64,000 bases of DNA. It comes from Alphaproteobacteria bacterium. Its GTDB lineage: Bacteria > Pseudomonadota > Alphaproteobacteria > Sphingomonadales > JAKSBY01. The DNA is taken from contig JAJFIV010000005.1 of the NCBI GenBank assembly GCA_021774625.1, positions 1 to 64,000 on the forward strand. Direction: 5' to 3'. Under the pieces are notes generated by a model. The model was not told the origin of the DNA, searched no databases, and was given only the letters and a program-made list of their open reading frames with translations. Position numbers and translations under genes: made by a program. Shown here in pieces: positions 1 through 64,000 of the stretch; position 1 is the first letter of the stretch, and the number at the start of each line of letters is the position of its first letter.

Positions 1-141
1 CGCAATGAAATCGAACGCCTGTTCCGCAGGCTGAAAGGCTTCCGCCGCATCTTCTCACGCTTCGAGAAGCTCGACATCATGTTCAGGGCCTTCATACAAT
101 TCGCCCTCATCATCGATATCATTAGTGTTAACACGCCCTAA
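1..141 (+). mobile_element. C-terminal end of an IS5-family transposase (cut by window edge)
   Basis: The first 141 bases are an open frame ending in TAA. It encodes 46 residues beginning RNEIERLFRRLKGFRRIFSR, which matches the conserved C-terminal part of the DDE domain in IS5-type transposases: the catalytic Glu in an N-x-I-E-R context, followed by a basic R-L-K-x-F-R-R-I motif. The upstream part lies outside the window, so whether the element is intact is unknown. No clear terminal inverted repeat was identified between here and the acylphosphatase gene. Confidence 0.75.
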
Positions 142-327
142 ATCATCTTTTACAATTTAACAAAGAAAAATGGGGCGGAAATCCTATATCCAAGGGCTGG
201 ACTCATCCCTGTTCTATCATGCTGTGGGGAACAGACGCTCGGCCGCGTTCGGTGGGAGATGTATTACAATCATAAGGAATGCATTTTGGATGGCTTTGCT
301 TATAAAATCACACTTAGGGGCCGGACC

Positions 328-618
328 CTACACTGTCGATTTGATATCGAACCGTTTCGCGGCCATGCCCTTGGCCGGTTCCGTTTTCACGGCGGATACG
401 AGCGCCGCGGGCGGGCCGCTCCGGCACAGTTCCAGCATCAGCCCCAGCTTGTCCTCCGGCCCGGCAAACAGCGCCTCAACCCGCCCGTCCCGCCGGTTGC
501 GGACCCAGCCCGTCAGGCCAAGCTGATCCGCCTGTTCCTTGGTCCAGGCACGAAACCATACGCCCTGCACCCGGCCCCGGATAAAGACCCTGACGGCTTT
601 ATTTTGCGGGGCATTCAT
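328..618 (-). CDS. acyP: Acylphosphatase
   Basis: A 96-residue protein, the usual size for acylphosphatase, which hydrolyses the carboxyl-phosphate bond of acylphosphates such as 1,3-bisphosphoglycerate or acetyl phosphate in the cytoplasm. The signature [12 protein letters not shown] (about residues 15-26) contains the phosphate-binding Arg. [13 protein letters not shown] (about 37-49) contains the catalytic Asn. The gene starts 3 bases after the stop of the upstream permease gene on the same strand, so it is probably the last gene of that transcript. No functional link between the two is evident. Confidence 0.93.
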
Positions 619-620
619 AC

Positions 621-3104
621 TTATTCGTAACGCAAGACGCGTGAGGGAGACTGCCGGGCGGCATTCATGATTTCAAAACCAATTGTTGCGAGCGCAACCA
701 GCAGAGCGCACAGACCCGCCGCGATAAAATAACCGGGACCAAGGCTGATGCGTTGCGTATAGCCCTGGAGCCAGAGGTTCATTAGATACCAGACGACCGG
801 CCAGGCCAGCAGATTCGCCGCCAGAATCGGTTTGGCGTACTGAAACAGAAAAAGCCCGGCGATGCGCCTTGTGGTCGCGCCAAGGGTTTTTCTGATGCCG
901 ATTTCCCGCTTCCGCTGGCCCAGATCAAAAAGCGTCACGCCATAAATTCCGGAAACGGAAAGAATCACAGCCAAAACGGCGAAGGCCATGACTATGCGCC
1001 CCCGCACAAGATCCTGCTCATATGTCCGCAACCAATTATCGGCGGCCAGCGAATATTTCAGAGGGTGGCGGGCGCCTGTATCCTGCCATATTCGCTCAAT
1101 TTCTCCGATCAGATGCGCGAAATCGCCGGTCCGGAAGGAAATAGTCAGAAAATCATTCTGGCCGTCGTAAACCGCATAGGCCAACGGGAGCGGTTTGACC
1201 TTTGGCGATTGCCATGGCAGGTCCGGTACGACCCCGATGATTTTGACGGAACGCGGCAAATCGCTCGCCGGACCCAGAACTAGCGGCTGACCGATCGCTT
1301 CTTCGGGGCTTGTGAACCCCAGCAAAGTCACTGCGGCCATATTCAGGACGACATTCGCATTGTCGGAAAGCTTAACGCCGTCCCCATCGTTTGAATAAAG
1401 AATATCCTGGCCGAAATCGCCGGAAAAAACGCGCCCTGCAATCGGCTTGATGCCGTAGGTTGCAAAAAAACCAAACCCAACGAAAAAGGAACTGATCGAA
1501 AAGCCTGTATCGCCGCCGATATATCCCGGCCGCATCAGTCCTAAATATCCACGATTGATTTCTCCCGGCACACGGCTGGAAAAGGCAACGCCCTCAACAT
1601 CCGGAAGGGCGCGTATCCTTTGCACCATTGAGGGGATTGCCTGTTGAATTCCACTCCGCCCCACCCCTTTTAAAAGCAACCGGTTGTCCGTTTCAAATCC
1701 CAACGGTCTTTTCTGCACATAATTAATTTGCGCGAAGGTAATGAAAACCACAGCCATCAGGGCGATGGCGATGGCGAACTGAACCGTAATCATGATCGAA
1801 TGCTTATAGCGGCCACCCAGGGGATTGGGCCGTTTTTTACCGAGCAGTGTGACGGCACGGGTTCTGATGACCTGATTGACCGGAAAGACGCCGCCGCTGA
1901 GTGCCGTGGCAAGCAGCAGCCCTGCAGTGATGACAACAAGGATCGGGTCCTGGAAAAGGGTGAATTCCAGATGCGTCAAAAATTGGGCATTGATCAGAGG
2001 AATCCCCATTTCGATCAAAGGCAGGGACAGGATCAGAGGAATCAGAACAATCAAGCTTATCAGGCTCAGTGTCTGCCCGATGAGCTGACGGCTTGTCGCG
2101 CCATGTATTTTGCGGATGGCCAGTTCCTGAGAGCGGAAGGAAAAGACCGCATGAGTGAAATTCATGAAGTTAAAGCCCGTTATCACCAGAATCAGGACGG
2201 CAACCACGGCGAAACCATAAACGGTTACATGGTCCACGCCCGGCTTGAAGGACTTGTCGTGCCGTCCGTAAAGCCGGATATCCGTTAACGCAACGGGGTC
2301 AAATTCATAAGCGACCGTCTCCCGTAAATCGGGCGGCATAAACGGCTTCATCCCAGGGGACAGGCGCGTTTTCAGCGCTTCAATACCGGCCCCTTCCTTT
2401 AATAAAAAATAGGTGTTCGCCGAATAAGAGCCCCATTCCTCAAGAATGTTGAAGGAATCGGACGGCCCGGCCCAGACTTCGGGCACGATCCGCACAAAAT
2501 AATCCGCAACCAGATGGGCGTTGACCGGAATATTCTCAACAACCGCCGTGACCTTCAGGGGCCGGTCCGGACTGCGTGACGTATAGAGAATTTTTCCAAG
2601 AGCCTCCCCCGAACCGAACAGCCGTTCGGCCGTCGATTGCGTGAGCACGACCGCGTTCGGGTCCGAAAAGGCATCAGCCGCATTGCCCGCAGAAAAAGGA
2701 AGCTGAAAGATGCGAAAGAAATTTTCATCCGCAGCGATCTCCTGCAATTCAAACGTCCTGTCACCCTGAATCAGTACAGGCGGATCCGCATACATGGTCG
2801 CCGTCGCATCAAAATGCGTGGCGATCTCAATGCCGGGAAAATGCGCGGTAAGAATATCCTTGGCGGGAAAGGCCACCTGCGATCTTTCATACGGCACCCG
2901 GCCGGGCGTTGTCGCCGTCATTTCAAGCCGGTAAATTCGTTCGGCATTGGGCCAAAACTGATCGTAAGTCAGTTCAAAATTGACGAAGATCAGAAGAAGG
3001 CCCGCCCCGGACACGCCGATCAAAAGACTGAACAGCGCCACCAGAGACGGCACTTTATGACGTTTGTAAGCACCGAAACCTGCCCGGAAAAAACTGGAAT
3101 ACAT
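621..3104 (-). CDS. Orphan FtsX/MacB-type ABC transporter permease
   Basis: An 827-residue membrane protein with the two-block MacB/FtsX permease layout. It has an N-terminal membrane helix (about residues 17-42), a long MacB-type periplasmic domain, a three-helix FtsX block (about 290-410), a second extracytoplasmic domain and a final three-helix block ending in the family tail LRYE. Such permeases work with an ABC ATPase in mechanotransmission or export of lipoproteins, peptides or drugs. No ATPase gene is present nearby. The start is supported by a GGAAGG-like site before ATG. A paralogue with the same architecture lies at 39453-41885. The substrate cannot be told from sequence. Confidence 0.85.
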
Positions 3105-3126
3105 GGCCTAGCCTTCCCGTCTTCAC

Positions 3127-3173
3127 ACGTGCCGGCAGGAGGGGGGCCGCCGCCCCCTTCCTGCCGTCCACGT
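3127..3173. other. Long GC-rich intergenic hairpin
   Basis: Arms CGGCAGGA (3133-3140) and TCCTGCCG (3159-3166) extend inward through a G-T wobble and GGGGG/CCCCC. They extend outward, past small bulges, through ACGTG/CACGT. The hairpin lies between the S41 protease gene and the downstream permease gene on the same strand. There is no U-rich tail on either strand, so it is not a canonical intrinsic terminator. It could attenuate read-through or protect mRNA ends. Confidence 0.6.
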
Positions 3174-3244
3174 AAGGAAACCTAACCGATTCCGGCGAGG
3201 GTTGACAAGACGGGCGGCGTATCTCCGCCCACCTATATCCGTAG

Positions 3245-6517
<3,273 letters not shown>

Positions 6518-6684
6518 GATTGCTGTCCCTCTATCGATGAATTTTATGTAACAGGCGTACTATAAGCACTTGCAGACCTGAGTAAACCAAAATGGGCTAA
6601 GATTCTTATAATTTCAAAACAGACATTTAATAAAACGCCGAGCCTGTCGTTGATTATCAGTCAGATTCTTTGATGTAGAAAAGT

Positions 6685-7467
6685 TCAGCCAACGTGCAAC
6701 ACAGTTAACGCCCCCGTAACGAGGAAAAATTTATAGACCATTGCGCTTTCCAGACCATGGCGGAAGCAAAGCCATCCCGCAGCAGCCGCACTAATAGTCC
6801 CGCTTAGGGCTTGTTGAACCAGCAGCGCCGCGGGTGGGTCTCCCAATATTTGAAATGGCGTCGGCAAATGGCTCAACATGGTCAAAACCGCCATACCAAT
6901 AATCGCCGCATAAGCTGCTGTATTACTCATTTTTTCGGGACGGCCCGCAAACATCCATGTGATCCATAGCACCAGGGAAAACAGGCCCCAACGCATGACA
7001 ATCTCTTCAGTAATCGAGCCATAAATCAGGGCGGTTGCGGGATGTAACGCATCCCGTTCAAATGCTTTTACAGCAGCCAGGCTTTCATCCGGTATCAACA
7101 GTCCCAGCAAAAAATATAATGCCGCCAAAACAAGGCCTACGCCCAATGCTGTTTTGCCGGAAATGAAAAGCAACCCCTTTAAACCGCTTGCCGAGTCGCC
7201 AAAACGCTGGACCTGAAGTCCTGTCTTATGCGCAAGGAAGCGGCCCAAAACTACCGCAATGCCCAACATCAGGAACGGCCCTATCATGGTGGATAGTTTG
7301 AATGACTCCTTCGTCAAACCCGCCGCAATCACTTCGGACGGCATCGGGATATCGGTCAAATACAGGGAAATCACACCGGAAAGGCCGGCAAGCCATAATA
7401 AGAAGGCTGTTTTCCAGCTTCGGGCGGGCAGCCACTTGTTTACAGTCGGATTAATCTGGGTCTTCAT
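6685..7467 (-). CDS. CPBP-family intramembrane metalloprotease (CAAX-like)
   Basis: 260 residues. ATG at 7467 is preferred because GAGGAGAACAAAT stands directly before it; an upstream in-frame start at 7509 lacks a site. The protein has several membrane helices and the family motifs EEIVMRWG (Glu-Glu and Arg of motif 1) and a later His in LSHLPT. CPBP proteins are Abi/CAAX-like membrane endopeptidases. The gene follows an ECF sigma factor and a 4TM protein on the same strand, about 110 bases after the latter. A role in proteolysis linked to that module is possible but only inferred. Confidence 0.82.
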   Translation of the reverse strand: MKTQINPTVNKWLPARSWKTAFLLWLAGLSGVISLYLTDIPMPSEVIAAGLTKESFKLSTMIGPFLMLGIAVVLGRFLAHKTGLQVQRFGDSASGLKGLLFISGKTALGVGLVLAALYFLLGLLIPDESLAAVKAFERDALHPATALIYGSITEEIVMRWGLFSLVLWITWMFAGRPEKMSNTAAYAAIIGMAVLTMLSHLPTPFQILGDPPAALLVQQALSGTISAAAAGWLCFRHGLESAMVYKFFLVTGALTVLHVG

Positions 7468-7575
7468 ATTTGTTCTCCTCATATCAAATTCGCAATAAAC
7501 GCCCTGCACCGGGCGCTTATGGAGAACAGTCAGGTAACGGGAATATTTCTTACAAAAAAATTCTGATGCGGTTGG

Positions 7576-8163
7576 TCAGGCCTCTTCAAATTCATCCCGA
7601 ACGGCCTGAAGGCGGGCCAGTTCGCGTGACTTTCTGCGGATCATCAATCCTATGATCAGGCTGATAACAACCGAGGCAGCGAGTGCGATGCCAACCTCCA
7701 ACAGGCTTGGCCACACTGTAGCGGCAGCAGCCTGCCTAACTTTGGCAATCAATTGCCCAAAAATGAGACCGGACAGCGTGGCGGGGAAAATCAGAATTGC
7801 CGCGAGTTTTGAAACCCAGATGAACATACGAATACGCCGGATGGAAAGATCAAGGAGATCTTTTGTGCTTTCCGATGCGCTGCCCCATAATTTTCGCCGG
7901 GACCAGAAGCTGATAATGCCACCTGCCAGCAGGAAAGTAATTGTGAAAACAGCACTTCCAATCACTATTGGAGCCGGATGCAGCAGCGTCAACCAGAGAA
8001 TGACCGCACCAACGGCGGATAAAAGGATAATTTCTAAAATCACTAGCAACCGCATCCGTAGGGTTTCCCGGCGAACGCGTTTTAAAATATCTTTGCCAAC
8101 AGACAATGACTCGTCGTTTTGCCAAAGGCCGGAAAGGACATCCATATCGTTTTCGTCAGTCAT
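7576..8163 (-). CDS. Four-helix membrane protein, putative anti-sigma factor
   Basis: 195 residues. A cytosolic N-terminal stretch of about 36 residues is followed by helices near 37-60, 66-87, 113-138 and 150-174 and a short basic tail. Its start overlaps the 3' end of the ECF sigma factor gene by 8 bases, indicating translational coupling. A membrane protein coupled to an ECF sigma gene is commonly its anti-sigma factor. No zinc-binding HxxxCxxC motif of the ZAS class is seen, so the role rests on gene position and topology. It is otherwise an unrecognised family. Confidence 0.65.
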   Translation of the reverse strand: MTDENDMDVLSGLWQNDESLSVGKDILKRVRRETLRMRLLVILEIILLSAVGAVILWLTLLHPAPIVIGSAVFTITFLLAGGIISFWSRRKLWGSASESTKDLLDLSIRRIRMFIWVSKLAAILIFPATLSGLIFGQLIAKVRQAAAATVWPSLLEVGIALAASVVISLIIGLMIRRKSRELARLQAVRDEFEEA

Positions 8164-8653
8164 GTGTTTTCTGAATCCTTTCCATCAACGCCGCTTTAGC
8201 ACGATGATATCGGACAGTGGCGTTATTAACGCTGATCCCAAAAGTATCCGCAATTTCAGCATGATTAAATCCTTCCAGAGCAAGAGTGATAATCTCGCGC
8301 TGAGGGATCGGAAGAGTTCGCACAATCCGCTCCAAGGCCCGCCGTCGCGCATTTTTGTCGCTGGCTTCTTCGGGGGTCGGTGAATCATCGGCAATATTTT
8401 CGTCCAGTAGCGCTTGCCGGTTGCGCTTGACCTCCCGTGCCACATGACTAATGGAGCGATTATGGGCAATCCGAGCAATAAAGGTCTTAATGGATGCATC
8501 ACCGCGAAATTTTGGCAGCGCCTGCCAGATGGCCAGTACGATTTCCTGCCACAAATCTTCCCTGAGATGCTGATCAACCTCATAGGACCCGGCTATGCGG
8601 CGGATCATACCGGAATATTCCTGCACGGCCTCTTCGAAATCATCTTTGTTCAA
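8156..8653 (-). CDS. ECF-type RNA polymerase sigma factor
   Basis: 165 residues with sigma region 2 (DLWQEIVLAIWQALPKFRG and the RIAHNRSISH stretch, about residues 33-75) and region 4 (LPIPQREIITLALEG, then AEIADTFGISVNNATVRYH, about 113-152) forming the helix-turn-helix that reads the -35 element. Region 3 is absent, as in ECF factors. The only in-frame start upstream of region 2 is TTG at 8653; a GGAGG lies too far upstream (18 bases) to be convincing, so the start is uncertain. It probably autoregulates the unit of sigma factor, 4TM protein and CPBP protease. The inducing signal is unknown. Confidence 0.9.
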   Translation of the reverse strand: MNKDDFEEAVQEYSGMIRRIAGSYEVDQHLREDLWQEIVLAIWQALPKFRGDASIKTFIARIAHNRSISHVAREVKRNRQALLDENIADDSPTPEEASDKNARRRALERIVRTLPIPQREIITLALEGFNHAEIADTFGISVNNATVRYHRAKAALMERIQKTHD

Positions 8654-8682
8654 GGTCGGTTTGACGGCAAACCTCCGTGTGC

Positions 8683-10671
<1,989 letters not shown>

Positions 10672-10809
10672 AGCCGCACTCCGTTGACCTGATGCGTTTG
10701 TTTAGAGGGATATTGGAAATTCGACAAGAGTTGACCGGACGATAATTTGCCGGACGGGCGAGGTGACCCGTTTTTTCAGTTTTCGGCGTCTCGCCGGGAA
10801 ATCGCCCGG

Positions 10810-12840
10810 TCAGGCGTCGACGGGAGCAGGTTTGGCTGCTGAAACGGGGGTATGGCCGGCTTGCTTAGAGGCAGGGGAAAGATGCCCCTTTGTACAGGCT
10901 TCAATCGCCTGCAAGAGCTTATCATGATCAATGGGTTTGGTAATACAGGCAGTCATACCACACGCTATAAAACCCGCCAGCTGATCCTGCATGCTATGCG
11001 CGGTGCAGCCGATAATCGGGATTTTGCCATCCTTCCCGGACAAGGCGCGAATCGCTTTCGTTGCTTCACACCCGTCCATTTCCGGCATCTGGATATCCAT
11101 TAAAACCAGATCGTAGGAACCTTTTTTTACCGCGGCGACAGCATCCCTACCGCTATAGACACGGTCAATATGATGACCGTATTTTGCCAGCATGCCGGCA
11201 ATGACCATCTGGTTAAGATCGATATCATCGGCCGAAAGAATCCTCAGAGCGCGTGCCGCCGCGACGGTGCTGACAGGCCGTTCGGCAACCCGGGCAGCCG
11301 GCTCCGTCCGACTTGTCTCCATGCCGGCCCCGGATGAAAACTGTGCGGGGGCATAGGGAATTGTAACGGTGAATGTGCTGCCTTGCCCGGATATGCTTTT
11401 GACACCGATCTGCCCGGCCATCAGGCCGACCAGTTGACTCACAATTGCCAGGCCAAGTCCGCTGCCGCCATACCGGCGGGTCGTGGACGCATCGGCCTGG
11501 GTAAATTTGCTGAACAGTTTTTTGGTCTGCTCCGGGGAAATGCCAATGCCGGTATCGGCGACAGAGATAATCAGCGCCGGTCCGGCGCGGTTATAAGGGG
11601 CGTGAGAAACGGTGACGTTGACCCCGCCATGCTCGGTGAATTTGATGGCGTTGCCAACCAGATTGAAGAGTACCTGCCGGATTCTGGTCGGGTCGGTATG
11701 AATAATGCCGGGAATATCGGGGGCGAATTCACAGGTTAAACTTATACCTTTTTCCTGTGCCCGGATCACCAGCAACGCCCTGACCTCCTCAACCAGCTTG
11801 CGGATATCGAAATCGATCTTTTCCAGGGCGGCCTTGCGGGCCTCGAGTTTGGAGATGTCGAGAATATCATTGATCAGGGTCAGCAGGGATTTTCCGGATT
11901 CCTTGATGGTGCGGATATAGAGCCGGCGCTGTTCCGGCGAAATATCCGGATTCTGCAAAAGTGTCGCCATGCCCAGCACACCGTTCAGCGGCGTGCGGAT
12001 TTCGTGGCTCATGATCGCCAGAAAGTCTGACTTGGCCTGACTTGCGGCCTCGGCCTCCCGGAATGCATCATAAATATTGATCAGCATACCGGTTAAAACA
12101 CACAGATAGCCGGCAAATTTCAAGGCATGGGCCATGAAATAATTGAAGTCAAAGACTTCATTCATCAGGGCAATATACGGATACTGGCTGAACAGGCTGA
12201 AAATCAGCCCCATCACCAGCCAGTGATCAAAGGATTCCGTGCGCCAGGCTCCTCTATAAAGGCTTCCCACCAGTGCGATCAGAAAAAGAAGCCCCGGAAT
12301 CAGCTCCCGCGTGCGCCCCATATAGGGGTCCGAATAACTCAGATTCTGCAGCGGAACAGCTGAAAATATCAGAAAACTGATCGCCGTCACCGCGGCAACA
12401 AAGGCAAAAATTTTCCAGTTATAGCGCACCTTTGCGACACTGTCCTGCCCGTGGATGAACCAGGTCGCTATGGAAAAGAGAAGCAGTGTGGATAAGACGA
12501 TCCGGCCCGCATACCAACTCCAGGCGGCCAGTGATATGCCATTCGCCATGGTCATCAGCGGCACCAGATCGCTCGTGACAATGGTATGATAAGCGTCCAG
12601 AAGGCCCGTTCCGAGAAAGGCGGCGCCGACATAGAGCAGACCGCTGTTCGATTTTCCGACATGGCGCAGGATCGCGGCGATGCCGACAAAAATCGCGGTA
12701 ATGGAAGCCGCCGCCTCAATCAGGGTGTGCCCGCCGGGCGTACCGCGCCACTCAAGGCCCTGCCCGGCCAGAAACAGGGCCAGCAGCGCCGTGCTCACGG
12801 CGCCATAGCAAAGAAAACGCATCCGTCCGGCCGATATCAT
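10810..12840 (-). CDS. Membrane-bound hybrid histidine kinase with MASE3-like sensor
   Basis: 676 residues from ATG at 12840; the frame stays open to TTG at 12996, but that extension looks non-coding. Residues 1-255 form 7-8 membrane helices with a MASE3-like LDAYHT motif (81-86). They are followed by HisKA with phospho-acceptor His279 in [10 protein letters not shown], an HATPase domain (N box [10 protein letters not shown] boxes DTGIGI and GGSGLGLAI) and a C-terminal receiver with phospho-acceptor Asp in [11 protein letters not shown]. No separate response regulator or output domain is encoded nearby, so phosphate probably passes to an unlinked phosphotransfer protein. The ligand is unknown. 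Confidence 0.88.
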
Positions 12841-13017
12841 GCTTTTGCCGTCATTATGTTCCCGATGGCCGGAATGTACCAGCAACAGGGTTAGAAAACA
12901 TTTAAGATGGCGGCAGGGCAAAAAAGAAACCACGGCCGCAACCGTGCGCACCATCCCAACCTGATTCCCGGTCGGCTGCCTTCCGGTCCAAAACAAGGAC
13001 AGCGCTTACCTTTATCT

Positions 13018-13049
13018 AAAGTCTTTTCTGATCAGGTTGACCCATTTGA
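13018..13049 (+). repeat. Single arm of a dispersed palindromic repeat
   Basis: The sequence AAGTCTTTTCTGATCAGG followed by TTGACCCATTTGA is nearly identical to one arm of the 29-bp palindrome at 50672-50742. Here only one arm is present, between the histidine kinase gene and pgk. A shorter match (TAGAGTCTTTTC) begins at 38554, after the RND pump gene. Confidence 0.7.
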
Positions 13050-13091
13050 CCGGACAGTCGTGCATGCGGGACCGGAATGAGAGTATTGGCG

Positions 13092-14264
13092 TTAATCCTT
13101 TTCCAGCGCCTTCACGCCCGGCAGATCTCTGCCCTCCATCCATTCCAGGAACGCGCCGCCGGCTGTGGAGATGTGGCTGAAATTCTTGGCGACACCGGCA
13201 TGGTTGAGGGCGGCAACGGTGTCGCCGCCGCCGGCGATGGAGGTGAGATTGCCTTCGAGCGTCAGTTTGGCGGCATATTTGGCGAGGGCCACGGTGGCCT
13301 GATCGAAGGGCGGGGTCTCGAAAGCGCCCAATGGGCCGTTCCAGATCAGGGTCCGGCAACGGTCCAGCACGTGGGAGAGAGCCGCAACAGCCTCCGGTCC
13401 CACATCCAGGATCATCTCATCTGAACCGACATCACCGACGGAGGTGGTGCGGATGTCCGGGTTCGGTTTGAATTCCTTCGCCAGAACCACATCGGAGGGC
13501 AGGTGTACGATGCAGCCCGCCGCCTTTGCCTCTCTGAGGATCATGTTTGCAGTTCCGGTCAGATCATGCTCGCACAGCGACTTGCCGACATCGATTCCCT
13601 GCGCCGCCAGAAAGGTATTGGCCATGCCGCCGCCAATAATCAGATGCTCGACCTTTTTCACCAGATTATGCAGCACATCCAGTTTGCTGGAGACCTTCGC
13701 CCCGCCGACAACAGCAGCCACCGGGCGTTTCGGATTGCCGAGCGCCGCTTCCAGCGCCGCCAGTTCCCGCGCCATGGAAAGCCCGGCCGCAGACGGCAGC
13801 AGATGGGCAATGCCCTCGGTAGACGCATGCGCCCGGTGCGCCGCGGAAAAAGCGTCATTCACATAGACATCGCCCAGCGCCGCCAGTGTTTTCGCGAAGT
13901 CCGGATCATTGGCCTCCTCCCCCGGATGGAAGCGGAGATTCTCCAGAAGGGTAACGCCCTTTATGTCTCTATTAGAATATTCTATGTTAAAAATAACTGG
14001 TTCGCCAAAGGCGGTTTTCAGGGCGGGGATCAGCGGCTTCAGCGACATATCCGGCGCCACCTTGCCTTTGGGGCGGCCGAAATGGGACATCAGGATGACC
14101 GTGGCGCCCTGTTTGCGGAGCGCCTTCACGGTCGGGACCACGGAGCGGATTCGGGTGTCGTCGGTAACCGCGCCGTCCTTCATTGGGACGTTGAGATCGG
14201 CCCGGACAAGCACGCGTTTGCCGGTCAGATCGCCGAGGTCATCGATGGTTTTGAAGGATGGCAT
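13092..14264 (-). CDS. pgk: Phosphoglycerate kinase
   Basis: 390 residues. It catalyses the reversible transfer of phosphate between 1,3-bisphosphoglycerate and ADP in glycolysis and gluconeogenesis. The substrate-binding motif [13 protein letters not shown] is near the N-terminus, SHFGRPKG is near residue 60, and the nucleotide site [15 protein letters not shown] and the C-terminal IAGGGDT loop are present. The start has GGGGAAACGCTT before ATG. It is the last gene of tkt-gap-pgk on this strand, separated from gap by a palindromic repeat. Its coding sequence contains one copy of the TAGAATATTCTA palindrome. Confidence 0.97.
13973..13984. repeat. 12-bp perfect palindrome, copy A
   Basis: TAGAATATTCTA inside pgk, encoding part of the stretch FNIEYSN. 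Identical palindromes occur at 26475-26486 and 59573-59584. Because this copy is inside a coding region, an operator role is doubtful for it. Confidence 0.8.
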
Positions 14265-14283
14265 AAGCGTTTCCCCGGCCGGG

Positions 14284-14339
14284 CTTCGACAGGCTCAGCC
14301 CGAACGTTTTGCTAACCGTTCGCCCTGAGCCTGTCGAAG
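14284..14339. repeat. REP-like inverted repeat between gap and pgk
   Basis: The left arm CTTCGACAGGCTCAGCCCGA (extending three further bases) and the right arm CGTTCGCCCTGAGCCTGTCG (extending AAG) pair almost perfectly around a 10-base loop. This type of CTTCGACAGGCTCAG palindrome is widespread between genes in proteobacteria. A second copy lies at 57806-57882 in the pur operon. In this operon it may stabilise or separate mRNA segments. Confidence 0.85.
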
Positions 14340-14376
14340 GGCGGGTCCAGTGAGGTGGAACCGAAATAGCCCCGGT

Positions 14377-15384
14377 CTAGAGGAATTTCCCCATGGCCAG
14401 CGCGGTATCCCGCATGCGGTTGGAAAAACCCCATTCATTATCGTACCAGGACAGGACCCGCACCAGCTTGCCTTCAATCACCTGGGTCTGGTCGGTGTCG
14501 ACGCTGGAACTGGCCGGATTATGATTATAGTCGATGGAGACGGTGGGCTCGTCCACCATATCCAGAATGCCCTTGAGCGGACCCTCGGATGCGGCGCGCA
14601 GCGCGCCGTTCACCTCTTCCACCGACGTATCGCGGGCGGGAACAAACTTCAGATCAACCACCGAGACATTGGGGGTCGGCACCCGGATCGAGGAGCCGTC
14701 CAGCTTGCCGGCAAGCTCAGGCAGCACCAGACCAACGGCGCGCGCGGCGCCGGTTGAAGTCGGGATCATCGAAAGCGCGGCGGCGCGGGCGCGGCGCGGG
14801 TCCTTGTGCAGGGTGTCATGGATGCGCTGATCGCCGGTATAGGCATGGATGGTGGTCATATAACCGCGCTTGATGCCGATGGCATCATTCAGCACCTTGG
14901 CCACCGGGGCCAGGCAATTGGTGGTGCAGGAGGCGTTGGAGACCACGGTATGACCCGCTTCCAGCTTGTCATGATTGACGCCATATACCACCGTCAGGTC
15001 CACATTCTTGGCCGGGGCGGAAATCAGCACCCGTTTGGCGCCTGCAGCCAGATGGGCGCCAGCCTGTTCCTTGGAGGCGAAAATGCCGGTGCATTCCAGG
15101 GCGATATCAACGCCGAGATCGCCCCAGGGCAGATTGGCCGGATCGCGCTCCTGGGTGACGCGGATTTTGCTGCCATTGACGATCATGCTGTCGCCTTCAA
15201 CGGCAATATCACCGGGGAACGGACCATGCACCGAATCCCGCTTTAAAAGATAGGCGTTCATATCCACATCGCCGAGATCATTGATGCCGACTATTTCGAT
15301 ATCCCTGTTGCCGCTTTCCTGAATGGCGCGGAAAACCAGACGGCCGATGCGGCCAAATCCATTGATCGATGCCCGTAGGGTCAT
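14377..15384 (-). CDS. gap: Type I glyceraldehyde-3-phosphate dehydrogenase
   Basis: 335 residues. It oxidises glyceraldehyde 3-phosphate with NAD(P) and phosphate to 1,3-bisphosphoglycerate. The Rossmann start [14 protein letters not shown] is at residues 7-20. The catalytic Cys lies in [12 protein letters not shown] (about 150-161). [11 protein letters not shown] and the C-terminal [13 protein letters not shown] are canonical. GGAGTAGACAT precedes ATG. It lies between tkt (15 bases upstream) and pgk, forming one sugar-phosphate operon. Confidence 0.97.
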
Positions 15385-15399
15385 ATGTCTACTCCGTTG

Positions 15400-17430
15400 C
15401 TAGAGCCGTGTTTTAACGGCCTTGACGATATGATCGGCGGTGATGCCGAAATGCTTGAACAGATCAGCCGCCGGGGCTGAGCCGCCAAATGTGGTCATGC
15501 CGACAAAGGCGCCATCCGCCCCGATATAGCGATCCCAGCCCAGAAAAGCAGCGGCTTCAACGCCAATCCGGATGGTGTCTGCGGGAATGACTGCCTCCTT
15601 GTAATCCGCATCCTGAATGTCAAACAGATCGGCGCAGGGCATGGAAACCACCTGGGTCGCGACGCCACCCGCTTCTAGGGTTTTTTGTGCGTCCAGCGCC
15701 AATTGCACTTCCGATCCGGTGGCGATCAGGGTCGCTTTGGGCGTATGCGACGCCGCACTCAGGATATAAGCCCCCTTTGCGGAGAGATTTTCATCTCTCT
15801 GTTCCAGCCGCACCTGGGGCAGACCCTGGCGTGACAACGCTATGATGGAGGGGGTGCTTTCACTGCGCAGAGCGATTTCCCAGCATTCCGCCGTTTCCAC
15901 TGCATCGGCCGGGCGGAAGACGTGAAGGTTGGGAGTGGCGCGCAGGCTCGCCAATTGTTCAATGGGCTGATGGGTCGGGCCGTCTTCACCCAGACCGATG
16001 GAATCATGAGTCATCACATAGACCACCCGCTGTTTCATCAGCGCCGACAAACGGATCGCCGGTTTGGCATAGTCGGAAAAAATCAGAAACGTCCCGCTAT
16101 AGGGAATGATCCCGCCATGCAGCGCCATGCCGTTCATCGCCGCCGCCATGGCGTGCTCGCGGACACCGTAATAGACATAGCGCCCGCCGTAATTATCGGC
16201 ATTGAGCGCCCCGAGGTCCCGGGTGATGGTATTGTTGGAACCGGTCAGATCCGCCGAGCCGCCAACGGTTTCCTCAAGGGCGGCGTTAATGACTTCCAGC
16301 GCCATACCGGAAGCTTTCCGCGTCGCAACCTTTTGCGGATTGTCAATCAGGCCGCGCTTGTAATCCGCCAGAACCTGCCACAAACTGCCTGGCAGATAAC
16401 CATTCAGGGCTTTTTCAAAGGCGTCTTTCCGGCTGCTGGCATCCAGTTTGACCCGCCAGGCCTGAACCTGCGGCGCAGATTGCTGGCCAGTCGCCCGCCA
16501 GGCGCTTAAAATATCACCGGGAATTTCAAAGGGCGCATGCGACCAGTCCAGTTGCTTGCGCGCCGCCGCGATCTCGTCATCACCCAGCGGCGCCCCGTGG
16601 GTCGCCGCCGTGCCCTGTTTTCCGGGCGCGCCGTAACCAATAATGGTGCGGCAGGCGATCATGGAGGGCCGCGCGTCCGCTTTCGCCGCCTCAATCGCCG
16701 CATCGACGGCGTGCCAGTCATGACCATCCACGGCCTGAACATGCCAGCCCGAAGCGGTGAAACGCATTTTCTGATCATCGGAAACCGAAAGGTCCGTCCC
16801 GCCATCGATGGAAATCTGGTTATCGTCAAACAGCACGATCAGCTTGCCGAGTTTCAAATGCCCGGCGAGCGATATGGCTTCATGACTGATGCCTTCCATC
16901 AGGCAGCCGTCCCCGGCAATGACATAGGTATGGTGATCGACCAGATCACCGAAGCGGGACGCCAGATGCCGTTCCGCGATTGCCATGCCGACGCCATTAG
17001 CGATGCCCTGACCGAGCGGACCGGTGGTGGTTTCGATCCCCGGCATTTCGCCATATTCCGGATGGCCGGCGCAGGGGCTGCCGAGCTGACGGAAATTTTT
17101 GATATCCGCCATCGTCGGGCGCTCATAGCCGGTCAGGTGCAAAAGCGCGTAAAGCAGCATCGATCCGTGTCCGGCGGACAGAATAAACCGGTCGCGGTCC
17201 GGCCAGCCGGGCCATTGAGGATCGAATTTCAGATGATTGCTGAACAGCACCGTCGCGACATCCGCCATGCCCATGGGCATGCCGGGATGGCCGGAATTGG
17301 CTTTCTGGACGGCATCCATGGCGAGCGCGCGAATGGCATTCGCCCTTGCGCGATGATCAACATCGGGATCGGCGTTGGCGGAGATTTTATCAAGCATTGG
17401 TTCGGTCATTAGCCCATAGGTTTGCGCCAT
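15400..17430 (-). CDS. tkt: Transketolase
   Basis: 676 residues. A thiamine-diphosphate enzyme moving two-carbon units in the pentose phosphate (or Calvin) pathway. It has the substrate loop [10 protein letters not shown], the TPP/Mg motif GDGCLMEG leading to [10 protein letters not shown], the pyrimidine-domain motifs [14 protein letters not shown] and [16 protein letters not shown], and a C-terminal domain. It is the first gene of tkt-gap-pgk; no fba, prk or RuBisCO genes are nearby, so a general pentose-phosphate role is likelier. ATG at 17430 lacks a strong ribosome site, and the in-frame ATG seven codons later is an alternative. Confidence 0.96.
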
Positions 17431-17537
17431 TGATTTTATAGGGGGCGCTTGTGATTTCCGGGGTCACAATGGCGTCGCGCGCGGCCTCCGTCAACACCGT
17501 TTTCCAGATTCTTATGATTCAAATGCCCGGCTTGCAG

Positions 17538-17567
17538 TTGACGCCCCGCGATCATTAAGCCTATCTT
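17538..17567 (+). promoter_or_regulatory. Possible promoter for the coiled-coil gene and zapA
   Basis: TTGACG (17538-17543) and TATCTT (17562-17567) are separated by 18 bases, in the divergent region between tkt and the plus-strand coiled-coil gene that starts at 17632. It is a visual match only. Confidence 0.35.
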
Positions 17568-17631
17568 AACCACACAGCTGACCGGGGGCGTTTGGCTGGG
17601 TGTTTTGGGTTGCAGGAAAAGCGGGGATTGT

Positions 17632-18261
17632 ATGGCGGAAAAAGCAGCGGAAAGTGGCCTGTCGCTGGCCGAATCGGAACAAAGGCTGAAAAAGGCTTTT
17701 GAACGGCTGAAAAATGCGGTGGCGAAAGCGCAGGCGAATGCACAAAAAGTTCAGTCGCTGGCGGTAGAACGCGAAACGCTGAAAGAAGGGCTGGAAAAAT
17801 TAAAAGCGGATTATGTCGCGCTGGAAGAAGCGTTTCAGGGCCTCAAAGGGAAATACACGGCCGCACAGACGGCAACGGAGACATCCGCAGCGCCTTCGGA
17901 GGATGCGGCGGCGATTGCCAGGGAACGCGACACAGCACAGCGCGAGCTCGCCATGGTCAAATCGGAATATGAGGCGCTGGACCGGTCCTTCGGTCTTTTA
18001 AAATCGCGTTATGTCGCGCTTCAGGAATCGAATGCGGAAGACGGCTTTACTGCCCCGGTTTTACCGGACACCAGAGAAATCTTGGCGGAACGCGACCGGC
18101 TGCAAAACGAGCTGGACCGGCTGAAACAGGACTATCAGGCGCAAAGTGAGGCGCTGACCCATATCCGCGGTGAAAATGACCTTTTGAAAAAAGTCCGGGG
18201 CGAAGTCACCGCAAAACTGGACGACACCATTTCAAAGCTGGAGCAACTGACCCTCCACTGA
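17632..18261 (+). CDS. Coiled-coil protein upstream of zapA (DUF4164-like)
   Basis: 209 residues from ATG at 17632, after GGAAAAGCGGGGATTGT; an in-frame TTG at 17605 is less likely. Nearly the whole protein is predicted heptad-rich coiled coil in two similar segments (ERLKNAVAKAQANAQ... and ERDTAQRELAMVKSEYEALD...), with A/T/E-rich breaks. No signal peptide or enzyme motif is seen. Small coiled-coil proteins of this kind precede zapA in many alphaproteobacteria, which suggests, without proving, a role at the division site. It is spaced 34 bases from zapA and probably co-transcribed. Confidence 0.75.
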   Translation: MAEKAAESGLSLAESEQRLKKAFERLKNAVAKAQANAQKVQSLAVERETLKEGLEKLKADYVALEEAFQGLKGKYTAAQTATETSAAPSEDAAAIARERDTAQRELAMVKSEYEALDRSFGLLKSRYVALQESNAEDGFTAPVLPDTREILAERDRLQNELDRLKQDYQAQSEALTHIRGENDLLKKVRGEVTAKLDDTISKLEQLTLH

Positions 18262-18295
18262 GCGTGGGTTTACGAGGAGGCCAAAGGGAACCGCC

Positions 18296-18598
18296 ATGGG
18301 GCAAATCACCATTTCCGTCCATGATCAGAAATACACTCTTGCCTGCCGCGATGGCGAGGAGGAGCGGCTGAAGGCCCTTGCCGATTATGTCAGCGGCAAG
18401 GCCAAGTCGCTTGCCGCAAGCCTCGGGCAGGTCGGCGATACCCGCCTATTGCTGATGTCGGCGCTGTTGATTGCCGATGAACTGGCGGAATGCCGGGACG
18501 GCGTCCTGATTCCGCCGGATGAAGAAAAGGCTCTCTCTCTGCTTTATCACGCCGCCTCGGAAATTGAGGGGATTGCGGCCACCCTCGAGAGCGCCTAA
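18296..18598 (+). CDS. zapA: Cell division protein ZapA
   Basis: 100 residues. ZapA binds FtsZ and bundles protofilaments at the Z ring. The N-terminal fold MGQITISVHDQKYTLACRDG, the EERLKALADYVSGKA helix and a C-terminal helical segment are typical, and the length is normal for the family. A GAGGAGG site lies about 20 bases upstream and AAAGGGAACCGCC directly before ATG. It follows the coiled-coil gene and immediately precedes the 6S RNA candidate, an arrangement known from many proteobacteria. Confidence 0.93.
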   Translation: MGQITISVHDQKYTLACRDGEEERLKALADYVSGKAKSLAASLGQVGDTRLLLMSALLIADELAECRDGVLIPPDEEKALSLLYHAASEIEGIAATLESA

Positions 18599-18604
18599 AT
18601 AAAA

Positions 18605-18770
18605 AGCGACGGGTTCTGCCTGGCGCGTGCGGGAACATTATCCCCGGGGCGATACATTCCTATCGGGAGCTGACCCTGGCCTTAACCGTGGTTTTGGCTA
18701 TACGGCGCCCACCTGACGTGTTCGGCGTCGGAGGATATCCAGTACCCACGGCCAAGGCGGTCCCGTCGCT
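18605..18770 (+). ncRNA. ssrS: 6S RNA candidate
   Basis: Directly after zapA, a 166-base non-coding stretch is closed by a perfect 9-bp stem, AGCGACGGG (18605-18613) with CCCGTCGCT (18762-18770). Inside it, GCCTGGCGCGTGCGGG pairs with CCCACGGCCAAGGC with small bulges. The rest forms a long hairpin with a central purine-rich open region around AACATTATCCCCGGGGCG. Length, a single long interrupted stem and position after zapA all match 6S RNA, which binds sigma70 RNA polymerase by mimicking an open promoter. The ends are approximate. Confidence 0.82.
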
Positions 18771-18801
18771 GACGAAAAAACCTGCAGGGAAAGGAATAAT
18801 A

Positions 18802-19221
18802 ATGCTCAACACCTATCTGACATTTGACGGCAACGCCCGCGAGGCGTTCGATTTTTATAAGTCCGTCTTTGGCGGAGACTATGCCGCTTTTGAGACCTTT
18901 GCCAACGGGCCCGAGGATATGAAGGTGCCGGATGAATATAAGGAGCGCGTGATGCATGTCTCGCTGCCCGTGGGCGACACCGTGCTGATGGCGAGCGATC
19001 ATGTGCCGGGCTTTGGCCCGCCGCTGAATGCGGGCAATAATTTCTCCATCTCCATCGCCGGCCGGGACAGGGAGCATTGCGGCAAGCTGTTCGCCAGACT
19101 ATCGGAAGACGGCGAGGTGAGAATGCCGCTGCAGGAAACCTTCTGGGGCGCCTATTTCGGCATGTGGACCGACAAATTCGGCATCAACTGGATGATCAAT
19201 CACGATCTGGGGCAGGGTTAA
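18802..19221 (+). CDS. VOC-superfamily (PhnB/YjdN-like) protein
   Basis: 139 residues from ATG at 18802, after AAGGAATAATA; an upstream in-frame GTG would run into the 6S RNA. It starts LNTYLTFDGNAREAFDFYKS, has VMHVSLPVGDTVLMASD in the middle and ends with WGAYFGMWTDKFGINWMIN. This is the pattern of the 3-demethylubiquinone-9 methyltransferase-like branch of the glyoxalase/bleomycin resistance fold. Members bind metals or small ligands; the reaction here is unknown. Repeat hairpins follow its stop codon. Confidence 0.85.
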   Translation: MLNTYLTFDGNAREAFDFYKSVFGGDYAAFETFANGPEDMKVPDEYKERVMHVSLPVGDTVLMASDHVPGFGPPLNAGNNFSISIAGRDREHCGKLFARLSEDGEVRMPLQETFWGAYFGMWTDKFGINWMINHDLGQG

Positions 19222-19230
19222 AGCTCCGGC

Positions 19231-19290
19231 GTCATTCCCGTGAAGGCGGGAATCCCGATCAACAGACCCCCGCCTTCGCGGGGGTGATAG
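19231..19290. repeat. Pair of short palindromic hairpins
   Basis: ATTCCCG/CGGGAAT (19234-19240 with 19247-19253) and ACCCCCGC/GCGGGGGT (19266-19273 with 19278-19285) lie between two convergent genes. The GTCATTCCCG...CGGGAATC type is a common dispersed bacterial repeat. The second hairpin could also act as a bidirectional transcription end. Confidence 0.7.
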
Positions 19291-19302
19291 TGGGTGCGAC
19301 GC

Positions 19303-19734
19303 TCACCCCGTTGCGATATATTCCTTGAGGGCGTTGGCCTCATTTTCCGTTTCGGCGATGCGCTCTTTGACCACGTCGCCGATGGTGATAAGACCGGCCA
19401 GCATGCCGTCATCCATCACGGGCAGATGGCGGATGCGCTTTTCGGTCATCAGGCTCATCACCAAATTGATCGAATCGGATGATTTGCAGGTAATGACATT
19501 GCGGGTCATCAGGCCGCTCACCGGCGTCTCAAGCAGCTCCGCTCCCCCGTCCACCAGACCGCGCACCACATCGCGTTCCGACAGCACGCCGGCCATCTCG
19601 CCACCGCCGGTCATCACCAGTACCGCGCCGATGTGCCGCTCCTTCAGAAGCTTCAGCGCGTCCATCACGCTGGCGCTCTCGGTTACGGATATGATCTCGC
19701 TGCCTTTGGATTTCAGGATATGTTTGACGGTCAT
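19303..19734 (-). CDS. Tandem CBS-domain protein
   Basis: 143 residues. ATG at 19734 is chosen because AAGGAGACCATC precedes it. It consists of two CBS domains (about residues 8-65 and 75-130; motifs ERHIGAVLVM, GVLSERDVVR, MTEKRIRHLPVMD, GLITIGDVVKERI). Such Bateman modules bind adenine nucleotides and regulate other proteins; stand-alone members have no known enzyme activity. It converges with the VOC gene. No partner is encoded next to it. Confidence 0.9.
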   Translation of the reverse strand: MTVKHILKSKGSEIISVTESASVMDALKLLKERHIGAVLVMTGGGEMAGVLSERDVVRGLVDGGAELLETPVSGLMTRNVITCKSSDSINLVMSLMTEKRIRHLPVMDDGMLAGLITIGDVVKERIAETENEANALKEYIATG

Positions 19735-19860
19735 GATGGTCTCCTTCACCTAAGTCCCCGCCGGCATTATGCATCATTTGGGGCGCCCGCGGCAAGGGGA
19801 TGCCTTTACGGCGCCGAAAGGCCATGGTATGGCGGAGCCGTTCTGGTGCGGGAGCATAAA

Positions 19861-20079
19861 ATGAAACGTGCATTTCTGTTTGTGGTAATGGCCGTGCTGT
19901 TGATCGGCGCGGGTTTTTTCGCTTTTTCCATCTGGGACTCGCTGGATGGCGTCGATATCGGCGGCCATGGCCTGACGGCGATGCTGCTGGGCATCGGCTT
20001 CAGCCTGGTGATCGGCATCGGCCTGATGGTGCTGGTGTTTTATTCGTCGCGTTCCGGACACGACGATGACGTTGGCTAG
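19861..20079 (+). CDS. Small two-helix membrane protein
   Basis: 72 residues from ATG at 19861, after CGGGAGCATAAA. Two hydrophobic segments (about residues 4-22 and 38-62) flank a short loop, and the tail SSRSGHDDDVG is acidic. No family is recognised. It ends 11 bases before the MscS-type channel gene on the same strand and is probably co-transcribed with it. Confidence 0.65.
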   Translation: MKRAFLFVVMAVLLIGAGFFAFSIWDSLDGVDIGGHGLTAMLLGIGFSLVIGIGLMVLVFYSSRSGHDDDVG

Positions 20080-20090
20080 GGGCGGAATTT

Positions 20091-21236
20091 ATGCAAAATC
20101 TGCGGGATTTCTGGGCGCTGGTGGTTTCCGTCTGGAAAGATGGTGTCCTTGGTATTGACGTCGGGAATATCATCACCGCGCTCGGTATTTTTCTCGGCTT
20201 TCTGATTATCCGGCGGATTTTTTCCTGGCTGGTGATCAGACAGATCAGACACTGGACCCGCAAAAGCCGGAACAAGATCGACGATCATATTATCGATGTG
20301 CTGGAACACCCGATCCGGTTCATCCCCGTGGTAATGGGGCTGTTTTTTGCCACCGAATATCTGGATCTGGAAGGGCTTGCCGCCACCATCGCGGAAAATA
20401 TCAACCGCAGCCTGATTGCTTTTGTGATTTTCTGGGGTTTTTTCAATATTGTCCGGCCGGTTGGCGATCTGCTGGAAGTTGGCGGCCAGTTTGTCACGGA
20501 AGCCATGGCGCAGTGGATCAGGAAGGCTGCCAATATCGGCATTATCCTGATCGGTGCGGCCACGATCCTGGAAATCTGGGGGATTCAGGTGGGGCCGATC
20601 ATTGCCGGGCTCGGCCTGTTCGGGGTAGCGGTGGCGCTCGGCGCGCAGGATCTGTTCAAAAATCTCATTGCCGGAATTTTTATTATCTCGGAACGGCGGT
20701 TTCACCCCGGCGACTGGATCTTCGCCGACGGCGTGGTCGAGGGCACGGTCGAGCAGATCGGGTTTCGCACTACCCGGGTTCGCCGCTTTGACAAGGCGCC
20801 CGTCTATGTGCCCAACTCCAAGCTATCGGACAATGCGGTGACCAATTTCTCCGAAATGACCCATCGGCGGATCAAATGGATTATCGGTGTGGAATACCGG
20901 ACAAGCCTCGAACAACTGCGGCAGGTTCGTCAGGAGATTGAGGATTATGTGCTGAACAGCGATGCCTTTGCCAGGCCGGAAGAGGTTTCCACTTTTGTCC
21001 GCATCGACAGTTTTAATGATTCTTCCATCGACATTCTGCTCTATTGCTTCACCAGGACCACAGTCTGGGGCGAATGGCTGGAAATCAAGGAGCAGCTCGC
21101 CATGAAAATCAAGGATATCGTCGAGGGCGCGGGAACCGGCTTTGCGTTCCCGAGCCGCTCCCTCTATCTTGAAACCCTGCCCGATGCGCCGGAAATTTTC
21201 CCGCTGCAGGCACCTGCACAGAAAGACGACATATGA
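20091..21236 (+). CDS. MscS-family mechanosensitive ion channel
   Basis: 381 residues. Membrane helices lie near 22-45, 75-95, 100-125 and 142-165. The pore-lining helix carries the Gly/Ala pattern IIAGLGLFGVAVALGAQDL (about 172-190), followed by the beta domain FHPGDWIFADGVVEGTVEQIG and a C-terminal alpha/beta domain. Such channels release solutes during hypo-osmotic shock. Its stop overlaps the next gene's start by 4 bases (ATGA), so the two are translationally coupled. Confidence 0.92.
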   Translation: MQNLRDFWALVVSVWKDGVLGIDVGNIITALGIFLGFLIIRRIFSWLVIRQIRHWTRKSRNKIDDHIIDVLEHPIRFIPVVMGLFFATEYLDLEGLAATIAENINRSLIAFVIFWGFFNIVRPVGDLLEVGGQFVTEAMAQWIRKAANIGIILIGAATILEIWGIQVGPIIAGLGLFGVAVALGAQDLFKNLIAGIFIISERRFHPGDWIFADGVVEGTVEQIGFRTTRVRRFDKAPVYVPNSKLSDNAVTNFSEMTHRRIKWIIGVEYRTSLEQLRQVRQEIEDYVLNSDAFARPEEVSTFVRIDSFNDSSIDILLYCFTRTTVWGEWLEIKEQLAMKIKDIVEGAGTGFAFPSRSLYLETLPDAPEIFPLQAPAQKDDI

Positions 21237-21622
21237 CCAAGTCCCGCGATCCGGTGATCCGCACCGGCCCCACCCTTTCCGATCTCAACCTCAACGGTCA
21301 TATTTTCGGCGGCTGGGTGTTGTCGCAGATGGATATCGCCGGCGGCATCACCGCGGGACGCCGGGCGCGCGGCAAGGTCGCAACCGTGGCCATCGAGGGC
21401 ATGAAATTCTTCACCCCCATACTGGTCGGTGACCTGGTGAGCATTTATGCCGAGATCACCAGGATCGGCCGTACCTCGATTTCCATCCAGATGGAAGTCA
21501 TTGCCTGCCGCGGCGAAAATCAGGAGGTCAAGGTCACCGAAGGCACTTTCATCTACGTCGCCATCGACCAGAACGCCCGCCCCCGCCCGGTCGACCCGGA
21601 AAAGGGCGAAGTAAGCGTGTAA
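21233..21622 (+). CDS. Acyl-CoA thioesterase, YciA-like hot-dog fold
   Basis: 129 residues. The hot-dog motif NLNGHIFGGWVLSQMDIAGG (13-32) contains the catalytic Asp region, and GMKFFTPILVGDLVSIYAEI and GRTSISIQMEV complete the fold. It hydrolyses acyl-CoA to free acid and CoA; YciA relatives have broad chain-length range. It is coupled to the MscS gene by an ATGA overlap, although no functional link is obvious. Confidence 0.9.
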   Translation: MTKSRDPVIRTGPTLSDLNLNGHIFGGWVLSQMDIAGGITAGRRARGKVATVAIEGMKFFTPILVGDLVSIYAEITRIGRTSISIQMEVIACRGENQEVKVTEGTFIYVAIDQNARPRPVDPEKGEVSV

Positions 21623-21696
21623 CCGCCGCCCTATCCTCCCCAAATATCCCGCAGGGGCCCACCCTGCTATTCCACTGCCTCGCAGGCTCGCCATTG

Positions 21697-22410
21697 TTAC
21701 AGGGTCCGCTCCAGCGCCGCCATATAGGAAAAGTCGAGGCTTTTGGCGAAGTCGCGATAGGCGCCGCTGCAAAGACAGGTTTCAATCGCCATCCCGTCCG
21801 CCGCCTCGAAAATCACGACCTTATGGGTTTCAAAGGGCGCGGTCCGGCGCTTGCCGGCCTGGCTTTCCGCCGCCAGTGTTGCGGTTTTCTCACTGGCGAA
21901 AAATACCGAAACCGGGTGATCTTCTATCAGGGAGGCGATCCGGGCAAGGTCGCCGGAAACCGGTCCGTCCGACCGGAAATGATGGATGGCGTAGGCCTTG
22001 TGCCCCTGACCGGCCGCGGGCGCCGGTTCTATGCGGTCCGCGCCATCCCGCCGCTTGTGAAACACAAAGGAAAAATCCCGGACCGCTAACTGGCGGAAAA
22101 TACTGATGGCCTGAAAGAATTTGCGGGACAGGAGGTCAAGAAAGTCCTCGCCGGAGCGGTAATAGACCACCAGCAGCATGTCGCGATGGTCCTTTTCCGC
22201 GCCAAGAAGCCGTTTCTGAACCCGTCCCTTAATCAGCACCCGCGCGCCCACCCTGATCACCGGGCGCGCGGCGAGAAAATTATAAAAATGATAAAGCCAG
22301 GCCCTTTTGGTGTTAAACCAGTTGATGGCAAAAACAGGGCCTTCGAGAGGGTCCGCGCCATCCACCGGTTCAAGGTGAATTGTGGTTCCTGATGTAATCC
22401 GCCTTTGCAT
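21697..22410 (-). CDS. Unknown protein encoded with a molybdopterin oxidoreductase
   Basis: 237 residues, no signal peptide or membrane helix. I do not recognise the family. A middle segment (LLVVYYRSGEDFLDLLSRKF, about 90-110) has the look of a ferredoxin-like (DUF1330-like) fold. A second similar segment (PVSVFFASEKTATLAAE, then HKVVIFEAADG) follows near 170-210, so two tandem alpha/beta barrel-type repeats are possible. It begins 10 bases after the stop of the molybdopterin oxidoreductase gene on the same strand. It may be an accessory or scaffold for that enzyme; this is inference from position only. Confidence 0.6.
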   Translation of the reverse strand: MQRRITSGTTIHLEPVDGADPLEGPVFAINWFNTKRAWLYHFYNFLAARPVIRVGARVLIKGRVQKRLLGAEKDHRDMLLVVYYRSGEDFLDLLSRKFFQAISIFRQLAVRDFSFVFHKRRDGADRIEPAPAAGQGHKAYAIHHFRSDGPVSGDLARIASLIEDHPVSVFFASEKTATLAAESQAGKRRTAPFETHKVVIFEAADGMAIETCLCSGAYRDFAKSLDFSYMAALERTL

Positions 22411-22420
22411 ATTCTTCCTG

Positions 22421-24589
22421 TCAGACCGCTGCCGGCGCTGGGCAGATTTTCACCGGCTGGCCGGAAAAGGCGGCGTTGCCGGTCAGTTCATCAATCAATC
22501 TCTCGTCGGTAATATCATTGATGCTGGCTCCGGGGCAGGCTTCGGCAACGGGAATGTTTGTATTCGCGCGATCATGACCATAGCCATGGGGGATGCTGAT
22601 CACGCCCGGCATGATATCTTCCGTGATCTCCACCGGCAGCCGGATTTCGCCGGTGCGGGAGCGAACGGCAACGGTCTGCCCGTCGCTGAGCGTCAGCCTT
22701 GCGGCGTCGCTTTTGTGCATCATCACTGTGCAGCGGTTTTTGCCCTTCATCAGCCGGGCGCTGTTATGCATCCAGGAATTATTGCTGCGCACATGGCGGC
22801 GGCCGATCAGTAAAAACGCATCGGGATCGGCCCGATCCGCGGAGTCCGGCGGCGCCAGAACCTTCTGCAGCCGATTCGCTAAAATAGCCGGGGCGATATC
22901 GATCTTCCGATCAGGCGTCAGCAGGGCGGCAGGCAGACGCGGCGCAAGCGGCCCGAGATCAATGCCATGCACTGCCTTTTTCAGTTTCCGGAGAGTGAGG
23001 CCCGAGAAAAATCCGGAGCGCGAACGCCAGACACCATAGGGCCCGAGTGCAAGACCAAGCGCCAGGACGCGGGCCGGAGACAGGGATTGTTTCAGCCGCT
23101 GGCGAAAACCCCGGCGGCGGGCCGGGCCTTTCGGGCCGTGATGTTTTTCCAGCCGGCGCGTCAATTCCCGCAGAATTTGCCAGTCATGGCGCGAACCGGA
23201 CTGCGGCCTGAAAAGCTGCGGGGAATATTTGGCCACATTGCGCACCGCCAGCATATTGAAAATCAGATCATAATGGTCGGTTTCAAGCCCGGTGGCAGGC
23301 GGCAGGATCAGATCCGCATGGCGGGTGGTTTCATTGATATAGATGTCGATGGACAGCATGAAATCCAGACTTTCCATCGCTTTTTCCATCTGCCGCCCGT
23401 TGGGAGTGGACAAGACGGGATTGCCCGCACTGGTAATCAGGGCGCGGATTTTCCCTTCGCCGGAATGAAGAATATCCTCGGCTAACGCGGAAACCGGCAG
23501 ATCGCCATTGAATTCGGGCAGGCCGCGGGCGGCGCTTTTCCAGCGCCCTGCCTTGCCGAGGGTGCTGCGGCCCCGGATAACATCCACCGCCGGTAGCGAA
23601 AACATGGCGCCGCCGGGCTGATCAAAATTGCCGGTGACAATATTCAGAGCATTGATCAGCCATTGGCAAAGCCCCCCATGAGCCTGCGTTGAAAGCCCCA
23701 TCCGGCCATAACAGACCGCCCGCTCGCTGGTGGCGAAAGTGCGGGCGATTTCCTCGATTGCAGTTGCTTTAATGCCGGTTCGCTCCGCGGCCATGGCGGG
23801 TGTCATGAAGTCAATGACAGATTCCAGCCTGTTCCGGTTGGCAATGAAGCCGCTGAGCCGTCCGGGCCGTTCCAGCTTGTCACGGAAAATCACATGCAGC
23901 ATGCCAGCCAGCAACCAGATATCGCTGCCGGGGCGAATGAAATGATGTTCATCAGCCAGCCCGGCGGTTTCGGTTTTTCGGGGATCGATCAAAACCACCT
24001 TGCCGCCCCGCCTTCGGATGGCTTTCAGGCGCGTATCCATGCCGGGCGCTGTCATCATGCTGCCGTTGGAGGCGCCCGGATTTGCGCCCATGATCAGCAT
24101 GTGCCCGGTGCGGTCGATATCCGGCACCGGCAGAAGCATGCCGTGGCCGAACATATAATGAGCGGCGAAGTGATGCGGCAATTGATCAACCGAGGTCGCG
24201 GTAAAAATATTTCTGGTGCCGAGCGCCTTGAGAAAAGCCCTGTTAAACGTCATCGCCCCGTAACTATGGACCGTGGGATTGCCAAGATAGACCCCGACGG
24301 TATGATTGCCGAATTCACGGCGCAACGGGCCCAGGCGGGCATCGATTTCATCAAAGGCCGCCGCCCAGGAAATTTCCCGCCACCCCCCGCCAGCGGTTTT
24401 TCTGACCGGTTTTTTCAGGCGCGCCGGGTCTTCATATATATCCTTGAGCGCGACCGCTTTAGGGCAGATATGGCCGCGGCTGAAAGGATCCTGCCGGTCG
24501 CCCCTGATGGATCGCACGGTCCGGCCTTCATACTCAATCTCAAGGCCGCAAATGGCTTCGCATAAATTACAGGACCGGTAATGTTTCAT
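22421..24589 (-). CDS. Molybdopterin (bis-MGD) oxidoreductase, cytoplasmic
   Basis: 722 residues. An N-terminal 4Fe-4S motif C7-x2-C10-x3-C14-x27-C42 (CNLCEAIC...GHICPKA) is followed by the bis-MGD-binding domains (VYLGNPTVHSYG, LIMGANPGASNGSM, VVLIDPRKTETA). A C-terminal MGD-cap domain carries VMMHKSDAARLTLSDGQTV. There is no Tat signal, so it acts in the cytoplasm. It belongs to the formate dehydrogenase/assimilatory nitrate reductase/thiosulfate reductase superfamily. The substrate is not clear, and no electron-transfer subunit is adjacent, only the unknown 237-residue protein. Confidence 0.88.
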   Translation of the reverse strand: MKHYRSCNLCEAICGLEIEYEGRTVRSIRGDRQDPFSRGHICPKAVALKDIYEDPARLKKPVRKTAGGGWREISWAAAFDEIDARLGPLRREFGNHTVGVYLGNPTVHSYGAMTFNRAFLKALGTRNIFTATSVDQLPHHFAAHYMFGHGMLLPVPDIDRTGHMLIMGANPGASNGSMMTAPGMDTRLKAIRRRGGKVVLIDPRKTETAGLADEHHFIRPGSDIWLLAGMLHVIFRDKLERPGRLSGFIANRNRLESVIDFMTPAMAAERTGIKATAIEEIARTFATSERAVCYGRMGLSTQAHGGLCQWLINALNIVTGNFDQPGGAMFSLPAVDVIRGRSTLGKAGRWKSAARGLPEFNGDLPVSALAEDILHSGEGKIRALITSAGNPVLSTPNGRQMEKAMESLDFMLSIDIYINETTRHADLILPPATGLETDHYDLIFNMLAVRNVAKYSPQLFRPQSGSRHDWQILRELTRRLEKHHGPKGPARRRGFRQRLKQSLSPARVLALGLALGPYGVWRSRSGFFSGLTLRKLKKAVHGIDLGPLAPRLPAALLTPDRKIDIAPAILANRLQKVLAPPDSADRADPDAFLLIGRRHVRSNNSWMHNSARLMKGKNRCTVMMHKSDAARLTLSDGQTVAVRSRTGEIRLPVEITEDIMPGVISIPHGYGHDRANTNIPVAEACPGASINDITDERLIDELTGNAAFSGQPVKICPAPAAV

Positions 24590-24684
24590 GGTCCAAGCTT
24601 ACGGACGGTACCGGTCAATGTCACCAATATTATAGAAAATGCACGGGTGTGGAACGGCTCTGATCCCGTGAGAGCGAAAACGCC

Positions 24685-25683
24685 CTAAAACCCGTTATTC
24701 ATCTGATAGCCGATGATGCTGAGGGCGTCGGTGAGGAAGGGCAGCGCGGTATCGAAGGCTTCCGTGCCCACATCGATCAGTTCATCGGCGCGGTGAAACT
24801 CCATCAGGCCGACATGGCCGCAGCGGGGCGCGATCAGCACATCCGGCGGATCACCGGCAAGGCGGCTGCGCGACAGGCGGTTCTGCATGATATTCAGGGA
24901 ACCCACCATATTGGCGAACAGGCTGGGCGCATCTTTCTCATGACCGAACAACTGCCGCATGATGGTTTTTTTCGCGCGTTTTTCGTCCGGCCGTCCGCCA
25001 TTTTCCGTATCCCCGAAGATACCGTATTTTTCCGTCGCCATCTGACCCTGACGGCTGGCCCGCGCGCGGCCATAGATATCTTCCGCCAGATTAACGGCGA
25101 TCACCAGTTCCGCGCCCAGCGCCCGGCAGACCGACACCGGCACCGGATTGACCAGCGCGCCGTCAACCAGCCAGCGGCCCCCCAGATGCACCGGCTCGAA
25201 GACGCCGGGCAGCGCAAAGGAGGCCTGCACAGCTTCCGTCATGCGGCCGGATTGCAGCCAGATTTCATGCCCGGTCGCCAGTTCGCAGGCGACAGCGGCA
25301 AACGGGAAGGGCAGGCTTTCGATATTCACATCGCCGAAGCTTTCGGTGATGATGTGAGCCAGCTTTTGCCCGCCGAACAGACCGCCGCCACCAATACGGA
25401 AATCGAGAAAGCGGAAGAAATTGGTGCGCGACAAAGACCGCGCCCAGCTTTCCACATCGTCCAGTTTGCAGTTGGCGTAAGCCCCGCCGACCACAGCGCC
25501 GATGGAGGTTCCGGCAATCACTTCCGGCACGATGCCGGCCGCCAGCATGGAACGGATGATGCCGATATGCGCCCAGCCGCGAGCCACGCCGGCGCCCAAT
25601 GCCAGACCTATTTTCGGCTGGCGCAACGGCGACGCCACCGCGTCCTTGCTCATTTTTTTAATTCCGGCCGGTTGTTTCAACAT
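24685..25683 (-). CDS. Patatin-like phospholipase / RssA-type protein
   Basis: 332 residues if ATG at 25683 is used (AGGA ten bases upstream); ATG at 25653 is an alternative giving 322. A longer open frame up to 26013 would overlap the divergent P460 gene and is rejected. Motifs: oxyanion-type GLALGAGVARGWAHIGII, the nucleophile elbow GTSIGA (Ser) and the catalytic Asp in VDGALVNPVPV, giving the patatin Ser-Asp dyad. Relatives are cytoplasmic or membrane-associated lipid acyl hydrolases. It is divergent from the P460 gene. Confidence 0.87.
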   Translation of the reverse strand: MLKQPAGIKKMSKDAVASPLRQPKIGLALGAGVARGWAHIGIIRSMLAAGIVPEVIAGTSIGAVVGGAYANCKLDDVESWARSLSRTNFFRFLDFRIGGGGLFGGQKLAHIITESFGDVNIESLPFPFAAVACELATGHEIWLQSGRMTEAVQASFALPGVFEPVHLGGRWLVDGALVNPVPVSVCRALGAELVIAVNLAEDIYGRARASRQGQMATEKYGIFGDTENGGRPDEKRAKKTIMRQLFGHEKDAPSLFANMVGSLNIMQNRLSRSRLAGDPPDVLIAPRCGHVGLMEFHRADELIDVGTEAFDTALPFLTDALSIIGYQMNNGF

Positions 25684-25834
25684 CCCATTATCATCCTGCA
25701 AAAGTGCTAACCACCGCTTAAAAACATTAGGCTCGGGGGCATGGTCCCGGTAATTATCTTGCGGTTTTGCCGGCTTCAGCTTACAAATTACTACTCGGAG
25801 CGTAAGAAAACCGTCAGACCTATAGGGGGTAATT

Positions 25835-26404
25835 GTGACTAAATTGTGCACTGCAAAAAGAATAATCGGAGCCGGGCTGATCGCCCTGGTTCTACCCGTG
25901 ACCGTCCTTGCCGGCGATGCCCGGTTTAACGAGGCCGGCGAACTGATCAGGCCCAATGTGGATGACTGGGTTTTTGTCAGCGTCTCCGCCGCGGCGGGGG
26001 CCGATACCTCCATGATGGCGGCCGCCGGCGAAGGCGAAAAGGCAGAGCCGGCGAAGGAGGGCGACTTTCACATCATCCGCATGACCCGCGATGCCTTTGC
26101 CGCCTATATGGAAACCGGCGAATTCCCCGAAGGCACCATGTTCTCGACCTCCATCTTCGCGCTTTCCGATGAAGGCAGCCGCATGTTCGGCCGCGAAGTC
26201 AAAGCCATGGAGTTTGGCGTGAAGGATTCCGAACGGTTCGCAGACGGCTGGGCCTTTTACCGTTTCGCCAACGATCAGCAAAGCGCCGCCGCCGAACCCC
26301 GGGAACGCTGCTTTGACTGCCATGCCGAACGCGGCGCGGTGGATCACGTCTTCACCCAGCTCTACACCGTCTTTCGCAATAATGGCCGGGCGGGTAGCGA
26401 ATAG
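25835..26404 (+). CDS. Cytochrome P460-family c-type haem protein
   Basis: 189 residues from GTG at 25835, after AGGGGGTAATT. The signal peptide (1-26, ending VLAGDA) directs export. The single haem motif CFDCH (159-163) is near the C-terminus, preceded by a P460-type beta domain (DFHIIRMTRDAFAAYMETG). P460 proteins convert hydroxylamine and nitric oxide, or serve in peroxide and NO stress. The Lys that cross-links to haem in true P460 cannot be assigned by eye. A Glu/Ala/Lys insertion near 60-76 looks like a flexible loop. Confidence 0.82.
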   Translation: MTKLCTAKRIIGAGLIALVLPVTVLAGDARFNEAGELIRPNVDDWVFVSVSAAAGADTSMMAAAGEGEKAEPAKEGDFHIIRMTRDAFAAYMETGEFPEGTMFSTSIFALSDEGSRMFGREVKAMEFGVKDSERFADGWAFYRFANDQQSAAAEPRERCFDCHAERGAVDHVFTQLYTVFRNNGRAGSE

Positions 26405-26474
26405 GCTTGAACTGCCCGGACGGCTCCCTCACGGCCCGGATATGAGAGTGTGCAGCCGAAATAATATCCTGACT

Positions 26475-26486
26475 TAGAATATTCTA
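26475..26486. repeat. 12-bp perfect palindrome, copy B
   Basis: TAGAATATTCTA in the gap between two convergent genes (P460 and the small coiled-coil protein). Neither neighbour starts here, so it is not at a promoter of a visible gene. Confidence 0.8.
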
Positions 26487-26543
26487 TGATAAATATTTTT
26501 AGTCGTCATAACAGTGGGGACATGGGCCGCAGCCGGGCCCCGG

Positions 26544-26849
26544 TTATTTATCCTTGCCGTAATCCCGGTAGTGGCTGGTGAAATATTTGAAGGAATTGCG
26601 CATCGCCTTGCCGGTCAGTTCGGCGAAATCCTTCATCCGGTCCAGTTCCTGTTCGGACAGGTGTCTGGCCGCGTCCAGATTGGACTTTCCTTCGCGCACC
26701 AGTTCCGCGAATTCATCAGCGCGTTTGCGGTATTCCTCCTTGACCTTATGGTCGAATTTTTCGGATTTTTTCTCGAGCGTTTCCAGTTCGTCGGCGAATT
26801 CGTCGAGCTGTTCTTTCAGTTTGTCGATAAAGGGGGGTTTGTGGGTCAT
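26544..26849 (-). CDS. Small highly charged coiled-coil protein
   Basis: 101 residues; ATG at 26849 follows GGAGACAATC. It is almost entirely helical and rich in Lys, Glu and Asp (FIDKLKEQLDEFADELETLE, then KKSEKFDHKVKEEYRKR), with a C-terminal MRNSFKYFTSHYRDYGK. No signal peptide. No family is recognised; phasin-like or stress-related helical proteins look similar by composition. It is divergent from glyQ, sharing an intergenic region of about 140 bases. Confidence 0.65.
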   Translation of the reverse strand: MTHKPPFIDKLKEQLDEFADELETLEKKSEKFDHKVKEEYRKRADEFAELVREGKSNLDAARHLSEQELDRMKDFAELTGKAMRNSFKYFTSHYRDYGKDK

Positions 26850-26992
26850 GATTGTCTCCAATTGCCTGTTTAATGGTATGTTGGGTCTTCCTATCCGAAT
26901 TCAATAGCATTTTCCTTGATCGAGATCATGTCTCGCCTTGACCGGGTGCGGTGCGGCAGTTACTTTCCGCGCGAAATCTAAAGGCGCAGGGC

Positions 26993-27865
26993 ATGGCCGG
27001 TAAAAAACTCTCCTTTCAGGATCTGATTCTGACGCTTCAGCATTACTGGGCGGATCAGGGCTGTGTTATCCTGCAGCCTTATGATCTGGAAATGGGGGCG
27101 GGCACCTTTCATCCCGCGACCACCCTGCGGTCTTTGGGTCCAAAACCCTGGAAGGCGGCCTATGTCCAACCCTGCCGCCGCCCGACCGATGGACGCTACG
27201 GCGAGAATCCCAACCGGCTGCAGCATTATTACCAGTTTCAAGTCATTTTGAAGCCAAGCCCGGCGGACATTCAGCAGCTTTATCTGAAAAGCCTCGCCGC
27301 CATCGGCATCGACGCCAAAAGCCACGATATCCGCTTTGTCGAGGATGACTGGGAAAGCCCGACGCTCGGCGCCTGGGGTCTCGGCTGGGAAGTCTGGTGC
27401 GATGGCATGGAAGTCACGCAGTTCACCTATTTCCAGCAGGTCGGCGGCTTTGACTGCAAACCGGTGTCCGGTGAACTGACCTATGGCCTGGAGCGGCTCG
27501 CCATGTATGTTCAGGGCGTCGATAATGTCTATGATCTGGTCTATAATGATGCCGGTGTCACATATGGCGATGTGTTTCTGGAAAATGAGAAACAGTTTTC
27601 CGCCTATAATTTCGAGCATGCCGATACGGACAAATTGTTTCAGCACTTCAAGGATGCGGAGGCGGAATGCGCGGCTTTGCTGGAGGCGGAACTCCCCCTG
27701 CCCGCCTATGACCAGTGCATGAAGGCGAGCCATGTCTTTAATCTGTTGGATGCCCGGGGCGTGATTTCCGTCACCGAACGCCAGGCCTATATCGGCCGGG
27801 TGCGCACACTGGCAAAGGGCTGCTGCGAGACCTGGATGCATCATAACGGCTGGGAGCAGGGCTGA
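26993..27865 (+). CDS. glyQ: Glycine-tRNA ligase alpha subunit
   Basis: 290 residues from ATG at 26993, after AAAGGCGCAGGGC; an earlier in-frame start at 26951 lacks support. The catalytic class II core includes [39 protein letters not shown] and [19 protein letters not shown]. The alpha subunit forms glycyl-adenylate in the alpha2beta2 enzyme. glyS follows after a 117-base gap filled by a palindromic repeat pair. Confidence 0.97.
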
Positions 27866-27881
27866 TGGCCATTTCTTCATA

Positions 27882-27976
27882 CCCCCTCACCCTAACCCTC
27901 TCCCCTAAGGGGAGAGGGAAGAGGGCAGAGTTTTTCTTCCCTCTCCCTTCGAGGGAGAGGGCCGGGGTGAGGGTGA
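27882..27976. repeat. Paired inverted repeat (BIME-like) between glyQ and glyS
   Basis: Two facing units: CCCTCACCCTAACCCTCTCC...GGGGAGAGGG and its inverse CCCTCTCCCTTCGAGGGAGA...GGGGTGAGGG. Each forms a hairpin and the two can pair with each other. The outer end GGTGAGGGTGAA lies just before the glyS start, so the repeat appears to supply its ribosome binding site. A related pair lies at 30074-30151. Confidence 0.85.
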
Positions 27977-27982
27977 ATACCC

Positions 27983-30070
27983 ATGGCTGATTTCCTGCTC
28001 GAACTCCTGTCCGAAGAAATCCCCGCCCGCATGCAGGCGAAGGCGGAAAGTGATCTGAAGCGGCTTTTGACCGCGAAGCTGGATGAAGCCGGGCTCGGTT
28101 ACGATGCGGCGGAGACCTATTCCACGCCGCGCCGTCTTATCCTCCATGTCACCGGCCTGCCTACGGCCCAGCCGGATGTGAAGGAAGAACGGCGTGGTCC
28201 TAACATACAAGCGCACGACAAGGCCATTGAAGGCTTTTTAAAATCCGCGGGTGTCACACGCGAGCAAGTGGTGGAGCGAGAGGAAAAGAAGGGCACTTTT
28301 CTCTATGCCGTGATCGAGAAAAATGGGCGCAAGACCGCCGATGTTCTCGCCAGAGCCATCCCAGATATCATCAGCAGCTTTCCCTGGCCGAAAAGCATGC
28401 GCTGGGGCGATGGTGATACGCGTTGGGTCCGCCCCCTAAAGTCTATTCTATCACTCTTTGACAGCGAATGTGTTCCGGGATGGTTGTTTGATGTTGTTGT
28501 TCAACCTCACAGGCCAAAAGACGAGATAACGGGTGGACATGAGGAGATCGCTTTCTCTAACAAAACATCCGGCCATCCGTTTCACGCGCCGGAATCATTC
28601 GCGGTAACGAATTTTACCGATTACAAGGCGAAGCTTGAGGCGTCCAAGGTTCTGATTGATCCGGCTGAACGGCGGGCGGTGATTCTGAAAGAGGCGCAGG
28701 CGCTGGCGCTGGTTTCCAAACTTGCGCTCAACGAGGATGCCGCGCTGCTGGCGGAAGTGGCCGGGCTGGTCGAATGGCCGGTGACGCTGATGGGCTCCTT
28801 CGATCCCGCATACCTTGCCGTGCCGGAAGAGGTGATCATCGCCACCATTCGCAAAAACCAGAAATGCTTCACGCTGCGTGATCCGAAAACCGGCAGGCTC
28901 GCCAACTGCTTCATCACCGTCGCCAATATCGAGGCGGAGGATGGGGGCAAAGCGATTATTGCGGGTAATGAAAAAGTCATCGCCGCCCGGCTTTCGGACG
29001 CCAAATTCTTCTGGGATCAGGATTTGAAGGTCAAATTGGAAGACCGGCTTCCAGCGTTGAAAGATATCGTCTTCCATGAAAAGCTCGGCACCGTCGGCGA
29101 CCGGGTGGAACGCATCGAAAAGCTCGCCGCCCGTATCGCGGAACAGTATATCCCCGACGCAGATGTGGTGAAAACCAGTCTTGCTGCCAAACTCTGCAAA
29201 GCGGATCTTGTCAGTGGCATGGTCGGCGAATTCCCGGAATTGCAGGGCTTGATGGGCAGCTACTATGCGCTGGAACAGGGGGAGAATATGGAAGTCGCCC
29301 ACGCCATCCGTGATCATTATGCGCCGAAAGGACCGGACGATATTTGCCCGACGGAACCGGTCTCCGTCGCGCTCGCGCTGGCAGAGAAAATCGATACGCT
29401 GGTTGGGTTTTTCGGCATTGATGAAAAGCCGACCGGTTCAAAAGACCCGTTTGCGCTTCGGCGGGCGGCTTTGGGTGTCATTCGGTTGATTACGGAAAAT
29501 GGCCTGCAGATTCCGTTGAATAACCTTTTGCCACAAGATATTTCAGATGATCTTCTCTCATTCTTCGCAGACCGGCTGAAGGTTCAGCAGAAGGAAAAAG
29601 GCACACGGCATGATCTGATTGACGCGGTGTTTTCGCTGGGCGGGGAGGATGACCTCGTTCGCCTGCTGGCGCGGGTGGAGGCGTTGCAGGCGTTTCTCGG
29701 GACGGACGACGGGGCCAATCTGCTGACCGCCTATCGCCGCGCCGCGAATATTGTGCGGATCGAGGAAAAGAAGCATGGCGCGTCCTATGACGGGGTCCCG
29801 GATGAGAAACTGTTCGCGGCGAAGGAAGAAAAAAAACTTGCGAAAAAACTGGGCGAGGCCCGCGCTGCGTTTGATAAAGCCATCGCGGCGGAGGAATTTG
29901 AAAAAGCCATGGCCGCCATTGCTGCCCTGCGCGGTCCGGTGGATGCTTTTTTCGATAACGTGACTGTCAATACCGATGATGAGGCTTTACGACAAAACCG
30001 GCTCAAGCTGCTCGCACAGATACGCGGCAGCCTGGATGCGGTGGCGGATTTTTCGAAGGTTGAGGGGTGA
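27983..30070 (+). CDS. glyS: Glycine-tRNA ligase beta subunit
   Basis: 695 residues, the usual size. It begins ADFLLELLSEEIPARMQ, with STPRRLILHV and the FPWPKSMRWG motif near 135, and ends in a DALR-like anticodon-binding helical domain. Together with GlyQ it charges tRNA-Gly; the beta subunit binds the tRNA. Its start follows GAGGGTGAATACCC, which is the end of the upstream repeat. The stretch 28430-28600 has somewhat more A/T-rich codons than the rest but the frame is intact. Confidence 0.97.
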   Translation: MADFLLELLSEEIPARMQAKAESDLKRLLTAKLDEAGLGYDAAETYSTPRRLILHVTGLPTAQPDVKEERRGPNIQAHDKAIEGFLKSAGVTREQVVEREEKKGTFLYAVIEKNGRKTADVLARAIPDIISSFPWPKSMRWGDGDTRWVRPLKSILSLFDSECVPGWLFDVVVQPHRPKDEITGGHEEIAFSNKTSGHPFHAPESFAVTNFTDYKAKLEASKVLIDPAERRAVILKEAQALALVSKLALNEDAALLAEVAGLVEWPVTLMGSFDPAYLAVPEEVIIATIRKNQKCFTLRDPKTGRLANCFITVANIEAEDGGKAIIAGNEKVIAARLSDAKFFWDQDLKVKLEDRLPALKDIVFHEKLGTVGDRVERIEKLAARIAEQYIPDADVVKTSLAAKLCKADLVSGMVGEFPELQGLMGSYYALEQGENMEVAHAIRDHYAPKGPDDICPTEPVSVALALAEKIDTLVGFFGIDEKPTGSKDPFALRRAALGVIRLITENGLQIPLNNLLPQDISDDLLSFFADRLKVQQKEKGTRHDLIDAVFSLGGEDDLVRLLARVEALQAFLGTDDGANLLTAYRRAANIVRIEEKKHGASYDGVPDEKLFAAKEEKKLAKKLGEARAAFDKAIAAEEFEKAMAAIAALRGPVDAFFDNVTVNTDDEALRQNRLKLLAQIRGSLDAVADFSKVEG

Positions 30071-30073
30071 GAG

Positions 30074-30151
30074 CCCCTCAGGGGAGAGGGAAACAAGCGT
30101 TAAGAGCCCTTTCCCCTCTCCCTTTGAGGGAGAGGGTTGGGGTGAGGGTGA
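30074..30151. repeat. Paired inverted repeat (BIME-like) between glyS and ppdK
   Basis: CCCCTCAGGGGAGAGGG faces CCCTCTCCCTTTGAGGGAGA followed by GGGTTGGGGTGAGGGTGAA. It is the same family as the element at 27882-27976, so glyS is flanked by two related repeats in the same orientation relative to the following genes. Confidence 0.82.
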
Positions 30152-30169
30152 ATGAAGGATAAACGGCAT

Positions 30170-32833
30170 ATGACCAAGTGGGTCTATAGTTTTGGCGGCG
30201 GTGCGTCCGATGGCCGGGCGGATATGAAAAATTTGCTGGGCGGCAAGGGGGCGAACCTTGCGGAAATGGCGAGCCTCGGGCTGCCGGTGCCACCGGGTTT
30301 CACCATCCCGACATCCGTCTGCACCTATTATTACGCCAACGGCCACAGCTATCCGGCGAGCCTGAAAAAAGAAGTGGTTGCAGCGCTTTCCAGGGTCGAG
30401 AAAGCCGTCGGCGCGCGCTTTGGCGATGCGGACAATCCGCTTCTGGTGTCCGTCCGTTCCGGCGCCCGGGTCTCCATGCCGGGCATGATGGATACGGTGC
30501 TCAATCTCGGGCTCAATGACGAAACGGTGCGGGGGCTGGCCGCGCAGTCTGGCGATGAGCGCTTCGCCTGGGATTCCTACCGCCGGTTCATCCAGATGTA
30601 TTCCGATGTGGTGCTGGGGGTCGAGCATCACCTGTTCGAGGAAATTCTCGAAATTCACAAGGAAGAGCAGGGCTATTATCTCGATACCGAGCTTGAGGCC
30701 AGCGACTGGAAGGAAGTCGCGGAAGCCTTCAAGACGCGCGCCGAAGAAGCCCTCGGTCGGCCCTTCCCGCAGGATGTCCATGAACAGCTTTGGGGCGCCA
30801 TCGGCGCCGTGTTCGGGTCCTGGCGGATTGACCGCGCAAAAACCTATCGCCGGCTGAATGATATCCCGGAAGACTGGGGCACGGCGGTCAATGTGCAGGC
30901 CATGGTGTTCGGCAATATGGGCGACACGTCGGCGACCGGCGTCGCCTTCACCCGCAATCCGTCCACCGGCGAAAATGAATATTACGGCGAATATCTGGTG
31001 AATGCGCAGGGTGAAGACGTGGTCGCCGGCATCCGCACGCCGCAGCATCTGACAAAGCGCGCGCGGCAAGCCTCCAAATCCAGAGCCGCCTCTATGGAGG
31101 AGACCATGCCCGAAGTGTTTGCCGAACTGACCGCCGTGTTTGACCGGCTGGAAGGGCATTACCGCGATATGCAGGATATTGAGTTCACCGTCCAGAAAGG
31201 CAAACTCTGGATGCTGCAGACCCGGTCCGGCAAACGCACCGCCAAGGCGTCGCTCAGGATTGCCGTGGAAATGGTTCGCGACGGGATTCTCAGTGAAGAA
31301 GAAGCGGTGATGCGGGTGGATCCGAAGGCGCTGGATCAGTTGCTGCATCCGACCCTTGATCCCGGCGCAAAGCGCGATGTGCTGACCAAAGGCCTGCCGG
31401 CTTCCCCCGGCGCCGCCTCCGGCATTATCGCGCTGGATGCGGATGAGGCGGAAAAGCTTGCTGCGGAAGGCAGGGACGTCATTCTGGTCCGCATTGAGAC
31501 GTCACCGGAGGATATTCACGGCATGCATGCCGCCCGCGGCATTCTGACGTCGCGCGGCGGCATGACCAGCCATGCGGCGGTGGTGGCGCGCGGCATGGGG
31601 CGGCCCTGTGTCTCGGGCGCCGGTACGCTCGACATTGATATGAAGGAACGGGTGATCCGCTGCAAGGGCCGGGAGATGAAGGCTGGTGATGTCATGACCA
31701 TTGACGGCTCGACCGGCGAGGTCATGGTCGGCGCGGTGCCGACGGTGAAGCCGGAACTCAGCGGCGATTTCGCCGTGCTGATGGATTGGGCCGATAAAAA
31801 GCGGATATTGAAAGTGCGGACCAATGCCGAGACTCCGCTGGATGTCAGGACGGCGCGGGAATTCGGTGCGGAAGGCATCGGACTGTGCCGCACGGAACAC
31901 ATGTTTTTCGATGCAAACCGCATCATTGCCGTGCGCCAGATGATTCTGGCTGACAGTACGGAAGGAAGGCTGACGGCGCTTGACAAATTGCTGCCCGAAC
32001 AGCGGAGTGATTTTGCGGAAATTTTCGCCATTATGAAGGGTCTGCCGGTGACCATCCGGCTTCTCGACCCGCCGCTACATGAATTCCTGCCGCGCGAGGA
32101 AAGCGAATTTGGCGAAGTGGCGGAAGCCATGGGTGTGACGGCGGACCATCTGCGCCGGCGCGCAGCGGAACTGCATGAATTCAACCCCATGCTCGGCCAT
32201 CGCGGCTGCCGGCTGGGCATTTCCTATCCGGAAATCTATGAAATGCAGGCCCGCGCCATATTCGAGGCGGCGATCGCGGTCGAAAAGGAAAGTGGTGAGA
32301 CCGTGGTGCCGGAAATCATGGTGCCGCTGGTCGCCACCGAAAAGGAACTGGCGATCCTGCGGAAGAAAATCGAGGCGGTCGCGGCGACGGTTTTCAAGGA
32401 ACAGGACTACAGCGTCGATTATCAGATCGGCACCATGATCGAACTGCCGCGGGCGGCCCTCAGGGCCGGCGATATCGCCCGGGCCGCCGATTTCTTCTCC
32501 TTCGGCACCAATGATCTGACCCAGACCACCTTCGGCATCAGCCGCGATGATTCCGCTGGCTTTCTGAATGACTACCAGTCCCAGAACATCCTGCCCATTG
32601 ATCCGTTTGTCTCCATTGATCAGGACGGGGTCGGCGAACTGGTGAAACTGGCGGTCGAGCGCGGCCGGACCACAAAACCCGACCTCAAGCTTGGCATCTG
32701 CGGCGAACATGGCGGCGACCCCGCTTCTATCCGTTTCTGCTATGAAGCCGGCCTCGATTACGTCTCCTGCTCCCCCTACCGGGTGCCCATCGCACGGCTT
32801 GCGGCGGCACAGGCGGCGATTGGGGAAGCCTAA
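30170..32833 (+). CDS. ppdK: Pyruvate, phosphate dikinase
   Basis: 887 residues from ATG at 30170 (AAGGATAAACGGCAT upstream); ATG at 30152 is possible. It interconverts pyruvate, ATP and Pi with PEP, AMP and PPi. The N-terminal ATP-grasp (GGKGANLAEMASLGLPVPPG), the phospho-His in GGMTSHAAVVARGMG and the PEP-binding TIM barrel ending CGEHGGDPASI are all present. It could drive gluconeogenesis or PPi-dependent glycolysis. Its stop overlaps the convergent unknown gene by 4 bases. Confidence 0.96.
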   Translation: MTKWVYSFGGGASDGRADMKNLLGGKGANLAEMASLGLPVPPGFTIPTSVCTYYYANGHSYPASLKKEVVAALSRVEKAVGARFGDADNPLLVSVRSGARVSMPGMMDTVLNLGLNDETVRGLAAQSGDERFAWDSYRRFIQMYSDVVLGVEHHLFEEILEIHKEEQGYYLDTELEASDWKEVAEAFKTRAEEALGRPFPQDVHEQLWGAIGAVFGSWRIDRAKTYRRLNDIPEDWGTAVNVQAMVFGNMGDTSATGVAFTRNPSTGENEYYGEYLVNAQGEDVVAGIRTPQHLTKRARQASKSRAASMEETMPEVFAELTAVFDRLEGHYRDMQDIEFTVQKGKLWMLQTRSGKRTAKASLRIAVEMVRDGILSEEEAVMRVDPKALDQLLHPTLDPGAKRDVLTKGLPASPGAASGIIALDADEAEKLAAEGRDVILVRIETSPEDIHGMHAARGILTSRGGMTSHAAVVARGMGRPCVSGAGTLDIDMKERVIRCKGREMKAGDVMTIDGSTGEVMVGAVPTVKPELSGDFAVLMDWADKKRILKVRTNAETPLDVRTAREFGAEGIGLCRTEHMFFDANRIIAVRQMILADSTEGRLTALDKLLPEQRSDFAEIFAIMKGLPVTIRLLDPPLHEFLPREESEFGEVAEAMGVTADHLRRRAAELHEFNPMLGHRGCRLGISYPEIYEMQARAIFEAAIAVEKESGETVVPEIMVPLVATEKELAILRKKIEAVAATVFKEQDYSVDYQIGTMIELPRAALRAGDIARAADFFSFGTNDLTQTTFGISRDDSAGFLNDYQSQNILPIDPFVSIDQDGVGELVKLAVERGRTTKPDLKLGICGEHGGDPASIRFCYEAGLDYVSCSPYRVPIARLAAAQAAIGEA

Positions 32834-33825
32834 AAACTCGTCCGGGTGACCCGCTCTATTCCCCGCAGCATGTCGGACATGATGAAGGCCACCTGCGTCG
32901 GCATGTGGGTTTTGCGTTTCAGCTCCTGCCAGCCATTCATCTTGATGGTCAGCGCGCAGATCGAGCCACCGATTTCCCGCTGGTAATTCTGGATGGTTTC
33001 CTCGATGGCGCGGAAGCCGGGGCCGGAGATATTTTTCCACATATCCTCGGTGTTGCTCTGAAAGGTATCGAGAATCTTTGAAATATTGTCCTCGGCGCCG
33101 GTAAGGCGACCCTCGATACGCTTACAGGCCCGCATCAGTTCCGGATTTTTATTATGAACCTGGTCAAGGCGCAGTTCATTGAGAACATTAAGAAATTCCG
33201 ACAAGGCGGGCGTCACCAGATCCAGACAGTATTTATAATAGGCGAGCGACAGATACACATCGGCGTAACGCGTAAGAAATTTGGGGATTTCCGGCAAATC
33301 CACTTCCAGTTTTGCAGCCAGATCGACCAGGTTTTTCCGCGCTACCGCCGCATCCGGATTGGCGAACAGTTTCAGAAGATCGGAAAAACTGCATTTTTCA
33401 CCGCTCTGGTTACCATAAATCCGGTTAATCAGCGGACCGGTAAAGGCGCCCATATAGCTGGAAAGCCCGCTCTCCATATCGTTGGAAAGCTTCAGGCAGT
33501 CTTCCTGATCAACATCAATGCCCAATTCGCGAAGCGACGTTCTGAGACTGTAAACATCAAAGCTGGCCAGTTCGCTGAGCGCCAGGATCATGTCGAAGTC
33601 TTTTTCCTTTTCGCCGCTGAAATCGAAGACATCAGCCAGCTGTTCGGGGAGAATCTGCCCTTTGCCGGCCGTCTGGTCGGCAAAAAGTTCGATGACGCTG
33701 TCAAGGCGGGTATTTTTGGTCAGCCGGGCTTTTTTGAGGCTGTTAATGGTCAGCGGAATAATGCTGAGCGGCAGAATATACAGGGAGTCATTGGCATCAT
33801 CGAATTGAATGGATCGTGTCGTCAC
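32830..33825 (-). CDS. Unknown alpha-helical protein
   Basis: 331 residues, no signal peptide, no membrane helix and no motif I recognise. It is mostly helical, with amphipathic stretches (LTRYADVYLSLAYYKYCLDL about 187-206; RACKRIEGRLTGAEDNISKI about 240-259) and a conserved-looking C-terminal MLRGIERVTR. It resembles conserved hypothetical proteins of alphaproteobacteria. It converges with ppdK, overlapping by 4 bases (shared CTAA). Ordinary codon use and a clean frame argue that it is a real gene. Confidence 0.75.
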   Translation of the reverse strand: MTTRSIQFDDANDSLYILPLSIIPLTINSLKKARLTKNTRLDSVIELFADQTAGKGQILPEQLADVFDFSGEKEKDFDMILALSELASFDVYSLRTSLRELGIDVDQEDCLKLSNDMESGLSSYMGAFTGPLINRIYGNQSGEKCSFSDLLKLFANPDAAVARKNLVDLAAKLEVDLPEIPKFLTRYADVYLSLAYYKYCLDLVTPALSEFLNVLNELRLDQVHNKNPELMRACKRIEGRLTGAEDNISKILDTFQSNTEDMWKNISGPGFRAIEETIQNYQREIGGSICALTIKMNGWQELKRKTHMPTQVAFIMSDMLRGIERVTRTSF

Positions 33826-34206
33826 GCCAGCCCTCCGGAAACAAACTGAAAGCCGATATTTACGGCATACCCTTTCTAGGCAACAGCCCCCATCTGCACT
33901 ACTGATGAGTGTATTTTAGCGTAGTATGATTAAAAGAAAGTGAATTTAGGGTCAGAACCAGGTAATATCAGATAAGCTGTTTTTATGCATGGAATGTATT
34001 TGAAAATAGCCACTATGGTTGCAACATCAGGACTGGATGTTTCGGACCGGACCGTTCCTTCACATTACTCAAAATTCTTTGTTGCCATAAAGGATTTGCT
34101 CAAATAATTTTTTTAACCATAATAGTTGTAACGCGTGGCGTGGATAAGCCAATCTCAGCTACTGGACTTTTGCGGTTTAACTGATTGGTAAAATTAACGG
34201 CGGCTG
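33826..34206. other. A/T-rich intergenic region before the RND operon
   Basis: This 381-base gap between two divergent genes has no convincing gene. It holds a copy of the dispersed word TTTAGGGTCAGAACC (33945-33959). Two related short sites, GGTTGCAACAT (about 34017) and AGTTGTAACG (about 34125), could be regulator half-sites for the efflux genes. The base composition is clearly more A/T-rich than the neighbouring genes. No repressor gene is present. Confidence 0.5.
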
Positions 34207-35379
34207 ATGATTAATCTCTTCAAGATATATAATGGATCTCGCTTATTGGCTCTGGGTTTTTCCTTGTTGCTGCTTGCCGCCTGCGAGGACAGTGGACAAG
34301 AAGGCAACGGACAGCCGGCAGGGCCCACTGTTACTGTGGCAAAGCCTACCGTTCGCGAGATCATTGAATGGGATGAATATACAGGCCGATTTCGCGCAAT
34401 TGAATCCGTCGAGATAAAAGCCCGTGTTTCCGGATATCTGGACCGGGTGGCATTTGAGGATGGCGCGATCATCCAGCAAGGCGCCATTCTTTTTCAGATT
34501 GATCCCCGGCCCTTCGAAGCGACCCTCGCGAGAGCCCGGGCGGAGGTGAAAAGCGCCGCCGCTGTGCTCGAAAACGCCATCGCCGAGGCAGAGCGGGGCG
34601 CCAGTTTGCTCTCCCGCCAAACGATTTCACAGGAAGACGCGGACCGTCGCGTCCGCAGTCGCCGCCAAGCTGAAGCCGCACTTGAGGCTGTTAAAGCGAT
34701 AGAAAGAGCAGCAGAGCTTGACCTTGAATTTGCAACTATACGGGCGCCCGTATCAGGGCGGCTCAGTGATACGCGGGTGACGACCGGTAACCTTATTCAG
34801 GGCGGCTCCGCCAGCGCCACTTTGCTGACCACCCTTGTATCCATGGATCCCATATATTTTGAGTTCACAGGCAGCGAGGCGGACTATCTTAAATATGTCC
34901 GGCTGAATGCGTCCGGAGATCGTCCAAGTTCGCGTGACGCATCCAATCCGGTCCGCCTGCGGCTAATGGATGAAAAAGAGTTTCTGCATGAAGGGCATAT
35001 GAGCTTTGTCGATAACAGTCTTGATTTTTCAACTGGCACAATGCGCGGCCGGGCAACTTTCGATAACCCTGGCGGCTTGTTCATACCCGGGATATTCGGA
35101 CGTCTTCGCCTGCTGGGTTCGGGTGCCTACAAAGCAATTATGCTGCCTGATGACGCCATTCTGAGCGATCAGACGCAAAAATTCGTCTGGGTTGTGGATG
35201 ATGGCAATGTGGCCCGGTATCGCCCGGTTGTTCTGGGTGGCTTATATGATGGCCTGCGGATTATCCGGGAAGGCCTATCCGGGGATGAGAGAGTGATAAT
35301 CAGAGGTATCCAATTCGCCTTTGCCGATGCGCCGGTCAATGTGAACGAAGCTGCAGCGCCCTCCCCGGAACGGCAATAA
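34207..35379 (+). CDS. RND efflux periplasmic adaptor (membrane fusion) lipoprotein
   Basis: 390 residues. The signal peptide ends in the lipobox LLAAC with Cys26 as lipid anchor. The lipoyl halves (YTGRFRAIESVEIKARVSGY and FATIRAPVSGRLSDTRVTTG) flank a coiled-coil hairpin (about 100-165) and are followed by beta-barrel and membrane-proximal domains (AIMLPDDAILSDQTQKFVWV). It is of the AcrA/MexE kind. It links the RND pump to an outer-membrane channel. It is 11 bases upstream of the pump gene. No TolC-type gene is in the window. Confidence 0.93.
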   Translation: MINLFKIYNGSRLLALGFSLLLLAACEDSGQEGNGQPAGPTVTVAKPTVREIIEWDEYTGRFRAIESVEIKARVSGYLDRVAFEDGAIIQQGAILFQIDPRPFEATLARARAEVKSAAAVLENAIAEAERGASLLSRQTISQEDADRRVRSRRQAEAALEAVKAIERAAELDLEFATIRAPVSGRLSDTRVTTGNLIQGGSASATLLTTLVSMDPIYFEFTGSEADYLKYVRLNASGDRPSSRDASNPVRLRLMDEKEFLHEGHMSFVDNSLDFSTGTMRGRATFDNPGGLFIPGIFGRLRLLGSGAYKAIMLPDDAILSDQTQKFVWVVDDGNVARYRPVVLGGLYDGLRIIREGLSGDERVIIRGIQFAFADAPVNVNEAAAPSPERQ

Positions 35380-35390
35380 CAGGGCCGAAC

Positions 35391-38300
35391 ATGAAATTCG
35401 CTCATTTTTTTGTTGATCGCCCCATCTTTGCCTCCGTCATCTGGATTGCGGTCATGATTATTGGCGGAATTGCCTATCTGGGCCTGCCAGTTGCGCAATA
35501 TCCCGAGATAGCCCCGCCGACGATTCAAGTGTCCGCCACATATCCCGGCGCATCGGCAGACACAGTGGCGGATACCGTGGCCGCGACTTTGGAAGAGGAA
35601 ATCAACGGTGTTGAGGGCATGCTCTATATGACCTCACAGTCAACTGCGGATGGGCGCACATCCATCACTGTTGTCTTTAATCCCGGGACCGATCTTGATA
35701 TTGCTCAGGTGCTTGTTCAAAACCGCGTTGCCGTGGCGGAGCCGCGTTTGCCCGAACAAGTACGGCGTCTGGGCGTAACGACGGTGAAAAATTCGCCGGA
35801 TATTCTCCTTGTCGTACACCTGTATTCTCCCGATGAAAGCCGGGATCAGCTGTATATTTCTAATTATGCCCGTTTGCAGATGCGCGATGAATTGCAAAGG
35901 GTGCGCGGGGTTGGTCAGTTACGACTTTTCGGATCGCGTGAATACGCCATGCGTGTCTGGATTGATCCCGAACGCGCCGCCGCGTTTAATCTCACGGGCG
36001 GCGATATTGTGCGCGCTTTGCAGGGACAAAATATAGAGGTCGCAGGAGGCGTTCTGGACACGTTGCCCGCGGCGGAACAGGGGGCGTTCGAGATCAGCGT
36101 GCAGACACTTGGGCGTCTGCGGGAGCCGGACAGCTTTGGCGAGGTAGTGGTGGCAAGCGGCGAGCAGGGAAGACTGATCAGGCTGCGCGACGTCGCACGC
36201 GTTGAATTGGGAGCCCAGGATTATGGGACAATTGCCCGCCTTGATGACAAGCCGGCTGTTGTGCTTGCTTTCTTTCAGCAGCCGGGATCAAACGCTCTTG
36301 AGACCGCTGACGGCATTTTGTCCAGCGTCGAGCGTATGTCGCAAAATTTTCCAAAGGGTCTGTCTTATGACGTGATTTATAATCCAACGGAATTTGTTGC
36401 TGAATCTGTCACCGAAGTTCAAAAAGCGATCTTTGAAGCGGTCATTCTGGTGAGTCTGGTTGTTTTCCTGTTTCTTCAAAGCTTCCGCGCAGCGCTCATT
36501 CCTATTCTTGCCATTCCCATTTCGCTGATCGGAGCTTTCGCCGTTATGGCGGTCTTCGGCTTCTCCCTGAATAATCTTTCCCTGTTTGGTCTCGTGCTTG
36601 CCATCGGCATTGTTGTCGATGATGCGATTGTAGTTGTTGAAAATGTTGAGCGAAATATTGCGGCGGGATTAAGTCCCAGACAAGCCTCCCACAAAACCAT
36701 GGATGAGGTAGGCGGCGCGCTGGTGGCTATTGCACTTGTTTTGACGGCCGTGTTTATCCCGACCGCATTTTTAACCGGAATCTCGGGGGAATTTTACCGT
36801 CAATTCGGCATTACCATCGCTTCCGCTACCGTGATTTCCGCAGGTGTTTCCCTGACCCTGTCACCGGCGCTGTCGGCCCTGCTTCTCAAGCCGCATGATG
36901 ATAAGAAAAACCTGGGGCGTTCGCGCGCCGCCAATTGGATGTTTTCCAAGTTCAATGGTGGTTTCAGCGCGACCGAGCGGGGATACAAACGGATTGTCGC
37001 GCGAATGACGCGCATCAGCGTTATTGTCCTTGCCGTCTATTTCGGACTTATTCTTCTGACCGGATTTCAATTTGCCCGCGCACCGACGGGGTTCATTCCG
37101 GCGACCGATCAAAATTACGTCATAGCGATCATTCAACTGCCGCCCGGCGCGTCCTTAACCCGGACCACCAAGGTCATGGATAAGGCCGTTACTGACGGTT
37201 TGCAGCTTGATGGATTTGTTCATGCCGCTGCCTTTGCCGGGCTGGACGGCGCGACCTTTACCAATGCCTCCAATACCGGCGTCATTTTTTTCACTATGGG
37301 GGATATCGGGGATCGTGTCGGCAACGGCAATAATCTGAGTGCGATGCTGGGCAAAATGCGGGGGCTTTTTTCAACATACCAGGAAGCATTTATTTTGGTT
37401 ATTCCACCCCCTCCGGTTCGTGGGATTGGCAATGCAGGTGGATTTAAAATGTATGTGCAGGACCGGTCTGGCGCGGGTCTTCGTGCCCTGGAATCCGCCG
37501 CGGGCAATCTTGCCGGTGCTGCAAACGGCCTTCCCGAGGCAACTTCGGTCTTTACGCTTTTCAACACCCGCACGCCGCAACTCTATGCAGATATCGATCG
37601 TGTGAAGGCCGAACAGTTGGGCGTTGCCGTGGAAGACGTTTTTGAAACCCTGGAAGTCTATCTGGGTTCCGCTTATGTCAATGATTTTAATGCCTTTGGA
37701 AAGACCTTTCGGGTTACGGCACAGGCCGATGAAGAATATCGTGAATCTGCGGAAGATGTTTCCAGATTGAGGATGCGCAACGATGATGGACGCATGACAC
37801 CCCTCGGATCGGTGGCAACTTTCAGGAATGTGACGGGGCCGAACAGAGTCGCCCGCCATAATTTGTATCCTGCGGCTGCCGTACAGGGAGATGTCGTTCC
37901 CGGTGTATCGTCCGGTGAGGCGCTGAACGCTATGGAAAGACTGGCGGTCGGGAGTTTGCCACAAGGTTTTGATTTTGAATGGACAGAACTGGCACTGCAG
38001 CAGAAATTGGCTGGAAACACTGCCCTCATTGCGTTCTCCTTGGCCGTTGTTTTCGTCTTTCTGTTTCTGGCTGCGCAGTATGAAAGCCTTTCCTTGCCGT
38101 TTGCGGTGATACTCATCGTGCCCATGTGTCTGCTATCGGCCATCACCGGTGTCCTGTTGCGGGGCTTTGACGTTAATATTCTGGTGCAGATCGGCTTTGT
38201 TGTCCTGATCGGACTGGCGGCAAAAAATGCCATTCTTATCGTGGAGTTTGCCAGGCAGGCGGAAGAGCAAGGTCTCGACAGGTTCAAGGCGGCGGCCCGC

Positions 38301-38555
38301 GCTGCGGAACTGCGCCTCAGGCCTATTATCATGACGTCATTTGCATTTATCCTGGGGGTTGTGCCTCTGATGATTGCCAGCGGCGCCGGATACGAAATGC
38401 GGCAATCCCTCGGAACGGCTGTGTTTTTCGGTATGCTCGGGGTAACGGGATTTGGCCTGCTGTTCACACCGGTCTTTTATGTTGTCAGCCGCATTCCGGC
38501 TACACGCGCAGCGAAGCGCAGAAAAGACTTGTCCGCGCCGGAAGCGGCAGATTAG
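35391..38555 (+). CDS. RND multidrug efflux transporter, HAE1 (AcrB/MexF) type
   Basis: 1054 residues, normal for AcrB-like pumps, with 12 helices in two halves and two large periplasmic porter/docking loops. It begins MKFAHFFVDRPIFASVIWIA. The proton-relay helix TM4 carries GIVVDDAIVVVENVERN (Asp pair near 409-410), and the second half has QIGFVVLIGLAAKNAILIVE. It exports hydrophobic compounds from the periplasm using the proton gradient. It forms a two-gene operon with the adaptor, with no local regulator or outer-membrane factor. Confidence 0.95.
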   Translation: MKFAHFFVDRPIFASVIWIAVMIIGGIAYLGLPVAQYPEIAPPTIQVSATYPGASADTVADTVAATLEEEINGVEGMLYMTSQSTADGRTSITVVFNPGTDLDIAQVLVQNRVAVAEPRLPEQVRRLGVTTVKNSPDILLVVHLYSPDESRDQLYISNYARLQMRDELQRVRGVGQLRLFGSREYAMRVWIDPERAAAFNLTGGDIVRALQGQNIEVAGGVLDTLPAAEQGAFEISVQTLGRLREPDSFGEVVVASGEQGRLIRLRDVARVELGAQDYGTIARLDDKPAVVLAFFQQPGSNALETADGILSSVERMSQNFPKGLSYDVIYNPTEFVAESVTEVQKAIFEAVILVSLVVFLFLQSFRAALIPILAIPISLIGAFAVMAVFGFSLNNLSLFGLVLAIGIVVDDAIVVVENVERNIAAGLSPRQASHKTMDEVGGALVAIALVLTAVFIPTAFLTGISGEFYRQFGITIASATVISAGVSLTLSPALSALLLKPHDDKKNLGRSRAANWMFSKFNGGFSATERGYKRIVARMTRISVIVLAVYFGLILLTGFQFARAPTGFIPATDQNYVIAIIQLPPGASLTRTTKVMDKAVTDGLQLDGFVHAAAFAGLDGATFTNASNTGVIFFTMGDIGDRVGNGNNLSAMLGKMRGLFSTYQEAFILVIPPPPVRGIGNAGGFKMYVQDRSGAGLRALESAAGNLAGAANGLPEATSVFTLFNTRTPQLYADIDRVKAEQLGVAVEDVFETLEVYLGSAYVNDFNAFGKTFRVTAQADEEYRESAEDVSRLRMRNDDGRMTPLGSVATFRNVTGPNRVARHNLYPAAAVQGDVVPGVSSGEALNAMERLAVGSLPQGFDFEWTELALQQKLAGNTALIAFSLAVVFVFLFLAAQYESLSLPFAVILIVPMCLLSAITGVLLRGFDVNILVQIGFVVLIGLAAKNAILIVEFARQAEEQGLDRFKAAARAAELRLRPIIMTSFAFILGVVPLMIASGAGYEMRQSLGTAVFFGMLGVTGFGLLFTPVFYVVSRIPATRAAKRRKDLSAPEAAD

Positions 38556-38608
38556 AGTCTTTTCGGACAACCCGGCAATTGAAAAGCGTCCGGCTTCGCC
38601 TCTTTACG

Positions 38609-39265
38609 TCACGTTACCGGAATAAGGGCCAGTTCCACCCTCCGGTTGAGGGCGCGGCCCTCGGCAGTGGCGTTATTCGCGATCGGCATGGTTTCGCCGA
38701 GACCGCGGGCGATGATCCGTTCCGGGATCACATCCCGCGCCATCAGCGCATTGCCGACGCTTTCCGCCCGCTCCACCGACAACCGCATGTTATAATCGTC
38801 GCTGCCAGTCGAATCCGTATGGCCCAGCACATCGATATAGGTCTTTTCATATTCATTCAGCACCAGAACGACCGAGTCCAGAATCCTGTTAAAGCCGGGC
38901 TTTAAGTGCGCGCGGTCCGTATCAAAGGTGATGTTGGAAGGCATGTTCAGTATGATATTGTCCCCATCCCGGGTCACCGATACGCCGGTTCCTTCCAGCT
39001 GGCGGCGGAGTTTGCGTTCCTGGGCATCCATATAGGCGCCGACCCCGGCCCCCGCCAGCGCCCCCACCCCGGCCCCGATCAGCACGGCCTTGCGCTTGTT
39101 GTTGCCGCCGATAATGGCGCCGCCAATCGCGCCGATGGCCGCACCCACTCCGGCCCCGACCCCGGCACGCGAGGCTTCCTTTTCGCCGGTAAAGGCATCT
39201 CTTGTGCAGCCGGTAAGGAAAATGAGCGCCGTAAAAGCGATCACAAACGGAAACAGGCGTTTCAT
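38609..39265 (-). CDS. OmpA-family lipoprotein with glycine-zipper domain
   Basis: 218 residues; AGGAGAGAGTT precedes ATG. The lipobox LTGC (Cys near 20) is followed by a glycine-zipper region (GVGAGVGAAIGAIGGAIIGG, about 37-56, plus a second GAGVGALAGAGVGAYMD). The C-terminal OmpA peptidoglycan-binding domain carries DVLGHTDSTGSDDYN and LSVERAESVGNAL. It resembles E. coli YiaD: an outer-membrane lipoprotein tethered to the wall. It converges with the RND operon. Confidence 0.93.
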   Translation of the reverse strand: MKRLFPFVIAFTALIFLTGCTRDAFTGEKEASRAGVGAGVGAAIGAIGGAIIGGNNKRKAVLIGAGVGALAGAGVGAYMDAQERKLRRQLEGTGVSVTRDGDNIILNMPSNITFDTDRAHLKPGFNRILDSVVLVLNEYEKTYIDVLGHTDSTGSDDYNMRLSVERAESVGNALMARDVIPERIIARGLGETMPIANNATAEGRALNRRVELALIPVT

Positions 39266-39339
39266 AACTCTCTCCTGAACAAGTGAAACCCGGCGGTGAT
39301 TGCACCACCAAGTCCTTAAATTCTCATCGTCAAACGTAC

Positions 39340-39444
39340 TTAACGGATAATCGTTCCGTCCTTGACCACATGAATGACGTTTCGCACGGCGCTTTTATTC
39401 ATTAAGGCCCCCATGGTCAAAGCGATGGCTGCAAACGGCTCTGG
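39340..39444 (-). pseudogene. Possible 3' remnant of an amidohydrolase gene
   Basis: Just downstream of the permease gene on the same strand, a frame ends TMGALMNKSAVRNVIHVVKD followed by GTIIR and a stop. The pattern N-V-x-x-V-x-K-D-G-x-I-x-R is the usual C-terminus of metal-dependent amidohydrolases. No matching upstream domain exists, because the preceding DNA encodes the permease in another frame. It looks like debris of a deletion. The evidence is short and weak. Confidence 0.35.
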
Positions 39445-39452
39445 CGTCCGTT

Positions 39453-41885
39453 TTATTCGTATCTCAGGCCCAGCGCCGGCGATGTCAGGGCGCGCCTGGA
39501 GACCAGCATGGCGACCAGAATGGCCGTGATGATCATCACGCTGCCGCCAGACAGAACAAACAGTCCAACACCGATATCGACCCGCTCCGGATATTTCTGC
39601 AGCCATTGATCGAGAAAATAATAGGCGATAAGCGAAGCCGGAAGAATGGCAATCAAAACCGGCCTCAGATATTGCCAGGTAAAGAGCCGGACAATATTTC
39701 CCACCGAGGCGCCGACCACCCGGCGCAGGCTGATTTCCTTTTCCCGATGCGCCACGGAATTCAGGACCATGCCAACGAGACCGACAATGGAAAGGATGAT
39801 GGTAATGGCGGAAAAGACGATAAAGAGCTGCAACTGGGATTGTTCATCGCTGTAACTCGCGCTGATGCGGTCTTCGAGAAAGTCGGCCCGGTAGGGCGTG
39901 TCGGGATAGAGATCGGACCATATTTCCCGGATGGCCGCTTCTGGCGTACCGTCGCGAAGCCGAATGCTCAAATTATCCAGGTTGTCCGGATCATAGGTGA
40001 AAATCTGACCTTCCATGTCATTGCGCAATGAGCGGAAATAAATGTCGCCGACCACGCCCACCACGGTCAGCGGCTGCGCTCCTCCGCTGTCAAGTTCCAG
40101 TTGGATGGTTTCGCCGAGAATGGTCTGCGGATCACTGTAACCAAGCAGGGCGACCGCCGCCTGGTTGATCACAATATTTGACCCGGTATTTTCGCTGCCC
40201 GCCATGAGCTGGTCCCATTCGATCTCATCCTTTGCAAATCGTTCCTCAAGAAAACGGCCCACGGATAGCTTCGCCCGATATGTATCCAGAAAGTCATAGT
40301 CCGTTGCAAAAATACGCAGAGTAGCGGACTCTTCTCTGGTAACGTGGCGGGAAAAGAAGCCTTCATAATGGGAGCTGTTGTCCAGGGGCGCAACCGAGGA
40401 ACGGGCGGCGGATTCGACGCCGGGAGCCGCCTTCAAACGCTCTTTGAGCGTCTCCGCTTTTGAAACGGTTTCCGGGCGGTTAACGCCGCGCAGAACCAGA
40501 ATATCCGACTGTTCAAAACCAAGGTCCCGGGACTGGATCAATTGAATCTGTTGCGAGATGGTCACGGCCCCCGCAATCAGGCTGATGGCGACAAGAAACT
40601 GGACAAAAACCAGCCCGGCCCGGATTTTTGCCAGACCGGCGCGCCCGGCCCGGCTGCCGTTCAGAAAACGCACCGGGCGAAAGCCTGTCACGAAGAAAGC
40701 GGGATACAGGCCGGCGATTGTCCCGAGAATCAAACTGCCGATGATAAACCATGCCATGTTAACGGCGGTAAAGAGATCGGCGCTGCTAAAATCCGCATCC
40801 AGAATGGAACTGAAATAAGGAAGCGTCATTTCCGCTATGCCAATGCCGATCAAGGCGGCAAGGATTGTCATGGCGATGGACTCTGCCAGAATATGATGAA
40901 CAATCCTGCGGCGGTTGGCGCCCAGCACCTTGCGCAGGCAGATTTCCTTTTCCCGTTCCAGCGCCCGCGCCGTCGCCAGACCGACATAATTAAAGGCGGA
41001 CACAATCAGGATCAGAAAGGCAATGGCGATCAGACCGTAAATCATGGAATATTTGCCGACCTCATTGGATGATGTTCTGCCGTAGGAACCCAGATGGATA
41101 TCGCTGAACGGCTGCAAAAACAGCCAGAAAAGTTCCCGCATATCGCCGGGGGCAATGCCGATGAACGGCCGGTTGGCATCAACGATCAGGGCAAGCTTTT
41201 CCAGGACATCGGCTTTGTTTGCCTCCTCTTCCAGCCGCACATAGGTCTGCAGTCCGACATTGTTCCAGGACTCCGCTCTGGGAATCAGGTTTTCCTGAAA
41301 CTCGATAACAAAATCCAGAGTGAAATCGCTGTTGGCCGGCAGGTCACGAAAAATCCCGGCCACCGTATAGGATGATGTCTGGTTGATTGTCAGGGTTTCG
41401 CCAATCGGGGCATCCGCGCCGAAATATTTTTGTGCAATGCGTTCCGAAATGAAAATATCCGACGGCGTCGTAAAAGCGGCCGGCCGGGCACCCGCAACGG
41501 GCGCCAGTGGAAACATGTCAAGAAAGTCGCGGTCGACAAGAGAGACGGTTTCATATTCGACAAAATTGCCCTTTTTTACCGGCCAGGTTGGCCGGTAATA
41601 ACGCGCGGATGCCGCAATTTCCGGGATGCCGGCTTCAATGGCCGGCTGCAGAGGCGTCATGGTGTTTGTCAGATAGGTCCCTGACTGAATAAACTGCCCT
41701 TCGACCCGGTACAGCGTATCCTGATCTGCGACCCAGTCGTCAAAGCTCAATTCATGACTGGTATAGAGCAGGATCAGGACGCAGGTGGCGATCCCAGCAG
41801 CCAGACCCAGAAGATTGAGGAGGGTGAAGAAAGGTTTATAGACAAACTGGCGGGCAAGCGACATCAATACGGGCACGTTCGGCAT
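39453..41885 (-). CDS. Orphan FtsX/MacB-type ABC transporter permease (second copy)
   Basis: 810 residues with the same layout as the protein at 621-3104. It has an N-terminal helix (about 18-42), a MacB-type periplasmic domain (DTLYRVEGQFIQSGTYL...), FtsX helices near 285-410 with LRKVLGANRRRIVHHIL, a second periplasmic domain, and a final helix block with LRRVVGASVGNIVRLF ending LGLRYE. There is no ATPase gene nearby. The first ATG is kept although AAGG is unusually close; ATG at 41864 is an alternative. The substrate is unknown. Confidence 0.85.
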   Translation of the reverse strand: MPNVPVLMSLARQFVYKPFFTLLNLLGLAAGIATCVLILLYTSHELSFDDWVADQDTLYRVEGQFIQSGTYLTNTMTPLQPAIEAGIPEIAASARYYRPTWPVKKGNFVEYETVSLVDRDFLDMFPLAPVAGARPAAFTTPSDIFISERIAQKYFGADAPIGETLTINQTSSYTVAGIFRDLPANSDFTLDFVIEFQENLIPRAESWNNVGLQTYVRLEEEANKADVLEKLALIVDANRPFIGIAPGDMRELFWLFLQPFSDIHLGSYGRTSSNEVGKYSMIYGLIAIAFLILIVSAFNYVGLATARALEREKEICLRKVLGANRRRIVHHILAESIAMTILAALIGIGIAEMTLPYFSSILDADFSSADLFTAVNMAWFIIGSLILGTIAGLYPAFFVTGFRPVRFLNGSRAGRAGLAKIRAGLVFVQFLVAISLIAGAVTISQQIQLIQSRDLGFEQSDILVLRGVNRPETVSKAETLKERLKAAPGVESAARSSVAPLDNSSHYEGFFSRHVTREESATLRIFATDYDFLDTYRAKLSVGRFLEERFAKDEIEWDQLMAGSENTGSNIVINQAAVALLGYSDPQTILGETIQLELDSGGAQPLTVVGVVGDIYFRSLRNDMEGQIFTYDPDNLDNLSIRLRDGTPEAAIREIWSDLYPDTPYRADFLEDRISASYSDEQSQLQLFIVFSAITIILSIVGLVGMVLNSVAHREKEISLRRVVGASVGNIVRLFTWQYLRPVLIAILPASLIAYYFLDQWLQKYPERVDIGVGLFVLSGGSVMIITAILVAMLVSRRALTSPALGLRYE

Positions 41886-42022
41886 CCTTATTTCAGCCGC
41901 CAGGCTTTCTTGCTACACTATAATAGCACTGGCTTTTTTCGGAGGCAAGTTTATTTTCGGATCAACACATCTTGACTTACCGGCCAAGTCAATCCTATAT
42001 CCTGCGCTCATTCCTGATCTAT

Positions 42023-42099
42023 GGCGGAGTAGCTCAGCCGGTTAGAGCAGCGGAATCATAATCCGCGTGTCGGGGGTTCGAGTCCCTCCTCCGCTACCA
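42023..42099 (+). tRNA. tRNA-Met (CAT), elongator
   Basis: A 77-base cloverleaf with encoded CCA. D arm AGCTCAGCCGGTTAGAGC, anticodon stem GCGGA/TCCGC around ATCATAA (anticodon CAT), T arm GGGGGTTCGAGTCCCTC, acceptor GGCGGAG with CTCCGCT (first pair G-T wobble). The anticodon stem lacks the three G-C pairs of initiator tRNA, so this is the elongator Met species; a tRNA-Ile with modified CAT is a less likely reading. Confidence 0.95.
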
Positions 42100-42399
42100 T
42101 TAAATCAATGACTTAGGGTCAGGACCTACCGCTTCGTCTCGAAATAGAAGATAGACAACTGCACCATCCTTACTTGTTGTATAGGAACGTCAAATCTTAT
42201 AATTATCTTGGGGATGGAGTTAGGTTTCAAAGTCGCTCCGCTTGCATCGCCGCGTGGCATACTCATTATCTCCAGCACAGGACTTCGTGAAGATGGTACA
42301 TATCCGTCAGATGTTGCTAGTATTCAGTATTGCAACAATTTTGGGTGGACTAGCGGACGTCACGGACTTTTTTTAAACGCACAAAATGGAGGCGGGATC
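42100..42399. other. Region between tRNA-Met and norB
   Basis: It holds TTAGGGTCAGGACC (42113-42126, a dispersed repeat word) and a good promoter match TTGTTG-N18-TATAAT (42174-42203). It also holds a 27-codon frame (42293-42376) encoding a hydrophobic peptide beginning MVHIRQMLLVFSIATILGG. The frame of norB stays open back to 42208, but that stretch has no recognisable protein similarity and the strong ribosome site lies at 42400. No clear NnrR, NsrR or NorR site was found. Confidence 0.5.
42174..42203 (+). promoter_or_regulatory. norB: Possible sigma70-type promoter upstream of norB
   Basis: TTGTTG (42174-42179) and a perfect TATAAT (42198-42203) are spaced 18 bases apart. This implies a leader of about 190 bases before norB. 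Confidence 0.45.
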
Positions 42400-44685
42400 A
42401 TGGAAACCTATAAACAGACGTTCAGCATCAAGCGGCTATGGATCATCCTGACCGTCGGAATGGTTTTTATGTTCGGCATTTTGTTGTTCCTCGGCGCGGA
42501 AATTTACCAGAAGGCACCGCCCATACCAGAGGCCGTCAAATCGGCGTCCGGCGACGTGCTGTTCACCCGCGGTGACATCGAAACCGGACAAAATGTCTGG
42601 CAATCCATTGGCGGCATGGAGCAAGGTTCAATCTGGGGGCATGGCAGCTATCTCGCGCCCGACTGGAGCGCGGACTGGCTCCACCGGGAAGCTGAAGCGC
42701 TGCTTGCACTTCGATTGCAAACACCCATCGCGGGCCTTTCCCAAGCGCAGGATATGGCCTTGCAAAAAGCGGCGTTGCAGGACGAGATGCGCACCAACAG
42801 CTATGATCCGGCCACCGGCACGATCACGGTTAGTGATTTGCGCGCCCAAGCCATCAACCAGGTCCAGACACATTATGTCAGGCTGTATGAAGGCGGCGAC
42901 GCCGAGTCACTGGCACTGCGCCGTGATTATGCTTTCCCTGTTCATGGTCTCCTGAACACCGAAGAAGCGGAGCAACTCACAGCCTTTTATTTCTGGACGG
43001 CCTGGGGCGCGACCACCAATCGTCCGGGCCTGGAGATCACCTACACCAGCAACTGGCCGCATGAACCGCTGGTGGGCAATAAACCAACGACCGAAGTTTT
43101 GATGTGGAGCATTGCGTCCGTTATCCTGCTGCTTGCCGCAGCCGGTGCTCTCATCGCCTATTACGCCAAACAGTTTGATGTCTGGCGGAAAGAAATAGCG
43201 CCCGAAGACGGCATAGCCAAAGCCGACATATTGGACAGCGCGGTTATCACCCCGTCGATGCGGGCAACGGCAAAATATTTCTGGATCGTCTGCGCAATGT
43301 TTGGCGGCCAGGTCTTGCTCGGCATAGTAACCGCGCATTATGCTGTCGAAGGACAAGGGCTCTATGGTCTGCCATTTGCAGAGTATCTGCCTTATTCGGT
43401 GACGCGGACATGGCACACGCAACTTGCGGTGCTTTGGATTGCAACCGCTTGGCTTGCAGCAGGTCTTTATGTCGCTCCAATGCTTGGTGGAAGAGATCCC
43501 AAGTTTCAGCGGTTTGGCGTAAACTTCCTCTTTTTCAGCCTGCTGATCATTGTCGTGGGTTCGTTTGCGGGCCAATGGGCGGCGGTGCACCGCCTCATTA
43601 GTGACCTGACGATGAACTTCTGGTTTGGGCATCAGGGTTATGAATATGTTGATCTTGGCCGGTTCTGGCAGATTTACCTGACCATCGGACTATTTCTATG
43701 GGTTGGACTGGTGGTCCGGGGATTGTGGCCGGTCTTGCTGCAAAAGGGCGGAAAGTCGCTGATATATCTCGTGCTCGTCTCGGCGATAGCAATTGGTCTC
43801 CTTTATGCCGCCGGCCTGATGTGGGGGCAGCATACCCATATTTCGATCATGGAATATTGGCGCTGGTGGGTCGTTCACCTCTGGGTCGAAGGCATTTTTG
43901 AGGTTTTCGCCACCGCGATCATTTCTCTTTTGTTCGTCCGCATGGGCATATTGCGCACCTCAACCGCGACGGTGATGGTGCTGTTTGCAACAATCATCTT
44001 CCTGTTCGGCGGTGTGCTGGGTACTTTCCATCATCTCTATTTCAGCGGGACGCCAACCTCGGTTATTGCTGTTGGTGCGATGATATCGGCGCTTGAGGTG
44101 GTTCCGTTACTGGTTGTCGGCTTTGAGGCCTATACCAGACACAAGCTCGAACATGAGGTGGAATGGGAGCGTAACTACCACTGGCCGTTCATGTTTTTTG
44201 CGGCGGTATTATTCTGGAATCTGATAGGCGCCGGGTTGTTCGGCTTTATGATCAATCCACCGATTGCTCTTTACTACATGCAGGGCCTGAACACGACTGC
44301 CAATCATGGTCACGCTGCGTTATTTGGTGTCTATGGAATGCTTGGATTGGGTCTGACGCTATACTGTATGCGCGGCCTTACCAAGACAGCCCTGTGGAAT
44401 GAAAAACTACTCAAAATTTCATTCTGGTCGCTCAACATCGGCCTTGCCATGATGACATTTTTGTCGTTGTTACCGCAAGGTGTGTTCCAGACCTATATCA
44501 GCATCGAACATGGCTATTCCTTCGCCCGCTCGGCTGAACTTATGCAAGGTCCGATCATGCAGGCTTTGGTATGGGCACGGGTGCCGGGTGATATCGTGTT
44601 CAGTATCGGTGTCTTTGCGTTTGTTTGGTTCGTTTTCCGAGCGTTCGTGCCGAGAAGAAAATATCAGGAATTCGCTATATCTTGA
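42400..44685 (+). CDS. norB: Quinol-dependent nitric oxide reductase (qNOR)
   Basis: 761 residues from ATG at 42400, directly after GGAGGCGGGATC. It reduces two NO to N2O using quinol at the cytoplasmic membrane. The N-terminal helix (about 12-35) is followed by the qNOR-specific hydrophilic domain (GGMEQGSIWGHGSYLAPDWS). A 12-13 helix haem-copper-oxidase-like core then carries the His ligands, for example in TRTWHTQLAVLW and HHLYFSGTPT. The fused N-terminal domain separates it from cytochrome-c-dependent NorBC. It is alone between a tRNA gene and a transposase remnant, suggesting acquisition for NO detoxification. Confidence 0.94.
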   Translation: METYKQTFSIKRLWIILTVGMVFMFGILLFLGAEIYQKAPPIPEAVKSASGDVLFTRGDIETGQNVWQSIGGMEQGSIWGHGSYLAPDWSADWLHREAEALLALRLQTPIAGLSQAQDMALQKAALQDEMRTNSYDPATGTITVSDLRAQAINQVQTHYVRLYEGGDAESLALRRDYAFPVHGLLNTEEAEQLTAFYFWTAWGATTNRPGLEITYTSNWPHEPLVGNKPTTEVLMWSIASVILLLAAAGALIAYYAKQFDVWRKEIAPEDGIAKADILDSAVITPSMRATAKYFWIVCAMFGGQVLLGIVTAHYAVEGQGLYGLPFAEYLPYSVTRTWHTQLAVLWIATAWLAAGLYVAPMLGGRDPKFQRFGVNFLFFSLLIIVVGSFAGQWAAVHRLISDLTMNFWFGHQGYEYVDLGRFWQIYLTIGLFLWVGLVVRGLWPVLLQKGGKSLIYLVLVSAIAIGLLYAAGLMWGQHTHISIMEYWRWWVVHLWVEGIFEVFATAIISLLFVRMGILRTSTATVMVLFATIIFLFGGVLGTFHHLYFSGTPTSVIAVGAMISALEVVPLLVVGFEAYTRHKLEHEVEWERNYHWPFMFFAAVLFWNLIGAGLFGFMINPPIALYYMQGLNTTANHGHAALFGVYGMLGLGLTLYCMRGLTKTALWNEKLLKISFWSLNIGLAMMTFLSLLPQGVFQTYISIEHGYSFARSAELMQGPIMQALVWARVPGDIVFSIGVFAFVWFVFRAFVPRRKYQEFAIS

Positions 44686-44839
44686 ATCTACTTAAGGAAT
44701 CTCTGATCAATCAGTTTGAGCGCGGTGGATTTTGGTGCAGGAATTGGAAAATGTACGATTTCCGGGTATGTTTGGCCCGGTTCGGCTTCTGACGGCATTA
44801 TTTTCCGCTTCTTTACCTGATTTCAGACAGACTCCGCCA

Positions 44840-45090
44840 TCAAGCGTCGCGTGCAAGGTAGAGATTGGCCAGGGCCATGAGGCTGAACACCTGCGCCCAC
44901 ATGCGCCTTCATACCAAAATACCGCTGATTCCCCTTTTTCGGCTGGCTCATCTCGGGGTCGTGCTGGCGCTTCCTGTTTTTGGTCGAGGGCGGGACGGCA
45001 ATCAAAGTCGCCTCCAAGGCACAACCGCATCCATCTCGCCCGGAAAATCTCCCGCTTCGTCCGCTTCAGTGGATTACCGCGGCTCCGGCA
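44840..45090 (-). pseudogene. Decayed IS5-family transposase
   Basis: Pieces of one transposase appear in order on the minus strand in different frames: RTKREIFRA, then GEMDAVVPW, then [20 protein letters not shown] leading to [14 protein letters not shown], then [15 protein letters not shown] and a stop. These correspond to N-terminal, DDE-domain and C-terminal segments of IS5-type transposases, with frameshifts and an internal deletion. No intact open frame or terminal repeats remain. Its 5' end overlaps the end of the neighbouring Cys-rich protein gene. Confidence 0.75.
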
Positions 45091-45460
45091 GTTCCCCATT
45101 CTCAGGCGGCAAAATTGCGTCCAGCTTTGCCGTGCAGATTTTGGCGGTATCCGTGAGAAAATCGCGGTCTTCGGGGAGGATTTTGCCGGTTTCCATGGCC
45201 TCGGTCACCCGCAGATAGCGGTCGAGGGAGAGATTCTGGTCGAACTGGCGGACGGTGCAGTCGCAGAGGATTTCACAGATCAGTTCCGAATTATTCTGGC
45301 CGCAGCCGGCCTTGCAGAAATTGAGATTTTCGCGCAGCAGTTCACGGGGGATTTCCTGGGCGGCCACGGCCCAGGGGGCGAAACAGACAAGCACCGTCAG
45401 GAAAGCCCGGGCCAGTTTCCCTGTTTTTACCCGGAAGGCTGCTCTGCCTGCATTTTGCAT
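45074..45460 (-). CDS. Exported cysteine-rich protein of the zinc operon
   Basis: 128 residues with an N-terminal signal peptide ending PWAVAAQE (about 34). The mature part has a cysteine cluster, CKAGCGQNNSELICEILCDC, followed by a helix and a further Cys near 108. No family is recognised. Its ATG shares a base with the stop of zur (TAATG), so translation is coupled and a zinc- or thiol-related periplasmic role is plausible by context only. Its 3' end runs into the transposase remnant, so the C-terminus may not be original. Confidence 0.7.
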   Translation of the reverse strand: MQNAGRAAFRVKTGKLARAFLTVLVCFAPWAVAAQEIPRELLRENLNFCKAGCGQNNSELICEILCDCTVRQFDQNLSLDRYLRVTEAMETGKILPEDRDFLTDTAKICTAKLDAILPPENGELPEPR

Positions 45461-45948
45461 TAATTACCCCCGGAACAATTTCCGCACAACCCATGCACTT
45501 CAATCGTCTGGCGGCCGATGTGGAAACCGGCTTTATCGGCCTGATCGCGGATCGACAGGCGCACGCCCTGAGCGTTGATTTCCGCCACATTGTCACAGTT
45601 ATTGCAGATCAGAAACTGGCTTTCATGGCCATCATCGGGATGGGCGCAGCCGACGAAAGCATTCAGCGATTCGATGCGGTGAATGAAGCCATGTTCGATC
45701 AGAAAGTCCAGCGCCCGGTAGACCGTCGGCGGCTTGGTCGCCTGACCGTCGGTCGAAAACCGTTCGATGATGTCATAGGCCTTGACCGCCGTGTGGCTCT
45801 GCCAGACCAGTTCCAGCACCCGGCGGCGGGTTTCGGTAAAGCGCAGCCCGCGCTCGGCGCTCAATTCCTCCGCCCGCGCCAGCGCATCTTCGATACAATG
45901 ATTGTGATCATGGCTCGGCGAAACTCCGGAGGGAATCATGCTTTTCAT
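45460..45948 (-). CDS. zur: Zinc uptake regulator of the Fur family
   Basis: 162 residues. Winged-helix DNA-binding region (ERGLRFTETRRRVLELVWQS, PTVYRALDFLIEHGF) and C-terminal dimerisation domain with FLICNNCDNVAEI and a final LCGNC. These provide the two CxxC pairs that hold structural zinc in Zur proteins. The His-rich start (SHDHNHC) fits a zinc sensor. With zinc bound it represses zinc import genes, here its own operon, through the palindrome at 49532-49550. It follows znuB by 42 bases. Confidence 0.92.
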   Translation of the reverse strand: MKSMIPSGVSPSHDHNHCIEDALARAEELSAERGLRFTETRRRVLELVWQSHTAVKAYDIIERFSTDGQATKPPTVYRALDFLIEHGFIHRIESLNAFVGCAHPDDGHESQFLICNNCDNVAEINAQGVRLSIRDQADKAGFHIGRQTIEVHGLCGNCSGGN

Positions 45949-45990
45949 ACTCCATCTCTATACGATACTATGTCCGGCGTCAAAATACCG

Positions 45991-46767
45991 TTAGCGGTTT
46001 TCCGGTCTGAATCTGCTGAAAATGATGGCGGCCAGTAACGCTGCAAAGGCCAGCGACCAAACGAGGGTCGGCCCCGTGGGGGCATCGGTCAAAACTGAAA
46101 ATACTAAACCCAGGATAATTCCGACAACCGAAATGACGTAACCGGCGATAATGCGGTGCCGGCTCACCAGGACCCGTGCCGCCAGCGCGGGGAAAATCAG
46201 TGAGGCAAACACCAGATAGACTCCGACTATCTGAACGGACGCGGTCACCGCCACAGTAAAAATCCCGTAGAAACCAAGCCGTCCGAGGCGTTCCCTGAAA
46301 AAGAACCAGACAACCAGAATGGCGATATAGACCGGCAGAATTGTAGCGATTTCACGCCAGGAAACCCACAAAATCTGGCCCGCCAGCAGATCCCTGATCT
46401 CATCCCCCCCGGCCGGCTGATTGGCCAGCAGAAGCAGCGCCATGGAGGCGGCAAGAACGAAGGTGCAGCCGATCAGCGCCTCCTGATACTGATGCAGTTT
46501 TTTGTCGGTCCAGGAAAAAATGGCCCCCCCCGCAAGGGCGGCGGCAAGGGCGGATGCCTGAACGGCAACAGCCGAGCCGCCCTCATGTTCAGGGCCAAAA
46601 TAAAGCGTTCCGGCAACCGCGCCGAGCCCCGCGAGCTGGGCGGTGGCGAGATCAATGAAAATGATGCCCCTGTTCAATACTTCGGTGCCAAGCGGAACAT
46701 GGGTCGCCATGACCAGCAGGCTGGCGACAAATGCAGGAGCGATGATTGATAATAAGGTGAGATCCAT
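45991..46767 (-). CDS. znuB: Zinc/metal ABC transporter permease (ZnuB-like)
   Basis: 258 residues with about eight membrane helices of the ABC-3 family. The start MDLTLLSIIAPAFVASLLVM, RGIIFIDLATAQLAGLGAVA and the ATPase-contact region LVFASLIFPALAARVLVSRH are typical. It forms the membrane channel for Zn(II) (or Mn) import. Its start is 2 bases after the znuA stop. No ATPase (znuC) is encoded in the operon, so the ATPase must come from elsewhere. Confidence 0.9.
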   Translation of the reverse strand: MDLTLLSIIAPAFVASLLVMATHVPLGTEVLNRGIIFIDLATAQLAGLGAVAGTLYFGPEHEGGSAVAVQASALAAALAGGAIFSWTDKKLHQYQEALIGCTFVLAASMALLLLANQPAGGDEIRDLLAGQILWVSWREIATILPVYIAILVVWFFFRERLGRLGFYGIFTVAVTASVQIVGVYLVFASLIFPALAARVLVSRHRIIAGYVISVVGIILGLVFSVLTDAPTGPTLVWSLAFAALLAAIIFSRFRPENR

Positions 46768-46769
46768 CG

Positions 46770-47675
46770 CTATTCTCCATTTTCCACCAACAGGCCAACC
46801 GTCACATCGAACAGCCTGAAAAGGTCATCCGCCTCCTTGCTGCCGCCAACGGTAAAGGGCAATGATACTTCCGGCAGGCCGCTGCGCTCGGCCAGCCAGC
46901 GCGACGGCTTGTCATTTTCATAGGCCGCGTTGATGATCATTTTCGCCGGACTTGAACGCAAAGTCTCAAGAACCGTTTCCAGGTGTGATGTCGAGGGCGG
47001 GATGCCCGGCTTCGGCTCCAGGGTGACGACAACATTCAGCCCGAGCCACTGGACCAGATAGACCCAGGTCGAATGCTGCACAACAACAGGCACCCCCCGC
47101 AATCCCTCCGCCTGCCGTTCCCAGCGCGTCATTGCTTCGGTCCAGCGGTGGTTAAAACTTGCCAGCCGGTCCACAAAATAGGCCCTGTCGCCGGGCGCTA
47201 TGGCGGAAAGCCGCTCCGCCAGTATTTGCGCGACCGAGAAAATATTGTGCGGATTGGTCGCAATATGCGGATTTCCCTGGGGATGGATATCGCCAAGCGA
47301 ACGGTCAAGGCTGGTTGGCACTTCAAGCTTTTTGACAAAACTGGCGGCCTCAAGATAACCCGGTGTGCCCGGCTGCACCCCTGCATTGCCGGCCTGGCGC
47401 AACAGCAGCGGCAGCCAGCCGATTTCCAGGTCGGCGCCGTTGCAAAAAACCAGATCGGCCCTTCTGACCTGCGCGATCAGGCTCGGCCGGGCGCTGATAA
47501 AGTGCGGGTCCTGTTTTGCGCTGGTGGCGACAATGACATTGGCCTTATCGCCGCCGATTTCCATGGCCAGCGCGCCCCATTCCGGCTCGCAGGCGAAGAC
47601 GCGGACATTGGCCGAGGCCGGGCCCGGCGTCAGCATGCCCAAGGTAAAAAGAAGAATAATGAGATATTTCGGCAT
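46770..47675 (-). CDS. znuA: Periplasmic zinc-binding protein (ZnuA-like)
   Basis: 301 residues from ATG at 47675, after AGGAGTTGAT; a longer frame to 47720 is not supported. The signal peptide ends GPASANV (about 22-24). Likely metal ligands are His in KQDPHFISARPS, His in the PQGNPHIATNPHN region and His in VVVQHSTWVY. There is no His-rich loop between them, as seen in some high-affinity zinc proteins. It delivers zinc to ZnuB. Confidence 0.9.
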   Translation of the reverse strand: MPKYLIILLFTLGMLTPGPASANVRVFACEPEWGALAMEIGGDKANVIVATSAKQDPHFISARPSLIAQVRRADLVFCNGADLEIGWLPLLLRQAGNAGVQPGTPGYLEAASFVKKLEVPTSLDRSLGDIHPQGNPHIATNPHNIFSVAQILAERLSAIAPGDRAYFVDRLASFNHRWTEAMTRWERQAEGLRGVPVVVQHSTWVYLVQWLGLNVVVTLEPKPGIPPSTSHLETVLETLRSSPAKMIINAAYENDKPSRWLAERSGLPEVSLPFTVGGSKEADDLFRLFDVTVGLLVENGE

Positions 47676-47700
47676 ATCAACTCCTGTCCGGATTCCCGGA

Positions 47701-49092
47701 TTAAAAATTATGCGCGCCATGGGCGCCGATGCTTAAAATATATTGAATATAAAACCGGTTATCGGTCAGCAGCCCCCTTTTCTCATGGGTGAACTGCGTC
47801 CTGAGCGCGCTGTATTCGCTGTTGCTCCAGTCGAACATCACGCTATGGGACCGTGTCTTCCTGCCCATGGCATCAAGCGCTGTCCCCGCCAGTGCTGCGG
47901 GCAGACCGCCATCCGGATCAAGAAGAGCAAAACGGTAACCGGTCCGGTATTTGGGCGCGAATTTATAGACACCCTGGAGATAAAACCCGTCGTCTACCGC
48001 CGAGACCGGAATGTCGTTAAAAAGGCCATCATCGTAGCGGCGGAAATATTCCCCCTGCAATGTGACATAGCGTTGCCGGACATTGCCCTCGGGCGACCAC
48101 TGGTATTTGAAGTCGGCAATCAACAGATCGGAATTACCGTCAAATGACAGCAATTCTTCGATTGGCGCGCCTTCCTCGCCCGATACCCGGCCTTCGGCAT
48201 CGGAATGCAGATAGGAAACCCCGGCCCGCCAGTTGTTTGAAAATCCGATATCGCCGCCGAGACGCAAAAAAGCCGAATAAGCGCCGACACCGCCGTTGGG
48301 TGAACCGCCGGCCGGAAAATCCGCGCCGCGGAATACGCCGCCGCCCGTCTGAATATAAAGCTCTGTCGGCAGGATCACCGACAACTGCACGCCTTCGTCA
48401 TTATACTGATCGGCAAGAAAAGCCTGATAGGGCAGGGGCCGGTCGACGAAATCATCCGTATGGTCGTGATTCTCATTCAGATAACCGAGCGCGGGAAAAA
48501 ACCGTCCGGCTTTCAGTGTCGCACCGTAAGGAAGGGACAGGGTCTGGATATACGCTTCCTCCAGATCGACCTCTACACCTTGCTCGCCGGCATCAAGCGC
48601 AGCGGTGACACTGGCGAAAAACAGATCGTCCGCGTTAGCCGAAAAACCGAATTCCGTCTCGTCAAGGGCAAGGCCTTCCGCGCCCGGGCCGGTTTCACCG
48701 CCCAATGGAAAACCCGGCAAAGAGAAACTTTCCGGATCCTGCTTAAAGGCGGAAAAGCGTCCGTTAAACACAACGCCGATCGACGGGTTGAAAGCGTTTC
48801 CACGGGTTGGACGCCCGCCCAATATCTCGGCTGGCGCGGTGGATTGTGCGGCGGAAACGGTGGAAGGCCCTAAGGATGCCGTGTCCTGCGGGGCTACAGT
48901 CTGCCGGGCTTCCAGCGAATTGATACGCTCCTCCAGCCGGGCAATTTCCCCTTCATATTGGGCCCTCATTTTTGCGAGGGCGTCGCGCAGAATACTGATC
49001 TCGCTGCTTTCCTGCGCGCTTGCCGCGTCAAATATACCTGTTAAAGCCATGGCGAACGCCAGACCAAAAACGGTCCTGTTCCTGTAGCGCAT
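47701..49092 (-). CDS. Zinc-operon outer-membrane beta-barrel protein
   Basis: 463 residues from ATG at 49092, after GGAGATTTTC. The signal peptide ends FDAASAQ (about 27). A short coiled coil (LRDALAKMRAQYEGEIARLE, then ERINSLEAR) is followed by a P/T/A-rich linker and a barrel of alternating aromatic strands, ending with an outer-membrane-type C-terminus (GAHNF, Phe last). The N-terminal coiled coil plus barrel resembles trimeric porins. Position between a CxxC protein and znuA under a Zur-like site suggests passage of zinc or zinc complexes across the outer membrane. There is no TonB plug domain. Confidence 0.8.
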   Translation of the reverse strand: MRYRNRTVFGLAFAMALTGIFDAASAQESSEISILRDALAKMRAQYEGEIARLEERINSLEARQTVAPQDTASLGPSTVSAAQSTAPAEILGGRPTRGNAFNPSIGVVFNGRFSAFKQDPESFSLPGFPLGGETGPGAEGLALDETEFGFSANADDLFFASVTAALDAGEQGVEVDLEEAYIQTLSLPYGATLKAGRFFPALGYLNENHDHTDDFVDRPLPYQAFLADQYNDEGVQLSVILPTELYIQTGGGVFRGADFPAGGSPNGGVGAYSAFLRLGGDIGFSNNWRAGVSYLHSDAEGRVSGEEGAPIEELLSFDGNSDLLIADFKYQWSPEGNVRQRYVTLQGEYFRRYDDGLFNDIPVSAVDDGFYLQGVYKFAPKYRTGYRFALLDPDGGLPAALAGTALDAMGRKTRSHSVMFDWSNSEYSALRTQFTHEKRGLLTDNRFYIQYILSIGAHGAHNF

Positions 49093-49196
49093 GAAAATCT
49101 CCATCGTGATTTTGCTGTTCATCCGGGCTTGTTATGATTGCCCGGTCTTTGGCTGCGGTCTGCCAAAACCGGAAGACCCGGGACTAATCCCTTTGA

Positions 49197-49487
49197 TCAG
49201 GCAAAATGAACCGGTGGAGCACGGCTCGGCGGAAGAAAAACGAGAATGCCGCTCATCTCGCGTTCGGCCATGGCCTGGACGGTAATTGAATCGAAAAAAA
49301 GTTCGTCCGGTATCGCGGTCACACTGTCTGGCAGGGACCAGCCATTGCCGTCTATTTTACAGACCAGACATTTACCGGCTACGGAATGATTGTTTGCGCC
49401 ATGGGCCAGAAAACCAAGCTGAAGGACCGCAATCGCCAAAAATGCGGCGGCGGCAAACAGTTTGATATAGAGCCGTATAGTGGTCAT
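49197..49487 (-). CDS. Small exported CxxC protein, first gene of the zinc operon (DUF2946-like)
   Basis: 96 residues from ATG at 49487, after AGGACTTTTCCAG. The N-terminal hydrophobic segment (about 8-27) is a signal peptide or anchor. It is followed by HGANNHSVAGKCLVCKIDGN with one CxxC and two His, then a Ser/Pro-rich tail. Size and the Cys pair recall DUF2946 proteins, which often accompany metal transport genes. Its role is unknown. It lies immediately downstream of the Zur-box-like palindrome. Confidence 0.7.
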   Translation of the reverse strand: MTTIRLYIKLFAAAAFLAIAVLQLGFLAHGANNHSVAGKCLVCKIDGNGWSLPDSVTAIPDELFFDSITVQAMAEREMSGILVFLPPSRAPPVHFA

Positions 49488-49531
49488 CTGGAAAAGTCCT
49501 GACAATAGCGGCTGACCTTCAGAATGGAGAA

Positions 49532-49550
49532 AATGTTATACTATAGCTTT
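49532..49550. promoter_or_regulatory. Zur-box-like operator
   Basis: AATGTTATACTATAGCTTT is a 19-bp near-palindrome around C49541. It resembles the alphaproteobacterial Zur consensus AATGTTATAnTATAACATT. It stands about 45 bases upstream of the first gene of the minus-strand operon that includes zur itself, fitting zinc-dependent autoregulation. Confidence 0.72.
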
Positions 49551-49601
49551 TTTGTCAAGCTGCATGTGGGGACACCCACCGGCCCGGGCTTCCTGACGGG
49601 C

Positions 49602-50144
49602 TCAACCCAATTCCTCCGCCAGCTCCAAAATCCTGCTGATTGTGCGCCAGTTGCGGGCGGTGGCGGGGACGCCTAGCAGGCGCTCCACCTGCGTTGCAAG
49701 TTTCGAACGGCCGACGCCGTCGGGCGCATGGAGGTAGAAGGCCGTATCCGTCAGCAAATAGTTTTCCGTGTCCGATTTCAGGGCATCCATTGCTTTGAGA
49801 TCAGCGGATTTCGCCGGTGCGGCTAAAAAATAAAGATGGAGGTTTTTGGGATTCTCTTCCCCCGCCGGAAACGGATTGGCTGCTGCGATCCTGCGCAACG
49901 CATCCCCCGGTAAAATCAGTATTCTGGGGCGAAAGTGATAGTTTTCTTCAATCCAGTCAGCGATTTTTCCCGAAAGGGCCACGCCATCCTCATCCCGGCT
50001 CCGGAAGACGGCATTGCCGCTTTGAATATAGGTTTTGGCCTCCCGAAGGCCGAGGCTTTCCAGCCCCGCGCGTAAATCCGCCATCGGCAATATATGATTG
50101 CCGCCCACATTAATGCCGCGAAATAATGCAATCCATTTGTTCAT
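49602..50144 (-). CDS. DUF1697 protein
   Basis: 180 residues. It begins KWIALFRGINVGGNHILPMA and has SLGLREAKTYIQSGNAVFRS and NPFPAGEENPKNLHLYFL, the hallmarks of DUF1697, a family of unknown function with a small alpha/beta fold. The end, RSKLATQVERLLGVPATARN, is also typical. It is monocistronic on the minus strand, just beyond the zinc operon's operator, and is not obviously related to it. Confidence 0.9.
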   Translation of the reverse strand: MNKWIALFRGINVGGNHILPMADLRAGLESLGLREAKTYIQSGNAVFRSRDEDGVALSGKIADWIEENYHFRPRILILPGDALRRIAAANPFPAGEENPKNLHLYFLAAPAKSADLKAMDALKSDTENYLLTDTAFYLHAPDGVGRSKLATQVERLLGVPATARNWRTISRILELAEELG

Positions 50145-50356
50145 GACTCAGGGCCAAGACCCATTGAATTCATCCATTCTGTGCCCCGCCATTGATTTCC
50201 GGCAAGGCGCAAGGATGCAGGAAATGCGGCGCATTTTCAATTCTTTCCCGGCAGTTTGGGGCTGACTGCCGCAAATTTCTTCTTATGCCCGAAAATCTGT
50301 TTTCCGGGTCCTAAGCAAGCGGTGCCCGGCCGGGTAAACCATAACAGAAAGATGAC

Positions 50357-50385
50357 TTGGAATTTTACCGCAATTGCACTATATA
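50357..50385 (+). promoter_or_regulatory. Possible promoter of a small exported peptide gene
   Basis: TTGGAA (50357-50362) and TATATA (50380-50385) are 17 bases apart in an A/T-rich stretch 45 bases before the small frame at 50431. Confidence 0.45.
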
Positions 50386-50430
50386 TATTAAATTAGTGAG
50401 GAACGGGTTCTAAAAAACGGACAATCTATA

Positions 50431-50568
50431 ATGACTAAAATGTTGAAAATTGCCCTTGCAGCCGGCGCTTTTATGGTTTTGACAGCCTATCACCCTTACA
50501 CCGGCGAAGATTGCTGGTACGACCACGGCAGTTCGCAGGAACGGAATGTCCTGCCGGCAATGGTTTAA
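50431..50568 (+). CDS. Small exported peptide (hypothetical)
   Basis: 45 residues: a basic start MTKMLK, a hydrophobic core (IALAAGAFMVLTAY) like a signal peptide, then a short polar tail with one Cys (GEDCWYDHGSSQ). No family is recognised. Support comes from the signal-like N-terminus and a well-spaced promoter upstream; the ribosome site is weak. It ends about 100 bases before the large palindrome. It could be a false frame. Confidence 0.42.
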   Translation: MTKMLKIALAAGAFMVLTAYHPYTGEDCWYDHGSSQERNVLPAMV

Positions 50569-50671
50569 GCGCCGCAGCTTCTTCCACGATTGACAGGTAA
50601 TTATCGGTAAGCCGTCTGGGTTTATATATTGGGCCCGGCTATTTGCTGTGGTGTGCCTTTCTGTTTCCGGC

Positions 50672-50742
50672 TAGAGTCTTTTCTGGTTAGGTTGACCCAT
50701 TTGATGATCGGAGATGGGTCAACCTAATCAGAAAAGACTCTA
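50672..50742. repeat. 29-bp inverted repeat before the nitrilase gene
   Basis: The arms at 50672-50700 and 50714-50742 match at 28 of 29 positions around a 13-base loop; each reads TAGAGTCTTTTCTG(G/A) then TTAGGTTGACCCAT. The right arm ends 11 bases before the nitrilase ATG, just upstream of its GGTGGA site. Single arms of the same repeat occur at 13018-13049 and, shortened, near 38554. Confidence 0.9.
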
Positions 50743-50752
50743 ATGGTGGAAT

Positions 50753-51730
50753 ATGAGCAGACCGAAAAGCCCTAAAATCGCCATTATCCAGCATCCACCG
50801 GCGTTTCTGAATCTGGCGGCCAGCATGGACCGGGCGCTTGAACTGATCGCCGGGGTCGGCGATGCGGATGTGATTGTCTTCCCGGAAACCTGGCTGCCCG
50901 GCTATCCGGTGTGGATCGATTTTGCGCCCGGGGCAGCGCTGTGGGATCAGCCCGGGGCCAAGGCGCTGTATCGGATTTTGCTGGAAAATGCGGTCATACC
51001 GGGAGACGAAAATCTCGTCCGATTGCAAAAGGCGGCGGACGATTCTGGCGCCGTGATCGCCATGGGAGCCCATGAACGGGCAGGCGGCACCCTCTATAAC
51101 ACGTTTTTTCTATTCTCACCGGGCGGCAAGGCGCCCCTGCCCCACCGCAAACTGACGCCGACCTATACGGAAAAACTGCTCTGGGGCGCCGGCGACGGCT
51201 CCACCCTGGATGTGATAGAGACCCCCTTCGGCAAGGTCGGCGGGCTGATCTGCTGGGAGCACTGGATGCCGCTGGCCCGTGCCGCGCTGCATGCCAAGGG
51301 CGAAGTCCTGCATATTGCCCAATGGCCGGCGGTAAAAGAAATGCACCTGGTGGCGAGCCGCCATTACGCATTCGAGGGCCGCTGTTTTGTGGCCGCTGCC
51401 GGGACCTGCCTGAGCAAAGACGATGTGATGAACGGCTTCGCGTCCCTGAGCACGGAGGAGCCGGAAGCGCATGCCCTCCTGGCGTCTATCCCCGATGGCC
51501 TGATCCATAATGGCGGCAGCGCCATTATCGGCCCCGATGGCGGCTACATTGCCGGACCCCTGTTCGATCAAGCGGGCGTTCTGACCGCCACCCTCGACCT
51601 TGCCATGCGCGCCGAAAACAAAATGACCCTGGATACCGCCGGCCACTATGCCCGGCCGGATATTTTCGAGCTGACCGTGGATACCCGTGAAAAATCCGGC
51701 GTGAAATTCAGTACAAACCACGGCCGTTAA
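50753..51730 (+). CDS. Nitrilase-superfamily carbon-nitrogen hydrolase
   Basis: 325 residues. The catalytic triad is visible: Glu45 (VIVFPETWLPGYP), Lys133 (PHRKLTPTY) and Cys167 (GGLICWEHWMPL). The motif LICWEHWMP and the overall length fit branch 1 (true nitrilases: nitrile to carboxylate plus ammonia), though cyanide hydratase-like or aliphatic specificities cannot be separated by eye. It is cytoplasmic and self-assembling in known relatives. The start follows GGTGGAAT and an upstream 29-bp palindrome. It converges with the PAS-protein gene, overlapping by 4 bases. Confidence 0.93.
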   Translation: MSRPKSPKIAIIQHPPAFLNLAASMDRALELIAGVGDADVIVFPETWLPGYPVWIDFAPGAALWDQPGAKALYRILLENAVIPGDENLVRLQKAADDSGAVIAMGAHERAGGTLYNTFFLFSPGGKAPLPHRKLTPTYTEKLLWGAGDGSTLDVIETPFGKVGGLICWEHWMPLARAALHAKGEVLHIAQWPAVKEMHLVASRHYAFEGRCFVAAAGTCLSKDDVMNGFASLSTEEPEAHALLASIPDGLIHNGGSAIIGPDGGYIAGPLFDQAGVLTATLDLAMRAENKMTLDTAGHYARPDIFELTVDTREKSGVKFSTNHGR

Positions 51731-53262
51731 TCCCCATCCGCGAGGGCGATATAGAGGCCGAGTTCGTGGGCGAGGAGTTTGCGTTCATCGGTTTCGAGAT
51801 CGGCGCTGAGCAGCGTGACGCCCTTTGACTGCCAGACATCGATCAGTTGCATGGTGAGGCCCCGGCCGTCGGGGTGGCCGGCGATGCGGTCGAGGAATTT
51901 GGCGGAGACTTCCACCATGCCGCCCTGGACCTTCTGCATCAGGCCCTCATCCGTGACCACGTCGGCAAAACGGTCGATCCAGGCAAAAAAACCGGCCTCC
52001 ACCAGCCGGTCAAGTCCCTGCCATGCCGCGCCGCCCGCCCGCAGCGACGGCAGGTGCCGGATGCGAAAACCGAGGCCCCTGGCGTCCTGAGCATATTGGC
52101 TGGTAAGGGTGAGCAGTTTCCCGATAAAGCCGGCATCGGCCAGATTGACCACACAGAGTTCAAAGAAAGCGCGCGGGCGTCTGGCTCGCTTCTCATCTTC
52201 CTGAAGACTGAACAGGCGGAGAAATTCGGTAAAAATCGTCAGATCATGCTCCGCCGCCACATCGGCATGATCGCGCAGCACAATCAGGTCGCCGGCAAAA
52301 CGGATTTTGGTATCGATGATCATTTTCGGCTGATGCAGGACACCGATCTGTGTGTTGGTGCGGCCGTCGCGGATTTCCCTGGGTGTCGTGCGGAAACCGT
52401 GTTCCTTCAGCGCGCTCAGGATCAGACGGCGGTGATGCTCGATGCCGTTGATCATATCCGTCAGGGTATGTTCTTCCCGCCCCTCGACCTCGCCGAGAAA
52501 CACGCCGCGGGCATGATTGAGCGCATTGCGCAGCACTTTGGGATCGATATTCTTCTGATCCACCTCCAGACCCTGAGTAACCAGCCCCAGTTCAGCGGCA
52601 TTGACCTCCAGGCGTTTGGTGGTTTTGGCGATATCCTTTTCCAGTTCCTCCTGATCGAATTTGTCCTCGGTCAGAAAAGCATAGGCGGCGTCATCCAGCC
52701 TGCCGATTTTACCGCCGACCGCCTTCTGGCGCAGCGTATCTTCGATTCCGGCGCGGAGTTCCGCCGCCTTATCGGCGCTCACGCTGCCGTCGACCAGCCC
52801 CGGCATATTGACCATGGCGAGACCGGCGGCCCCGGCTTCCCCACCGTTGACGACGCTTTCAACAAAGGCAAAAAAAGCTTCGGTATCCTCGGGCTCCGGC
52901 ACGGGTTCCTTCGCCGCAGTCTTGGCGGGTTTAAAGACTGTCAGCGCGATGGCATCCGCATCCGCGGCAATCCCGATATCGAAATTGATATAGCCGTTGC
53001 CCGATTGATGGCGCAGCGGCACCCGGGGCATGGTCACGCCGTCCAGTTCCGCGGCCTTTTCCCACAACATATCCATTCGGTTCTGGGCATCCAGCGGCAG
53101 CAATGTGGAAAAAGCCAGACCAAACACATCTTCGGCCTTCCAGCCGAGAATGCGGGTCATGGCATCCTCCATCTTCCGGATGCGGCCATCCGGATAGAGG
53201 GTGAGGCAAAATTCGGGGGAGCGGCTGGACGCCCCCGGCTTATCAATCACGTCCGTTCCCAT
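51727..53262 (-). CDS. PAS protein with degenerate GGDEF and EAL regions
   Basis: 511 residues, soluble. A PAS-like domain (about 15-110; FCLTLYPDGRIRKMEDAMTR) comes first. A region near 125-220 has the outline of GGDEF (LRQKAVGGKIGRLDDAAYAF, where RLGGDEF would stand), and residues about 285-510 follow EAL order (IGVLHQPKMIIDTK; LDRLVEAGFFAWIDRFADVV; a final LLSADLETDERKLLAHELGL). The catalytic GGDEF, EAL and metal-binding Asp/Glu motifs are lost. So it is probably an enzymatically dead c-di-GMP-type protein acting by binding or partner contact. The fold assignment is by eye. Confidence 0.65.
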   Translation of the reverse strand: MGTDVIDKPGASSRSPEFCLTLYPDGRIRKMEDAMTRILGWKAEDVFGLAFSTLLPLDAQNRMDMLWEKAAELDGVTMPRVPLRHQSGNGYINFDIGIAADADAIALTVFKPAKTAAKEPVPEPEDTEAFFAFVESVVNGGEAGAAGLAMVNMPGLVDGSVSADKAAELRAGIEDTLRQKAVGGKIGRLDDAAYAFLTEDKFDQEELEKDIAKTTKRLEVNAAELGLVTQGLEVDQKNIDPKVLRNALNHARGVFLGEVEGREEHTLTDMINGIEHHRRLILSALKEHGFRTTPREIRDGRTNTQIGVLHQPKMIIDTKIRFAGDLIVLRDHADVAAEHDLTIFTEFLRLFSLQEDEKRARRPRAFFELCVVNLADAGFIGKLLTLTSQYAQDARGLGFRIRHLPSLRAGGAAWQGLDRLVEAGFFAWIDRFADVVTDEGLMQKVQGGMVEVSAKFLDRIAGHPDGRGLTMQLIDVWQSKGVTLLSADLETDERKLLAHELGLYIALADGD

Positions 53263-53346
53263 GGCCGCATTCTGCCAGAACGCCGTTAATCGTGTGTTAC
53301 CCTGATAGCGGTTCTTGTTGCTTGAACTTTGCCGGTCCAGTCGATA

Positions 53347-53493
53347 ATGAACCTCCGAAGGTGCTCAGAGGCGCCTTGCCCGCCGAAAGACGTCCCGGAA
53401 TGGACCAATATGAACCAGGATTGGGTCAAGGGCAACGCCAATGCCCGCACCCGGCTTTATAACCAATTGATCCGTGCAGAGCTTGAAATCTAG
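53347..53493 (+). CDS. Small hypothetical protein
   Basis: 48 residues starting MNLRRCSEAPCPPKDVPEWT, with [19 protein letters not shown] at the end. No family is recognised and no strong ribosome site is seen. Its stop overlaps the convergent MFS gene by CTAG, as in two other convergent gene pairs of this window, which slightly supports it. It could also be a gene remnant. Confidence 0.35.
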   Translation: MNLRRCSEAPCPPKDVPEWTNMNQDWVKGNANARTRLYNQLIRAELEI

Positions 53494-54719
53494 GGTCCCG
53501 GTTTCTGCACCGTCCGAAGGCCCCGGAATAATGGCCACAGGCTGAGAAGGGTAAGAACCGCCGCCGTCATGAAGGCCGCGCCCGGGAAATAAACCGGCGC
53601 GCCCGGCGCCGAAAAATACCCGAAAATATGAAGCATCGACCAGGGGCCGATGATCATGGTGAGGGCCATCAGACTCGACATGGCCCCCTGCAGCTCGCCC
53701 TGCTGGTTTTTCGGCACCGCATTGGACATCACGCCCTGCATGGCTGGACCGGTAATACCGGCAATGGCGGTGGTCACAATGATCACATAAACCATCCAGC
53801 CTTCGGTCGCGAACGCATAGGCGACAAAGGCCAGCATCATAACAACGATACCGAAAAAGGCAGCGCGCCGTTCCCCCATTTTTGGAATGAGAACCCGGGT
53901 CAGCCCGCCCTGGACGATTGCCGCCGTTACACCGATTAACGCGAGAGAAAATCCGATTTCCCGTTCCGACCAGCTGAATTTCTCAATCCCGTAATAGGAC
54001 CAGGTGCTGGGAAGCGAGGTATGGGCAAGCTGAAACAGAAAAATAGCCGCCGCCAGGCCGAATACCACCGGAAAGGCCCGCATTTGCACCAGGCTGCCCA
54101 CGGGGTTGGCGCGGGTCAGCGAAAACGGCCGCCGGTCCTCTTCGGCAAGCGTTTCGGGTAAAACAAAGATGCCGTAGAGCATATTGATAAAGGCAAGACC
54201 CGCCGCCGCAAAAAAGGGCATGCGGGGATCATATTCGCCCAAAAAGCCGCCAATCACCGGTCCGAATATGAAGCCGAGTCCGAAAGCGGCCCCGATCAGG
54301 CCGAAATTCTGCGCTTTCTTTTCGGGCGGACTGACATCGGCAATATAGGCGTTGGCGGTGGAAAAGGTCGCGGCGAACGCGCCCGACATGATCCGGCCAA
54401 AAAACAGCCAGCCCAGCGTGGTCGCAAAACCCATAATCAGATAATCGACAAAATATCCGAACAGGGAAAGCAAAAGAACGGGCCGGCGGCCGAAGCGGTC
54501 ACTGAGATTGCCCATAACGGGCGAGATAAAAAACTGCATCACCGCATAAAGCGACAGGAGCCAGGCCCCGTATCCGGCAGCATCGCTGATATTTTCACCG
54601 GTCAGGCCCATGATCAGTTTTGGCATTACCGGCATGATGATGCTGAAACCCATCATATCGATGAAAACCGTGACCAGAATGAAATAAAGCGCGTTCTTAC
54701 CCGGTTTCCTCGCCATCAT
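53490..54719 (-). CDS. MFS drug-efflux transporter (TetA-like, DHA1)
   Basis: 409 residues from ATG at 54719 (GGGG just upstream); ATG at 54716 and TTG at 54728 are alternatives. Twelve helices. Motif [15 protein letters not shown] lies in the loop after TM2, and motif C-like [19 protein letters not shown] lies in TM5, which marks proton-driven exporters. The start [21 protein letters not shown] is characteristic of TCR/Tet-type antiporters. The substrate is unknown. No TetR-type repressor is divergent from it. Confidence 0.9.
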
Positions 54720-54894
54720 AGACCCCAAACGACTTCTGTACTGTGCGCCAAGAGGGCCTGTTATATAGAAGAAGTCATTTAAGACGAAGCCGTTTTTCAG
54801 TTATTTAATCCGCAACAAAGCAGGATCGGCTTCCGGTTCTTTCTGCCTGCAGATGCCGTCAATGCAAGACATCCGCTCAGACACAGTCCTGACC

Positions 54895-57087
54895 CTAAGC
54901 CATATAAGCCGGCAGCCAGGACTGGTGGGCTGATTGCAGGTCGCTAAGGGTAATATCGAGGGCGCCACCGATCATCAGGCGCTCGCCCCCGACCCGGCCG
55001 ATTTTCGTGGCGGGGATGCCGGTTGCGGTGATCTGATGCGACCTGCTTTCAGGCGCCGCAATCAGATAACGGGCCTGATCCTCGCCGAACAGGAGAGCAT
55101 GAAGGGGCAGCGGACTGTCCTTCAATTCAATTTTCGCGCCCATCTTTCCAGCCATGCACATTTCCGCCAATGCGACGGCGAGACCGCCGCCGGAGAGATC
55201 ATGACAGGTATCGACAATACCCTCCGCGATAAGAGACCGGACGAAATCGCCATTTCTGCGCTCGGCCTCAAGGTCGACCGGCGGCGGCGCGCCTTCGTTC
55301 CCGCCGATCACCTCTTTCAGATAAAGCGAGGCCCCGAGATGGCCGTTGCTTTCGCCGATCAGAAAGATTACATCGCCTTCGCGCTTGAAGCTGATGGTGG
55401 CCATGCGGTTGATGTCATCCAGCAGACCGACGCCGCCAATGGCCGGGGTCGGCAGGATACCTTTGCCGTTGGTCTCGTTATAAAGCGACACATTGCCGGA
55501 CACGACCGGATAGTCGAGAATGGCGCAGGCTTCCGCCATGCCCTCGATACAGCCCGCGAACTGACCCATGATATCGGGCCGTTCGGGGTTGCCAAAATTC
55601 ATGCAATCGGTGATGGCGAGCGGCTTTGCCCCCACCGCCGTGATGTTGCGCCAGGTTTCCGCCACCGCCTGCCTGCCGCCTTCGACGGGGTCGGCATAGC
55701 AATAGCGCGGCGTACAGTCGGTGGAAATGGCGAGGCCCTTGTTTGTGCCATGAACCCGGACCACCGCCGCATCGCCGCCGGGGCGCTGGACGGTGTCGGC
55801 CATGACCATGTGATCATACTGTTCCCAGATCCAGCGGCGGGAGGAAAGATTGGGCCCGCCAATCAGCTTCAAAAGTGCTTCCGCCGGATCATTGGTGGCA
55901 GGTACATCATGGGGATCGAGATAAGGCCGGGCCGCCGGAATCTGATAGGGCCGCTTGTAGGACGGCGCATCATCGACCAGCGATGAGATAGGCATGTCGC
56001 CCGCCACCTCGCCTTTGAAGGTCAGGGTCAGATTGCCGGTATCGGTGATCCTGCCGATGACCGCGAAATCCAGATCCCACTTTTCGAAGATGGCGCGGGC
56101 AAAATCCTCGCGGCCCGGCTTCAGAACCATCAGCATGCGTTCCTGGGATTCGGACAGGCACATCTCATAGGGCGTCATGTTTTCTTCGCGCTGGGGCACT
56201 TTATCGAGATCCAGCTCAAACCCCACCCCGCCCTTGGAAGCCATTTCAACGCTGGAACTTGTCAGCCCCGCCGCGCCCATATCCTGAATGGCGATAATGG
56301 CGTCCGACGCCATCAGTTCCAGACAGGCTTCGATCAGCAGCTTTTCCGTGAAGGGGTCGCCGACCTGGACGGTGGGGCGTTTTTCCTCCGAATCTTCCGT
56401 GAATTCCGCAGACGCCATGGTGGCGCCATGGATGCCGTCGCGTCCGGTTTTCGATCCCACATAGACCACCGGATTGCCGATGCCGGCGGCGGCGGAATAA
56501 AAAATCCTGTCCGTATCCGCCACGCCCACGGTCATGGCATTGACCAGGATATTACCGTTATAGCTTTCATCGAAGTCGGTCTCGCCGCCCACGGTGGGCA
56601 CGCCGACGCAATTGCCGTAACCGCCGATGCCGGCGACAACGCCAGCAACCAGATGCCGGGTCTTCGGATGATCGGGCGAGCCAAACCGCAGCGCGTTCAT
56701 ATTGGCGACGGGCCGGGCGCCCATGGTGAAGACATCGCGTAAGATTCCGCCGACCCCGGTCGCGGCCCCCTGATAGGGTTCGATAAAGCTCGGATGATTG
56801 TGGCTTTCCATCTTGAAAATCGCCGCCTTGCCGTCACCAATATCGATCACCCCGGCATTTTCCCCCGGCCCCTGAATGACCCAGGGCGCGGCTGTCGGCA
56901 GCTTTTTCAGATGCACCTTGGAGGATTTATAGGAACAATGTTCCGACCACATGACGGAATAAATTCCGAGCTCCGTGATATTGGGCTCGCGGCCCAGCGC
57001 CTCCAGAATACGCTGATATTCATCCGCCGTCAGGCCATGTTCGGCGACAAGCTCGGGGGTGATGGGCTGGGCGATAGCACGTGTCAT
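54895..57087 (-). CDS. purL: Phosphoribosylformylglycinamidine synthase subunit PurL
   Basis: 730 residues, the size of the small-type PurL that works with PurQ and PurS to form FGAM from FGAR, glutamine and ATP. Motifs: [16 protein letters not shown] (N-terminal), [36 protein letters not shown], and a C-terminal half with [13 protein letters not shown]. It is last in the purC-purS-purQ-purL operon, 14 bases after purQ. Its stop lies in the dispersed word CTTAGGGTCAGGACT. Confidence 0.97.
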
Positions 57088-57101
57088 GAAAATAAAAAAC
57101 C

Positions 57102-57782
57102 TTAAGCAGTCACAAGGGCATTCAGCAGGCTTTCGAAAAGCCTGCGGCCGTCGGTGCCGCCCCCAAAACCGCTCTGCGCGGGCTCAATGAGCCGTTCGGG
57201 ATGCGGCATCATGCCGAGCACATTGCCCTTCGTATTGAGAATACCGGCAATATCGCGGGCGGAGCCGTTGGGGTTGTCGAGATAGCGGAACGCCACCCGG
57301 CCCTCGCCTTCCAGCCGGTCGAGGGTCTCACTGTCGGCGAAATAATTGCCGTCATGATGGGCGACGGGAATGGTGATTTCCTGGCCCGCCTTATAAGCAT
57401 TGGTGAAGATACTGTCAGCATTTTCGACCCGGAGCCCCACATCCCGGCAGACAAAATGCAGATCGGCATTGCGCATCAGCGCCCCCGGCAAAAGGCCGGT
57501 TTCCGTCAGCACCTGAAAGCCGTTACAGACTCCGAGGGTGGGCCCGCCGTCACTTGCGCGGCTGACCACTTCCCGCATAATCGGCGAGCGCGCCGCCATG
57601 GCGCCGGAGCGCAGATAATCGCCGTAGGAAAACCCGCCGGGCAGCGCAATGAAATCCACGTCCGGCAGGTGCGTTTCCTTATGCCAGACCATATGGACCG
57701 GTCCGCCCGTGATCTGCTGCAGCGCAACCGCAATATCCCGGTCGCAATTGGATCCCGGAAAAACGATAACGGCTGATCTCAT
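57102..57782 (-). CDS. purQ: Phosphoribosylformylglycinamidine synthase subunit PurQ
   Basis: 226 residues. Class I glutamine amidotransferase supplying ammonia to PurL. The catalytic Cys is in [10 protein letters not shown] (about 87) and His/Glu in [11 protein letters not shown] near the C-terminus. It begins [32 protein letters not shown] precedes ATG. A palindromic repeat separates it from purS. Confidence 0.97.
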
Positions 57783-57805
57783 GACGGGGTTCTCCGATGG
57801 CCGCC

Positions 57806-57882
57806 CTTCGACAGGCTCAGGGCGAACGTGCGTGCTTGATATGGCGGCCGAACAAACCGTTCGGGCGGAGCGTGTCGAAACC
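57806..57882. repeat. REP-like inverted repeat between purS and purQ
   Basis: CTTCGACAGGCTCAGGGCGA (continuing ACG) faces CCGTTCGGGCGGAGCGTGTC (continuing GAAAC). It is the same family as 14284-14339, with a longer loop and a less perfect right arm. It occupies most of the 120-base gap inside the pur operon. Confidence 0.82.
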
Positions 57883-57902
57883 CGGATGCCGAAACGATTC
57901 CC

Positions 57903-58145
57903 TCAGCCCTCAAGTTCAATGGCATAATTTTCAATCACCGTATTGGCGAGCAGTTTTTTACACATGGCGTCGACCGAGGCCTCGGCCTTTGCGCGGTCGG
58001 TCTCAACCAGGTCCAGTTCAATCACCTTGCCCTGGCGCACATGGCCGACCCCTGAAAAACCGAGCGAGCCCAGCGCGTGTTCAATGGCCTTGCCCTGCGG
58101 GTCGAGCACCCCGGATTTCAGCGTGACATGAACGCGAGCCTTCAT
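57903..58145 (-). CDS. purS: Phosphoribosylformylglycinamidine synthase subunit PurS
   Basis: 80 residues, the usual size. It starts [20 protein letters not shown] and has [19 protein letters not shown], both typical. PurS dimers help pass ammonia from PurQ to PurL. Its ATG overlaps the purC stop (ATGA), so the two are translationally coupled. Confidence 0.96.
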
Positions 58146-58912
58146 TTGCCCACCGCTTTGATGCCGGCGCCGTTATTGCCTTCCGCCTCCTCGGGCAGAA
58201 CGCCGAGCCGGCGGGCCACTTCCTGATAGGCCTCCACTTCGCCGCCAAGATCGCGGCGGAAGCGGTCCTTGTCCAGTTTCTCCATGGTTTTGATGTCCCA
58301 GAAGCGGCAGCTGTCCGGGCTGATCTCATCGGCCAGCAGCAGTTCAATGCCGTCATCCGTGTAATGACGCCCGAACTCCAGTTTGAAATCGATAAGCTTG
58401 ATGCCGATGGCGGCGAAAATGCCGGACATGATGTCATTGACCCGGAGCGCCGTTGCGGTGATTTCGTCCAGTTCCTCCTCGGATGCCCAGCCGAATGCCA
58501 GCACATGCTCTTCGGCGATCAGCGGGTCGCCGAGCGCATCGTCTTTCAAACAAAATTCAACAATGGCGCGCGACAGCGGCGTGCCTTCCTCAATGCCGAG
58601 CCGTTTTGACATGGAACCCGCCGCCACGTTGCGGACGATGATTTCCAGCGGCACAATATCCACCTTTTTCACCAGCTGTTCCCGCATATTGACGCGCTTG
58701 ATGAAGTGGGTAGGAATGCCCATGCCTTCCAGAATGCCGTAAATATGTTCGGAAATCCGGTTATTGATCACGCCCTTGCCGGAAATCGAGCCCTTTTTCT
58801 GCGCATTGAAGGCCGTGGCGTCGTCCTTGAAATACTGAATAATTGTCCCCGGCTCCGGCCCTTCATAAAGAATTTTAGCCTTGCCTTCGTAAATTTGTCT
58901 GCGCCGCGACAT
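58142..58912 (-). CDS. purC: Phosphoribosylaminoimidazole-succinocarboxamide synthase
   Basis: 256 residues. It ligates aspartate to CAIR using ATP in purine synthesis. Motifs: [20 protein letters not shown] with [28 protein letters not shown], and the later [20 protein letters not shown] and [26 protein letters not shown] precedes ATG. It is the first gene of the operon. No PurR-type box was recognised upstream. Confidence 0.97.
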
Positions 58913-59107
58913 GCTATCTAGCCCTTAAATTTATGTGGTCCGGCTGCCCGCTGCCGGAAGAGCCGGGACCATACAAGATGTAGATTTTCAGTGCAACGCA
59001 AACCGGATGAAATTTTGCTGTTTTATGTCGCTTCCATGGTTGCTTCTTGGCCTGCATGTGACTATTTGTCTTGATGCGCCCCATCGGACATAAAAAGGAA
59101 GGTTTCC

Positions 59108-59434
59108 ATGAGCCAGTTTGACAGCCGCAAAAAAGGTTTCGAATCGAAATTCGCCCATGATCAGGAATTGCAGTTCAAAGCCGCCGCCCGGCGCAACAAA
59201 CTGCTCGGCCTGTGGGCGGCGGATCTGATGGGCATGACCGAAACGAACGCGGCAGCTTATTATAAAGAGGTTATCAAGGCCGATTTCGAGGAAGCCGGCG
59301 ATGAAGACGTTTACCGCAAGATCAAGGGCGATCTGGACGCCAAAGGCATTGATATTTCCGAACACCGCATCCGTAAAGCCATGGAGGATCTGATGCGTGA
59401 CGCCCGGCAGCAGATTTTGAAAGAAGTGAAATAG
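59108..59434 (+). CDS. F1-ATPase inhibitor zeta subunit (DUF1476)
   Basis: 108 residues, starting SQFDSRKKGFESKFAHDQEL. It is largely helical with FKAAARRNKLLGLWAADLMG. This is the alphaproteobacterial zeta protein that binds the F1 part of ATP synthase and blocks ATP hydrolysis when membrane energy is low. AAAAAGGAAGGTTTCC precedes ATG. It is divergent from purC and monocistronic. ATP synthase genes are not nearby. Confidence 0.9.
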   Translation: MSQFDSRKKGFESKFAHDQELQFKAAARRNKLLGLWAADLMGMTETNAAAYYKEVIKADFEEAGDEDVYRKIKGDLDAKGIDISEHRIRKAMEDLMRDARQQILKEVK

Positions 59435-59572
59435 CCGCCCGTTCCCGGTCCGGACTGACCCGTCTTTCCAAACCTGATCCTCCGGGCCCGCTCATCCAGG
59501 CCGGCTGCCCGGGCCACGCCCTCCGTTCTCCCTCTCGCTTAAAGGCTCCCTTATCGTTTTTAAATTCCATTT

Positions 59573-59584
59573 TAGAATATTCTA
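59573..59584. repeat. 12-bp perfect palindrome, copy C
   Basis: TAGAATATTCTA in the gap upstream of the racemase-like gene, about 130 bases before its start, followed by an A/T-rich run (ATAATAGGATTATAAAAATA) that could contain a promoter. Confidence 0.8.
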
Positions 59585-59713
59585 TAATAGGATTATAAAA
59601 ATAAATATGTATGAGGAAACTCGGGGAACAGGCCGACACTGCGCAAACTTTTACAGTGACGGTGCGGGCAAGGTCCTGGTAAAAAGCAGACCGCACAAAC
59701 AAAGAGGCATCCC

Positions 59714-60388
59714 ATGCATATAGGTTTAATCGGCGGGATTGGACCGGCGGCGACGGAATTTTACTATCGCGGGCTGGTGAAGGCGCATAAGGATGCGGGC
59801 AAGGTCATGGACCTGACGATTGTTCACGCGGATTCCGGGACGGTTTACAAGAATTTCCGGGCGGGCCGGGTCGCCGCGCAGGTCGAAAATTTCCTGATTT
59901 TTATTGAGCGGTTGCAGGCGGCGGGGGCGGAGGCGGTGGCGGTCACCGCGCTTGCCGCCCATTATTGCATCCGGGAGCTGGAGGCGGCCTCGCCGCTTCC
60001 CGTCATCAACAGTCTTCCTGTTCTGAATGATTATTTCAAGGCGCAGGGCCTTAAGACAATCGGCCTTCTGGGTACTGACAGGGTCATGGAATCACATCTT
60101 TATGGCGGTGTAGATTCTGTGAAAATTGTCATTCCGGCCGGCGGTGAATTTACTGCCGTGCATGACGCCTATATCACCATGGCGCTTTCGGGCTTTGCCA
60201 CCGAGGAGCAGCGCGTGCTGTTATTCGCCGCGGCCCGCAAGCTTTGTGAAGAGGAGGGCGCCGGGGCCGTCGCGCTTGGCGGCACCGATCTTTTTATGGC
60301 CTTTGACGGCCATGACTGCGGCTGTCCGGTCATCGACTGCGCCACTGTTCATCTTGAAGCCATCGCAAAGATAGCGATGGGGGTTTAG
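59714..60388 (+). CDS. Aspartate/glutamate racemase-fold protein lacking both catalytic cysteines
   Basis: 224 residues. It begins MHIGLIGGIGPAATEFYYRG, as aspartate racemases do, and keeps the two-domain order. In place of the first C-N-T-A-H motif it has A79-L-A-A-H83, and in place of the second G-C-T-E it has G189-G190-T191-D192. Both catalytic Cys are therefore replaced. Nearby Cys85, Cys178, Cys202 and Cys204 do not align with them. Racemisation by the usual two-base mechanism is unlikely; another activity or a binding role is possible. Confidence 0.8.
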   Translation: MHIGLIGGIGPAATEFYYRGLVKAHKDAGKVMDLTIVHADSGTVYKNFRAGRVAAQVENFLIFIERLQAAGAEAVAVTALAAHYCIRELEAASPLPVINSLPVLNDYFKAQGLKTIGLLGTDRVMESHLYGGVDSVKIVIPAGGEFTAVHDAYITMALSGFATEEQRVLLFAAARKLCEEEGAGAVALGGTDLFMAFDGHDCGCPVIDCATVHLEAIAKIAMGV

Positions 60389-60474
60389 CGCCTTTTGCGT
60401 TCGAGTCTCCTCTTGAAAATCCTTTGCGCCCGCGTCACACTCAAACGATTATTCATCACAGGCAAAGCCTCTTT

Positions 60475-61719
60475 ATGCACCAGGCCCTCACCTCTCTCGC
60501 GCTGATCTGGGCCGCCGTCTTTGTCGCCAATGTGGCGGGGAGGATGACGCGGCTGACGCCGGTTTTGTGGTTTCTGGCGGCGGGTGCAGTGATGGTCAAT
60601 ACAGGTGTTTTGCCCGCCGAGACCGACCCGTTCATTGCCGGCCTGTCCGAGCTAGGCATAATCCTGATCATGTTCGCGCTGGGTTTTGAGGAAAGCACCG
60701 AAAATTTCATCGGCAGCATCAGGAAAAGCTGGGGCATTGCCTTTTTCGGAGCGCTGGCGCCTTTTGCCGCCGCCTATCTGGTGGCCGACTGGTTTTTTGA
60801 TGATAGCAATATCGCGATTCTAAGCGGGCTGACCATGACAGCGACGGCGGTCTCCCTGACCATGGTGTCGCTGAAGAACGAGGGGCTGGCGAAATCGCCG
60901 GTGGCGACCCGGATCATGACCTCCGCCGTGCTGGATGATATCGCCTCCCTCGCCCTTGTTGCTATTCTGGTGCCGATTGCCAGCGGCGCGGGACCGGTAA
61001 ATCTGACCACCGTTGCCCTGACCGCCGCAAAGGCCGTGCTGTTTTTTATACTGGTGAGCGTGCTGGGCGCCTGGTTTTTCCCGGAAAATGTAAAGGGCTG
61101 GGCGCGGCGCATCCCTCTGATCAACAGCTTCGGCATCCGGCATCTGATCGCATTTGGCCAGCATTCGACGCTGACGGTTCTGCTGCTGGCGCTCGGCGTC
61201 GGGCTGATTGCGCAGACCTTCGGTTTTCATCCGGCCATCGGCGCCTATATGGCGGGACTGATCATCCGGGAGGAATATTTCACCGTGAAGGAGGCCCGCG
61301 GTTCATTTGACGATACCAAACGCATCGTGGATAATGTCGCCTATACCTGGATCGGGCCGGTATTTTTTGTGACCCTTGGCACCCGGATCCTCTTCGAGGC
61401 GGAAATTCTGATGGCGGTGATCCCGCAAATTCTGATTTTGACCGCAGGTATTTTTATCGCACAGGTTACCTCCGCCGCTCTCGCGGCCCGCTATACCGGC
61501 GGCATGAACTGGTCGGGTTCGGTGATGATCGGTTTCGGCATGCTGGGCCGGGCCGAGCTGGCCTTCGTGGTGATGGATATAGCCTATGTGCAGAATGATA
61601 TCCTGACGACGGAAGCCTTTTACATGCTGATGGCAACCGCCTTTTTCCTCAATATTCTGGTGCCCGTCACCATCGCGCTCTGGAAACCCGTTTATACGCG
61701 GGAGCCGGAGGGGCGCTAG
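60475..61719 (+). CDS. CPA2-type cation:proton antiporter
   Basis: 414 residues from ATG at 60475; an in-frame TTG at 60424 is less likely. About 12 membrane helices of the Na+/H+ exchanger (KefB/GerN-like) fold. SGLTMTATAVSLTMVSLKNE and TSAVLDDIASLALVAILVP include the Asp of the ion site; GFHPAIGAYMAGLIIREEYF follows. There is no RCK/TrkA-N domain at the C-terminus, unlike KefB/C. It exchanges K+ or Na+ for protons. It converges with the LysR gene. Confidence 0.9.
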   Translation: MHQALTSLALIWAAVFVANVAGRMTRLTPVLWFLAAGAVMVNTGVLPAETDPFIAGLSELGIILIMFALGFEESTENFIGSIRKSWGIAFFGALAPFAAAYLVADWFFDDSNIAILSGLTMTATAVSLTMVSLKNEGLAKSPVATRIMTSAVLDDIASLALVAILVPIASGAGPVNLTTVALTAAKAVLFFILVSVLGAWFFPENVKGWARRIPLINSFGIRHLIAFGQHSTLTVLLLALGVGLIAQTFGFHPAIGAYMAGLIIREEYFTVKEARGSFDDTKRIVDNVAYTWIGPVFFVTLGTRILFEAEILMAVIPQILILTAGIFIAQVTSAALAARYTGGMNWSGSVMIGFGMLGRAELAFVVMDIAYVQNDILTTEAFYMLMATAFFLNILVPVTIALWKPVYTREPEGR

Positions 61720-61721
61720 GT

Positions 61722-62615
61722 CTAGGACAGCGCCGCCCTCAGTCTCGGGGCGGCGAAATCGACGAAGGCGCGGACCTTGGGAGCAATCAGGCGGCTTTGC
61801 GGATAAACAATCTGAACGGGGATCTCGGGCGGGCTGTATTGTTTTAAAATCCATTCCAGCTTTCCCGAGGCCAGCGCATCACGCACCATATAGCTGAGCG
61901 CCGGGGCAATCCCTTCCCCCGTCATCGCGGTATTGAGGCAGGCAGTGGCGTCATTTATTTCAAATTTCGGCGTCAGGTGAATACGGCCAGGCCTGCCATT
62001 CCGCTGATAAGTCCATTCGTTATGCTGCATCAGGCCGGTGAAGGCGATGATGTCGTGCGTTTTCAGATCTTCCGGTGTGACAGGGCGGCCTTTTCTTTGC
62101 AGATAATTCGCGCACGACACCAGCATGGGGCGGATTGCCCCCACTTTGCGGGCAATCAGGGTGGAATCCGGCAGCTGTCCGATCCGGACGGCAAGATCAA
62201 TCCCCTCCTCCACCAGATTGACCACCCGGTCCAGCAGCCGGACGGTGACGGTGACCTGGGGATATGCCTTCTGGAATGCTGTGACGATGGGCGTCAGGAC
62301 CATTCGGCCAAAAGTGACGGAGGCGGTGATGGTCAGATGACCGGTGGGAATAGTGGCCTGCCCCGCCGCTTCACTTTCCGCGGCATCCAGATCAGCCAGA
62401 ATGCGTCTGGCAGTTTCGAAGAGACGAAAACCGGGTTCGGTCAGGCTCACCCGCCGGGTCGTGCGGTTAAACAACTGCACGCCGAGCCTGTCCTCCAGCG
62501 CGGCAATACGGCGGGTGACGGCGGGGGGCGAACTATTGAGGCCGGCGGCGGCCCGGGCGAACGCGCCCGTTTCCGTCACCGCAACAAAAACTCTCAATTC
62601 CTCAAACCGATCCAT
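61722..62615 (-). CDS. LysR-family transcriptional regulator
   Basis: 297 residues from ATG at 62615. The N-terminal winged helix-turn-helix is clear ([55 protein letters not shown]). The C-terminal ligand domain resembles the group that represses or activates oxidoreductase and hydrolase genes ([20 protein letters not shown]). A 9-bp-arm inverted repeat lies immediately upstream of its start. It is divergent from the truncated hydrolase and PNPOx-type genes, its likely targets. Confidence 0.93.
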
Positions 62616-62640
62616 ATTTATTCCATTTATCGGAATAAAT
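62616..62640. promoter_or_regulatory. Inverted repeat in the lysR divergent region
   Basis: ATTTATTCC and GGAATAAAT are perfect 9-base arms around the 7-base spacer ATTTATC. The repeat ends at the base before the LysR start codon and sits in the divergent control region, so it is a candidate operator for autoregulation. Confidence 0.6.
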
Positions 62641-62736
62641 AATTGCATATTATCTATATTATTTCAATTCATAAACGATCTTACCTTCTCTCCCAGACGC
62701 CATGAGGCACTGATGTTCAGTTCACAGGAGAAGACA

Positions 62737-63138
62737 ATGACCCACGTAAAAAAATATTTGAGCGATTTCTATGACAGAAAGAAACTGATCGCCGCAGTGA
62801 TCCTGCAGACGGCTTCATTCGCTGCCGGCAGTGTTCCGGCTCTGGCGGACGGTCTCAACAGCCCCGGACAGGTCCGCTATCGGACCGAAAACATTCAGGG
62901 CGCAGATGTGTTCTACCGGGAGGCAGGCCCCAGGCACGCGCCTACGGTACTGCTGTTGCACGGTTTTCCGACCTCGTCCCACATGTTCCGTGATCTTATT
63001 CCCGAACTGGCGGACCGTTATCATGTGATCGCCCCGGATTATCCGGGATTTGGTCAGAATATCGCAGGATTAAGACAAAACCGCACAGCCGGGCTGTTTA
63101 CGGACAGCCGGGTCCGGGGCTTCAGGAGGATATCATGA
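62737..63138 (+). pseudogene. Truncated exported alpha/beta hydrolase
   Basis: 133 residues from ATG at 62737, after AGGAGAAGACA. A signal-like segment (residues about 18-38, ending VPALAD) is followed by the start of an alpha/beta hydrolase: [36 protein letters not shown] and [12 protein letters not shown]. After that the similarity stops and an unrelated tail of about 25 residues runs to the next gene's start. The nucleophile elbow, catalytic acid and His are missing, so roughly two thirds of the gene has been deleted. It is almost certainly non-functional. Confidence 0.8.
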
Positions 63139-63689
63139 CGCACAAATTTGCAGAAATCGCCTTTACGCCGACTGTCAAGAAACTTCAGGAAGACTATGGC
63201 AGCCGCAAAAGCTACGCCCGCATGGAAGACGGCCCGGATCGCAACAATGTGATCACCGGGCGGGAAGCCGCCTTCATCGCCGCCCGCGACAGTTTCTATA
63301 TGGCCACCGTCAGTGAAACGGGCTGGCCCTATATTCAGCACCGGGGCGGACCGAAAGGGTTTCTGACCGTGCTTGACGAGCATACCCTCGGCTTTGCCGA
63401 TTTTCGCGGCAACAAACAATATGTCAGCACCGGTAACCTGATGAACGAAGACCGCGTTTCGCTGATCCTGATGGACTATCCCAACCGGACGCGGCTGAAA
63501 ATTTTCGGCCGCACCCGGATAATAGGACTTGAGGACATGGCTCTGCTTGCCAAACTGGAAAGGCCCGACTATAAGGCCGTGGTTGAACGCGGCATGATCA
63601 TCCGCATCGAGGGCTTTGACTGGAACTGCCCGCAGCATATTACACCGCGTTTCACGGCTGAAGAATTTGCGGAAAATCTAAAATTTTAA
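63135..63689 (+). CDS. Pyridoxamine 5'-phosphate oxidase-fold flavin-type protein
   Basis: 184 residues; AGGAGGATATC precedes ATG, a strong site. The split-barrel segment [20 protein letters not shown] with [20 protein letters not shown], then [16 protein letters not shown], matches the FMN-binding PNPOx-like family. The C-terminal half has [20 protein letters not shown], as in related general stress oxidoreductases. The substrate is unknown. It overlaps the truncated hydrolase by 4 bases and probably lies in the LysR-controlled unit. Confidence 0.88.
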
Positions 63690-63787
63690 AAAAATTGGAA
63701 TGATCTGACAGTGCTGTCCGTCCTTGCTGCGACGGGGCCAACACCCTCAACACACAGGCAAAAATCTCAGGCAAAAAAGGAAAGAGT

Positions 63788-64000
63788 ATGGATGTAATAG
63801 AGGCACTGGAAGAAGAGTGCGTTTCCAACCGTCTACCAGCAAATCTCAGCCCGGCACGTCATATTATTTACCGCGTTTCGAAAGCGGGTTCCCAAGTAAA
63901 AAACAGGATCAGGCCTCAACCCGTCTATGAAAAGTATGGTGATGTCTGGATTTCGATGGAGCCTTTAAGTCGAAGTGTCTCCCATCTTCGCTTGCATCTG
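63788..64000 (+). CDS. Partial unknown gene at the window edge
   Basis: An open frame from ATG at 63788 (AAGGAAAGAGT upstream) runs 71 codons to the end of the window without a stop. It begins MDVIEALEEECVSNRLPANL and contains QPVYEKYGDVWISMEPLSRS. No family is recognised, and codon use is less GC-biased than in neighbouring genes. It could be a real gene start or a chance frame. Confidence 0.4.
   Translation, partial: MDVIEALEEECVSNRLPANLSPARHIIYRVSKAGSQVKNRIRPQPVYEKYGDVWISMEPLSRSVSHLRLHL

Follow-up and report, generated by a model that had tools for sequence, protein, structure and literature searches.

A putative Zur-controlled zinc operon joins an outer-membrane porin to a ZnuA-ZnuB pair lacking both the ATPase gene and the coupling helix

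The ATPase is the defining part of an ABC importer. A set of six genes in the 64,000-nucleotide stretch of alphaproteobacterial DNA analysed here (the window) raises the question of how an operon encoding ZnuA, a ZnuB-like permease and no ZnuC would bring zinc into the cell. The first-pass annotation had described six tightly spaced minus-strand genes as a zinc operon with its own operator, an outer-membrane barrel and no ATPase, and all of this was upheld. Starting from the head of the operon, the minus strand encodes a small exported or anchored protein of 96 aa (49197-49487, likely start 49487), a porin made of a coiled coil and a barrel (47701-49092, likely start 49092, with the ORF open to 49122), ZnuA (46770-47675, likely start 47675, with the ORF open to 47720), the ZnuB-like ABC-3 permease (45991-46767, likely start 46767), the Fur-family zinc repressor Zur (45460-45948) and a Cys-rich exported protein (45074-45460). 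The TAATG overlap noticed earlier is real; it joins zur to the Cys-rich gene, with one base (45460) common to both. ZnuA matched PF01297 in Pfam (3.9e-36), and alignments showed that its His ligands are kept in DPH73, GNPH152 and H216 (numbering from 47720). The permease matched PF00950 (ABC-3) above the Pfam cut-off (3.1e-17). Zur matched PF01475 (2.8e-13), and its best NCBIfam match was PRK11639 Zur (6.3e-40) at 137 bits, below the equivalog cut-off of 167. Neither the small protein nor the barrel nor the Cys-rich protein matched any Pfam or NCBIfam family above cut-off. Directly downstream of the operon and convergent with it, we noticed by eye a putative NorB-like ORF (quinol-type nitric oxide reductase) at 42208-44685 on the plus strand, and a tRNA-Met (cat) gene lies at 42023-42099 on the same strand.

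We then asked whether the missing ATPase is encoded elsewhere in the genome. Genome-wide searches found a single ZnuA and, leaving aside a FecCD relative on contig 11 that has an ATPase of its own, a single ABC-3 permease; no ZIP transporter was found. The genome encodes about 40 ABC-ATPase domains, and the ZnuC model scored at best 91 bits against them, the cut-off being 306. Using an HMM built from canonical ZnuCs, held-out canonical ZnuCs scored 169-442 bits, and the best single-domain protein of the genome, LptB, reached 163; two-domain ABC-F-type proteins exceeded this value only through the summing of both domains. Judged by gene context and sequence, the ATPase neighbourhoods belong to LptB, Mla, Lol, MacB, PstB, SufC, CcmA, ModC-, FbpC-, BtuD/FecE- and ABC-2-type sets. 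These scores and neighbourhoods rule out a hidden znuC, and the earlier remark that ZnuC is missing holds for the whole genome as well as for the operon. An assembly gap is also unlikely: the completeness rating of the genome is 100%, and the same situation recurs in G393, G253 and G250, three complete genomes of one contig each.

The permease itself proved unusual, a point that the first-pass annotation had missed. The two stretches matched by PF00950 (profile positions 4-148 and 171-256) lie end to end in the protein, and the 22 profile positions absent between them correspond to a cytoplasmic loop. In alignments, this loop of 15-19 residues is present in 26 of 26 canonical permeases and in 0 of 43 permeases of the family described below. 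The canonical loop carries an AxxxG motif (A conserved at 92%, G at 96%), and previous work assigns the coupling helix of PF00950/type II permeases to this stretch between two helices (PMC3688454). In IsdF, A213 and G217 of the coupling helix are jointly required for binding of the FhuC ATPase (PMC10147376). From the alignment and this literature, the missing loop would be the ATPase-coupling helix. In its place, the alignment and the AlphaFold model (pLDDT 93.8) put a four-residue turn (residues 158-161; 46285-46296, minus strand), which joins helices 137-157 and 162-181 within an arginine-rich stretch. No solved structure was found for the permease by sequence; by Foldseek, the model best matched PsaC of a manganese importer (TM 0.76, 3.3e-7). 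Canonical permeases also have a transmembrane D/H pair (D 92%, H 100%); the family permeases have L40 and Q44 at these positions, with D39 and E96 conserved at 98%. The dN/dS values of 0.04-0.20 in nine pairs indicate strong purifying selection along the whole length of the protein and, with more than 40 intact homologues, rule out a pseudogene. Since a whole family of permeases lacks the coupling helix, the missing ATPase is neither an annotation gap nor a displaced znuC.

This family spans two phyla. The four-gene cassette of small protein, porin, ZnuA and ZnuB without an ATPase is conserved in Alpha- and Gammaproteobacteria, Vibrio and Sulfurovum, the close relatives being an Emcibacter MAG, gammaproteobacterial MAGs, genomes of the same order, Vibrio campbellii and Sulfurovum mangrovi. 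When 398 Pseudomonadota genomes, among which one family (f43) was heavily sampled, were searched with a profile, 44 genomes scored 114 bits or more and the rest 70 bits or less, with a clean gap between. Comparing 40 family loci with 20 canonical ones, we find no adjacent ATPase gene in the former (0/40) against 19/20 in the latter. The binding protein (SBP) gene adjoins the permease in 39 of the 40 family loci, the remaining locus being cut by a contig end, and about 32 also have the barrel. The ATPase genes that do fall within the 40 family regions are a canonical znuC from the divergent operon next to the L090 cassette, a SufC (L109) and, in L112, a tandem pair 2.3 kb beyond the barrel. In a quick tree built with the loop columns removed, one branch splits loop from no-loop permeases (SH-aLRT 98); with long branches present, the tree favours a single origin without proving it. 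A PF00950 survey of 25 genomes found no canonical ABC-3 permease in G393, G253, G250, G361, G395, G323 and the genome of the window, while Vibrio-like and f43 genomes hold both canonical and loop-free permeases. No ZIP match was found in G393, as in our genome; ZIP proteins occur in G253 and G395, and G250, G361 and G323 gave sub-threshold ZIP hits only.

Some loci depart from the common pattern. A barrel-less subgroup of coupling-loop-free permeases (L118, L119, L120, L122, L108 and L110) always consists of SBP and permease, with no evident zinc context; two of these permeases (L118 and L120) carry an acidic tail at the C-terminus and are followed by an exported protein, with a MoxR/CbbQ-like AAA+ gene adjoining. 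The cassette of L028 (genome G015) is diverged; it has barrel, SBP and permease, after which the contig ends. Its permease gives an unbroken PF00950 match of 95 bits with a loop unlike the canonical AxxxG loop, and is possibly an intermediate. At L126, RnhB-like and RsgA-like genes precede a pair of canonical ABC-3 permeases.

Could the permease nevertheless be powered by an ABC ATPase encoded elsewhere, such as the FecE/BtuD-like one on contig 11, in the way that FhuC serves several iron permeases of Staphylococcus aureus? Such sharing is documented (PMC10147376), the genome does hold a FecCD permease with its own ATPase, and the permease fold is still that of a type II importer. However, permeases that share an ATPase keep the coupling helix, and the whole cassette family is without it; the canonical L126 pair, which has no adjacent SBP or ATPase, retains its loop intact. 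Moreover, no ATPase of the genome is ZnuC-like above the background set by LptB. We thus consider ATPase sharing unlikely, though it is the strongest of the alternatives that we scored. A further rival would be that an ATPase is recruited by a different surface of the permease. With neither docking helix nor ATPase, the simplest reading is that a binding-protein-fed permease runs downhill.

The loss of the transmembrane D/H pair weighs against this reading, as it could mean a changed role of the permease. In that case the ZnuA-ZnuB pair might sense or store periplasmic zinc, or pass it between periplasmic proteins, while zinc enters the cytoplasm by another route. The loss of the coupling helix would fit such a role too. 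In opposition stand the strong selection over the whole permease, the invariance of D39, Q44 and E96 inside the membrane, and the existence of genomes without any other ABC-3 or ZIP importer; we therefore find a non-import role quite improbable, and the downhill permease remains our preferred reading.

What ties the cassette to zinc? The Zur-box-like palindrome reported at the head of the operon was confirmed by pattern match at 49531-49551, with no strand assigned. It reads AAATGTTATACTATAGCTTTT on the plus strand and has 2 mismatches to the consensus AAATGTTATANTATAACATTT. The proposed genome-wide check for further Zur boxes returned this site alone at up to 3 mismatches to AAATGTTATANTATAACATTT in the 2.99-Mb genome, and a control pattern gave 0 matches. 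A sigma-70 scan at the box showed no convincing promoter. Judged from the box and the zur gene, Zur control is the best reading of the window operon. Among the relatives, Zur-like boxes with at most 2 mismatches precede the cassettes of L027, L051 (Vibrio campbellii), L083, L084 and L087. In total only about six cassettes have a box at this threshold, and zinc control is therefore unproven in most. When most f43 and f81 loci were searched with the Gammaproteobacterial consensus, L087 alone gave a box at up to 2 mismatches; the operator of the others may differ. A COG0523-like GTPase gene lies near the L099 cassette. The L090 cassette and a complete canonical znuA-znuC-znuB are divergent neighbours on opposite strands (L090:150-5884), so one genome holds both systems. 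We infer that zinc is the substrate and import the direction. That another divalent metal (Mn, Co, Ni or Fe) is carried and Zur control is incidental seems very improbable: PF01297 includes Mn proteins and most relatives have no detected box, but the operon holds a zur gene and the genome's only Zur box, independent boxes occur in Vibrio and in G021, and the L090 cassette adjoins canonical znuACB.

The barrel protein was modelled by AlphaFold as 16 strands with an N-terminal coiled coil (pLDDT 81.7). Foldseek placed its fold closest to OmpT, OprP and DcaP-type porins (OprP 2o4v, 2.6e-12; DcaP 6eus, 1.6e-10). The Pfam model Porin_O_P (PF07396) did not match it, and matched 2 of 33 relatives weakly. 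Across 33 homologues (24-56% identity), E157, E188, H219, H221, D291, E358, R397, H468 and H471 are invariant (numbering from the ATG at 49122). The four His are thus H219 and H221, both in the long stretch that links strands 5 and 6, and the C-terminal H468xxH471xF. By its position, the strand 5-6 segment would be the constriction loop of general porins, which OprP/DcaP-type barrels share.

The first-pass annotation had counted the small CxxC protein among the parts with no known function. We find that it is a conserved cassette member and distantly DUF2946-like, and in this sense not unique. The family occurs at the same place in at least 29 loci, Sulfurovum included. In 26 homologues at that place, H29, C40, C43, P91 and P92 are invariant, and H33 and R89 are conserved at 90% or more; the motif is HxxxH/HxH...CxxC...RxPP, with HxxxH...CxxC...RAPP as the window version. 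Weak matches to DUF2946 appeared in 8 of the 26 (E<=0.1, best 5.5e-5), and the window protein scored 17 bits, short of the 23.7-bit cut-off. DUF2946 proteins occur in the Zur-responsive set of Caulobacter, there in an efflux operon (PMC4176598). The Cys-rich protein is an accessory: its homologues turned up only next to the cassette in related genomes (L002/L026, 26%; L027, 30%, 1.9e-16), and no meaningful relative of solved structure was found.

Taking these observations together, we think it probable, with clear reservations, that the operon encodes a Zur-repressed zinc path from the outer to the inner membrane in which an SBP-fed permease works without ATP. The OprP/DcaP-type porin, with His in its constriction loop, would pass zinc across the outer membrane. 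On the periplasmic side, zinc is probably bound or passed on by the small HxxxH/CxxC protein and the Cys-rich protein, and ZnuA would capture it and dock on the ZnuB-like permease. This permease, from an ABC-3 branch without coupling helix or ATPase, would then most likely move zinc without ATP hydrolysis. We infer that either the membrane potential or an exchange for protons may drive the flux, together with tight binding and buffering of zinc in the cytoplasm. A full outer-to-inner membrane path had been suggested before, and the idea gains weight because bacteria of two phyla have kept this four-gene cassette.

The closest known system is ZnuABC (ZnuB structure 9oko; the Mn relative PsaBC, 7kyp). 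The operon shares with it a ZnuA-type SBP, the ABC-3 fold and Zur control. It differs in having no cognate ZnuC, in the deleted AxxxG coupling helix and the replaced D/H pair, and in the porin and small CxxC protein that share an operon with ZnuA-ZnuB. AztABC and anchored-repeat ABC systems are ATPase-coupled. Of the named permease models, theirs (AztB NF040871 and TIGR03770) came closest for each of the 34 members tested, and the window permease reached 49.5 and 38.2 bits against cut-offs of 280 and 297. DcaP has an N-terminal coiled coil, and the window porin shares this feature and the 16-strand barrel of OprP and DcaP; unlike them, it has the invariant His/Glu, a link to a zinc operon and no Pfam match. 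TRAP and TTT transporters perform SBP-dependent, ATP-independent uptake, but with unrelated membrane proteins and for organic acids, not metals. A precedent for uptake by ABC-derived parts without the ATPase is given by solitary ECF S components such as BioY and the cobalt S components (PMC3246461, PMC4820897). Those have an unrelated fold and no SBP; in the window permease, the ATPase docking site is lost. In the open-access literature, most subscription journals being outside its coverage, we found no published description of an ATPase-less ZnuAB family.

We give an even chance to the broader proposal that this ABC-3 clade is a new transporter class, a binding-protein-fed, ATP-independent zinc importer that shed its ATPase and docking helix and is paired with a dedicated zinc porin. 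The annotation 'metal ABC transporter permease', carried by such a protein in the Sulfurovum record, hides the loop-free family. Outer-membrane zinc uptake in Gram-negative bacteria is known mainly for TonB receptors, and the candidate zinc-selective porin addresses this gap. The ATPase-free cassette would make ATP-free, binding-protein-dependent metal uptake directly testable. A conserved branch that retains the SBP and permease but has lost the ATPase as well as the coupling helix would illustrate how primary pumps become transporters of another type.
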